Source: Solobacterium sp. (lineage in GTDB: Bacteria; Bacillota_I; Bacilli_A; Erysipelotrichales; Erysipelotrichaceae). Taken from it: a stretch of DNA of 42,881 nucleotides. The stretch spans positions 1 to 42,881 of the forward strand of contig JAILQT010000090.1 in the NCBI GenBank assembly GCA_024698805.1, in the 5' to 3' direction. Under the pieces are notes generated by a model that was given only the letters and a program-made list of their open reading frames with translations, was not told the DNA's origin and made no database searches. The translations under genes and the position numbers were made by a program. This document shows, piece after piece, positions 1 through 42,881 of the stretch; the stretch's first letter is position 1; each line of letters begins with the position of its first letter.

Positions 1-110
1 GCTTCCGTTGTCTCAAGTCCCTGTTTCAGTGTTTTAAATCTCTGGTTCAGTGTCTGAAGCTCAGTTGCCTTTGTCTTTAATTCTCCTGTATTTGTTCTGA
101 ATTCTGCCAT
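1..110 (-). CDS. WXG100-like (ESAT-6 family) protein, N-terminal part
   Basis: Only the first 36 codons are in the window; the rest lies to the left. The start ATG (108-110) is preceded by a good ribosome binding site (GGAGGACAAAG). The visible peptide begins MAEFRTNTGELKTKATEL and continues as one amphipathic helix rich in Lys, Thr, Leu and Gln, which resembles the first helix of WXG100 proteins, the small helical-hairpin substrates of type VII secretion. The diagnostic WxG turn would lie outside the window, so the assignment rests on the N-terminal pattern alone. It diverges from a zinc-ribbon/FHA operon. FHA domains also occur in type VII systems, which is weak support. Another helical coiled-coil protein is possible. 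Confidence 0.45.
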   Translation of the reverse strand, partial: MAEFRTNTGELKTKATELQTLNQRFKTLKQGLETTE

Positions 111-215
111 CTTCTTTGTCCTCCTTGGCTTTACACCTATACTGTAACTCTTATTTTCCCTTTTTACCCTTTTTCGGATATTTGACATGTTTTTGCGGAT
201 GAACGGCATAAACCG

Positions 216-235
216 CATGCATGTACGTACGCATG
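216..235. repeat. Short dyad in the intergenic region
   Basis: CATGC (216-220) and GCATG (231-235) form an inverted repeat around a central GTACGTAC palindrome (223-230). It lies in the 292-bp stretch between the divergent WXG100-like and DUF4234 genes. The rest of that stretch is T-rich, with no convincing small gene. It may be an operator, but nothing ties it to a regulator. Confidence 0.3.
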
Positions 236-360
236 TATCTTTTTTATATATTGCGAACATATCCTTAACAGAAAACTGTCATGTCTTTGAATTTTCATTA
301 AGTTCTGCCGGATAACCTGAATATTGGGATGAATGACATACATGAAAAATATATCAATGA

Positions 361-366
361 TATAAT
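361..366 (+). promoter_or_regulatory. -10 element for the zinc-ribbon operon
   Basis: A perfect TATAAT lies 36 bp upstream of the start codon at 403. No good -35 hexamer is found at 16-18 bp; the nearest, TGACAT at 334-339, is 21 bp away. This is the likely promoter of the three-gene zinc-ribbon operon. Confidence 0.45.
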
Positions 367-402
367 ATGCACGTCGAAATAAATACAAAGGGGGTAATAA
401 CT

Positions 403-966
403 ATGCCATTTTGTCCAAACTGCGGGAACCAGATCCCCGAAGGATCACGCTTCTGCCCTTCATGCGGACAGCCATTCGCTCCTGCGCAGACACGCTCCGC
501 ACAGTACGCGGAACCCGTTGATTACAATTACGGCAATCAGCAGGGATTCCAGGACGCGAACTACAACGTAAACAATTACACCATTAATAACTACAACACG
601 AATATGCCTGCAGCGATGATCCAGCCGCGCAATATCATCCTGTGCGTCATTCTTTCATTCCTCACCTGCGGGATCTACGGCATCATCTGGATCATCAAGG
701 TCAATGATGAAGTCAACTACCTGGCAAATGAACCGACTGCCACTTCCGGCGGCCTGGTGATCCTGTACACGCTCCTTACATGCGGGATCTACGGTTTCAT
801 CTGGTATTACAACATGGGCAACCGCTGCGACAGGATCGAGAGAATGAACGGCAGTAAGGGAATTCTCTATCTTGTACTGGGACTTGTCGGCCTGGGGATC
901 GTTTCCATGTGTCTGATGCAGGATACTGTAAACAAAGCAGTTTCCTACAACGGTATGAATTATTAA
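403..966 (+). CDS. Zinc-ribbon and DUF4234 membrane protein
   Basis: This 187-residue protein starts at 403, where a GGGGG ribosome binding site precedes the ATG; an in-frame ATG at 367 has no such site. Residues 1-25 form a zinc ribbon (CPNC, ten residues, CPSC). A linker of about 45 residues rich in Asn and Tyr follows. The C-terminal half is a DUF4234-type membrane domain with three hydrophobic segments and two copies of a TCGIYG motif followed by W-rich stretches. It is the first gene of an operon with two further zinc-ribbon proteins (gap 14 bp to the next). The function of DUF4234 is not established. The cysteine-rich end is presumably cytoplasmic. Confidence 0.8.
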   Translation: MPFCPNCGNQIPEGSRFCPSCGQPFAPAQTRSAQYAEPVDYNYGNQQGFQDANYNVNNYTINNYNTNMPAAMIQPRNIILCVILSFLTCGIYGIIWIIKVNDEVNYLANEPTATSGGLVILYTLLTCGIYGFIWYYNMGNRCDRIERMNGSKGILYLVLGLVGLGIVSMCLMQDTVNKAVSYNGMNY

Positions 967-980
967 TAAGGTGACCTTCT

Positions 981-3317
981 ATGAAAGCCAAATTTTGCAT
1001 TAAGTGCGGCAAGCCGTTAGGCGAGGGGTTCATGCTCTGTCCTTACTGCGGCACCGGTATCGCGGAATACGAGATCAACCGGGAAGCCCTTGCCAAAAGC
1101 GCACCGGCTGCACCTGTAAGATCCGTACAGCAGCCTGCAGTGAACAGAAGTACCGTCAGAACAGAATCTGCGGCATCTTCCGTTACACCGGTCGCGGATA
1201 AAGAGAAATCGAAAGCAGTCCCTGTTTCCAAAAAGACAGCCGTCAGGCAGAGACCGAAGAAGAAATGCCCGTCATGCGGAAGCGAAGTTCCCGAAAAGAA
1301 CAAATTCTGTTCCGCATGCGGCTATCGTTTCGAACCTGCAGTCACTGTCCGGTCAGAACCTTCCGTCGATCCTGTAAAGCCCGTGACTGCTGCACCGGAG
1401 CCGAAGAAAGAAGAAGTTCCTGTATTCGTTCCGGTCCATGAAGAAGTCGTTACGGAAAAACCTGTCCAGCCTGCGGAAGAGAAACCTGCAGAGATCATTG
1501 CGGCACCTGCGGCTGAAACAGTCCCTGCTGCAGAAGAGATCAAAGAGAGCCCGGCTGAAGAGATCATGCCTGAACCTCAGGAAAGCCTCAGCCTGGATGA
1601 TCTGCTGAATAACATTGACAGTTATGAAGAAGTACCGGCTGAACCGGAAGAAGTTCCCGAAGAGATCATTGAAGAGCCTGTGATCGAGACACCGGAACAG
1701 ATCGATGCGATCGTCGTTGAAGAAGAGATCCCGGTCGAACCGGAAGTCATCGAAGAAATCCCCGAAGAGATCACTGAAGAACCCCGGATCGAAGAAGAGA
1801 TCACGATCCCTGCGGAAGAAGCGGACGGCATCGAGGAGATCATCCCCGTTGAAGCTGCGGAAGAAGTCTTTGAAGAAACACCGGAAAAGATCTGCCCGTT
1901 CTGCGGTGCCGCGATGGCAGCCGATGACAGGTTCTGTCCGGAATGCGGCAGAAACGTCAGCGAAGCAGCGGAAGATGAAGAGGACCTCATCCCTGTAGCT
2001 GTGCTCGAAGAAGTCGAAGAACAGCCGGCAGAAGATATCGTTTTCGAAGAAGAGGAAGAAGATACAGAGCCGGAAAGGATCTGCATGTACTGCGGTGCCC
2101 GGATGGCGGCGAACGACAGATTCTGTCCCGAATGCGGACAGCCTGTACCGTCCGCATCACGGGAACCGGAGCCTGAACCCGATCCTGTTCCCGCAAGTAT
2201 CGTGATGGAATACCGCTGTCCCAAGTGCGGAAACTCACTGAGCAAAGATGACAAGTTCTGCATGGTATGCGGCACAGCGATCAATGCGGCCAATATTATC
2301 GAGGAAGAAGCTGCAGGGGAAACAACTGTCCTTGCTGTGGATAACTTCCCGCCGGCAGAACCGGAAAAGGAACCGGAAAAACCTGCCGGAAACGTATGTG
2401 CGAAATGCGGCAACCCGCTCAACCCGGGCGACCTGTTCTGCATGGTATGCGGTACGATGGTGACTGAATCGAAACCGGCACCGGAACCGAAACCGAAGCC
2501 TGCAGCGCCGGCACCGGAAGCTGTATCCATCGATGAAAGACCGTCCTGCCCGAAATGCGGAAACCCGCTCAATCCGGGCGACAGGTTCTGCATGATCTGC
2601 GGCGCATCAGTCGGTGAAAAACCTGCCGAAAAGAAACCCGAACCGGAACCTGTACCTGCACCGGTACCCGAACCGGAACCTGCTGCGGCAGCTTCAAATG
2701 TCTGCAGGACCTGCGGCAGCCCTCTGAATGCCGGTGACAAGTTCTGCATGATCTGCGGCACGCCGGCAAACACTGCAGCCCCTGCTGTTGAAGAAAAGAA
2801 GCAGGAACCTGTCAGCGTAGAGCCTGCACCCGCATCCGCCGGTGTATGCGCGAACTGCGGCAGCCCGCTCGGTGCCGGCGACAGGTTCTGCATGATCTGC
2901 GGCACGCCGGCAGGCACTGCAGCCCCTGCTGTTGAAGAAAAGAAAGAAGAACCCGTAAGCGTAGAGCCTGCACCTGCATCTGCCGGTGTATGCGCAAACT
3001 GCGGAAGCCCGCTCAGCGCCGGCGACAAGTTCTGCATGGTATGCGGCACGCCTGTCAGCGCAGCTGCACCCAGTCCTGCACCGGAGCCTGCAAAGCCCGC
3101 ACCCGAGCCGGAGCCCGCACCTGCAGCAGGCAATGTATGTGCCAACTGCGGAAACCCGCTCAATCCGGGCGACAGGTTCTGCATGATCTGCGGTACGCCT
3201 GCGGTCGGCAACGCTGCACCTCCGGCACCCCAGAAACTCATCTGTTCCAAATGCGGAAGCCCCCTGTCAGCCAACGACAAGTTCTGCATGATGTGCGGTA
3301 CGCCCGCCGGCAAATAA
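981..3317 (+). CDS. Protein with twelve tandem zinc ribbons
   Basis: This 778-residue protein contains twelve zinc ribbons, each CxxC-x10-CxxC, a pattern like the zinc_ribbon_2/DZANK families. Two are near the N-terminus (about residues 6-28 and 95-115), two are in the middle (about 307 and 370), and eight are spread through the C-terminal half. Linkers are very rich in Glu, Pro, Ala and Val; the stretch from about 130 to 300 is almost entirely acidic. No membrane segment or signal peptide is visible, so it is probably cytoplasmic. The ribosome binding site AAGGTGA precedes the ATG. It sits between a zinc-ribbon membrane protein and a zinc-ribbon FHA protein, with gaps of 14 and 10 bp. The later ribbons arose by duplication (144-bp DNA repeats). 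A multivalent scaffold or a zinc-rich sink are both possible; no enzyme domain is seen. Confidence 0.85.
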   Translation: MKAKFCIKCGKPLGEGFMLCPYCGTGIAEYEINREALAKSAPAAPVRSVQQPAVNRSTVRTESAASSVTPVADKEKSKAVPVSKKTAVRQRPKKKCPSCGSEVPEKNKFCSACGYRFEPAVTVRSEPSVDPVKPVTAAPEPKKEEVPVFVPVHEEVVTEKPVQPAEEKPAEIIAAPAAETVPAAEEIKESPAEEIMPEPQESLSLDDLLNNIDSYEEVPAEPEEVPEEIIEEPVIETPEQIDAIVVEEEIPVEPEVIEEIPEEITEEPRIEEEITIPAEEADGIEEIIPVEAAEEVFEETPEKICPFCGAAMAADDRFCPECGRNVSEAAEDEEDLIPVAVLEEVEEQPAEDIVFEEEEEDTEPERICMYCGARMAANDRFCPECGQPVPSASREPEPEPDPVPASIVMEYRCPKCGNSLSKDDKFCMVCGTAINAANIIEEEAAGETTVLAVDNFPPAEPEKEPEKPAGNVCAKCGNPLNPGDLFCMVCGTMVTESKPAPEPKPKPAAPAPEAVSIDERPSCPKCGNPLNPGDRFCMICGASVGEKPAEKKPEPEPVPAPVPEPEPAAAASNVCRTCGSPLNAGDKFCMICGTPANTAAPAVEEKKQEPVSVEPAPASAGVCANCGSPLGAGDRFCMICGTPAGTAAPAVEEKKEEPVSVEPAPASAGVCANCGSPLSAGDKFCMVCGTPVSAAAPSPAPEPAKPAPEPEPAPAAGNVCANCGNPLNPGDRFCMICGTPAVGNAAPPAPQKLICSKCGSPLSANDKFCMMCGTPAGK
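2700..2987 (+). repeat. 144-bp in-frame tandem repeat
   Basis: Two consecutive 48-codon units (2700-2843 and 2844-2987) each encode one zinc ribbon plus a linker ending EPVSVEPAPASAG. A third ribbon begins at 2988 with nearly the same DNA before the linker diverges. The high DNA identity suggests recent unequal crossing-over or slippage, so copy number may vary between strains. Confidence 0.85.
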
Positions 3318-3327
3318 GGAGTAGGAT

Positions 3328-3768
3328 ATGAGAAGATTTAAACTGGATATGATCAGCAGACCGGACGGAAAGATCGAATGCCCTGTCTGTCACGCTTACT
3401 TCACGCCGGACGCAGACTACTGTCCCTGCTGCGGCAGGGAGCTGAAAGAGGATTATATTCCCGAACCTCCCAAGGGACCGTATATCAAACGCGAGTCTGA
3501 CGGCTCTGTCACAGAGATCAAAGGCGATTACTTCCGTATCGGAAAATCCGCCCGCCAGTGCGACATGGTCATCGAGCACGGATCTGTTTCCGGCATCCAC
3601 ATCGACCTGCTTCGCAAAGACGGGAAATGGTACGTCTATGATCTGCGTTCCACAAACGGCACATGGCTTGACGGCGTCAGGATCCCGCCAAGGGTCGATA
3701 CAGAGATCCATGATGGCTGCGAGCTGACGCTCGGCCGCGAAGTCATCTACTTCTACACAGGTGAATAA
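3328..3768 (+). CDS. Zinc-ribbon and FHA-domain protein
   Basis: This 146-residue protein has a zinc ribbon near the N-terminus (CPVC, ten residues, CPCC; residues 18-35) and then one FHA domain (about residues 60-140). The FHA core is recognisable: FRIGKS, SVSGIH, and DLRSTNGTWLDG with the STNG turn. FHA domains bind phosphothreonine peptides, which suggests a link to a Ser/Thr kinase. The usual Arg of the SRxH motif is replaced by Gly, so phosphopeptide affinity may be altered. It starts 10 bp after the twelve-ribbon protein (ribosome binding site AAGGAG) and is the last gene of the operon, followed by a strong terminator. Confidence 0.85.
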   Translation: MRRFKLDMISRPDGKIECPVCHAYFTPDADYCPCCGRELKEDYIPEPPKGPYIKRESDGSVTEIKGDYFRIGKSARQCDMVIEHGSVSGIHIDLLRKDGKWYVYDLRSTNGTWLDGVRIPPRVDTEIHDGCELTLGREVIYFYTGE

Positions 3769-3773
3769 AAACT

Positions 3774-3805
3774 GCAGGAGGACCGTCCGGTCCCCCTGCT
3801 TTTTT
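3774..3805 (+). terminator. Intrinsic terminator of the zinc-ribbon operon
   Basis: A GC-rich hairpin (GCAGG-A-GGACC, GTCC loop, GGTCC-C-CCTGC) is followed by six T residues. It lies 5 bp after the FHA gene stop and closes the operon. Confidence 0.85.
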
Positions 3806-3816
3806 GATCGTTATTA

Positions 3817-4290
3817 TTAATACCGGTAATCCGGCTCGGCACCGTTATACCATTCGTAACGGCAGTAGTGCACATGTTCCATATCTTCCAGGGTGAAATC
3901 CGGGAACACTTTCCGGTACAGCGGGAGATATTTCTTTTTTTCAGCCGCCGTAAGGGGTCTTGCGATATCGCTCATGTGATAGGTATTGTCTTCAGGACGA
4001 AGCGGTTCGATCTGTTCCAGATAATAATCAAGGAACGGACCGGGTATGGTCCCCGGATCATAAGGATCCTCTTCCAGGAGCGGTGTTTCAGGATCTGCAG
4101 GGTCGAAATACATGCCCCGTCCCTGAACCCATTCCGCATAATCGCAGCAGATCGATCCGGCGAAACCGCCTGCATCCGCGGTCATCCTTTCACCGTATGT
4201 TTTCATGAATTCACGCCACTGCCCGATCGTTCCGAACCCGAGACGGACGGCAGGGATCCTGAGTACTGTCGTTCTGCACCAGCAGGACAT
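3817..4290 (-). CDS. Hypothetical protein
   Basis: A 157-residue protein that I do not recognise. It is soluble, rich in aromatic and acidic residues (DYAEWVQGRG, FDPADPETPL, DYYLEQIEPL), and has no signal peptide or membrane segment. Four cysteines occur in two pairs (CWC near the start, ICCDYA in the middle), with another in HYCRYEW near the end. The start has the ribosome binding site AAAGGGG. It follows the CpXC-domain gene by 14 bp on the same strand, so the two are probably co-transcribed. It ends convergently against the FHA operon terminator. Confidence 0.65.
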   Translation of the reverse strand: MSCWCRTTVLRIPAVRLGFGTIGQWREFMKTYGERMTADAGGFAGSICCDYAEWVQGRGMYFDPADPETPLLEEDPYDPGTIPGPFLDYYLEQIEPLRPEDNTYHMSDIARPLTAAEKKKYLPLYRKVFPDFTLEDMEHVHYCRYEWYNGAEPDYRY

Positions 4291-4304
4291 ACTGTTCCCC
4301 TTTG

Positions 4305-4949
4305 TCAGGCCTGTCCGGCAGGCTTCATGAACAGCGATATGATCCAGTCGCTGTTGACGAGCGGGAATTCTTCGTTATTGACGTGATACAGGTCCGCTTC
4401 CGCCCGGATCTCCTCTTCCAGCATGGAAACGGGGATCAGGAAGGACATGCCTCTGTCCTCCATGCGGATATTGATCTTGATCACGTCATTGTCCACCTTC
4501 TGGTATTCGATGGAAGTGACATCCTCCGGATTCCCGCTGCGGTTATCCAGGAATTCGATAAAGCTGTCATACTTGGCAAGCTCCACCGCGATATCATTCA
4601 TATGGTCTTCAAAGATACGGATCTTTTCCGCGAATTCCTCGAGCTTTGCGCATCTGCGCAGCGTATACCCCTTCTTTGCGAGATCCCTGGATTCTGCCGT
4701 CGAACCGTTCATCGGCGATGCGCTCAGCCAGATGATGAACTTATCCGGGATATTTTTATAGATCAGCGGATACTGCGTCATATATTCCGTGTGGCAGTGC
4801 GGGCACAGCTGCCGGAAGATATCGCCGCTGATGCACCTGTCCCTCAGGTCGGGATCTGTTTCCGGATCGACTGAAGTATAGATCGTGGTATCGAATTCTT
4901 TTCCGCAGTACGGACATCTCGTTTTGATTTCATGACTGCTGCTGCTCAT
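4305..4949 (-). CDS. CpXC-domain protein
   Basis: This 214-residue protein has a zinc-site pattern typical of the CpXC domain: RCPYCGKEF near residue 11 and LCPHCHTEY near residue 47, separated by a segment containing DPETDPDLRDR. The remainder is alpha/beta and soluble, with no membrane segment. The start at 4949 is chosen because GAGGGGGAAAG lies just upstream; an in-frame ATG 11 codons earlier lies next to the preceding terminator hairpin and lacks a site. The function of the CpXC domain is not established. Transcription either begins inside the 3' end of the upstream Bax-inhibitor gene or depends on readthrough. Confidence 0.75.
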   Translation of the reverse strand: MSSSSHEIKTRCPYCGKEFDTTIYTSVDPETDPDLRDRCISGDIFRQLCPHCHTEYMTQYPLIYKNIPDKFIIWLSASPMNGSTAESRDLAKKGYTLRRCAKLEEFAEKIRIFEDHMNDIAVELAKYDSFIEFLDNRSGNPEDVTSIEYQKVDNDVIKINIRMEDRGMSFLIPVSMLEEEIRAEADLYHVNNEEFPLVNSDWIISLFMKPAGQA

Positions 4950-4967
4950 TTCTTTCCCCCTCTTTTC

Positions 4968-4992
4968 AAAAAAAGCAGGCATTGCCTGCTTT
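4968..4992 (-). terminator. Terminator after the Bax-inhibitor-1 gene
   Basis: On the minus strand, GCAGGC-aat-GCCTGC is followed by seven T residues. It begins 3 bp after the BI-1 stop codon and ends 19 bp before the CpXC start, so it can limit readthrough between the two. Confidence 0.8.
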
Positions 4993-4994
4993 CA

Positions 4995-5717
4995 TCAGTC
5001 TCTTGAACGGCTTCTTGCGAGGATCCTCAATACATACAGGAAGATGTTGATGAAATCCAGGTACAGCTGGAATGCGCCGTAAACAGCCAGATTGTCTCTG
5101 ATCATTCCGTCCGTTGTGCTCATGTAGAAGTGCTTGATCTTCTGTGTATCCCAGGCTGTGATGCCGAGGAACAGGATCAGACCGAAGTATCCGATGAACA
5201 GGGATTCGCGAAGTGCCGGAACAAACATGGAGATGACAGTCATCAGTACAAGTGCGAGCAGTCCGCCCATCAGGAGACCTGAGAATTTTGTCATATCAAC
5301 GTTCGTTGTATAGCCGATCGCTGCGCAGCTGACAAACAGGACAGCCGCGAACAGGAATGCGGTAAATACTGTACCGAGTCCGTATACCAGGGGCAGTACG
5401 GAGAATGTAAGGCCTGTCAGCACTGCATAGAGATAGAACAGCAGTGTGCAGACGGCAGGCGAGAACTTCGTGATCCCGAAGCCCATCGCAAACGCGATGC
5501 CGAGTTCAGCTACCGGCACGACATAGAGCAGCCAGGAAGCCCTGGACAGTACGGCATAGAATAAGCCGCCGTTTACGAAGGAATAGCATCCGAAGAATGA
5601 GATCGCTGCAGTTACGAGCAGTGCCAGTCCCATATGTACGAACACTTTAGCGATATATGACTTCAGAGAACCCTGCGCTTCATAATACATCTGCTGGGGA
5701 TTGTTGTATTCGCTCAT
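4995..5717 (-). CDS. Bax inhibitor-1/YccA family membrane protein
   Basis: This 240-residue protein has seven hydrophobic segments and a soluble N-terminal tail of about 20 residues, the usual BI-1 layout and length. Family-like features include the segment GLALLVTAAISFF after the tail, LTGLTFSVLPLVY in the middle, and a C-terminal region with LDFINIFLYVLRILA. Family members are inner-membrane proteins linked to calcium leak and stress; the bacterial role is loosely defined. The ribosome binding site is GGAGGTATTTTGTA. It has its own promoter at the 3' end of the zinc operon, a 19-bp dyad in its leader, and its own terminator, so it is likely monocistronic. Confidence 0.9.
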   Translation of the reverse strand: MSEYNNPQQMYYEAQGSLKSYIAKVFVHMGLALLVTAAISFFGCYSFVNGGLFYAVLSRASWLLYVVPVAELGIAFAMGFGITKFSPAVCTLLFYLYAVLTGLTFSVLPLVYGLGTVFTAFLFAAVLFVSCAAIGYTTNVDMTKFSGLLMGGLLALVLMTVISMFVPALRESLFIGYFGLILFLGITAWDTQKIKHFYMSTTDGMIRDNLAVYGAFQLYLDFINIFLYVLRILARSRSRD

Positions 5718-5736
5718 TACAAAATACCTCCTTTTC

Positions 5737-5755
5737 AGCCATATACGATATGGCT
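5737..5755. promoter_or_regulatory. Perfect dyad in the BI-1 leader
   Basis: AGCCATAT and ATATGGCT form an 8-bp perfect inverted repeat around ACG. The dyad lies between the predicted -10 and the ribosome binding site, so it can be a repressor operator over the transcribed leader or an RNA hairpin. Which one is not shown by the sequence. Confidence 0.55.
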
Positions 5756-5759
5756 AATA

Positions 5760-5790
5760 TTTATAATAATTCGCATTTTTGGATTGTCAA
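5760..5790 (-). promoter_or_regulatory. Promoter of the BI-1 gene
   Basis: On the minus strand a perfect TTGACA (5785-5790) is followed by TTATAA with an 18-bp spacer, or by TATAAA (5760-5765) with a 19-bp spacer. The -35 hexamer overlaps the stop codon of the last zinc-operon gene. Confidence 0.65.
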
Positions 5791-6269
5791 TCCATATACA
5801 TGACGGCATCATCCAGACACAATACCGTCAGATATGTGTCTTCGATATAGGAGAATGTCCCTTCCACGATGATCTCCGTCCCTTCTTCGGGATAGTCATC
5901 GGGATATTTGTATTCACCTGTCCGGTAGAACCGTATGCCGTTGAGGCAGCACTGGGTCGCATCGGGCACGACGCAGTTGAACAGCATTTCCCCTTCGGAA
6001 TCATCGAGCTTCAGAAAGCCTTTGATACGGATGTATTTGCCTTCATAATCCTGCGGGGCGTTCATCATGTTGGATATCTCCGCGAATATGACCGTGCTGC
6101 TCATATCTGCGAGATCGATATCATATTTCACAGTTTCTTCCGTTATCTCTTCCGCTGCGGACTCTTCCGCCGGTTTCGGCGTATAGACGACCGTTTTGTT
6201 TTTGTGTTCTTTACTGCCGCAGCCGGCAAGGAGGAACACGCACAGAAGTGCAGTAAGGACCTTCCTCAT
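5787..6269 (-). CDS. Lipoprotein at the end of the zinc-uptake operon
   Basis: This 160-residue protein has a type II signal peptide (MRKVLTALLCVFLLAGCGS; lipidated Cys 17). A linker rich in Pro and Glu follows, then a C-terminal domain with the motifs YEGKYIRIKGF, PDATQCCLNGIRF and GTEIIVEGTF. These resemble the OB-like region of TIGR03943/DUF1980 proteins, which are often found near metal-uptake genes. The start at 6269 follows the site GGGGAGG and overlaps the permease stop by 4 bp (ATGA), so it is translationally coupled to zinc uptake. The CC pair and nearby acidic residues could bind metal. A role as a zinc-handling surface protein is inference from position; no enzyme motif is seen. 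Confidence 0.75.
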   Translation of the reverse strand: MRKVLTALLCVFLLAGCGSKEHKNKTVVYTPKPAEESAAEEITEETVKYDIDLADMSSTVIFAEISNMMNAPQDYEGKYIRIKGFLKLDDSEGEMLFNCVVPDATQCCLNGIRFYRTGEYKYPDDYPEEGTEIIVEGTFSYIEDTYLTVLCLDDAVMYMD

Positions 6270-7123
6270 TGTCTGCCTCCCCTCATAACAGCGGAGATGA
6301 TCATAACGGCGAAGAATACGATCACGTCCGCAGCGACGATGGTCGAACCTACCGGCGTGCCGGCAATGATCGCCGTGAACATGCCTGTCAGTGAACATAC
6401 GACAGACATGACGGCAGAGCAGATCGTCACGCTCTTGAAACTCCGGAACAGCTGCATCGCCGAGATCGCCGGGAATATGACCAGCGCGGATATCAGCAGC
6501 GAACCAACCAGGTTCATCGCCAGGACGATGATCACGGCAATGACCACGGCGATGCCGAGGTTGTAGAATTCCGTGCGGATGCCGGCTGACGCTGCGAAAT
6601 CCTCATCGAAGGAGATGCAGAAGATCCTGTTGTACATGCATATGAACAGGACGATCGTGATCACGGAAAGGATGATGCAGAGCCATACCTCCTGCGCTGT
6701 CAGCGTCAGGATCGAGGTGGATCCGAACAGTGTAGTGCAGACGTCTGCGGTAACGTTTGCCGACGTGCTGTATATGTTCATCAGCAGGTAGCCGAATGCG
6801 AGGGCGCCTGTCGAGATCATCGCTGTTTTTGCGTCGCCTGATATCCTGGCATTCTTCCCGCTCCTGAGCAGCAGCACAGCCGCAATGACCGTTACCGGCA
6901 GGATCAGGAACATCTTCCCGCCGGAAAGGCGGAGCACTGTCGCGACAGACATGGCGCCGAATGCCACATGGGACAGGCCGTCGCCGATATAGGAGAATCG
7001 CTTAAGTACGAGGATGACCCCCATCAGTGCGGAACACAGGGCGATCAGCGTGCCGACGATCACGGCATACTGCACAAACGGATACTGCAGATACATGAAC
7101 AGTTTGGAGATAATATCACTCAT
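6266..7123 (-). CDS. znuB: Zinc/manganese ABC transporter permease
   Basis: This 285-residue polytopic protein (about eight hydrophobic segments) belongs to the ABC-3 permease family. Family signatures include GVILVLKRFSYIGDGLSHVAFGA near the N-terminus and NLVGSLLISALVIFPAISA near the C-terminus. The start at 7123 overlaps the ATPase stop by 8 bp; longer starts would run far into the ATPase gene. With the ATPase and the binding lipoprotein it forms a complete importer. Substrate zinc is inferred from the Fur-family gene and 7-1-7 box at the operon head; manganese cannot be excluded from sequence alone. Confidence 0.92.
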   Translation of the reverse strand: MSDIISKLFMYLQYPFVQYAVIVGTLIALCSALMGVILVLKRFSYIGDGLSHVAFGAMSVATVLRLSGGKMFLILPVTVIAAVLLLRSGKNARISGDAKTAMISTGALAFGYLLMNIYSTSANVTADVCTTLFGSTSILTLTAQEVWLCIILSVITIVLFICMYNRIFCISFDEDFAASAGIRTEFYNLGIAVVIAVIIVLAMNLVGSLLISALVIFPAISAMQLFRSFKSVTICSAVMSVVCSLTGMFTAIIAGTPVGSTIVAADVIVFFAVMIISAVMRGGRQ

Positions 7124-7811
7124 CGCTGCTGCCTGCCTTTCTGTTTGCGTACTCTGTATATTCTTTCCTTGTGCCGAAGAAGAACGTCTCATCCAGGGAA
7201 AGGATATGTCCCGCATAACGCAGGGCAGCCTGGATGTCATGCGAGATCATCATGACGGTCATGCCTTCTTTATTTGCTTTCGCGATCGCGTCATACAGGT
7301 CCGCAGTCGTCGCCGCATCCAGTCCCGTTACCGGCTCATCCAGTACGAGCAGCTTCTGCGCCGCGCAGAATGCGCGCGCAAGCAGGACACGCTGCTGCTG
7401 TCCGCCGGAAAGCTCCCGGTACGACTGTCTGCGCAGATGCGTGATATGCATCATTTCCATGTATTTTTCTGCCAGTTCGCGCTGTTCTTTCCTGTAGAAT
7501 GGTGAAAAAGGAAAGCGCATGAGCGTACCGGACAGGATCACTTCCTCGCAGTTCGCGGGGAAATCCTTCTGTACCGCAGTCTGCTGGGGAAGATAACCGA
7601 TCTCGCTCCGTTTCAGGTCATGCAGGGTCACCGTGCCGCTGTACGGCTGGCGGAGTCCGAGGATCGTCTTCATCAGTGTCGATTTCCCGGATCCGTTCTC
7701 CCCGACAACATACAGGTGATCACCTTTTTCCAGCTTAAAGCTGAGGCCGGAGAGGATCACCCTGCCCTCATAGCCGAGTGAGAGATTCTCACATGTGATC
7801 AGGTCACTCAT
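7116..7811 (-). CDS. znuC: Zinc/manganese ABC transporter ATPase
   Basis: A 231-residue ABC ATPase with all motifs: Walker A GENGSGKST near residue 40, Q-loop YLPQQ, signature LSGGQQQRVLLARA, Walker B LLVLDEPVTGLD and switch His in MISHD. Length and motif spacing match ZnuC/AdcC-type ATPases. The 3' end overlaps the permease by 8 bp and the 5' end overlaps the lipoprotein gene by 8 bp. It powers import of the metal delivered by the lipoprotein. Confidence 0.95.
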   Translation of the reverse strand: MSDLITCENLSLGYEGRVILSGLSFKLEKGDHLYVVGENGSGKSTLMKTILGLRQPYSGTVTLHDLKRSEIGYLPQQTAVQKDFPANCEEVILSGTLMRFPFSPFYRKEQRELAEKYMEMMHITHLRRQSYRELSGGQQQRVLLARAFCAAQKLLVLDEPVTGLDAATTADLYDAIAKANKEGMTVMMISHDIQAALRYAGHILSLDETFFFGTRKEYTEYANRKAGSSDE

Positions 7812-8751
7812 GCAGGGCCTCCTTCAGTACCTCCAGATCCTCTTCCATACAGGAAAGATATGTCGTTCCTTCCGCGATCTTCTCCTCCGTGACCGACTGC
7901 ATTGAATGCAGTTTCAGGATCTCCGCGTCTTTTGCGGCTGTGTTGTCGATGATCGTGCCTGCGATCCTGCCGTCCGATGATTCCGTGATGATCACCCGGT
8001 GCAGGTCCAGCTCATCCAGCTTTTCCGCGAGGAACCTTACTGTTTCAAAGCTGGCTTCCGATTCGGCGGAACAGCCGGGGAAAGCCGCATAATAATCCAG
8101 ACCGTAGTCTTCGCAGAGGTAGCGGAACGGGAACCGGTCCGCAAAAACGAGCGTATCGCGCGCAGAAGCGGAAACGGTCTTTTCAAATTCATCATCCAGT
8201 GAGGACAGCTTTTCTGTATATGCATCATGATTGGATGAATACAGCTGCGCATTCTGCGGGTCGATCTCTTTCAGTGCGTCCGTGATCATCGTGCAGCACT
8301 TTTCCGCATTCCGGAGGGAAAGCCAGATATGTTCGTCATACGCATCCTCTTCTTCCCCTTCCATTCCCTCGACGACTTCTTCATTGACAAGGGAATCGAG
8401 CTTTTCCATGAGGCTGAGATCCGTATGTTCTTTCCGGACATTCTTCAGCGCGTCAGCTGTCCATGCGTCGGATTCGCCTCCGACATAAACGAACAGGTCG
8501 CAGTTCTCCAGCGCGATCATATCATCGGCTGTCGGCTGGTAGCTGTGCAGATCCGTACCCTTGTTCATCAGGAGCCGGATCTCGACATCCTCGCTGCCTG
8601 CTGTCAGTTCCCGGATCCAGTCATAGACCGGGAAGATCGTTGCGACGATCCGGATCTTTGACGTATCCGGTGCAGCGGAAGCAGCGGATGTACACCCGCC
8701 GGATGCCACCATCAGTATGCACAGCAGTACTGCTGTAATCCTTTTCCTCAT
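7804..8751 (-). CDS. znuA: Zinc-type metal ABC transporter binding lipoprotein
   Basis: This 315-residue protein has a signal peptide with lipobox (VASGGC) and the SBP_bac_9 cluster A-I fold signature IVATIFPVYDWIREL. Likely metal ligands are His in TDLHSYQP, His in YDEHIWLS, and acidic residues such as the Glu/Asp of ITESSD. The third His of classical ZnuA (H-D-A-[FY]) is replaced by ADRFPFRYL, a form I recall from other Bacillota. The loop before DEHIW is strongly acidic (EGMEGEEED) instead of His-rich. The start at 8751 has AAGGAGG upstream and overlaps the regulator stop by 4 bp. Confidence 0.9.
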   Translation of the reverse strand: MRKRITAVLLCILMVASGGCTSAASAAPDTSKIRIVATIFPVYDWIRELTAGSEDVEIRLLMNKGTDLHSYQPTADDMIALENCDLFVYVGGESDAWTADALKNVRKEHTDLSLMEKLDSLVNEEVVEGMEGEEEDAYDEHIWLSLRNAEKCCTMITDALKEIDPQNAQLYSSNHDAYTEKLSSLDDEFEKTVSASARDTLVFADRFPFRYLCEDYGLDYYAAFPGCSAESEASFETVRFLAEKLDELDLHRVIITESSDGRIAGTIIDNTAAKDAEILKLHSMQSVTEEKIAEGTTYLSCMEEDLEVLKEALHE

Positions 8752-9173
8752 ACGGCCGCCTCCTTCATGCAGTCTTCGCAATAGCCGTAGAAAAGCGTAC
8801 GGCGCGGATCGATCCGGAAATGATGATCCTCAAATATATGTTCTTCCAGTTTCGTGACCTCTGCACAGTGCAGATGGATCAGCTTCCCGCAGGAGATGCA
8901 TTTCAGATGATGACACACCTGCTGTTCACCATGTCTGTGTCCTGTGAATTCAAAACATGCCGGTGTATTCTCATCGATCACATATTTGGTGACAATGCCT
9001 TCTTCCTGCAGTCTTTCAAGCTGCCTGTAGACAGTCGTCAGCCCGATGCGGATCGATGCGGACCTGAGCCCGCTGTAGATATCTGTCGCAGTCATATGCG
9101 TATCCGCATGTGCCTGCATATATTCCAGAAGCTTTTCCTTCTGGTCTGTTTTATAACTGTTTTTCTTGTTCAT
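8748..9173 (-). CDS. zur: Fur-family metalloregulator, probably Zur
   Basis: A 141-residue Fur-family protein with an N-terminal winged helix (ATDIYSGL, IGLTTVYRQLERL), a metal/dimer region with HRHGEQQVCHHLKC, and structural zinc CxxC pairs (CISC and CEDC). It is the first gene of the metal-uptake operon and probably represses it in the metal-replete state. The start at 9173 is placed after AAAGGCT, just downstream of a promoter and a Fur-type box; a start 22 codons earlier would overlap that box. Zinc is the most likely effector because the genes controlled are ZnuABC-like, but Mn or Fe sensing is not excluded. Confidence 0.88.
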   Translation of the reverse strand: MNKKNSYKTDQKEKLLEYMQAHADTHMTATDIYSGLRSASIRIGLTTVYRQLERLQEEGIVTKYVIDENTPACFEFTGHRHGEQQVCHHLKCISCGKLIHLHCAEVTKLEEHIFEDHHFRIDPRRTLFYGYCEDCMKEAAV

Positions 9174-9195
9174 AGCCTTTATTCCGTCCGTAAAT

Positions 9196-9210
9196 TGAAA
9201 ACCATTTTCA
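9196..9210. promoter_or_regulatory. Fur/Zur 7-1-7 operator
   Basis: TGAAAACCATTTTCA matches the Fur-superfamily 7-1-7 pattern TGATAATNATTATCA at 12 of 14 defined positions. It lies directly after the -10 element and 22 bp before the zur start, over the expected transcription start, a classic repressor position. Confidence 0.75.
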
Positions 9211-9239
9211 AATTTATGCTTTTTCCCGGCGAATGTCAA
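9211..9239 (-). promoter_or_regulatory. Promoter of the zinc-uptake operon
   Basis: On the minus strand: consensus -35 TTGACA (9234-9239), 17-bp spacer, -10 TAAATT (9211-9216). The Fur-type box abuts the -10. Confidence 0.8.
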
Positions 9240-9277
9240 TAAGAATACAGCTCTTCCGGATCAATTTAGAAAAAAAG

Positions 9278-9293
9278 TATACACGTTTGTATA
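9278..9293. promoter_or_regulatory. Dyad upstream of the lipoprotein gene
   Basis: TATACA and TGTATA form a perfect 6-bp inverted repeat around CGTT, 61 bp upstream of the lipoprotein start. A TATACT at 9317-9322 could be the -10 element, with the dyad just upstream of the -35 region. No regulator can be assigned. Confidence 0.35.
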
Positions 9294-9353
9294 TATGCCC
9301 GTTTCCCCCGAAAACTTATACTTGATTTACATGATTCTGAGAGGTGATAAGCA

Positions 9354-10328
9354 ATGAAAAGAAAAAATGAGATACTCGCTGCAGCCGGCATTCCTGCACT
9401 GGCAGTGATGTGCCTGGCAGGATGCTCTGCCGGCAGTGCTTCTCTTCCGGCAGCGGAAAGCTCCGCTGCAGAAGAAACAGAAGCAGTCATCCCTGAGGAA
9501 GAGTCCGTCCAGACAGAGACAGAAACCGCAGAAGCTGCGGAGACCGGCCTGAAGGGGATGCTGCTGTCGCTGCACAAAACAGGAAAAGAACTGGGCATCG
9601 TCGGAAAATACCGCAGTCCGGAAGATATTGAAGACAGTGTGACAGATCCCGGACTCATCGGAATATGGAAAACAGCAGACGGTAATTACACCCTGGAATA
9701 TCACGAAGACGGAACTGTCACGGATAATTCCGGTACTGAGATGCAGTATGCATGTACAGAAGCGGAAGGGCAGAAGCTGATCGTTCAGCAGGAGACCGGT
9801 GCATCGGATGAAAATGACTTCGGGATCACAGAGGTCCTGGCATATAGGATCGAAGGTGATGTGCTTTATGCAGAGCCTGTGGACGGTCCATACGAGCCTG
9901 TCCGGTTTGCGTCAAACCTGATGTATGTGTTCTACAGGGACGGCGCATCTTCACCCGTGACCGTCAGTTCGCTGTACGGTGAATGGGAAACAGCCGGCGG
10001 CACGCTCGTGATCGATGAAAACGGGCTGTCCGTGCAGGGCGGGCCTGAAGAGCTTGCAGGTCCTTTTCCGGCAGACATCAACGCAGACGGAAATCTTGAG
10101 GTTGGGATCGGCGGCAGCGTCTCTGTTTATCCATTCGTCATCGGTTATGAATGCGTCTATACAGAGGAACAGGAGCCGGCAGACTTCAAATACAGCCTGA
10201 CGCTGAATTACTACGGGACCGATGAGAACGACAAACCGAATCTTGCGGATATCATGGAGTCATACAACGGCATGAGCGGCTATGACGCATATTCCTTCTA
10301 TCTTTACGGCACTGTAGCGGCAGAGTGA
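9354..10328 (+). CDS. Lipoprotein of unknown function with two GxW repeats
   Basis: A 324-residue exported lipoprotein: the signal peptide ends in the lipobox MCLAGCSAGS, followed by an acidic Glu/Thr/Ala-rich linker to about residue 60. The mature part is beta-rich. It holds two related units starting GIWKTADGNYTLEYHEDG (about 102-120) and GEWETAGGTLVIDENG (about 211-226), like the lipocalin-type or META-like beta units of many Bacillota lipoproteins. The ribosome binding site is GAGAGGTGA. It stands alone between the divergent zinc operon and a zinc-ribbon gene 93 bp downstream. No catalytic motif is visible. Confidence 0.8.
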   Translation: MKRKNEILAAAGIPALAVMCLAGCSAGSASLPAAESSAAEETEAVIPEEESVQTETETAEAAETGLKGMLLSLHKTGKELGIVGKYRSPEDIEDSVTDPGLIGIWKTADGNYTLEYHEDGTVTDNSGTEMQYACTEAEGQKLIVQQETGASDENDFGITEVLAYRIEGDVLYAEPVDGPYEPVRFASNLMYVFYRDGASSPVTVSSLYGEWETAGGTLVIDENGLSVQGGPEELAGPFPADINADGNLEVGIGGSVSVYPFVIGYECVYTEEQEPADFKYSLTLNYYGTDENDKPNLADIMESYNGMSGYDAYSFYLYGTVAAE

Positions 10329-10421
10329 CCGTAAACAATGCAGCGAAGGTCCAGATCAGTCCCTGTCTTAAACACGATAAGAGCATTTACCGGCTCCTTT
10401 CAGCAATATATGAGGTAAAAA

Positions 10422-11954
10422 ATGTTCAAATGTCCCAATTGTACAGGCAGCCTGATATTTGATATCAAGACACAGAAGATGCGCTGTCTCAGCTGCGGAA
10501 GTGTAATGGATCCGGAAGAATATCACAATTCTGAATCCCTCCGGTTAAACAATGCGGATACAGGAACGGATGCGTACGGCGTTATGGTCTCCCTGTGTCC
10601 GAACTGCGGCGCTGAGATCATAAGTCCCGATACATCCGTTACCGGGTTCTGCTCGTACTGCCGGGCAGAGGTCGTCATGCAGAAAAGGATGGATGGCGAG
10701 AAAAGGCCGCAATACATCATCCCGCTGCAGATCACGAAAGAAGAATGCAAGCGGCAGTTCATGAAATCAATGCATGCACCGTTTATCCCGAAAGATTTCA
10801 AAGATGACAGATTCCTTGAAGGCTTCAGGGGATTCTATATCCCGTACTGGTTATATGATGTCCGCTGCAGAAAGACAGAATCTGCCCCGGAACATACAGA
10901 AAAGTACCTGCTCAGAATCGCTGATAAACTGGACGGCAGGACCAGCACCGTTCTGTATGATGCGGCCATGCACTTTGATGACCGGATTGCGAATGAGATT
11001 GCACCTTTCAGAACAGAAGAGGTTAGACCGTTCGCGGAGGAATACCTTGCAGGTTTTTACGCAGACCGTGCAGATGTCAAAGCCGGGGTATACAAACAGG
11101 ATATCGAAACAAAAGCAGCCGAAGAGCTGAAAAATTCTGTGACAACAAGCCTGCTGGACAGTAATGAATACAACCAGAGGATCCGTTCAGGGATCAGTGA
11201 ACTGATCCGGATAGATGTAGAGCCTTACACAGCATTGTTCCCTGTATGGTTTCTGACATGGCGGAGAAAAGACCGTGTAGCTTACGCGGTCATGAACGGC
11301 CAGACAGGAAAAATAACCTTTAATGCACCGGTAGATACGAAAAAGATGATGCTGTGGATCATCATCCTGGCATGCATTCTGTTTTTTGTTTTTGAAAACA
11401 TACCGCCTGTACTCCCAAAGTATGTATTAGCGATCGTTTCAAACATATGCAGCGTGATCCTGTTCCTGGTCCGAAGGGAAACGGCGAAGCTTTACGTGAG
11501 CAGTTTCCGTACTGAGGATAAAGCTTACACTGCCGGAAAAACAAATGTGCCGGATACCGGCAAAATACTTTCATCGAAAGCATTCCGCCTGCTGCTGGTA
11601 TTCATTCCAGCATGGCTATTGATCCCTATTTACGGACCGTCGATCATATGTGCGGTCTCAGCCATACTGTCTCTTTTTATGTTTATATCCATAACAGAAC
11701 TTTCCATTCCGATGCATCAGGTAAGCGTGATCATCGGCACACTTCTCCTGCTCATCTCGGAAGCAGCTGCCTATTATATTTCCTACATGGATTATGTGGA
11801 ATCAATATATTCCTTTTCCGGAAGCGGTATCGTCCTGGCAGCAGCCCTGGTCACCTGCTTCCTGATCGTTCATCAGTGCAACCTTATCTCTACAAAACCG
11901 ATTCCGAATTATACAAACAGGAAAGGCGGCAATAACAGTGCTAAAAACGATTAA
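10422..11954 (+). CDS. Zinc-ribbon membrane protein (TFIIB-type ribbon)
   Basis: A 510-residue protein. Residues 1-90 carry two zinc-binding units, CPNC...CLSC (from residue 4) and CPNC...CSYC (from about 63), like TFIIB/primosomal N' ribbon proteins annotated in many Bacillota. Residues 90-300 are soluble and include PYWLYDVRC and ALFPVWFLTWRRKDRVAYAVMNGQTGKI, a segment typical of this group. The last 200 residues have about six hydrophobic segments in pairs, ending in a Lys/Asn-rich tail. The start follows GAGGTAAAAA. The 3' end overlaps a TPM-domain gene by 17 bp, so the products probably work together in the membrane. Function unknown. Confidence 0.8.
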   Translation: MFKCPNCTGSLIFDIKTQKMRCLSCGSVMDPEEYHNSESLRLNNADTGTDAYGVMVSLCPNCGAEIISPDTSVTGFCSYCRAEVVMQKRMDGEKRPQYIIPLQITKEECKRQFMKSMHAPFIPKDFKDDRFLEGFRGFYIPYWLYDVRCRKTESAPEHTEKYLLRIADKLDGRTSTVLYDAAMHFDDRIANEIAPFRTEEVRPFAEEYLAGFYADRADVKAGVYKQDIETKAAEELKNSVTTSLLDSNEYNQRIRSGISELIRIDVEPYTALFPVWFLTWRRKDRVAYAVMNGQTGKITFNAPVDTKKMMLWIIILACILFFVFENIPPVLPKYVLAIVSNICSVILFLVRRETAKLYVSSFRTEDKAYTAGKTNVPDTGKILSSKAFRLLLVFIPAWLLIPIYGPSIICAVSAILSLFMFISITELSIPMHQVSVIIGTLLLLISEAAAYYISYMDYVESIYSFSGSGIVLAAALVTCFLIVHQCNLISTKPIPNYTNRKGGNNSAKND

Positions 11955-12627
11955 GAAGATCCTGCTGTGTGTGTTCCTGTTGTTTGCTTTCAGAATCATA
12001 ATAAATGCCGGCGGGACAGTTTATGGCAATCCGGAAAACGGTCACAGGGTCGTCATTGATGATCAGGCGGGACTGCTGAGCGAAGACGAAGAGAAAGAAC
12101 TGATGGAACATATGATCCCCCTTACAGCTTACGGGGAAGTCGCATTTGCCGCAATTGACAAAAATTACCCGAAGCGGTCGGCAAGATACATCGACTATCC
12201 GGATGAACTGTATTATTACTCCTCCCTTGAAATTGCACGTAATTATTACACTTTCTGTTTCGGTGAAAAAAGCGGCATACTCTTCATGATCGATCTGGCA
12301 TCAGACCAGACCTACCGTGTCAACGAGTTTACAAAAGATCTGATCATTATAAAACAAGGTGCAATACATAAAAAGATTTCAGACTATTATGCCGATAAAA
12401 CGATCGACAAAGTGGCACAGCTTTATTCCAGAAAGGAATACCTCAAGTGTGCAGCATCTGTATTCGACCGGATCGGCCGGGAACTGGCAGGTGAAAAAAA
12501 CGACGATTCCGCAAAGATCCTTTCAAGTATCCTGCTGGCTGTTTCCTTCAGTGTCCTGCTGAACTATCTGCTGGTACTGTTCACAAGAAGATGGAAACCG
12601 CAGAAAAGGGACCGTATGATCTGCTGA
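11938..12627 (+). CDS. TPM-domain membrane protein
   Basis: A 229-residue protein that starts with GTG inside the end of the zinc-ribbon gene (17-bp overlap; GGAAAGGCGG upstream). The N-terminus is a signal anchor (ILLCVFLLFAF). The TPM domain (about residues 30-175) begins with VVIDDQAGLLSEDEEKELMEHM, the usual TPM opening, and is followed by a C-terminal membrane helix (ILLAVSFSVLLNYLLVLF) and a basic tail. TPM domains occur in YgcG-type membrane proteins and in a thylakoid phosphatase, but the bacterial function is not settled. The domain faces outside if the anchor is type I. Confidence 0.8.
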   Translation: MLKTIKKILLCVFLLFAFRIIINAGGTVYGNPENGHRVVIDDQAGLLSEDEEKELMEHMIPLTAYGEVAFAAIDKNYPKRSARYIDYPDELYYYSSLEIARNYYTFCFGEKSGILFMIDLASDQTYRVNEFTKDLIIIKQGAIHKKISDYYADKTIDKVAQLYSRKEYLKCAASVFDRIGRELAGEKNDDSAKILSSILLAVSFSVLLNYLLVLFTRRWKPQKRDRMIC

Positions 12628-12639
12628 TCCTTATATATT

Positions 12640-12689
12640 AAAAAAGACAACGGATCAAAACAGACTTGTTTATGACCGCTGTCTTTTTT
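12640..12689. terminator. Bidirectional terminator between TPM and mgtC genes
   Basis: AAAAAAGACA at 12640-12649 pairs with TGTCTTTTTT at 12680-12689, with an inner CGG/CCG pair. The loop is long. It serves the convergent genes on both sides. Confidence 0.65.
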
Positions 12690-12722
12690 ATATGAAAACC
12701 GTGCTTGCGCACGGCTGTGTTC

Positions 12723-13412
12723 TCAGAATTCTTCCGCGGATATGATGCCTTCCGACCTGTTGATCTCTTCCAGAAGCTTTTTGCGGTCCAGCGTGCCTCT
12801 TTGCCGGATGGAGATCAGCGCGGAATAGATCGGCGGCGCAGCCTCGGAGTTGCTGGTGATCTGCAGGTTTGTGATCGACAGGTTCCTGTCTTTCAGGGAA
12901 CGGATGATCGCATCAAGGTTCTTCCGGGTATAATAACTGACTGCGATCCGGAATGCCGGATGATATGTGATCCTGTTTCTGACTTCGGAGAAGTATGTCT
13001 GTGCGATCAGCACAAGGATCACAGTGACGAGTGCGCCTTCATAGAAGCCGGAGCCGATCGCAACACCGGCAATAGCGGCTGTCCATAACCCGGCAGCGGT
13101 CGTCAGTCCTTTGACCGTATTCCTGTTCGTCACAAAGATCGTTCCTGCGCCGAGGAAGGACATACCTGTGATCACCTGGCCTCCGATACGGGAGATATCC
13201 GCCGGCATCCCCATATCCAGATACATATACAGGCCGGTCAGCGTCGCTGTGCAGGCAGCTGTGCAGACAAGGATATGCGTGCGGAATCCTGCCGGCTTGT
13301 TTTTATAGGATCTTTCAAAACCGAGTGCTGTCCCGCAGATGAATGCGTAAATAAAACGGAAGAGAACAGCGATAATCGTCAAATCTCTGAGCGGGTCTAA
13401 AAATGCAAACAT
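12723..13412 (-). CDS. MgtC/SapB family membrane protein (second copy)
   Basis: A 229-residue MgtC-family protein: about five hydrophobic N-terminal segments with family signatures GFERSYKNKPAGFRTH, QVITGMSFLGAGTI and VKGLTTAAGLW, then a soluble C-terminal domain of about 80 residues (ACT-like in this family). The ribosome binding site is AAAGGGGG. It starts 13 bp after the first MgtC copy. MgtC proteins bind or modulate the F-type ATP synthase in pathogens and respond to low magnesium or acid; in commensal Bacillota the role is unclear. Confidence 0.9.
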   Translation of the reverse strand: MFAFLDPLRDLTIIAVLFRFIYAFICGTALGFERSYKNKPAGFRTHILVCTAACTATLTGLYMYLDMGMPADISRIGGQVITGMSFLGAGTIFVTNRNTVKGLTTAAGLWTAAIAGVAIGSGFYEGALVTVILVLIAQTYFSEVRNRITYHPAFRIAVSYYTRKNLDAIIRSLKDRNLSITNLQITSNSEAAPPIYSALISIRQRGTLDRKKLLEEINRSEGIISAEEF

Positions 13413-13425
13413 ACTGTCCCCCTTT

Positions 13426-14148
13426 CTATGCGATCAGTTCTTCCACCGAGAATACATACGGCATCTCGGCGATCGCGGCCATCATATCGGAATGAGAGGG
13501 ATTTTCCCTGCTCAGCTGCATCGTGATCACAGCCGAAGGATAACTGTCCCCTTTCCGTTTCGTTGTCTCCACATCGATGTCGTAGATCTTCGCATTGGTC
13601 TCGTTGATCATATTCGTGACCTCATCGATATCTTCAATGTGATAGAGCTGGACAAAGACCATGAGATTCCTTGTTTTTCTCTTGAACAGGAGCTCGACGG
13701 GGCCGAGGACTTCCATGGTCAGGATCACGACCAGCATGCTGAGGAGCACTGTTTCATAGAAACCGGCGCCTGCCGCAAGTCCCATGCACATCGAAGCGAA
13801 CAGGCCGATCGCCGTCGTCAGACCGCTGACCTGCTGGTGTGCTTCGCTGAGGATCGCGCCTGCAGCCAGGAAACCGACGCCGGAGACTGCTCCGGAAGCC
13901 ATACGCGAGGCATCGAATTTCATTCCGACTTCCGCGACGACCGGTGCCCAGTGCCCGTTGAACATCGCGAAGTCATACTTTGCGATCAGGACAGCCATTG
14001 CCGAACCGATGCTGACAAGCATGTAAGTCCTGAGGCCTGCCGCCCTTTTCTTCTTCGTTCTTCCGTACCCGACGATGCCGCCTGCAGCCATTGCCAGCAT
14101 CAGGCGGACGCACAGGGACACAAAATTAAAATCATTCAGTAAAGCCAT
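13426..14148 (-). CDS. MgtC/SapB family membrane protein (first copy)
   Basis: A 240-residue paralogue of the downstream gene. Signatures are GGIVGYGRTKKKRAAGLRTYM, ASGAVSGVGFLAAGAI and VSGLTTAIGLF, followed by a soluble C-terminal domain (LVFVQLYHIEDIDEV onward). The start at 14148 follows TTGGAGG. The two copies differ in most positions, so the duplication is old. They are probably co-transcribed from the 93-bp gap that follows the hypA terminator. I see no magnesium-responsive leader in that gap. Confidence 0.9.
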   Translation of the reverse strand: MALLNDFNFVSLCVRLMLAMAAGGIVGYGRTKKKRAAGLRTYMLVSIGSAMAVLIAKYDFAMFNGHWAPVVAEVGMKFDASRMASGAVSGVGFLAAGAILSEAHQQVSGLTTAIGLFASMCMGLAAGAGFYETVLLSMLVVILTMEVLGPVELLFKRKTRNLMVFVQLYHIEDIDEVTNMINETNAKIYDIDVETTKRKGDSYPSAVITMQLSRENPSHSDMMAAIAEMPYVFSVEELIA

Positions 14149-14213
14149 CAAAGTGCCTCCAATTGTAAAATGTACGTAATATTCCCGTAAAATAAGCATA
14201 TCATTTCCGGTAC

Positions 14214-14246
14214 AGAAAAATAAAGGATGTGACTGCATCCTTTATT
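14214..14246 (-). terminator. Terminator overlapping the hypA stop codon
   Basis: On the minus strand an 11-bp stem AATAAAGGATG / CATCCTTTATT is followed by TTT. The hypA TAA stop lies inside the 5' arm. Confidence 0.85.
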
Positions 14247-14586
14247 CATATCCGATCTCTTTCAGCAGGAACTGCCTGCCCCCGAGTATTTTCTTTGATC
14301 TCGACCCGCATTTCGGGCATCTGCCTTCCTGGATCATCACATTATACATGGCGCCGCATTCCAGGCAGAGCGCTTCCCCTCTCGCGATGATCATCTTCAG
14401 TTTGGCGTCTTTGCAGACAGGCCTGTTTTCAATGACCAGGGGGAAATACTTTTCGAAGAACACCGGCAGATACCCGCTCAGTTCCCCGACTTCAAGCGTG
14501 ATATAGGAGATCCTTTCAATACCGTTGTCGTGCGCAGTCTGTTCCGCAAGCTCTACGGCTTTATGGAGAACACTGATCTCATGCAT
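14242..14586 (-). CDS. hypA: HypA-type nickel/zinc metallochaperone
   Basis: A 114-residue HypA/HybF protein. The N-terminal MHEISV supplies the nickel-binding His2, and the structural zinc site has two CxxC pairs (CLEC and CPKC) in the C-terminal half. Length matches HypA. It follows the large Fe-S oxidoreductase by 1 bp, so the two are co-transcribed and presumably translationally coupled. No hydrogenase, urease or other hyp gene lies in the window. The protein may therefore serve a distant hydrogenase, or be recruited to the oxidoreductase. The typical sequence argues for a working chaperone. Confidence 0.9.
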   Translation of the reverse strand: MHEISVLHKAVELAEQTAHDNGIERISYITLEVGELSGYLPVFFEKYFPLVIENRPVCKDAKLKMIIARGEALCLECGAMYNVMIQEGRCPKCGSRSKKILGGRQFLLKEIGYE

Positions 14587-14587
14587 A

Positions 14588-17326
14588 TTATGCCTTGATC
14601 TTCCTGACGGCGATGTTTTTGATCTTCTTCACTTCTTCCCTGATGACTGTCGGAACGAGCTTTTCATACGGGACACCCCATACATCAGCCACCCTGTCGA
14701 GATGGATCGCATCGAAATTACACTGCAGGGTGCACAGGCCGCATCCGATGCAGAGCTTCGGATCGACTTTCGCCGCGCCGCAGGACAGGCATCTGGATGT
14801 CTCTTTCCGGACCTGTTCCTCCGTGAACGTCAGCCGTTCGTCCGAGAATGTGCGTACCTTTTCCGGATCCTTTCCCGGAACGTTGCGCATGCCCCTGTCG
14901 TAGCTGGCAATGACCATATTGTCTTTGTCGATGTAAGAATAATTGTCCCTTCTGACGCGTCCCAGTGTCAGGTCATGGCCTTCCCAGACATATCTGTGCA
15001 GGGATTCCGCGCCTTCCTTGCCAGCCGCGATTGCGTAGATCGCAAAGCTCGGCCCGGTATATGCATCGCCGCCGACGAACACATCCGGCTGCGCTGTCTG
15101 GCAGGTCCAGCTGTCCGCCTTCGCTGTTCTGTTCCGGTTCAGTTCGACTTTCTCCCCTTCCAGCAGCGAACCCCATTCGATCGACTGTCCGATCGCCGCA
15201 AGGACATTGTCCGCCTCAAGGGTGACCGTATCGTCTTCATCGTATTCCGGTGAGAACCGGCCTTCGCTGTCTTTGACGCGCGTGCACTTTTTGAACACGA
15301 CGGCTTTGACTATCCCGTTCTCTGTCAGGATCTCTTTCGGTCCCCATCCGCACTTTACGTCAATGCCTTCTTCCAGTGCTTCCAAGACTTCTTCATCCGC
15401 AGCAGGCATCTCCTCCCGCTGTTCCAGGCACAGCATCGTCACCTTCTCTGCACCGAACCGGACTGCTGTCCTGGCTACGTCGACCGCTACGTTGCCGCCG
15501 CCTACGACGACTGTTTTCCCGGAAAGCGGCTGCATCCTTTCAAACGATACGCCACGCAGGAAATCCACGCCGGAGATCACGCCTTCCGCGTCTTCACCGG
15601 GTATGTTCAGCCTGCGCCCTCCCTGTGCCCCGATCGCAACATAGAATCCGGCATAGCCTTCATCCCTGAGCTGCTGCAGCGTGATATCCCTGCCGACTTC
15701 GATATTGCAGCGGATCTCGACGCCGAGTTTTCGGATGACGTCGATCTCAGCTTCCACGACTCTCCTGTCCAGACGGAAAGACGGCATGCCGAAGGTCATC
15801 ATCCCGCCCGGCCTGGATTCTTTTTCAAATACGGTGACGTCATGTCCCCATATTGCCAGATAATACGCTGCCGAAAGACCGGCAGGACCGGATCCGATCA
15901 CAGCGACCTTCTTGCCTTCGCTGAATCGTTTTTCCGGGATATAGCGGTCCGCTTCACTGAGTTCAAGATCAGCGATGAATTTCTTGACTTCGTCGATCGC
16001 TACAGGCTCGTCGATATCACCGCGTGTGCAGACCTGTTCACAGAACCTTGCGCATACCCTGCCGCACATCGCGGGGAACGGGTTCTCTTTCTTGATCAGG
16101 GCCAGAGCTTCCCTGTAACGGCCTTCATTCGCCATCTTCAGATAACCCTGCACGGCAATATGGGCCGGGCAGTTCGTCTTGCACGGTGCTGTACCTGTCT
16201 CCTTTACGACATTCTCACGTTCCCGCAGGAACTTTGCGCCTGTCCACTTCTTCGGAGGCATGAAGACAAAGTCATTTGCGACTTCCGCGCCTTTGATCTC
16301 CACCGGCTTTTTCTGGCAGAGCTTTTCTCCGAGCCTGACGGCATTCTGCGGACAGACCTCCACGCAGCCGCCGCAGGCGACGCAGTTCGATGCATCCACA
16401 TATGCGCAGTAATTCGATCTGGAAAGATCCGGCGACGACGTATACCAGGATGTACGCAGTGCCATGCAGGTATCCCACGGGCAGTTGCAGATGAACAGCG
16501 AGAAGTCCGGGCCGTCGATATTGGACAGCTGGTGCACATAACCAAGTTCTTCCGCGCGCCTGATCTTTTCTTCCGCTTCCTGACGCGTCAGCCTTCTTGC
16601 CTTGCCCGTCCGGATGCAGCTCTCCGCATAGTTGCCGAGATTGATGCACCATTCCCCTTCAAGGTCTGCCGTGCCTTCGCCGACCATCCTTCTCAGCTTG
16701 CGGCATTCACACGGCGCTACGCCGATGCTGTCGCCGGCTTTGTCCAGCCAGTAGGAGATCTCCTCGTATTTGACTTTCCTTGTATTGTTTTCAATGGCCC
16801 TTTCCACCGGGATCGCACGCATCAGTGCTGCACCCATGAAGGATGCACCGGAGATCTTCTTCTGCAGATCCAGCACATAGTTCAGAAAGGCAGGCGCAGT
16901 TTCCGGATACGCATCCGTCCTTTCTTTCGTCATAACTGTGCTTTCCATCGCGCCCGGCGCAAATACGGGCAGCTGCACTTTATCTTCGCTTCCCGGATCA
17001 CTGCAGTATTCCAGAAGGCCGATATAGCACAGGTCATATGCCATCTGTGCCGTATCCTCAACGGACATCTTCTCTGCCTTTGCCAGTTCGGGGATCGTAT
17101 ACGGATGACGCAGCTTCATCTTCAGCGCGAAATCGACCTGCGCATCGCTGAGCTGCCTGTCGAAGAATATATATTCCCATGAATGTTCATCCGGCATCGG
17201 GTTCAGCATATTGATATGCCGGACAAGCCGGATCAGGTTCTTCCTGGGCCTGGGGCTTTTGTTTTTCCCGTATTCCTCCAGACACTTTTTCTCACCTTCC
17301 GTGAGTTCGTGTTTTGTCAGAAACAT
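14588..17326 (-). CDS. Multi-cluster Fe-S/FAD NAD(P)H oxidoreductase
   Basis: A 912-residue fusion. Residues 1-200 are of unknown fold. Residues 200-310 hold a Cys-rich region (PCECRK, ICNCPWDTC). A 4Fe-4S ferredoxin motif lies at about 315-325 (CVACGGCVEVC). Residues 382-435 form the GltD-like N-terminal Fe-S domain (CKTNCPAHI, CGRVCARFCEQVC). Residues 470-800 are a pyridine-nucleotide oxidoreductase with FAD motif GSGPAGLS and NAD(P) motif GGGNVAVDVA. The last 60 residues add another ferredoxin pair (CLSCGAA, CIGCGLCTLQC). It probably moves electrons between NAD(P)H, flavin and an external carrier; the substrate is unknown. It is followed by hypA and diverges from a TetR gene with a shared control region. 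Confidence 0.88.
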   Translation of the reverse strand: MFLTKHELTEGEKKCLEEYGKNKSPRPRKNLIRLVRHINMLNPMPDEHSWEYIFFDRQLSDAQVDFALKMKLRHPYTIPELAKAEKMSVEDTAQMAYDLCYIGLLEYCSDPGSEDKVQLPVFAPGAMESTVMTKERTDAYPETAPAFLNYVLDLQKKISGASFMGAALMRAIPVERAIENNTRKVKYEEISYWLDKAGDSIGVAPCECRKLRRMVGEGTADLEGEWCINLGNYAESCIRTGKARRLTRQEAEEKIRRAEELGYVHQLSNIDGPDFSLFICNCPWDTCMALRTSWYTSSPDLSRSNYCAYVDASNCVACGGCVEVCPQNAVRLGEKLCQKKPVEIKGAEVANDFVFMPPKKWTGAKFLRERENVVKETGTAPCKTNCPAHIAVQGYLKMANEGRYREALALIKKENPFPAMCGRVCARFCEQVCTRGDIDEPVAIDEVKKFIADLELSEADRYIPEKRFSEGKKVAVIGSGPAGLSAAYYLAIWGHDVTVFEKESRPGGMMTFGMPSFRLDRRVVEAEIDVIRKLGVEIRCNIEVGRDITLQQLRDEGYAGFYVAIGAQGGRRLNIPGEDAEGVISGVDFLRGVSFERMQPLSGKTVVVGGGNVAVDVARTAVRFGAEKVTMLCLEQREEMPAADEEVLEALEEGIDVKCGWGPKEILTENGIVKAVVFKKCTRVKDSEGRFSPEYDEDDTVTLEADNVLAAIGQSIEWGSLLEGEKVELNRNRTAKADSWTCQTAQPDVFVGGDAYTGPSFAIYAIAAGKEGAESLHRYVWEGHDLTLGRVRRDNYSYIDKDNMVIASYDRGMRNVPGKDPEKVRTFSDERLTFTEEQVRKETSRCLSCGAAKVDPKLCIGCGLCTLQCNFDAIHLDRVADVWGVPYEKLVPTVIREEVKKIKNIAVRKIKA

Positions 17327-17346
17327 GATCGTATCCTCCTGCTGTT

Positions 17347-17352
17347 ATTATA
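17347..17352 (-). promoter_or_regulatory. -10 of the oxidoreductase-hypA operon
   Basis: A perfect TATAAT on the minus strand lies 20 bp upstream of the start codon. The -35 region is weak, and the TetR-type dyad lies just upstream of it. Confidence 0.5.
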
Positions 17353-17382
17353 GATTACGTACTTTTCATCAAAGGCTATAAA

Positions 17383-17408
17383 TGAGACAATATACAGGAA
17401 TTGTCTCA
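17383..17408. promoter_or_regulatory. 26-bp dyad, probable TetR operator
   Basis: TGAGACAAT (17383-17391) and ATTGTCTCA (17400-17408) form a perfect 9-bp inverted repeat with an 8-bp spacer. It overlaps the presumed start region of tetR (TATAAA at 17378-17383) and ends 2 bp before its ribosome binding site, and lies upstream of the divergent operon. This is a typical TetR autorepression layout. Confidence 0.75.
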
Positions 17409-17419
17409 AAGGAGGTTCT

Positions 17420-17983
17420 ATGCGGTTTGCCACAAAACAGAAGATCCTGCACGCATTCAATGAGCTCGTGCAGACAAAGGATTTTTCGTCGATCACCGTC
17501 AATCTGATCGCAGCGAAGGCCGGCATCAGCCATGCGACGTTCTACAGATATTTCAAAGACAAGTATGAAGTGATGAACTACAATTTCGCCCTCCTGGTCG
17601 AAGACAGCCTCGATCCGGATTCGGACCAGTTCCTGCAGGACCTGTTCCACACGCTTCTGATCGAAGGAAAAGAATACTTCTCCCCGCTGCTCAGCCTGTT
17701 CACGACGGAAGGGCACAACAGCCTTCACAGGTTCATCTGCGAATACAGCTTTTCCTTCGCGAAAAACCTGTACGAGACCGGCGACCCGTACAGCAGCAGG
17801 GATCCGTACAGGACACTCGCAAAAGAAGAGAAGATCCAGCTCAGGATCTTCTGTTACGGTGTATCGCATTTCTATGAGGAATGGCTGAAGGGGAATTATG
17901 ATATCCCCGCTGCACAGGCTGCCCGTGCCATGTACGCGATCGTGCCGGCAGTACTGCGCGGACCGCTCAGAAAAGACCGGTAA
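17420..17983 (+). CDS. TetR-family transcriptional regulator
   Basis: A 187-residue regulator. The N-terminal helix-turn-helix is clear (SITVNLIAAKAGISHATFYRYFKDKYEVM, split here by its recognition helix around HATFYRYF). The C-terminal ligand domain is about 130 residues. The ribosome binding site AAAGGAGG is strong. It diverges from the Fe-S oxidoreductase-hypA operon across a 93-bp region with a perfect dyad, so it most likely controls itself and that operon. The 3' end overlaps the convergent alaX gene by 17 bp. The ligand is unknown. Confidence 0.88.
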   Translation: MRFATKQKILHAFNELVQTKDFSSITVNLIAAKAGISHATFYRYFKDKYEVMNYNFALLVEDSLDPDSDQFLQDLFHTLLIEGKEYFSPLLSLFTTEGHNSLHRFICEYSFSFAKNLYETGDPYSSRDPYRTLAKEEKIQLRIFCYGVSHFYEEWLKGNYDIPAAQAARAMYAIVPAVLRGPLRKDR

Positions 17984-19136
17984 GCACTTCCTTTACTGCT
18001 GTTTCGATCTCTTCCGCAGAAGCCTGGAACGTACCCTGGATCATCTCCGCATTTCCCCCGCCCCTGCCCTGCAGTCTTTCGTTGAGGGCCTTTGTGCATT
18101 TCCTGAGATCTGCCTGATGCGACAGGATCACATAGGCATAGCCGCTGTCCTCGAGGGAAAGCACTGCTGCAGCGGAAGCGTTTTTTTCCTGCAGAAGCGT
18201 GTTGACGCCTTTGCGCATCGCTGTCCTGTCCAGTCCGTCACAGAAAATGACGGACACTTTTTCATTCTCAGGCGCCGTTTTCAGGACTGCCTCGAAATAT
18301 TTCATCGCAAGGTCATTGAACCGTCTGCCCTTCTGCACATTCTGGTTCAGGATCCCCTTTACCGCATCGGCCGTAGCTGTCTCCGGGGCGCTTAACGCCA
18401 CACTGATCTCATGGTTCTGGTCAAAGACAGCTTCGTCATACTGCAGGGCGCGTTTCCCGCTGACCATGTCGATGCGCACACCGGACTTGTGTCTGATCAC
18501 ATGCAGGAGGCGGATCAGGCCGATCTCGCCTGTCCTGTGCACATGCGTGCCGCAGCATGCGCAGGTATCCGCGCCGCTGATCTGTATGATACGGACTTTC
18601 CCCTGCAGTTCTTTCTTGGACCGGTAATCGATATCCTGCAGTTCTTCTTCATCCGGGAACAGTTCCTGCACCGGTATGTTTTCCCAGATGACCGCATTGG
18701 CCCTGCGCTCGATATCCCTGACCTGTTCCCAGGTCAGCGGGCCGTCGAAGTCGATCTGGACCAGATCACCCATATGGAAACCGACATTCTCATAGCCGTA
18801 TGTCCGGTGGATCAGACCCGAAACGATATGCTCGCCGGAATGGTTCTGCATATGGTCAAAACGCCTGTCCCAGTCGATCACGCACCGGACCTTCGTCCCT
18901 GCTTCCACAGGTCCCTCTGTATAATGCAGGATCTCGTCCCCTTTCCTGTGCACGTCGATCACAGGCACATCGCCGATCATGCCGTGATCTGCCGGCTGGC
19001 CGCCGCCCTCGGGATAGAATGCCGTATCGTCCAGCACGACTTCCCAGTATTTCCTGCCTTTGTCGCAGCGGATCACTTCCGCTTCGAATTCCCTTGTATA
19101 CGGCTCGCGGTAAAACAGTTCGTTCATTTCTTCCAT
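17967..19136 (-). CDS. AlaX-type alanyl-tRNA editing protein with DHHA1 domain
   Basis: A 389-residue stand-alone relative of the alanyl-tRNA synthetase editing region. It has the N-terminal barrel (DTAFYPEGGGQPADHG), the zinc/editing motif HSGEH with the second pair in CACCGTHV (CxxxH), and a C-terminal DHHA1 domain ending in a glycine-rich GRGGGNAEMIQG motif. It hydrolyses mischarged Ser- or Gly-tRNAAla in the cytoplasm. The start at 19136 is set by GGAGGTATCT; the ATG four codons earlier is the ribosome binding site itself. It follows murI by 35 bp with a terminator hairpin between. Confidence 0.9.
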   Translation of the reverse strand: MEEMNELFYREPYTREFEAEVIRCDKGRKYWEVVLDDTAFYPEGGGQPADHGMIGDVPVIDVHRKGDEILHYTEGPVEAGTKVRCVIDWDRRFDHMQNHSGEHIVSGLIHRTYGYENVGFHMGDLVQIDFDGPLTWEQVRDIERRANAVIWENIPVQELFPDEEELQDIDYRSKKELQGKVRIIQISGADTCACCGTHVHRTGEIGLIRLLHVIRHKSGVRIDMVSGKRALQYDEAVFDQNHEISVALSAPETATADAVKGILNQNVQKGRRFNDLAMKYFEAVLKTAPENEKVSVIFCDGLDRTAMRKGVNTLLQEKNASAAAVLSLEDSGYAYVILSHQADLRKCTKALNERLQGRGGGNAEMIQGTFQASAEEIETAVKEVLTGLF

Positions 19137-19146
19137 AGATACCTCC

Positions 19147-19173
19147 AAAAAAGATCAGCACAGTGTACTGATC
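19147..19173 (-). terminator. Terminator overlapping the murI stop codon
   Basis: On the minus strand GATCAG...CTGATC (6-bp stem, 9-nt loop, extendable) is followed by six T residues. The murI TGA lies in the 5' arm, and the alaX ribosome binding site follows immediately. Confidence 0.75.
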
Positions 19174-19978
19174 AGATGTTTACCTGTTCGACATCGCCGA
19201 TGAGATCCTCACCGATGAATACGAGTGCGTTCTCATGAAAGTGCTCGGCATCGTCACTGACAAAATACTTATGGATGCCGCCGTTCTCATGACTCAGGTC
19301 ATTCTTTTCCTTCAGCGCCTTTTTCAGTGTCTGCGCTGCAGCGTCGGATGAACTGATAATGGTGATGTACGGCACGATGCTGCGGATCGCGTCATACAGC
19401 AGGGGATAATGCGTGCAGCCGAGCACGATCGTATCGATATCATGTACGGTCAGCTGCTCGATATATTCCCTGAGGATCGTGGTGACCACGATATCATCTT
19501 TTTTATATCTGCCGTTTTCCACAAGCGGTACAAGCAGCGGGCATGCCAGGGAGAACACCTCGGCATCCGGGTTGTACTTGCGGATCATCTTCTCATATGC
19601 GCCGGAGCGGACAGTCGCGGAAGTCGCCATGATGCCGATCCTGTTGTTGAGCGTACTGCGGGCAGCTTTCCTGGAAGCGGGTTCGATCACGCCGTAGATC
19701 GGCAGGTCGAACTCCTGCTCCAGCGTTTCCCTGGCAACGGAATCAGCAGTATTGCAGGCGATCACGAGCGCCTTCAGGTCATACCGGTTCAGGAAGGAAA
19801 CATCTTTCCTGCAGTAGGAACGGATCTGCTTTTCCGATTTCGTACCGTACGGCAGATGTGCGGTATCCCCGAAATAGATGACGTTCTCATGCGGCAGTGC
19901 GCGCATGATGGAGCCTGCCACGGTCAGTCCGCCGATCCCGGAATCAAAGATACCGATATATCTGTTTTTATCTGTCAT
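19172..19978 (-). CDS. murI: Glutamate racemase
   Basis: A 268-residue racemase that makes D-glutamate for peptidoglycan. Signatures are GIFDSGIGGLTV at the N-terminus, YFGDTAHLPYG, the first catalytic Cys in IACNTADS and the second in LGCTHYPLL. Length is normal. The start overlaps the murD stop by 4 bp, coupling D-Glu supply to the enzyme that consumes it. Confidence 0.96.
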   Translation of the reverse strand: MTDKNRYIGIFDSGIGGLTVAGSIMRALPHENVIYFGDTAHLPYGTKSEKQIRSYCRKDVSFLNRYDLKALVIACNTADSVARETLEQEFDLPIYGVIEPASRKAARSTLNNRIGIMATSATVRSGAYEKMIRKYNPDAEVFSLACPLLVPLVENGRYKKDDIVVTTILREYIEQLTVHDIDTIVLGCTHYPLLYDAIRSIVPYITIISSSDAAAQTLKKALKEKNDLSHENGGIHKYFVSDDAEHFHENALVFIGEDLIGDVEQVNI

Positions 19979-21312
19979 AAGCTGTTTACGATCTCCTTGA
20001 AATGCCTGCCCCTTTCCTCAAATCCGGAATACTGGTCAAAGGAAGAGGTAGACGGGGAAAGCAGGACCGTATCACCGGATACGGCATATTCCTTTGCCTT
20101 CAGGACAGCTTCCTTCAGGTCATTGACGATCAGTGCATCCTCACCGACGAGGTCTGTCGCGATCCTCCTGCCGGAGAAGCCGTAGCCGATAACCTTTTTG
20201 ACACAGCCGAGATACTTCTTCACTTCATCCATTGCCAGGCCTTTCTCAAACCCGCCGACCAGCAGGATCACGCCGTGGTCAAAGGATTTCAGCGCAGTGA
20301 TCGTCGCGTCGGTATTCGTGGCCTTGGAATCGTTGTAGTAACGGACACCGTCCAGTTCACGCGTGAATTCAATGCGGTGTTCAACGCCCTTGAAGCTGTA
20401 TACCGTTTCCCGGATATCCTCTGCGCTGACGCCTTCCCTGAGGCATGCGCATGCGGCGATCATGATATTCTGCAGGTTGTGCATGCCCGGCAGCGTTACT
20501 TTCGAAAGGTCGATGACCGGTTCCCCGTTGATGACCATCCAGCCGCCGCTGAGTTTCGCATCCGTGTCGTCCCTGTACAGGGAGAATGTCTGCACGTCGC
20601 AGTGAACCGGGTATCTTTCCGTATATTCCTTCACATTCTCATCATCGCCGTTCATCAGGAAGAGGTCATCCTCCTTCATATTCAGATAGACCCTGGTCTT
20701 GGCCGTGTAGTAGTTATCCAGGCCGCCCATCGAATCGATATGATCCGGCGTCAGGTTCACGACCACGGATACATCCGGCCGGAACGTCACGATATCCACA
20801 AGCTGCGCCTGCGAGATCTCCAGGGAGATATAATGGCCCTCATCCTCCAGCAGGCCGTATTCCAGTACGGCTTCGCACAGGGGCGTTCCGATATTCCCGC
20901 AGACATGCGCACGGTCACCGTATGCTTTCTTCAGGCACTCATAGACAAGCGTCGTTGTGGTCGTCTTCCCGTTCGTGCCGGTGATTGCGATATAATGCTG
21001 GGGTCTTGCGGTCATGAACGCAAGCTCGATCTCCGTGATCACGGGGATGCCGCGTTCCTTCATACTGCGGATAAAGGGACTGACCGGGGGTACGCCCGGG
21101 TTCTTGATGACAAGGTCATAATCCTTCTCAAAGACTTCGTCTGTCTGCGGGACGATCTCCACGCCGATGCTTTCGAGATATTCCCTGTCTTTGATCTCTT
21201 TCTTTTCCGTCAGGGTGATCCTGTCAGCCCCGAGTTTATGCAGCAGTCTGATCGCAGCCATGCCGCTTCTTGCCAGACCGATGATCAATATGTTTTTACC
21301 TTTAAATTCCAT
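19975..21312 (-). CDS. murD: UDP-N-acetylmuramoylalanine--D-glutamate ligase
   Basis: A 445-residue Mur ligase that adds D-Glu to UDP-MurNAc-L-Ala in the cytoplasm. It has the N-terminal Rossmann-like domain (ILIIGLARSGMAA), the ATP loop TGTNGKTTTTT, the central motifs NLTPDHIDSM and YYNDSKATNTDAT, and a C-terminal ligase domain ending LSPSTSSFDQYSGFEERG. The ribosome binding site is GAGGAAAA. It leads a murD-murI unit apart from any larger division cluster. Confidence 0.97.
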   Translation of the reverse strand: MEFKGKNILIIGLARSGMAAIRLLHKLGADRITLTEKKEIKDREYLESIGVEIVPQTDEVFEKDYDLVIKNPGVPPVSPFIRSMKERGIPVITEIELAFMTARPQHYIAITGTNGKTTTTTLVYECLKKAYGDRAHVCGNIGTPLCEAVLEYGLLEDEGHYISLEISQAQLVDIVTFRPDVSVVVNLTPDHIDSMGGLDNYYTAKTRVYLNMKEDDLFLMNGDDENVKEYTERYPVHCDVQTFSLYRDDTDAKLSGGWMVINGEPVIDLSKVTLPGMHNLQNIMIAACACLREGVSAEDIRETVYSFKGVEHRIEFTRELDGVRYYNDSKATNTDATITALKSFDHGVILLVGGFEKGLAMDEVKKYLGCVKKVIGYGFSGRRIATDLVGEDALIVNDLKEAVLKAKEYAVSGDTVLLSPSTSSFDQYSGFEERGRHFKEIVNSL

Positions 21313-21332
21313 GGTTTTTTCCTCGCCATACT

Positions 21333-21338
21333 ATTATA
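21333..21338 (-). promoter_or_regulatory. -10 element for murD-murI
   Basis: A perfect TATAAT on the minus strand lies 20 bp upstream of murD, just after the terminator of the permease gene. The -35 is poor. Confidence 0.45.
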
Positions 21339-21362
21339 GACCACATCGTCATGATTTCATAA

Positions 21363-21388
21363 AAAAAGATGCACGCGGATGCGTGCAC
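21363..21388 (-). terminator. Terminator of the purine permease gene
   Basis: On the minus strand a GTGCACGC-atcc-GCGTGCAT hairpin is followed by TC and seven T residues, 13 bp after the permease stop. Confidence 0.85.
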
Positions 21389-21400
21389 CGTTGGTTCTTA

Positions 21401-22768
21401 TCAGAGCAGGAAATACTTTAACATGAAGAGTACTGCCAGAACATACATCAGTACGGACATACCCTTTGTCTTGCCTGTAAGCAGATGGATGATCACATAG
21501 GAGATAACGCCGAATGCGATACCTTCGGAGATGGAATATGCAAAGCCCATCATCGTAATGCATACGAAGCAGGGGATCGCTTCCGAAAGATCGTTCCAGT
21601 CGATGTTCTCGACCTGCTGCATCATCAGGAAACCGACAACGATCAGGGCAGGTGCTGTTGCGAATGCGGGAATCGTCAGGAACAGCGGTGCGAAGATCAG
21701 GGAAGCCAGGAACAGGATACCTGTGATAACAGATACGAAGCCTGTACGGCCGCCTTCGGAGATACCTGAAGAGGATTCAACGAATGTTGTGATCGTGGAT
21801 GTACCGAGCAGGGCACCGCATGTCGTACCGACTGCGTCAGCGAGCAGGACGCCCCTGATACCGGGGAGCTTGCCGTCTTCATCCAGCATGTCAGCCTTGG
21901 CTGCACAGCCGATGACTGTACCGAGTGTATCGAATACGTCGACGAACAGGAATGCGAAGATGATGACGATAAAGTCAAGGATATTCGCGCTGAAGTCCAG
22001 CTGGAAGATCATGTTGACGGAAAGATCCGGCAGCGAGATGAAGGAACTCGGGATTACGGAATAGAAGCCCATATCCGGGTTCGGTACATACAGACCTGTG
22101 AGCTGGCAGATGATGCCGAGGCCCCATGTGATCAGGATGCCGAACAGCATATAGCCCTTAACGCCCCTGATCAGCAGGAATGCTGTTACGATAACGCCGA
22201 TCAGCGCGAGGATGACTGTGATGCCTTCTGTAAAGAATGTGCCGTTTGCCAGTGCTGTTTTGAAGCTGTACAGTGTGACGAGCGTTGAGCCGTCAACGAT
22301 CACATGCGCATTCTGCAGACCGATGAATGTAATGAAGAAGCCGATACCTACCGATACAGCGACCTTGAGCTGTTTCGGGATCGCATTGAAGATCGCTTCA
22401 CGGACATTCGTCAGAGACATGATGATGAAGATCAGGCCTTCCATGAAGACAGCCGTCAGTGCAACTCTCCAGGAATATCCCATAGCGCCGCATACTGTGT
22501 AAGCGAAATAAGCGTTCAGACCAAGTCCTGCGGACAGCGCAAACGGTTTGTTCGCAAACGCTGCCATACAGAAACATGCGATCGCGGAAGCTACCGCTGT
22601 CGCAAACAGGATCGAACCGCCGGCATTTTCAAGACCCGGAGCCGCGCACAGGATCGTAGGATTCAGTGCGAGGATGTAGACCATGGTCATAAATGTCGTC
22701 AGACCGGCGATCAGTTCTGTACGCAGGTTTGTTCCGTTCTCTTCAAACTTAAAAAGACGTTCTAACAT
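21401..22768 (-). CDS. NCS2-family purine permease (PbuG/AzgA type)
   Basis: A 455-residue membrane protein with 12-14 hydrophobic segments. The start FKFEENGTNLRTELIAGLTTFMTMVYIL, split by family-typical turns, and later ALSAGLGLNAYFAYTV, the signature VDVFDTLGT and ESSSGISEGGRTG are characteristic of the AzgA/PbuG branch that imports guanine, hypoxanthine or adenine. The ribosome binding site AAGGGGG precedes the ATG. A guanine-type riboswitch with a terminator lies in its leader, which supports guanine/hypoxanthine as substrates and gives feedback control. Monocistronic. Confidence 0.95.
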   Translation of the reverse strand: MLERLFKFEENGTNLRTELIAGLTTFMTMVYILALNPTILCAAPGLENAGGSILFATAVASAIACFCMAAFANKPFALSAGLGLNAYFAYTVCGAMGYSWRVALTAVFMEGLIFIIMSLTNVREAIFNAIPKQLKVAVSVGIGFFITFIGLQNAHVIVDGSTLVTLYSFKTALANGTFFTEGITVILALIGVIVTAFLLIRGVKGYMLFGILITWGLGIICQLTGLYVPNPDMGFYSVIPSSFISLPDLSVNMIFQLDFSANILDFIVIIFAFLFVDVFDTLGTVIGCAAKADMLDEDGKLPGIRGVLLADAVGTTCGALLGTSTITTFVESSSGISEGGRTGFVSVITGILFLASLIFAPLFLTIPAFATAPALIVVGFLMMQQVENIDWNDLSEAIPCFVCITMMGFAYSISEGIAFGVISYVIIHLLTGKTKGMSVLMYVLAVLFMLKYFLL

Positions 22769-22798
22769 TTTTACCCCCTTATACCATCCCGTATAAAC

Positions 22799-22827
22799 AA
22801 AAAATCTTTCATGAAAAACATGAAAGA
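22799..22827 (-). terminator. Riboswitch expression-platform terminator
   Basis: On the minus strand a perfect 9-bp stem TCTTTCATG / CATGAAAGA with a TTTTT loop is followed by six T residues. It lies between the aptamer and the permease start, fitting an OFF switch by premature termination. Confidence 0.88.
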
Positions 22828-22833
22828 CGAAAA

Positions 22834-22900
22834 TGACCGTAGTCCCGCATTACGGTGCGGGGTAGAGACACTTCCGCCGATTCGAAAGCATATACGTTCA
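22834..22900 (-). ncRNA. Purine riboswitch aptamer, guanine class
   Basis: The 67-nt aptamer has the P1 arms TGAaCGTA / TACGgTCA, the core TCTCTACC, the P3 stem CCCGC / GCGGG with loop ACCGTAA, and the J3/1 segment GACTACG. The nucleotide equivalent to position 74 is C (complement of 22842), which predicts guanine or hypoxanthine binding. The P2 arms are CTTTC / GGAAG with a loop containing the GG that pairs with CC of loop 3. J1/2 reads UAU where UAA is usual, and P2/L2 is one nucleotide shorter than in the well-known xpt aptamer. Confidence 0.88.
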
Positions 22901-22910
22901 GGACTCAGAC

Positions 22911-22939
22911 ATTATAGTCAATTATTCCGGATTTGTTAA
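22911..22939 (-). promoter_or_regulatory. Promoter of the purine permease
   Basis: On the minus strand: -35 TTAACA (22934-22939), 17-bp spacer, -10 TATAAT (22911-22916). Transcription would start just before the aptamer. Confidence 0.8.
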
Positions 22940-22971
22940 GAAGACTTTAAAAGAGTAAGCGTTTTCATATG

Positions 22972-22994
22972 AAAAAAAGGAAGTATATACCTCC
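22972..22994 (-). terminator. Terminator of the ROK gene
   Basis: On the minus strand GGAGGT-ATAT-ACTTCC is followed by seven T residues, 18 bp after the ROK stop codon. Confidence 0.8.
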
Positions 22995-23012
22995 CCGGTA
23001 ACGTTTACGGGA

Positions 23013-23906
23013 TCAGTCCGCAGAAAAAACAAGATACGCTGCACCGATCAGTCCGCTGTCCTCGTCCAGAACGGATCTCCTCACATTCACATACGGCTTC
23101 AGTTCATCGATGACCCTTTCCCTGACCAGTTCCTGCACTTCCTCTGTGAATCCCGGTGTTTTCATGGCTACGGATCCCCCGAGGATCACGATGCCGGGAT
23201 CGATATACGCGATGACGCCGGCTATGTAATTTGCCAGATACAGCTTCGCTTCGTTCATGATCCGCTTCGCGGCAGGGTCCCCCTGCAGCGCAAGCACATT
23301 GACGTCGCCGGCATGCCGGATCGCCAGCCCGGCTGCACGCGCCCTGCTCTTTATCGCCGTACCGGAACAGAGTGCTTCCAGGCCGCCCGGCAGGATCGAG
23401 CCATGCGAAGGCCCGTTGTTTTCCAGGATCGTATTGAACACTTCGTTTGCGAAGCCGTGCGTACCGCGGAAGATCTTCTTATCGATGACCAGTCCCGCGC
23501 CTGTACCGGTGGAGATCGTCATATACTGCACGATGCGGTGATCCCTGCCCTCGCCCCGGACCGCTTCCGCAAGCGCCGCCAGATTCGCATCGTTCTCAAG
23601 ATATGCAGGCACACCGAAGATCTTTGAAGCCTCCTCTGCGATCGCAAAGTCATGCCATGCCCCGTGCAGGTTCGGCGGCGTCAGCACTTTCCCTTCGATC
23701 AGGTCCAGGGGACCGGGACAGGATATTCCTGCGCCGCAGATCTCTTTTTCGAAAGAACGGAATACATCGCGGATCTCTGCCAGTGTATGATACGGATCGT
23801 ATATGTCCGTCGGGAACTCCGCCTTTTTTTCAACGGTCAGGTCCTCCCGGACCAGGGCTGCCCTTGTCGTAGTGCCGCCGATATCGGCTGCTGCTGCATA
23901 TCTCAT
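23013..23906 (-). CDS. ROK-family protein, sugar kinase-like
   Basis: A 297-residue ROK protein without a helix-turn-helix, so a kinase rather than a repressor. The ATP site DIGGTTTRAAL, substrate motif NDANLAALAE with likely catalytic Asp, and phosphate motif STGTGAGLVI are present. The zinc motif normal for ROK proteins (GHxxxxxxxxxCxCGxxGCxE) is missing: the segment reads GFANEVFNTILENNGPSHGS...GLEALCSG, keeping only one Cys. Some ROK kinases lack this motif. The ribosome binding site is AGAGGTGA. It is monocistronic. The substrate is unknown; glucose, fructose, N-acetylglucosamine or N-acetylmannosamine are typical. Confidence 0.85.
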   Translation of the reverse strand: MRYAAAADIGGTTTRAALVREDLTVEKKAEFPTDIYDPYHTLAEIRDVFRSFEKEICGAGISCPGPLDLIEGKVLTPPNLHGAWHDFAIAEEASKIFGVPAYLENDANLAALAEAVRGEGRDHRIVQYMTISTGTGAGLVIDKKIFRGTHGFANEVFNTILENNGPSHGSILPGGLEALCSGTAIKSRARAAGLAIRHAGDVNVLALQGDPAAKRIMNEAKLYLANYIAGVIAYIDPGIVILGGSVAMKTPGFTEEVQELVRERVIDELKPYVNVRRSVLDEDSGLIGAAYLVFSAD

Positions 23907-24016
23907 AAGTCACCTCTTCTGCCTTAATTGTACATGACAGGGGTCGTTCCATGCATATTTTTCAGGATCCCGGGCTTCTGCGTTGATCGGGACAATAAAT
24001 CAGCAGGAGGATAAGG

Positions 24017-24133
24017 ATGATAAAAATATAACCATATGAAGTGCTGGCTTTTGCGGACGGCTTCATGTTCATGAAAGCCATGTCCGATGCACAGAAAAAG
24101 GAATATGCTTTATGCATATCCCCTTCCCTGTGA
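24017..24133 (+). pseudogene. Small ORF interrupted by an early stop
   Basis: AGGAGGATAAGG precedes an ATG at 24017. The fifth codon is TAA (24029-24031), and the same frame is then open for 33 codons to TGA at 24131, encoding a helix-like peptide (PYEVLAFADGFMFM, then KAMSDAQKKEYAL). The strong ribosome binding site and sensible peptide suggest a small gene inactivated by one nonsense codon, or the tail of a lost gene. The sequence matches no family I know. Internal ATG codons at 24065 or 24071 could give a shorter peptide, but lack good sites. Confidence 0.4.
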
Positions 24134-24147
24134 CTGTTTATGGGAAA

Positions 24148-25293
24148 TCATCCGCTGACGACATCCCTAAGACGGACATCCGGTATGACCGCACGTACTG
24201 CTTCCTTCAGCCGGATCATCTCCTGGTCATTGTAGGAAGAGAAGCCGTTCTGGATCAGATTGCCTGTGTTTTTGAAGGGCTGCAGGTAATATCTTCTGCA
24301 TCCCCGGATCCATTCGGCGATCTTCAGCAGATCATCCTCTGTATGCAGTTCCCTGACGACAGTCGTACGGAACTCGTAATCGATATCGCTGTTCATCAGC
24401 AGGCTGACCGACTGCCCGATCGTATCCATGGAGAACCTGTCTTCGCTCATGCCGGCTGTCAGTGCGTATTTCTCCCTGCAGTTCTTGATATCCATGGCGA
24501 TGTAATCGACAAGGCCTTCATCGATCAGTTCCTTCATCCTGTCCGGAAACATGCCGCATGTATCGATCTTGACCTTATAGCCCATTTTCCTGATCTCGCT
24601 CAGGAGTCTTCCCGTATCCTTCTGCATCAGGGGCTCGCCGCCGCTGAGGCATACCGCATCGAGCAGCTTCCTTCTCTTTTCCAGATACCGGAGCACCTCA
24701 TCCGGGGACACAAAACTGGTATCTTCGGGGATGAATACGAGGTCCCTGCTGCTGCAGTACGGGCATTTCATACAGCAGCCCGACATATACACCGTACAGC
24801 TGACCGTCTCCGGATAATCCGTCAGGCTCATCTTGTCAAACCTGCCGATGCGCATGCCGGCATAATCCGCATCGGGATCCAGCTTTTCCCTCGTATTGAC
24901 GCAGACCTGCGCCATCAGTTCTTCCAGCTTCTCAAAGTCCATCCCGTCCCGGATCTTCGCCCGGTATGTGTTCCTCATCTCGTAGATATCGCGCATGACG
25001 TCCGCTGCCCTTTCCGCCGTATACAGTCTCTTGATGCGGCGGTCCTTTTCATCCGGCACGGTCTTCACATAGCCCTGGTCGATGAGCCGCTGTATGCTTT
25101 TGGTCGTCGTTCCCTTATCCACCTCGGAGAGCTTCGTGACTTCCTGCATGGATATGCCTTCGTTCTCGTTGATCAGGATCAGGAAGATCAGCTGGCCGGA
25201 GCCGATGTCATAAGGCGCAAGCGCCCTGTCGAAGTATTTCATCGTGTTCCTGTAGAGCACGGACAGATTCAGAATAAAATTGCTGTCAGGCAT
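24148..25293 (-). CDS. MarR-type HTH fused to radical-SAM NrdG-like protein
   Basis: A 381-residue fusion. Residues 1-140 are a MarR-type winged helix (ISMQEVTKLSEVDKGTTTKSIQRLIDQGYV, with the recognition helix near residues 60-75, and the wing DEKDRRIKRLY). Residues 150-381 are a radical-SAM domain like the NrdG2 activase of anaerobic ribonucleotide reductase (TIGR02495): RFDKMSLTDYP, the cluster motif C173-x3-C177-x2-C180, SGGEP at about 217-221, KIDTCG and AMDIKN. The start at 25293 follows AGGAGGGAAAG. No nrdD is in the window. Its promoter contains a 24-bp dyad, suggesting autoregulation. Radical generation on a glycyl radical partner is inferred from the family. Confidence 0.85.
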   Translation of the reverse strand: MPDSNFILNLSVLYRNTMKYFDRALAPYDIGSGQLIFLILINENEGISMQEVTKLSEVDKGTTTKSIQRLIDQGYVKTVPDEKDRRIKRLYTAERAADVMRDIYEMRNTYRAKIRDGMDFEKLEELMAQVCVNTREKLDPDADYAGMRIGRFDKMSLTDYPETVSCTVYMSGCCMKCPYCSSRDLVFIPEDTSFVSPDEVLRYLEKRRKLLDAVCLSGGEPLMQKDTGRLLSEIRKMGYKVKIDTCGMFPDRMKELIDEGLVDYIAMDIKNCREKYALTAGMSEDRFSMDTIGQSVSLLMNSDIDYEFRTTVVRELHTEDDLLKIAEWIRGCRRYYLQPFKNTGNLIQNGFSSYNDQEMIRLKEAVRAVIPDVRLRDVVSG

Positions 25294-25340
25294 CTTTCCC
25301 TCCTGCATCGGTTGGATTTCCTACCAATTTCATCGGAGTT

Positions 25341-25346
25341 ATTATA
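25341..25346 (-). promoter_or_regulatory. -10 of the MarR/radical-SAM gene
   Basis: A perfect TATAAT on the minus strand lies 47 bp upstream of the start codon. It partly overlaps the dyad that begins at 25345. Confidence 0.55.
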
Positions 25347-25368
25347 CAACGGTTTGCGCAGCGTTGTA
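25345..25368. promoter_or_regulatory. 24-bp dyad, probable MarR operator
   Basis: TACAACG (25345-25351) and CGTTGTA (25362-25368) form a perfect 7-bp inverted repeat with a 10-bp spacer. It fills the -35/-10 spacer of the fusion gene and lies 38 bp upstream of the divergent SseB-like gene, so one bound dimer could control both. Confidence 0.7.
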
Positions 25369-25406
25369 CTGTAGGAATACCGAAAGAATTGCGTTATGAT
25401 AATTTC

Positions 25407-25871
25407 ATGGAAAAATATAAGGGAAATCCCGGCAGCCCGGCACAGCGCATCGCCGCACTGCTGGATAAAATGAACAGTCCGGCGCTTACGGAAAAAGGAA
25501 GGCACGCTGCAGCGGCCAGACTGACCGACCAGATGCGGGGAGATGTACGTTTCCTCCTGACAGCTTTTCCGAAAAAGCAGTATGCGGATGAAGATGTGAT
25601 CCGGCCTGACCAGCTGAAAAAGGCACACCGCATATTCGACCAGAACGGGCAGCAGTTCCTGCCGCTGTACGTCTCGGAAGAAGATATCGCATATTTCCGG
25701 AAAGGTCTTGAAAAGGGTGAATGCATCTATCTCTGCGATAAGAAGGATATCCTGGACTTCCTGCTCCTCAACAACGACGTCGCCGCGATCATCAACCCGG
25801 TCAAAAACGGGCTTCTCGTCTATCCGGCGGAGCTGAAGAACCTGATCTGGTCGCAGGAACACCTCCGCTGA
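25407..25871 (+). CDS. SseB-like domain protein
   Basis: A 154-residue soluble protein. The C-terminal part follows the SseB N-terminal domain pattern: QQFLPLYVSEEDIAYF, then ILDFLLLNNDVAAIINPVKNGLLVYPAELKNLIW. The first 50 residues form a helical extension rich in Ala, Arg and Lys. The start is uncertain: neither the ATG at 25407 nor an in-frame TTG at 25389 has a clear ribosome binding site, and a TATGAT at 25394-25399 close to the ATG would even allow a leaderless transcript. It diverges from the MarR/radical-SAM gene. The function of the domain is unknown. Confidence 0.7.
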   Translation: MEKYKGNPGSPAQRIAALLDKMNSPALTEKGRHAAAARLTDQMRGDVRFLLTAFPKKQYADEDVIRPDQLKKAHRIFDQNGQQFLPLYVSEEDIAYFRKGLEKGECIYLCDKKDILDFLLLNNDVAAIINPVKNGLLVYPAELKNLIWSQEHLR

Positions 25872-25873
25872 AA

Positions 25874-25893
25874 AGACCCCGGTCCCCGGGGTC
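25874..25893. terminator. GC-rich hairpin after the SseB-like gene
   Basis: AGACCCCGG-tc-CCGGGGTCT forms a strong stem. It is followed by TTTT only when read on the minus strand, so it can catch transcripts from the GNAT side. Confidence 0.6.
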
Positions 25894-25929
25894 TGCACAG
25901 CTTTTATTCAGATGTGACCTTACTGCCTG

Positions 25930-25956
25930 CAGGGGATATGGCCTCCCCTGTTTTTT
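25930..25956 (+). terminator. Intrinsic terminator of the SseB-like gene
   Basis: CAGGGGA (25930-25936), a 7-nt loop, TCCCCTG (25944-25950) and six T residues. Confidence 0.8.
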
Positions 25957-25960
25957 CTGT

Positions 25961-26422
25961 TTACTCCCGGTGCGGACTGTCCAGTTCTTTGCGGAACAGT
26001 GTTTCGACCGTATTCTTTTTCGTTGTGTATTCCCCTGCCGGGATATACCCGAATTTCTCATACAGGCCTTCATGATCGCTGAAGATATAGGCTTCCCGGA
26101 AGCCGGCAGATGCCAGATACTCTTCCGCGCAGGCGATCATTTTCTGCGAGAGCCTCTGTCCCCTGTATCCTTCTTCAACAAAGACATAGCCGATAAACGG
26201 CGTAAAGGGGACCGTCTCGATGCTGTCTTTCGCGCTGACAGTCAGGAACCCGCAGATCCTGTCTGCATCCTGCAGGATGAATAGGCTTTCCCAGTCTTTG
26301 AAATACCCTTCGCGGATCTTCCGCGCCAGCGACTGACCTGCCCTCCACGGGATCCTCTCCGCATATTGCGCTGCTGTATCCAGGAACGGGTCTTCCGCAC
26401 CGAGCCTCCGTACCGTGATCAC
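25961..26422 (-). CDS. GNAT-family acetyltransferase
   Basis: A 153-residue GNAT protein with the acetyl-CoA binding signature VFVEEGYRGQRLSQKMI (R/QxxGxG/A-like RGQRLS) at about residues 80-97, then the FSDHEGLYEKFGY motif common in N-acetyltransferases. It starts with GTG overlapping the esterase stop by 4 bp (GGGGGACTAAA upstream), so it is coupled to the esterase. It is the last gene of the long leftward block. The substrate is unknown. Confidence 0.85.
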   Translation of the reverse strand: MITVRRLGAEDPFLDTAAQYAERIPWRAGQSLARKIREGYFKDWESLFILQDADRICGFLTVSAKDSIETVPFTPFIGYVFVEEGYRGQRLSQKMIACAEEYLASAGFREAYIFSDHEGLYEKFGYIPAGEYTTKKNTVETLFRKELDSPHRE

Positions 26423-27390
26423 TTTAGTCCCCCGATCAGGCTGTCGAGCTTCCGGATCTCATCCTGCGTATCCTTCTCGATGGATTCCTCCATCATCTCC
26501 GCAGCGCTCAGCGGCTGCGGCCGGAAGAAATGCGTGCATGCGTAACGGTATGCCTTCTTCTCGGCTTCGGCTGCCTTTTTCCTGATCTTCGAACCGACTG
26601 CCAGCATATCGAACGCATGGAAGCCGCCCGGGTATTCTTTCAGGCATACAGGCACGCCTGCTTCATATAATGACCGGAAATACTGCACGGTCTCCGCATA
26701 GAACGGTTCCGCTTCTGCGATCACGGAGAATGCCGGCGGCAGTCCTCTGAAATCCTTCTGTCTGGCCGGTGCGCAGTACGGATGCGGTTCTTCATCCGTT
26801 TTATACAATGCCCACGCTTCGTCATTCTTCTTTGTATCCCATACCGGGGCATGGTTGTCTGCGGATGTCTCCGTATGCCTGTCGTCGATCATCGGATAGA
26901 GCGGCATCTGGAAAGCGATATTGATATCCCCGATATCCCTCGCCATCTGCGTCAGGGCGCATGTCAGTCCGCCGCCTGCGCTCTCGCCGCCGACGAATAT
27001 CTGGTCACTGCGGATACCGAGCCTGTCCGCACGCGAGACCATCCAGGAAAGCGCGATATAGCAGTCCTCGAGCGCTGCGGGATAGGGTTCCTCCCCGCTT
27101 TTCCTGTAATCCGGCAGTACCATGACGGTATTCGTACCTGCCGCGAACCTCTCCGCAAACAGGAAGCACTGTTCCGGGAAACCGGTCGCATATCCGCCCC
27201 CGTGGATCCACAAAAGGCCAGTATTGTTTTCACCGCTGCCGTCTCGTACGACCAGGAGCCGCAGAAAAGACCCGTCCCTGCGGGGGATGAACTCTTCTCT
27301 CGCTGCCGTGTGTACAGACAGCCATTTGTTCCGGATCAGCCCGGACATCATCCTGTCCGTCCTGATCAGGGCTGCGGTCTTATTATCCAT
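26419..27390 (-). CDS. Alpha/beta hydrolase, HSL-type esterase
   Basis: A 323-residue hydrolase of the hormone-sensitive lipase group. It has the oxyanion-hole motif HGGGY (near residue 63), the nucleophile elbow GESAGG, the acid in the AEAEPFY segment region and catalytic His in GGFHAFD. No signal peptide, so cytoplasmic. The start overlaps the patatin gene stop by 8 bp. The pairing with a patatin lipase suggests lipid or ester hydrolysis; the substrate is not shown. Confidence 0.9.
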   Translation of the reverse strand: MDNKTAALIRTDRMMSGLIRNKWLSVHTAAREEFIPRRDGSFLRLLVVRDGSGENNTGLLWIHGGGYATGFPEQCFLFAERFAAGTNTVMVLPDYRKSGEEPYPAALEDCYIALSWMVSRADRLGIRSDQIFVGGESAGGGLTCALTQMARDIGDINIAFQMPLYPMIDDRHTETSADNHAPVWDTKKNDEAWALYKTDEEPHPYCAPARQKDFRGLPPAFSVIAEAEPFYAETVQYFRSLYEAGVPVCLKEYPGGFHAFDMLAVGSKIRKKAAEAEKKAYRYACTHFFRPQPLSAAEMMEESIEKDTQDEIRKLDSLIGGLK

Positions 27391-28231
27391 TCAGGAATTC
27401 TCTCACTTTCCCAAGCATTTCCTCACCGGTCCTGATACCTTCATCATACACCGTTCTGATCACCTGTGTATCATGTTCTATCCTGCCGACCGGAAGTTTT
27501 TCATGCGGCTGGATGATCAGCACGGAGCCTTCCTTTTCTTTTTCTTTGAGATATTCCAGTGTCTCGTTATACCGGATATGCCGGATGCGCAGGTCTTCAA
27601 ATACAGCAGGGTATTTCCTCATGAGGAACTTCATGAGCTCCATCCCCTTCATCGGCGGTTTGACGAAGCCGGGAGGCTGCGTCAGGATCACGACATTCTT
27701 TTCATAGCCGAGATCCTCAAACGCGCGGATGGGGATCGAATCACTGATCCCGCCGTCAAGCAGCTTCATGCCGTCGATCCGGACAGCGCGTGAAACGACC
27801 GGCATCGAAGCGGACGCCTGCATATACGCAAGGTCCCTGTCATCCAGGTTCTCCAGGATCTGGTAGACCGGTTCACCGGTCTCAGCGTTCGTGCATACGA
27901 CCCAGAATTCCATCGGGTTGGACAGATAGGTCTTCGCATCCATGATATCCAGCTTCTTCGGAAGCGTATCATAGCAGAACTTCGCACCGTAGAGATCGCC
28001 TGTCAGAAGGAGCGACCAGATGCTGCAGAGCCTTTTGTCATGCGCATAGTTCGTATTGTAGCGGAGCACCCTTCCCGCCTGTTTCGATTTATAATTGCAG
28101 CCGAATGCAGCGCCGGCGGATACGCCGATGGCACCGTCAAATTCGATCCCGTTCGTCAGCAGCACATCGAGCACGCCTGCCGAGAACAGGCCCCTCATCG
28201 CACCGCCTTCCAATACCATTCCCTTTTTCAT
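27383..28231 (-). CDS. Patatin-like phospholipase (YjjU type)
   Basis: A 282-residue patatin-family hydrolase. It has the oxyanion loop LEGGAMRG (residues 7-14), the nucleophile Ser in GVSAG (about residue 38), and the catalytic Asp in LDGGISDSIP. These are the full Ser-Asp dyad motifs. The start at 28231 follows GGGGGCTGGA and overlaps the dus stop by 4 bp; longer in-frame starts run deep into dus. Cytoplasmic, probably acting on membrane lipids or acyl chains. Confidence 0.92.
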   Translation of the reverse strand: MKKGMVLEGGAMRGLFSAGVLDVLLTNGIEFDGAIGVSAGAAFGCNYKSKQAGRVLRYNTNYAHDKRLCSIWSLLLTGDLYGAKFCYDTLPKKLDIMDAKTYLSNPMEFWVVCTNAETGEPVYQILENLDDRDLAYMQASASMPVVSRAVRIDGMKLLDGGISDSIPIRAFEDLGYEKNVVILTQPPGFVKPPMKGMELMKFLMRKYPAVFEDLRIRHIRYNETLEYLKEKEKEGSVLIIQPHEKLPVGRIEHDTQVIRTVYDEGIRTGEEMLGKVREFLNG

Positions 28232-29205
28232 TCCAGCCCCCTGAGAACTCCTCTGAATTCTTCCGTGATCTCCTGCAGCTCCTGCAGTGAGTCTGCACAT
28301 GCAAGCCTGTTTCTGTACTGGGCCGAGAAAGGCATGCCGATCAGATACCAGCCGGCAATGCCGCGCATCATCATGACGCCTGTCTTCTCGCCTTCGTACG
28401 CGCATAGTTTTTTACTGTAATCCAGACACAGGTCCAGCCTTTCCTCAAAGGAAGGCGGCTCATATGCCTCATCCGCAAAGGCAGCCCTGATCTCCTGCAG
28501 GAGGAACGGTCTTCCGAGCAGCCCCCTGCCGATCATGACGCCGTCGCAGCCGGTCTCTTCGATCATCCGCAGGGCATCATCCGCTGTCTTTATATCCCCG
28601 TTGCCGATGACAGGGATCGATACGGCTTCCTTTACCATCCGGATATAGGTATTGTCGCTGCTGCCGGCATACAGCTGGCTGCGTGTCCTGCCGTGGACAG
28701 CGACTGCGGCACAGCCTGCCTTTTCCGCCAGCTGTGCGATCTCTGCACAGTTGATATGGTTTTTGTCCCAGCCTGCGCGGATCTTGACCGTTACGGGCCT
28801 GTCCGTATGATCCGTGACTGCCTTCATGATCCTGTACGCAAGACCGGGATCCTGCATCAGCCTGCAGCCGGAATTGGAACGGATGACTTTTGATACGGGA
28901 CAGCCCATGTTGATATCAATGATATCGCAGGATGTGTTTTCTGTAAGGTATTCTGCCGCTTCCGCCATGGTGACCGGGTCGGAACCGAACAGCTGCAGCG
29001 CCGTCGGATGCTCGCTTTCAAATACGGTGCACATCTCCTTCGTGCGCCTGTTGTTGAAATGCAGGGCCTTGTCGCTGATCATCTCGCTGACGCACAGCCC
29101 TGCCCCGAATTCGCGGCACATATTCCTGTAGACGGGGTTGGAATACCCCGCAAGGGGTGCTGCGACGATATTGTTCTCAAGAGAGACTCTGCCGATCTTC
29201 AGCAC
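28228..29205 (-). CDS. dus: tRNA dihydrouridine synthase
   Basis: A 325-residue FMN enzyme that reduces uridine in the tRNA D-loop. The DusB-type signatures are VAAPLAGYSNPVYR, DINMGCPVSKVIRSNSGC with the catalytic Cys in NSGCRLM, VKIRAGW, HGRTRSQLY and GNGDIKT. Its start overlaps the hslO end by 29 bp. Dus next to hslO is common in Bacillota, so this part of the block is ancestral. Confidence 0.95.
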   Translation of the reverse strand: MLKIGRVSLENNIVAAPLAGYSNPVYRNMCREFGAGLCVSEMISDKALHFNNRRTKEMCTVFESEHPTALQLFGSDPVTMAEAAEYLTENTSCDIIDINMGCPVSKVIRSNSGCRLMQDPGLAYRIMKAVTDHTDRPVTVKIRAGWDKNHINCAEIAQLAEKAGCAAVAVHGRTRSQLYAGSSDNTYIRMVKEAVSIPVIGNGDIKTADDALRMIEETGCDGVMIGRGLLGRPFLLQEIRAAFADEAYEPPSFEERLDLCLDYSKKLCAYEGEKTGVMMMRGIAGWYLIGMPFSAQYRNRLACADSLQELQEITEEFRGVLRGLE

Positions 29206-30073
29206 GTTTGTTCTCCAGTATTTCTTTCAGATCTTCCGTATTGAAAAAATATGTGTTCCCGCAGAACTGGCATGTGATCTCCGCGCCTTTGCCGTCTTCG
29301 ATCATCTCTTCGAGATCCGCGTCCTGCAGCACGCTGAGCGCTTTGCGGTAGTGTTCCCTGGAACATCCGCAGTGCCACCGGACATCCCTGCTTCCGAGGA
29401 TCTCGGCATCGGGGAAATACATCCGGATGATCTCTTCCGGTGAATAACCTTCCGAGATCAGGTCTGTCGCCGGCCTCAGGGACGCCACAGCCTTTTCGCA
29501 GAGGGTGACGGCTTCTTCCGATGCGTTCGGCATCAGCTGGATGATCAGTCCGCCGGCAGCGATCACGCTCCCGTCAGGATCGACGAGGACACCGACGCTG
29601 ACTGCGGAGGGCGTCTGTTCGGAGACTGTGAAATAGTAGGTGAAATCCTCACCGATCTCACCGCTCTGCAGCTTTACGACGCCGGAGAACGTATCTTTCA
29701 GTCCCATATCGCGGATCACGGTCAGCGTCCCGTCCGTACCGACGGTCCTCGCCACATCAAGATGGCCGTCTTCACGCGCGTAATAGACTGACGGGTCGGA
29801 TATGAAGCCGCGCACATCGCCGTTCCCCTTTGCCTGGACAAGGATCGTTCCCGCCGGTCCGTGGCCGTTGATCACAGCGACGATCTTTTCGTCTTCATTT
29901 TTCAGATCGCTTGCCATGATCGCGGCGGCTGTCATCGTCCTGCCGAGCGCAGCGGCGGAAGACGGCATGCAGTGATGCGCGATGCGTGCCTGTTCGACCG
30001 TCCCTGTCATTCTTGCGGCATGGATCCTGATCTCTTTGGAAAAAGCCTGTGCGATTACGATCTCATCCTTCAT
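29177..30073 (-). CDS. hslO: Redox-regulated chaperone Hsp33
   Basis: A 298-residue Hsp33. The N-terminal domain contains HHCMPSSAAALGRTMTA and NGHGPAGTILVQA, and the C-terminal redox switch has the four zinc-binding cysteines in the pattern HCGC...CQFC. Upon oxidation it unfolds and holds damaged proteins. The start at 30073 follows GGAGGCTGAA and overlaps the GH2 stop by 4 bp (ATGA). In many relatives it lies close to ftsH; here three genes intervene. Confidence 0.95.
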   Translation of the reverse strand: MKDEIVIAQAFSKEIRIHAARMTGTVEQARIAHHCMPSSAAALGRTMTAAAIMASDLKNEDEKIVAVINGHGPAGTILVQAKGNGDVRGFISDPSVYYAREDGHLDVARTVGTDGTLTVIRDMGLKDTFSGVVKLQSGEIGEDFTYYFTVSEQTPSAVSVGVLVDPDGSVIAAGGLIIQLMPNASEEAVTLCEKAVASLRPATDLISEGYSPEEIIRMYFPDAEILGSRDVRWHCGCSREHYRKALSVLQDADLEEMIEDGKGAEITCQFCGNTYFFNTEDLKEILENKRAEDRQSLS

Positions 30074-31797
30074 TTCAGCCTCCTGATGCACTGTTCATTG
30101 ATCCTGCGCATCTTCTTTTCATCGATCTTTATCATCTTCCTGTCCGCGGTAAACAGACCGTTGCATTCATCTTCAACGTCGCTTACCTGCGTGTATACGC
30201 ATCCTGCCAGCCCTTTGGGTATATTGGCAAGGATATCCTTCTCGTACAGACGCAGGATGGCATTGCTCAATGCGATCCTGTCCGTGAACTTTTTATAGCC
30301 GTAGAGCTTCTCTGCCTGGCTGTGCCCCCACTCCAGATAGGAGTAGCCGCCGAATTCACTGATGAACAGGATACGGCCGTCCTGTTTCGGCATGATGAAG
30401 CTGTGGAAGTAATTGTGACGGCTGTTGAAGTCGCCGCAGCCCTGGTCATGCCAGCCCGAGGCACTGTCGATCAGCCTTGTCGAATCGTATTCGCGGATAT
30501 GTTCCGTTACCTTCTCACTCTGGAACTGGCCCCAGCCTTCGTTGAACGGCACCCATGCGAATACGCTGACCGTGTTGTACAGGTGGTCGAGGATCTCATC
30601 CAGTTCTTCATAATAGACGCGTCTGGATTCACCGCTCACCCTGCCCATGGCACGGTTGTTCTCGTCATTGAACCTTCTCAGGAAGAAGTGCGGCAGTACG
30701 GTCACCTTCCAGTAATCATACGGTCCGCCGCCGTTCGGGATATCCTGCATCACCAGCATACCGATCCTGTCGCAGTGGTAATACCAGCGCCTGTTTTCGA
30801 CCTTGACATGCTTTCTCAGCATGTTGAAGCCCATATCCTTCATCCTGCGGATCTCCGCGGCCATCGCCTGGTCTGCCGGGTAGGTCATCAGCCCGTCCGG
30901 CGTATAGCCCTGGTCGAGGAGTCCGCTGATGAACAGCGGCTTATTGTTCAGACAGAAGCACGGGCTGCCATTGCTGTCTGTGCCTGCCGAGAATTTGCGC
31001 ATGCCGAAATAGCTTTTGACGACATCGTCCTCCGTCTGCACATACAGGTCATACAGGAAGGGATCTTCCGGGCTCCATGCCCGGAACTGATCCATCGGCG
31101 CTTCATAGTGATGCTGGTTGGTGATGCCGCGGTGTACGGCAAGTCCTCCCGCCGAGATCGTGATCACGGCCTGCGAGAAATTCCCCGCAAGGTCGATATA
31201 GACTTTGGCTTCGTCATAGTCGGGGGTTATCTTGATATCATGGACCGCATGGTCGCCGATATCCTCCAGCCAGACAGACTGCCAGATGCCGGATGAAGGC
31301 GTATACCACATACCGCTGTGTTCGACCTTCTGTTTGCCGTAGGCATAAGCGCCGCTGTCCGAGTCATCCCGGACTTTGACCATCAGCGCATTCTGGTATT
31401 TGATCATACTGGAGACGTCAAATGAGAAAGGCACATAGCCTCCCCTGTGCGTGCCGACTTCGATGCCGTTGAGATAGACCGTGCAGACCTGGTCGACAGC
31501 CTCGAAATTCAGCCATGTATGCATCGTGCCGGGCTTGTAGGCAAACTGCTTGCGGTACCACAGTGTCTGTCCGGGCTTCAGTTCATCCGGCGTACCGCTG
31601 AGGGCGGAGCCCAGCGCGAAAGGGACTGTTACCTGTTTCCATTTCGCACTGAAAGGATCCCGGCCTTCTTCCGTGATCTGGTATTCCCAGGTACCGTTCA
31701 GGCTCATGAAGCTGTCCCTCTGCATCTGCATGCGCGGGTATTCCTGCAGCGGCGCCTGCCTGTTGATCTTTTCCCCCCATTCAGTCATCAGTGTCAT
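30070..31797 (-). CDS. Glycoside hydrolase family 2 enzyme
   Basis: A 575-residue cytoplasmic GH2 (no signal peptide). N-terminal sugar-binding domain (residues about 28-180: SLNGTWEYQ, WYRKQF, YLNGIEVGTHRGGY), middle Ig-like domain, and the C-terminal TIM barrel with acid/base Glu420 in PFNEGW and nucleophile Glu481 in FISEFGG. At 575 residues it matches the short three-domain type, not the 1000-residue LacZ type. Beta-galactosidase, beta-glucuronidase and related activities are all possible. The start has AAAAGGGGCAG upstream and overlaps the small membrane gene by 17 bp. Confidence 0.92.
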   Translation of the reverse strand: MTLMTEWGEKINRQAPLQEYPRMQMQRDSFMSLNGTWEYQITEEGRDPFSAKWKQVTVPFALGSALSGTPDELKPGQTLWYRKQFAYKPGTMHTWLNFEAVDQVCTVYLNGIEVGTHRGGYVPFSFDVSSMIKYQNALMVKVRDDSDSGAYAYGKQKVEHSGMWYTPSSGIWQSVWLEDIGDHAVHDIKITPDYDEAKVYIDLAGNFSQAVITISAGGLAVHRGITNQHHYEAPMDQFRAWSPEDPFLYDLYVQTEDDVVKSYFGMRKFSAGTDSNGSPCFCLNNKPLFISGLLDQGYTPDGLMTYPADQAMAAEIRRMKDMGFNMLRKHVKVENRRWYYHCDRIGMLVMQDIPNGGGPYDYWKVTVLPHFFLRRFNDENNRAMGRVSGESRRVYYEELDEILDHLYNTVSVFAWVPFNEGWGQFQSEKVTEHIREYDSTRLIDSASGWHDQGCGDFNSRHNYFHSFIMPKQDGRILFISEFGGYSYLEWGHSQAEKLYGYKKFTDRIALSNAILRLYEKDILANIPKGLAGCVYTQVSDVEDECNGLFTADRKMIKIDEKKMRRINEQCIRRLK

Positions 31798-32167
31798 GTT
31801 CTGCCCCTTTTGACAGCCATGCGTTCAGGAGTACCGCAGCGCAGGAAGCGAGGTGTATCCATGAAAACGCCTGTGTCATCCGATAAAATGAATCCTCATA
31901 TTTCAGGGATGCGGAAGAGATATACGCATAGCCCAGCATGACCAGGAAAGACACACAGATCATAATGAGCTGCGCAGCAGCCGTATGGATGTACTCCTTC
32001 CTGAATATCCCCAGGCACAGCGGCAGCGCGATGCCGGCCGCAAGACATGCGAAATATCCCGCATTCCATATCTGATAGTGATTTGCGATATTCATATACA
32101 GCAGTACCGCGGCCATCAGAACGCCGCACAGAAGCCCTGTCACTGCTGTCGAAACTGTTTTCCTCAT
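31781..32167 (-). CDS. Small four-helix membrane protein
   Basis: A 128-residue protein with four hydrophobic segments (about residues 8-27, 37-55, 63-85 and 101-118) and short loops; a Lys/Asp-rich C-terminal tail. I do not recognise a family. The start lies 1 bp after the SNF2 stop with no independent ribosome binding site, so it relies on translational coupling; it overlaps the GH2 gene by 17 bp. Confidence 0.7.
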   Translation of the reverse strand: MRKTVSTAVTGLLCGVLMAAVLLYMNIANHYQIWNAGYFACLAAGIALPLCLGIFRKEYIHTAAAQLIMICVSFLVMLGYAYISSASLKYEDSFYRMTQAFSWIHLASCAAVLLNAWLSKGAEHDTDD

Positions 32168-32168
32168 A

Positions 32169-35100
32169 CTAACGAAGTATATCGAGCAGCTCGTCCTTTG
32201 TAAACGAAGCGCGCGACATTTCTTCCCCGCTCAGGATCGATTCCGCAAGATCCGCTTTTGACTGCTGCAGGGAAAGTATCCTTTCTTCCACGGAATCCTT
32301 CATGATCAGCCTGTATACCGTGACCGGGTTTTCCTGGCCGATGCGGTGTGTCCTGTCGGAAGCCTGGTTCTCCGCGGCAGTGTTCCACCAGGGATCATAA
32401 TGAATGACGATATCTGCGGCTGTCAGGTTCAGACCTGTGCCGCCTGCTTTCATGGAGATGCAGAAGACCGGGATATCATCGTTCTGGAACTGGTCGACCA
32501 GTTCGATGCGCTTCTGTTTCGGCGTAGAACCGGTCAGCACATGGTAGGCGATGCTTTCCGCTTTCAGTCTTTCCATGAGGATATCGAGCATGGACGTGAA
32601 CTGGGAGAACAGGAGGATCTTATGACCTTCATCGATCGCGGACCGGATCAGGTCGATGCACATATCCTCCTTTTCCGAGTTTCCCCTGTATCCCTCATAG
32701 ACAAGCGACGGCGCGCAGCACAGCTGCCGCAGACGCATCAGTTCCGCGAGGACGCGAAGCTTGTTCTCATTGAATTCCTGATCGCTCTGTTTGGAGACCG
32801 ACGCCCGCAGCAGTTTCAGACGTGCTTCGTAAAGCTGCTTCTGTTCACCGGTCAGGGGTGCGTAATAGACCTCCTCCATCTTGGGGGGCAGGTCCTTCAG
32901 GACATCCTTTTTCATCCTGCGCAGGATGAACGGCGCGATCATCTTCCGCAGTTTTTCCCGCAGTTCACCCTCTTCGCCTTTGACGATCGGCGTTTCATAT
33001 TCACTGCGGAAGTATTTGTAGGAATACAGGAAGCCCGGCATCAGGTAGTCGAAGATCGACCACAGCTCGCTGAGCCTGTTTTCGATCGGCGTGCCTGTCA
33101 GGGCGATGCGGAATTTTGCGTGTACGGACTTGACCGCATGCGCAGCGAGCGTGTTCGCATTCTTGATCGCCTGCGCTTCGTCGATGATCTCAAAAGTAAA
33201 ACGGATATCTTCAAACAGGGCGGCATCGCGTCCGATCAGCCCGTAGGACGTGATGACAACATCGCTCTCCTCCAGGTCTTTCAGCACTTCCTCACGCTGT
33301 GCGGCTGTGCCTGTCGACATCGTGACGCGAAGCTGCGGCGCGAACCGTTCAAACTCATTCTTCCAGTTGTATACAAGTGAAGCCGGACAGACGACAAGCG
33401 CTTTGCCTTCTTCTCTGCGTGCAAGCAGGAAGCTGATGATCTGCAGCGTTTTGCCGAGTCCCATCTCATCCGCAAGAAGCGCTGCGAAGCTGTTGTCGTA
33501 CAGGGCGCTGAGCCAGCGGAAGCCTTCTTTCTGGTAATCACGGAGCACATCCTGCAGTGATGCGGGGATCTCATATTCCCTTTCGGATGTGCCGCGGATA
33601 TTCGTGATCAGGTCCCGGAAATGCGCATCCCGGTCGATCGGATACCCCCGTTCCGCCTCATCATTCAGCAGTAATGCCCTGTACTGCGGGACAGTCAGTT
33701 TCCCTTTCCTGAGATCCGAGGGCTTCAGGCCGAGTTCCGATGCCAGGTCCGCGATCTCATCGATATTCTCATCCGCCTTGATGAACTGGCCGTTCTTCAG
33801 GCGGTAGAACTTCTTTTTCGGATTGTAGCGCGAGAGGATCTGCGCAAGCTCATCATAGTTGAGGTCTTCGCTGTCCATGTGCAGCTCAAGCAGGTCATGG
33901 CTGACCGATACGCCGAGCTGGACCTTGTTTACGGACTTCACCTGCAGTTTCTTCAGGGCGTCGGAAATGAATACTTCCGCCTTTTTCGTCATCGCTTCGA
34001 TGCCTTCGGTGAGGAGCCGGTAAAGCACTTCATCGTCACCGAATATGCCGTATCGGCTGTTCTCATTGTCAAAGGAATTGAAGAAGCCCGAGAAGAAGCG
34101 GGTCATCTTCTCTTCTTCAAACCGGTTCCGTATGTCCGCATCCTTATTCTTTTCCCTGTCGTTCAGGATATTGTATTCGTGTTCCCCGTACACCGCCTTC
34201 AGCGTTCCGGTGATCAGGTCCTGCTGCGGCATATCGAGATAGATGCGGAACACCGGCTTCAGGGGGACGTATTTCTCAAGTTCAAAACCTGTATGCCTGA
34301 TATCCGCCACTTCTATGAAAGCATTTGTCAGAAGTCCTGCAAACTGCTTCATATCCTCTTCGGCGATATACAGTTCATCCCCGTATCTGTCGATATCGAG
34401 CAGCTGCGCGAAACGCGAAGAGTACGGCAGCCGGTAAAAAGAATCATTTAATTCTTCATAGATATAGATCCAGGCTGCGCCTTCGAGCCAGTATTCCGTA
34501 TTTCCTATATGCATGGTGAAGCCGTCAGCCTTCCGGGTGAGGCTGACAGGGACTTTACGGACCTCCGGATCGAAATATACATGATCGGACAGGTCGCTGA
34601 GCTTTTCGCCTTCCCTTTTCATGAAGAACCTGGCCTCGTCCGCAGCCTCAAAGAAACGGTCCAGGAAAACACCTTTCAGTTCCAGGTTCTTCCCGAGACG
34701 CTGCCGGTACAGATCGGGATCGCTGCGGTAATAGCCGTAATAGCTGTTCGTCCTTTTAAAACGGTTCTCCTTGTTGTCGATGCTGCTGAGGAATGTGAGC
34801 ATCTTCTGCGAAGGTTCGTCGAACGACTCCATGCACAGCGTCACTTTTTTCTTCTTCCCGAACTCATACTCCGTCCGGTTATCCATGGCTTCGAGCAGTT
34901 CATGGATACTCTTTACAACATACTTCTTCTCATTTTTCCTGCCGCAGCGGAACGTGACCGACAGGGAGTTGTCCCGGAAAGACTCTTCCATGTCCGCAAT
35001 GTATTCAAGGACATAGCTGCCGGACATATCCGGCTCCGCAAACGCTGCGTAATCCGAATTATCCGTCATCATCTCCAGGATCGCATCCGATGTCGGCCGG

Positions 35101-35414
35101 TGCGGTCTTGTGATGCGGATCCGTCCGTCATCCAGCGCCGACGCAAATACGATCAGCAGCGCCGCTGTATGTTCGCAGATCCTGGATATGCTCGCGCATG
35201 TGCAGAAGGTCGAAACGATCTGCCCCGTCTCGTAATTGACCGTCGCATTGATAAAGCGAAGCCGTTTCCCCGTGATCGCGCAGCTGAGCTTGATCTTCGG
35301 ATAATCCGCAGTCGTATAGCGGATATCATTGATCTGGTTCTGTGCAAGTATGCTGTAAGCTGCCCGCATCACAGGGAGCGGAACAGCTTTCTGGACATCT
35401 TTTAATGTGAACAT
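32169..35414 (-). CDS. SNF2-family helicase with SWIM zinc finger
   Basis: A 1081-residue protein. The N-terminal SWIM zinc finger is in STFCTCASISRICEHTAA (CxC...CxH, about residue 70). A long middle region of unknown fold follows. The SNF2 ATPase occupies about residues 620-1070: Walker A DEMGLGKT, Walker B/DEAQ box IIDEAQ, TGTPIENRLSELWS, the helicase C half with LLFSQFTSML and motif VI SDRTHRIGQ. Such proteins translocate on double-stranded DNA and remodel protein-DNA complexes. The start has AGGAGGAAT. It follows ftsH with a terminator hairpin between. Large SNF2 genes of this type occur in defence islands as well as in housekeeping locations; no defence partner is seen here. Confidence 0.92.
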   Translation of the reverse strand: MFTLKDVQKAVPLPVMRAAYSILAQNQINDIRYTTADYPKIKLSCAITGKRLRFINATVNYETGQIVSTFCTCASISRICEHTAALLIVFASALDDGRIRITRPHRPTSDAILEMMTDNSDYAAFAEPDMSGSYVLEYIADMEESFRDNSLSVTFRCGRKNEKKYVVKSIHELLEAMDNRTEYEFGKKKKVTLCMESFDEPSQKMLTFLSSIDNKENRFKRTNSYYGYYRSDPDLYRQRLGKNLELKGVFLDRFFEAADEARFFMKREGEKLSDLSDHVYFDPEVRKVPVSLTRKADGFTMHIGNTEYWLEGAAWIYIYEELNDSFYRLPYSSRFAQLLDIDRYGDELYIAEEDMKQFAGLLTNAFIEVADIRHTGFELEKYVPLKPVFRIYLDMPQQDLITGTLKAVYGEHEYNILNDREKNKDADIRNRFEEEKMTRFFSGFFNSFDNENSRYGIFGDDEVLYRLLTEGIEAMTKKAEVFISDALKKLQVKSVNKVQLGVSVSHDLLELHMDSEDLNYDELAQILSRYNPKKKFYRLKNGQFIKADENIDEIADLASELGLKPSDLRKGKLTVPQYRALLLNDEAERGYPIDRDAHFRDLITNIRGTSEREYEIPASLQDVLRDYQKEGFRWLSALYDNSFAALLADEMGLGKTLQIISFLLARREEGKALVVCPASLVYNWKNEFERFAPQLRVTMSTGTAAQREEVLKDLEESDVVITSYGLIGRDAALFEDIRFTFEIIDEAQAIKNANTLAAHAVKSVHAKFRIALTGTPIENRLSELWSIFDYLMPGFLYSYKYFRSEYETPIVKGEEGELREKLRKMIAPFILRRMKKDVLKDLPPKMEEVYYAPLTGEQKQLYEARLKLLRASVSKQSDQEFNENKLRVLAELMRLRQLCCAPSLVYEGYRGNSEKEDMCIDLIRSAIDEGHKILLFSQFTSMLDILMERLKAESIAYHVLTGSTPKQKRIELVDQFQNDDIPVFCISMKAGGTGLNLTAADIVIHYDPWWNTAAENQASDRTHRIGQENPVTVYRLIMKDSVEERILSLQQSKADLAESILSGEEMSRASFTKDELLDILR

Positions 35415-35424
35415 ATTCCTCCTG

Positions 35425-35454
35425 TTAAAAGAGGGCTGAAATCAGTCCTCTTTT
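35425..35454 (-). terminator. Terminator overlapping the ftsH stop codon
   Basis: On the minus strand AAAAGAGG-a-CTGA, TT loop, TCAG-c-CCTCTTTT forms a near-perfect hairpin ending in T residues. It contains the ftsH TGA stop and ends just before the SNF2 ribosome binding site. Confidence 0.75.
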
Positions 35455-37319
35455 TCACTATCTGCAGCAGTTGTTTCAGGCTGTACGGTGAAGTCTTCCT
35501 CGACCGATTCACCGGCGACGATGCGCTGGATCTGTTCGGCAGTCAGTGTCTCATGTTCGATCAGCGCGGAAGCGATCTTTTCCAGTTCGCTGCGGTGCTG
35601 CTGGATGATCGACATTGCCTTGTCATGGCATCCGTTGACGATCTTCCTGACTTCCTGATCGATTTCATAGGCAACTTCACCGGACACATTATTCGGTGAA
35701 TTATAATCCCTTCCAAGGAATACGTTCTCGTTTCCGCTGTTGTATTTGATCGGTCCGAGATCGCTCATACCATACAGCGTGACCATATCCTTGGCAATAT
35801 TCGTAGCTCTTTCGATATCGTTGACAGCGCCTGTCGTGACATCATCGAAGAACATCTCTTCCGCGACGCGTCCGCCCATAAAGGACGTGATGGAAGCGAG
35901 CAGGTCGTTCTTCGTATTCATCATCTTCTCCTCTTTCGGCGTCATCAGGTTGTAGCCGCCTGCCTGGCCGCGGGGGATGATCGTTACTTTCTGGACTACC
36001 TGTGCATTTTCAAGGAACAGGCCGACGATCGCATGTCCGCTCTCGTGATATGCGACAAGCTTCTTCGTCTTGTCATCATATGTACGGCTGACTTTTGCAG
36101 GACCCATCATGACGCGGTCGATCGCTTCATCGACATTCTGCATGGAGATCTGTTCCGCATTCTCACGGACTGCGAGGATCGCCGCTTCATTCAGTACGTT
36201 CTCAAGATCCGCGCCGGAGAAGCCCGGTGTCCTCTTTGCCAGCGCACCGAGATCGACATCGCCCGACAGGTGTTTGTTCCTGGCGTGGACCTGCAGGATC
36301 GCTTCCCTGCCCTTCCTGTCAGGAAGGGATACGGTGATCTGCCTGTCAAAACGGCCGGCCCTGAGCAGGGCGGGGTCGAGTACGTCCGGTCTGTTCGTCG
36401 CCGCGATGACAACGATGCCGGTATTGTCTTCCATACCGTCCATCTCAACGAGCAGCTGGTTCAGCGTCTGTTCACGTTCGTCATGACCGCCGCCGAAACC
36501 GGCGCCGCGCTGTCTGCCTACTGCGTCGATCTCATCGATAAAGATGATGCACGGTGCAGTCTGCTGTGCTTTCTTGAACATGTCGCGGACACGGCTCGCA
36601 CCGACACCGACGAACATCTCGACGAAATCGGAACCGGAAATGGAATAGAAAGGCACATTCGCTTCGCCTGCGACAGCTTTCGCAAGCAGCGTCTTACCTG
36701 TACCGGGATGTCCCGCCAGCAGGATGCCCTTCGGGATACGTGCGCCCATCTTTTCAAATTTTTTCGGATATTTCAGATAATCGATGATCTCAGCCATCTC
36801 CTGCTTCTCTTCATCGCATCCCGCAACATCCGTGAATCTGACGCGTATCTTTCCTTCCAGCTTTGCCCTTGAGCGTGAGAACTCAAACGCCCTTGCATTC
36901 GCGCCGCCGGAACCGTTCATCTTGTTGATCATCCATACGGCGAACACGCCCATCAGGATGAACGGGATCAGCGAAAGCAGCGTATCCATGAAGAGGTTGG
37001 ATGAATTGGCATCCACGATGCTCAGTTCGGATCCTTCCAGCGCGTCGATCACATATGCGATCTCTTCGTCTGTAGACGGGATCGTGGAACTGAAGCGGAC
37101 ACTCCTGTCCTCCTCATTCTTATACACGCCTCGCACGGTCGTGACATTGCCGCCGACCATGACTTCGCTTTCCTTGATCGTCTTCTCCTTGAGCGTCGTC
37201 TTCAGTTCCTGATAGGTCAGGGTCTCGGAAGTGGACCCGTTGTTCATCGAGAACAGCGACAGTATCGCTACAAGGACGATCAGATACGGCAGATAATAGA
37301 ATAATCTGTTTTTCTGCAT
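35442..37319 (-). CDS. ftsH: ATP-dependent zinc metalloprotease FtsH
   Basis: A 625-residue membrane-anchored AAA protease. Two membrane segments (residues about 7-23 and 110-130) flank an extracytoplasmic domain. The AAA module has Walker A GHPGTGKT, Walker [16 protein letters not shown] and SRH region. The protease has HESGH and the third ligand Asp in the [10 protein letters not shown] segment. The C-terminus is Glu/Asp-rich. It degrades unneeded membrane and regulatory proteins. The ribosome binding site is AGGAGTGA, 14 bp after hpt. Confidence 0.97.
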
Positions 37320-37333
37320 TCAATCACTCCTGT

Positions 37334-37879
37334 TTATTTATAGCATTCCTCTTTCAGAACAGCTACGTACGGCAGGCAGCGGTATTTCTGGTTGAAATCC
37401 AGACCGAAGCCAACCACGAATTCATTCGGTACTTCGAAGCCGATATAGTCCGCTTCGATGCGTGTCTTCCTGCGGGAAGGCTTGTTCAGCAGCGTAACGA
37501 TCTTAACGCTGGAAGCCCCCCTTGTATGGAACAGTTCACAGACAGTCGTCAGTGTCATGCCCGTGTCAATGATATCTTCAACGACCAGTATATCCTTGTC
37601 CTTGATCGGTGTATCCAGGTCCTTGAGGATCTTGATCTCACCCTGGGATTCAGTCCCTGCATAACTGGTAACATCCATAAAGTCAAACTGAATATCCAGA
37701 TCGATATGTTTCACGAGTTCAGCCAGGAACGGTACGGATCCGCGGAGCAGCGCTACGAGCAGCGGTGTTTTGCCTGCAGCCCTGTAATCCTCCGTGATCT
37801 GTCTGCCGAGTTCCTCTGCCCTGGCAGTGATCTGTTCCTGTGTAAACAGCACTTCCTTAATCGTTTTTTCTTCCCACAT
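37334..37879 (-). CDS. hpt: Hypoxanthine phosphoribosyltransferase
   Basis: A 181-residue PRTase with the signature LVVEDIIDTGMTLTTV for PRPP binding (about residues 98-113), the flexible-loop region SYAGTESQGE and the purine-binding KYRCLPYV near the end. It salvages hypoxanthine (and guanine) to IMP/GMP. It lies between tilS and ftsH as in Bacillus. The upstream tilS stop is 3 bp from its start. Confidence 0.97.
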   Translation of the reverse strand: MWEEKTIKEVLFTQEQITARAEELGRQITEDYRAAGKTPLLVALLRGSVPFLAELVKHIDLDIQFDFMDVTSYAGTESQGEIKILKDLDTPIKDKDILVVEDIIDTGMTLTTVCELFHTRGASSVKIVTLLNKPSRRKTRIEADYIGFEVPNEFVVGFGLDFNQKYRCLPYVAVLKEECYK

Positions 37880-37882
37880 ATT

Positions 37883-39112
37883 CTAATCCTCACTTTCGGA
37901 TAGAAGACATTGTATCACATCTGCTGTCGGGCTGTCAGAAAAATGCAATACATCACATCCAAGCCCCGGAACGAGGATCACAGACCCTTTTCCGTCAAGA
38001 ACGACAGGCCATGTGCCGCGTCTGTATCTGGGGATATGCCTGTCGATGAAGAAGCGGTGGACGCTCTTCGTACCGAAGCGCATCCGGATGCTGTCGCCGT
38101 CGCGGAAGTTCCGTACCGTCACCGGGAAGTCATCCGCGGAAAGCGTCACGGTGTTCACGCCGCGCGAAGCCGCTTCGATACGGAAGTATGCCTGCCGCTT
38201 CAGATCCAGCAGCTCCTGCAGGTCTTTACAGACAAAGCAGTACGGTTCCTCTTTACCTGTCAGGAAAAAGAAGCCTTCATCCTGTACCAGCCGGTATGCG
38301 CCGCATGCGCAGACAAAATCTTTCTTTTCAAGAATGATCCTGTCGATGTTTCCGATCTCCTTCAGCGACCGGTTGCCTGCCTTTTTCAGGACTGTCCGCA
38401 GCAGTTCATATCTGTCTTCCTGCGACAGCTTCCTGTATTCTCCGATACGGACGCGCCCATCATGCACGAATGTGCCAACCCTGCAGATGCGCTCCTGCCG
38501 CACCGCATTCTTCATGCGGATCTCACGCAGCACAAGGTCACGTTCGCTGCGGGTCATCTTCTCAACAACGGTATGCCGGATACGGTTGCGCGCCAGGGAA
38601 TCATCGTTGTTGGTCTCATCGATAAAATACCGGATCCGGTTCTTTTCACAGTATTCCAGGATGTCTTTCCTGGTCATATGGAGCAGCGGCCTTTTTACCA
38701 GGATGCCCCTGTAGAGGATCTCCTCTTTCAGACCGTAATACGCAGGAACGATATTCTTCTCTTCCTGCATGAAATATGTCTCGAGAAGGTCGTCCTCCTG
38801 GTGCGCGATCAGCACACCCCGGTAACCGTATTCCAGTACGGTCTGCCGGAAGAATTCATAACGGTGCGTGCGGGCTGCAGCTTCGAAATTCCCCGACGGA
38901 AGGAAAGGCCCGTTTAAAACATGCAGCGGGATACCGTGTTCGCTGCAGTATTCGCGTATACAGGCTTCTTCCTCTTCGGCCTGCTTCTGGTGATGGTAGT
39001 TCACATGCGCCGCCGCGCACGGGATGCCCTTCTGCATGCACATATGCAGCAGCGCCATCGAATCCGGACCGCAGGATACGCCGATCAGCCATTTCCCTTC
39101 TGTTTTTGCCAT
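37883..39112 (-). CDS. tilS: tRNA(Ile)-lysidine synthase
   Basis: A 409-residue enzyme that converts C34 of tRNAIle2 to lysidine so that AUA is read correctly. The PP-loop is SCGPDSMAL (usual SGGxDS, so the second residue is Cys here), followed by HVNYHHQ, and NFEAAARTHRYEFF, and the C-terminal domain ends FRDGDSIRM...VHRFFIDRHIPRYRRGTWPVV. The site just before the start is weak (GTGAGGAAG 20 bp upstream). An in-frame stop lies five codons before the ATG. Confidence 0.95.
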   Translation of the reverse strand: MAKTEGKWLIGVSCGPDSMALLHMCMQKGIPCAAAHVNYHHQKQAEEEEACIREYCSEHGIPLHVLNGPFLPSGNFEAAARTHRYEFFRQTVLEYGYRGVLIAHQEDDLLETYFMQEEKNIVPAYYGLKEEILYRGILVKRPLLHMTRKDILEYCEKNRIRYFIDETNNDDSLARNRIRHTVVEKMTRSERDLVLREIRMKNAVRQERICRVGTFVHDGRVRIGEYRKLSQEDRYELLRTVLKKAGNRSLKEIGNIDRIILEKKDFVCACGAYRLVQDEGFFFLTGKEEPYCFVCKDLQELLDLKRQAYFRIEAASRGVNTVTLSADDFPVTVRNFRDGDSIRMRFGTKSVHRFFIDRHIPRYRRGTWPVVLDGKGSVILVPGLGCDVLHFSDSPTADVIQCLLSESED

Positions 39113-39138
39113 GCGTTCAGTGTATCATACTTCCTCAC

Positions 39139-39651
39139 TCAGAACATGATATCCATCAGTCTTTCCTTTACATCTTTAAAAGTCTTCGAACGCGTGCTGA
39201 TATGGGATTTCACATCGATCACCCTTGCGGTGTTCACATACCTCAGGTCATTCAGGAACAGCACGGACGGTTTGTTCATGCCGCGGATCTGGCCGAGGCG
39301 CATCAGATGCCTGGAGCCTTCCGGGCTGATCTCGGGATCATAGGCATTCCCGTATGTCTTCGGATTGCTTGTCATCGGGACGACAAGGGCTTTCCGGCAG
39401 CACAGGCTGATCACAAGCCCGAAATGCTGGTAGCCTGCTTCATTGAGATAGGACTGGCCGTAATCCATATAAACGATATCGCCCGGTTTTACATGGATGC
39501 CCATCTGTTCCCCGCTTGCGTATCTGCTGCGGATCATCCAGTTGGCCTCCGAGATCAGGGAACTGCTGATATTCGACGGAAGCAGCGTCTGGTACAGGTC
39601 TGTCCTGTACTTCATATAATTGTTCCAGAGTTCGTTTTTCGTATTTGTCAT
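39139..39651 (-). CDS. PemK/MazF-like protein without an adjacent antitoxin
   Basis: A 170-residue protein. Residues 1-55 form a helical extension; residues 55-170 follow the PemK/MazF beta-barrel pattern (PGDIVYMDYGQ, QHFGLVISLC, KALVVPMTSNP). MazF-type toxins cut mRNA, but the protein also has relatives with non-toxin roles. The ribosome binding site is AGAGGGGGTC. No small antitoxin ORF with a ribosome binding site lies upstream (39652-39827), and downstream is tilS by 26 bp. It is first in the long block and possibly co-transcribed with tilS. Confidence 0.7.
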   Translation of the reverse strand: MTNTKNELWNNYMKYRTDLYQTLLPSNISSSLISEANWMIRSRYASGEQMGIHVKPGDIVYMDYGQSYLNEAGYQHFGLVISLCCRKALVVPMTSNPKTYGNAYDPEISPEGSRHLMRLGQIRGMNKPSVLFLNDLRYVNTARVIDVKSHISTRSKTFKDVKERLMDIMF

Positions 39652-39790
39652 AATGACCCCCTCTGCCTAATACATAGTCATGAAGAGCCGGAATGCCTGA
39701 TTTTTGTCAGAAAACTTCTTTCAGCTGTCCGTATTGAAAAATGGATTCCATCGGTTTATGACGGAGGATGTGCAAACAGAGATTATCTAT

Positions 39791-39796
39791 TATAAT
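39791..39796 (+). promoter_or_regulatory. -10 element of the GH32 gene
   Basis: A perfect TATAAT lies 31 bp upstream of the GH32 start. The best -35 candidate at 16 bp (TGTGCA) is weak, which suggests activator dependence or low expression. Confidence 0.5.
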
Positions 39797-39827
39797 ATGG
39801 ATGGTTGATTGGAAGGAGATTATCATT

Positions 39828-41342
39828 ATGGCTGAGAGTTATCGGCCCCATTATCATGTTTCAGTACCTTTCGGCTGGGGGAATGATCCGAACGGTACGA
39901 TCTTTTATAAGAACAGGGCGCACCTGTTTTATCAATGCTACCCGCACAAGTCGGAATGGGGTCCCATGCACTGGGGCCATGTGTCGACGGAAGACTTTAT
40001 CCATTGGGAACAGCGTCCCATGGCACTGTGGCCGGACCAGCCGTATGAATTTGTCTGCGGGTGCTGCTCCGGGTCCGCCGTGGAAAAGGACGGGAAGCTC
40101 TGGCTGATGTATACAGCGGCACAGCCCATGATGCAGCGACAGTGCATCGCCGTATCCGATGACGGGGATCATTTTGTCAAGGATCCGGGCAATCCTGTCC
40201 TTACGGCAGAGATGCTTTCGCCGGAGATCTATGAAGAGGATTTCCGTGACCCGCGCATCTTCATGCAGGGGGATACCTATTACATGATCGCAGGCATCCG
40301 CTATCTCGACAAAGGTCTGCGGAAAGAGCCTGCACCCGGCAGCCAGCGTGAAGTCACCAACCCGCACCAGCCGGATCCGGAACATAAAAAAGAAGGCTGG
40401 GGAAACCTCTGCCTCCTCAAAAGCAAAGACCTGTATAACTGGACTTATGTGGGACATCTTCTTTATCCGCAGCCGGAATTCAGTGAAGACTTCTACCGGC
40501 TGAACGGCGTATATGAATGTCCGGACTATTTCGTAACCGACACGAATGCGGAAGTGCTTCTTTCCAGCCCGCAGAACCTGCCCCGCTCCGGAGACCTGTA
40601 CCAGAACCTCCACTCTGTCCTCTATATGCTTGGACACCTGGACTTTGAGACCGGGCGCTTTGATGTGCAGACGATCGGCGAAGTGGACAGCGGCTTTGAT
40701 TTCTACGCCGCCCAGACGCTGCGCACACCGGACGGCAGGGTCATCATGATCGCCTGGAAGGAGATGTGGGACCGTTCGTTCCCGACGCGTTCGGAGGAAT
40801 GGGCAGGAACTTATACGCTGCCGCGGGAACTGACCGTTGAGGAAGGACACCTGATCCAGAGACCGGTCCGTGAGATCCTTGAGTGCCGCAGCGATCCGGC
40901 GTCCTGTGCTGAATTATCCGTAAACTGTGATGAAGCCAGCCTTCCCGGGATCTCGGGCAATGTGATCGAACTGCACTTTACCCTGGAGCCGGGCAATGCA
41001 GAGAAAGCGGGTGTTAAACTTTTCTGCAGTCCGGAACATGAGACCCTGCTGTATTATGACAGTAAACGCGGATGCGTCGTTTTTGACCGGAGTAATGCAG
41101 GCATACCCCTGACCGGCGCGGAAGAGGATGTCAATGTCCGTGTCTGTACCGTCGGCACAAAGGACAGCATCGACCTGGATATCTTCCTCGATGTGAGTTC
41201 CCTGGAAGCCTTTATCGACGGCGGCAGGCATACCATGACGGGCAATGTGTATCCGGATCCTGCCATTGCGAAAGGGATTAAATTCTTTGCGGAGGGCGGC
41301 ACGGCCCTGTTCCGTGATATTGAAAAATACGACATCATCTGA
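39828..41342 (+). CDS. Glycoside hydrolase family 32 (fructan/sucrose hydrolase)
   Basis: A 504-residue GH32 enzyme without a signal peptide, so cytoplasmic. The five-bladed propeller holds the nucleophile Asp20 in WGNDPNG, the stabiliser Asp141 in FRDP and the acid/base Glu230 in ECPD. A C-terminal beta-sandwich follows (about 360-504), including FLDVSSLEAFIDGG. Likely a sucrose-6-phosphate hydrolase or beta-fructosidase. The start at 39828 has AAGGAG 9 bp upstream; an earlier in-frame ATG at 39768 lacks one. No sugar transporter or regulator adjoins it in the window. Confidence 0.93.
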   Translation: MAESYRPHYHVSVPFGWGNDPNGTIFYKNRAHLFYQCYPHKSEWGPMHWGHVSTEDFIHWEQRPMALWPDQPYEFVCGCCSGSAVEKDGKLWLMYTAAQPMMQRQCIAVSDDGDHFVKDPGNPVLTAEMLSPEIYEEDFRDPRIFMQGDTYYMIAGIRYLDKGLRKEPAPGSQREVTNPHQPDPEHKKEGWGNLCLLKSKDLYNWTYVGHLLYPQPEFSEDFYRLNGVYECPDYFVTDTNAEVLLSSPQNLPRSGDLYQNLHSVLYMLGHLDFETGRFDVQTIGEVDSGFDFYAAQTLRTPDGRVIMIAWKEMWDRSFPTRSEEWAGTYTLPRELTVEEGHLIQRPVREILECRSDPASCAELSVNCDEASLPGISGNVIELHFTLEPGNAEKAGVKLFCSPEHETLLYYDSKRGCVVFDRSNAGIPLTGAEEDVNVRVCTVGTKDSIDLDIFLDVSSLEAFIDGGRHTMTGNVYPDPAIAKGIKFFAEGGTALFRDIEKYDII

Positions 41343-41360
41343 CTGATCCGGCATGAAAAA

Positions 41361-41421
41361 GGACCCGCTTTCAGGACAGTGCTTTCCCGATCCGCACTGC
41401 CTGCACTGCGGGTTCTTTTTT
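41361..41421 (+). terminator. Terminator of the GH32 gene
   Basis: GGACCCGC pairs with GCGGGTTC (41408-41415), enclosing an inner CAGTGC / GCACTG stem, and six T residues follow. Confidence 0.8.
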
Positions 41422-41511
41422 GTCTGCCGCATATTTCCCGGAAATATATTCATGAAGACATACGGATATCCCTCCTCTGCGCATTCCGGTAACAGACCTG
41501 TATATTTCACG

Positions 41512-41538
41512 AAAAAAGGACCTGCATACTGCAGATCC
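41512..41538 (-). terminator. Terminator of the GH1 gene
   Basis: On the minus strand GGATCTGCA-gta-TGCAGGTCC is followed by six T residues, about 10 bp after the GH1 stop. With the GH32 terminator it separates two convergent genes. Confidence 0.85.
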
Positions 41539-41547
41539 CGGGTAATG

Positions 41548-42881
<1,334 letters not shown>

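Follow-up and report, generated by a model that had tools for sequence, protein, structure and literature searches.

The 42,881-nucleotide stretch of Solobacterium sp. DNA analyzed here (contig JAILQT010000090.1; hereafter the window) contains a gene in which a MarR-type DNA-binding domain is joined to an NrdG2-type radical-SAM activase. This raises the question of whether the fusion is a genuine protein and, if so, what a DNA-binding domain does on the activase of a reductase.

Architecture and distribution of the MarR-NrdG2 fusion

The coding part for the 381-amino-acid fusion protein covers window positions 25293 to 24151 on the minus strand, with the stop ending at 24148, and its frame runs uninterrupted for 381 codons from the ATG at 25293. 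Another ATG, at 25308, lies upstream of this start and has no ribosome-binding site. On the plus strand, a 420-amino-acid open frame (24112-25374) is antisense to the entire gene and shows no sign of being a gene itself. The features of the fusion gene are as follows.

24148..25293, minus strand: MarR-NrdG2 fusion gene, 381 amino acids, stop codon included (open reading frame, profile matches, orthologues)
25298..25304, minus strand: ribosome-binding site AGGAGGG of the fusion gene (sequence)
24901..25284, minus strand: MarR winged-helix domain plus dimerisation helices, residues 4-131 (Pfam MarR_2, AlphaFold2)
25078..25116, minus strand: recognition helix, residues 60-72, within DKGTTTKSIQRL, kept in all fusions (conservation, AlphaFold2)
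24160..24855, minus strand: NrdG2-type radical-SAM domain, residues 147-378 (TIGR02495, 196 bits; Foldseek to PFL activase)
24754..24777, minus strand: [4Fe-4S] motif C173-x3-C177-x2-C180, intact (sequence, conservation)
24631..24645, minus strand: SAM-binding motif SGGEP, residues 217-221, intact (sequence, conservation)

By profile the fusion belongs to NrdG2, since residues 150-341 match NCBIfam TIGR02495 with 196 bits against a curated cut-off of 131, and by fold it belongs to MarR. The latter assignment comes from a Pfam MarR_2 match over residues 32-87 (E 2.7e-11) and from an AlphaFold2 model (pLDDT 84.6) that joins, through a weakly modeled linker, a radical-SAM barrel to a complete winged helix with MarR dimerisation helices (helices 4-28, 32-43, 49-56 and 60-72, wing strands 76-80 and 88-92, helices 94-115 and 120-131). 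The closest PDB folds retrieved by Foldseek are PFL-activating enzyme and the MarR protein 3s2w; the cut-off of the BilQ profile NF045593 is missed (65.6 versus 125 bits). Among 40 other conserved activase columns, four are altered in the focal fusion (G151R, F169Y, N182S, and N246C), and given that its activase motifs are intact, it may have residual activase activity.

Within the Erysipelotrichaceae, 165 of 272 genomes match the fusion (E below 1e-20), most of them over its full length (approximately residues 4-378), where all such counts are taken over related, non-independent genomes that are in part draft assemblies. The full-length orthologues share 32 to 58% identity and include those of single-contig genomes, and the named records that match are Erysipelotrichaceae MAGs. 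Among 395 genomes sampled from the class and 392 from the phylum, the fusion was also found in one family of the same order (f2) and one of the same class (f21), and the sampled families outside these three either had NrdG2 without MarR or gave no match. Although the focal genome is a draft of 146 contigs, it is virtually inconceivable that an assembly or frameshift artefact united two genes here, because well over 100 independent assemblies show the same architecture, among them the single-contig genomes G007, G014, G023, and G174, with full-length orthologues in most of the 165 matching family genomes and in two more families. The MarR-NrdG2 gene is a real, old fusion. A previous sequence-only reading had described a complete MarR domain on an NrdG2 activase with intact CxxxCxxC and SGGEP motifs, which Pfam, TIGR02495, and AlphaFold2 bear out, and had named a frameshift as a finding that would overturn it; the single open frame and the occurrence of the architecture across public genomes leave the fusion standing. 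In the open literature we found no description of a MarR-NrdG fusion or its operator; subscription papers or automatic annotations could mention them.

A palindrome at fusion and nrdD promoters

With a threshold of 12 bits, we found a conserved 18-bp palindrome, TAGTTGGAwwTCCAACTA, upstream of 60 of 70 fusion genes, at about 27 to 66 bp from the start codon, but in just 2 of 1,352 controls. In the window, the promoter region of the fusion contains the following.

25309..25326, no strand: operator TGGTAGGAAATCCAACCG, a member of the 18-bp palindrome family (matrix scan, conservation)
25341..25346, minus strand: -10-like TATAAT, putative promoter; the operator starts about 15 nt downstream (sequence)
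25346..25367, no strand: dyad ACAACG-N10-CGTTGT of the sequence-only reading; present, not conserved, not above chance

The focal operator is an imperfect match to the consensus (18.9 bits) and the top match in the entire 42.9-kb window, and its distance from the TATAAT gives it a position suited to a repressor. A matrix built from other genera recovered the site in 30 of 35 fusion promoters of the window's own genus (2/651 controls), and the reverse transfer recovered it in 29 of 35 promoters of other genera (3/657 controls). In f2 and f21 the operator precedes 10 of 11 fusion genes. Ten of the 70 fusion promoters lack a recognisable operator, and in several of these genomes the functional nrdD has the site. 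As a predicted site, the palindrome thus provides what is expected of a MarR-family member, namely, a palindromic operator at regulated promoters. The earlier proposal that the gene has an operator-like dyad of its own was right in that the fusion does have its own operator, but the dyad then named is a different element: it occurs in 1 of 70 fusion promoters, only the window's own, and does not exceed chance, since 84 of 300 shuffled upstream regions hold some perfect 6+6 inverted repeat.

In nearly all relatives, nrdD lies directly 3' of the fusion, with a gap of about -23 to +26 bp (overlap being possible). The focal genome does not have this linkage, which is typical but not obligatory for NrdG2: its sole nrdD is located on contig C19, beside another NrdG2, so that "nrdD not adjacent" describes this genome correctly but fails as a general trait. 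Given that the sole nrdD sits behind a canonical NrdG2, the focal fusion is a second, orphan activase. The order on C19 is split nrdG2, operator (C19:462-479), nrdD (from C19:671), and a thioredoxin-reductase-like gene; the nrdG2 is split by a contig break between the end of G000:C21 (L083:1498-1787) and the start of G000:C19 (L001:1-416). Five other genomes (G078, G066, G063, G272, and G262) likewise have a canonical nrdG2-nrdD locus away from the fusion. NrdD is also the glycyl-radical partner that the sequence-only reading had proposed to look for in the same genome, and with this partner and the fusion's own operator at hand, that reading is supported insofar as the MarR/NrdG2 fusion is real and should couple RNR activation to transcription. 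A further glycyl-radical protein match lies on contig C94, and neither class I nor class II RNR was found in the focal genome. The focal NrdD (G000:C19:671-3064, L001) has a glutaredoxin-like domain with the motif CPNC at its C terminus, and the trxB-like gene comes next; this suggests a thiol-reduced rather than a formate-reduced class III RNR.

The operator is not confined to the fusion's own promoter. TTGGANNTCCAA has its single mismatch-free occurrence in the 2.8-Mb focal genome at the nrdD promoter, where the operator scores 16.5 bits. Across the fusion genomes examined, all 22 working nrdD genes that are unlinked to the fusion have the operator at their promoter. These comprise six split genomes (the focal one and the five named above), with the operator before nrdD or before the nrdG2-nrdD operon, and 16 nrdD genes of genomes with a pseudo-NrdD (see below). 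In contrast, none of 21 nrdG2-nrdD loci of fusion-less genomes has it (20 loci, all with nrdG2 and 19 with nrdD in the same stretch, plus the Erysipelotrichaceae locus L027). Fisher's test gives a P of 6e-11 for 17/17 versus 0/20, a value that overstates the strength of the association because the genomes share ancestry. Site and fusion come and go together, a pattern that in comparative genomics classically marks a regulator and its target. Class I RNR, considered as a regulon member, was rejected, with no operator at 12 of 12 class I genes.

The focal genome's regulon was sampled by a pattern search allowing at most one mismatch. A third sequence that resembles the operator, AAGTTGGAAATACAACCG (14.8 bits; G000:C125:9802-9819, L134:1498-1515), is part of the promoter of a gene for a GyrB/ParE-like protein and overlaps a perfect 22-bp palindrome, GAAATACAACCGGTTGTATTTC; it might be either a further target or the site of another regulator.

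Alternatively, a separate regulator might occupy these sites, with the MarR domain of the fusion having only a structural or protein-docking role. We regard this as very improbable, since the site tracks the fusion across three families and is missing where nrdG2-nrdD occurs without it, and since the recognition-helix core DKGT and the wing D-x-R are kept in all fusions, including the enzymatically decayed ones.

Asymmetric decay beside pseudo-NrdDs

In 16 loci, the NrdD beside the fusion has S, N, Q, A, or R in place of the conserved C175 and has lost the C381/C382 pair; in records long enough to show it, the glutaredoxin-like C-terminal part with its CxxC is gone as well. Six of these 16 pseudo-NrdDs also lack a recognisable glycyl-radical/zinc domain. 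Among NrdDs from canonical loci, 49 of 52 retain all of these residues and parts that their records cover, and the three exceptions (L235-L237) represent another, shorter NrdD type. The loss is uneven along the protein: the pseudo-NrdDs keep 24 to 27 of 27 invariant positions of the ATP-cone, and barrel invariants are down to as few as 63/208 and 17/119, with 0-3/38 elsewhere. The adjacent fusions keep 25 to 28 of 28 MarR invariants, with a mean of 14.5 of 40 activase invariants altered, compared with 0.54 in operonic fusions, 3.0 in orphans, and 4 in the focal fusion. Three of them (G217, G218, and G222) have lost the cluster cysteines. According to the tree, these pseudo-NrdD/fusion lineages arose about five times independently.

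Every genome with a pseudo-NrdD also holds a separate full-length NrdD, usually with its own NrdG, and the operator lies upstream of every such nrdD (up to an exact consensus match in G217/G218); these promoters had been left out of matrix building. Among individual records, loci L160, L161, L208, L169, L170, and L171 encode NrdD-derived proteins of about 510 to 650 amino acids beside MarR-NrdG2 genes, with an intact ATP-cone and no recognisable glycyl-radical/Zn domain. The genome of L003 (G634) has three NRDD matches, two full-length and one pseudo-NrdD beside the fusion, with the operator at both full-length genes.

These patterns bear on the signal that the fusion might sense. The sequence-only reading had suggested redox or SAM status, in which case the Fe-S cluster or the bound SAM of the radical-SAM domain would switch the MarR domain. 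CxxxCxxC and GGEP are indeed intact in the focal and operonic fusions, and as the regulated enzyme is oxygen sensitive, loss of the cluster would be a sensible signal. However, the fusions of G217, G218, and G222 keep MarR without the cluster cysteines while the functional nrdD genes keep strong operators, which speaks against a mechanism based on cluster sensing in all lineages, and we consider a redox or SAM sensor unlikely. Alternatively, the fusion might mainly be an activase under plain negative autoregulation, where free activase represses the operon until it is titrated by NrdD and nucleotides are not sensed. The nrdD operon with a self-site in most genera fits this explanation, as do the nearly complete sets of conserved activase residues in operonic fusions; yet it explains neither why pseudo-NrdDs retain their ATP-cone nor why trans sites precede unrelated, functional nrdD genes that have an NrdG of their own, so that as an overall account it seems doubtful, if a little less so than the redox sensor. 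In genomes like the focal one, whose activase motifs are intact, Fe-S/SAM state or plain activase/NrdD stoichiometry is nonetheless a possible signal.

A candidate replacement for NrdR

NrdR has been called the universal repressor of RNR in bacteria (PMC12051234); it senses ATP and dATP through its ATP-cone (PMC12051234; PMC9110341). No NrdR was found in the focal genome, and none of the 272 family genomes has a TIGR00244 match above the cut-off, so that the family offers no internal contrast in this respect. We attribute the weaker matches (E below 1e-3) in 34 genomes to the ATP-cones of RNR proteins, because they are partial, fall below the cut-off, and lie mostly in RNR-sized frames.

The best overall explanation, to which we assign a probability of about 80%, is that the fusion regulates the transcription of class III RNR in the place of NrdR, most likely as a repressor; its control over the reductase genes of this NrdR-less family of gut bacteria is very probably direct. 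The regulator would have been built by giving the activase of the reductase itself a MarR domain. Judging from the co-occurrence of site and regulator, the MarR domain of a fusion dimer would bind the palindrome in its own and the nrdD promoters and, from the position of the site just downstream of the -10 element, would block transcription. The NrdG2 half may dock on NrdD, in some lineages a catalytically dead one, and the docked NrdD may then report the activase/NrdD stoichiometry and, through the ATP-cone, the dATP/ATP status. In the focal genome, the orphan fusion would act in trans on the canonical nrdG2/nrdD locus. The sensor in the split lineages is probably the ATP-cone of the pseudo-NrdD, although the cone could be retained for another use of the dead NrdD, e.g., dimerising with active NrdD. 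In the Erysipelotrichales, the fusion would thus do the job that NrdR does elsewhere; the full version, in which a MarR-NrdG2 repressor with an NrdD or pseudo-NrdD ATP-cone as its sensor replaces NrdR in this order and about five times independently became a non-enzymatic, two-protein dNTP-sensing repressor, is in our view evenly balanced between right and wrong.

The fusion would therefore work like NrdR without being a member of its family. Both systems stand for RNR-specific transcription control through palindromic sites at RNR promoters (predicted ones for the fusion), and in the pseudo-NrdD versions a DNA-binding domain is again paired with an ATP-cone. However, NrdR unites a Zn-ribbon and an ATP-cone in one protein, whereas the fusion has neither and bears a MarR domain, so that an ATP-cone serving as its sensor would reside on a separate NrdD-derived protein. 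The sites differ as well: a single 18-bp palindrome at class III genes only replaces the pair of NrdR boxes. Compared with canonical NrdG2 (TIGR02495), of about 230 amino acids and without MarR, the fusion has a radical-SAM half that scores above the cut-off with all catalytic motifs, plus the N-terminal MarR domain. With MarR regulators (3s2w, BilQ NF045593, SlyA) it shares the complete fold, recognition helix, wing, and 18-bp palindromic promoter operator, but its partner in the polypeptide is a catalytic domain from the pathway that it would regulate. BirA-type trigger enzymes combine a winged helix with a biotin ligase and likewise place enzyme and repressor in one autoregulated polypeptide (autoregulation of the fusion being putative); fold, pathway, and ligand are different, and some fusion lineages lose catalysis and keep regulation.

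An entire family without detectable NrdR thus presents a strong candidate replacement, a DNA-binding domain on the reductase's own activase, and the repeated decay of the enzyme with the DNA-binding domain and ATP-cone kept amounts to a natural dissection of an enzyme becoming a regulator. This reading yields direct predictions for the operator and the sensor domain. A natural test strain is G262, in whose genome a canonical nrdG2-nrdD operon coexists with a fusion/pseudo-nrdD operon (L172, G262:C106, and L201, G262:C65), with the operator upstream of each.
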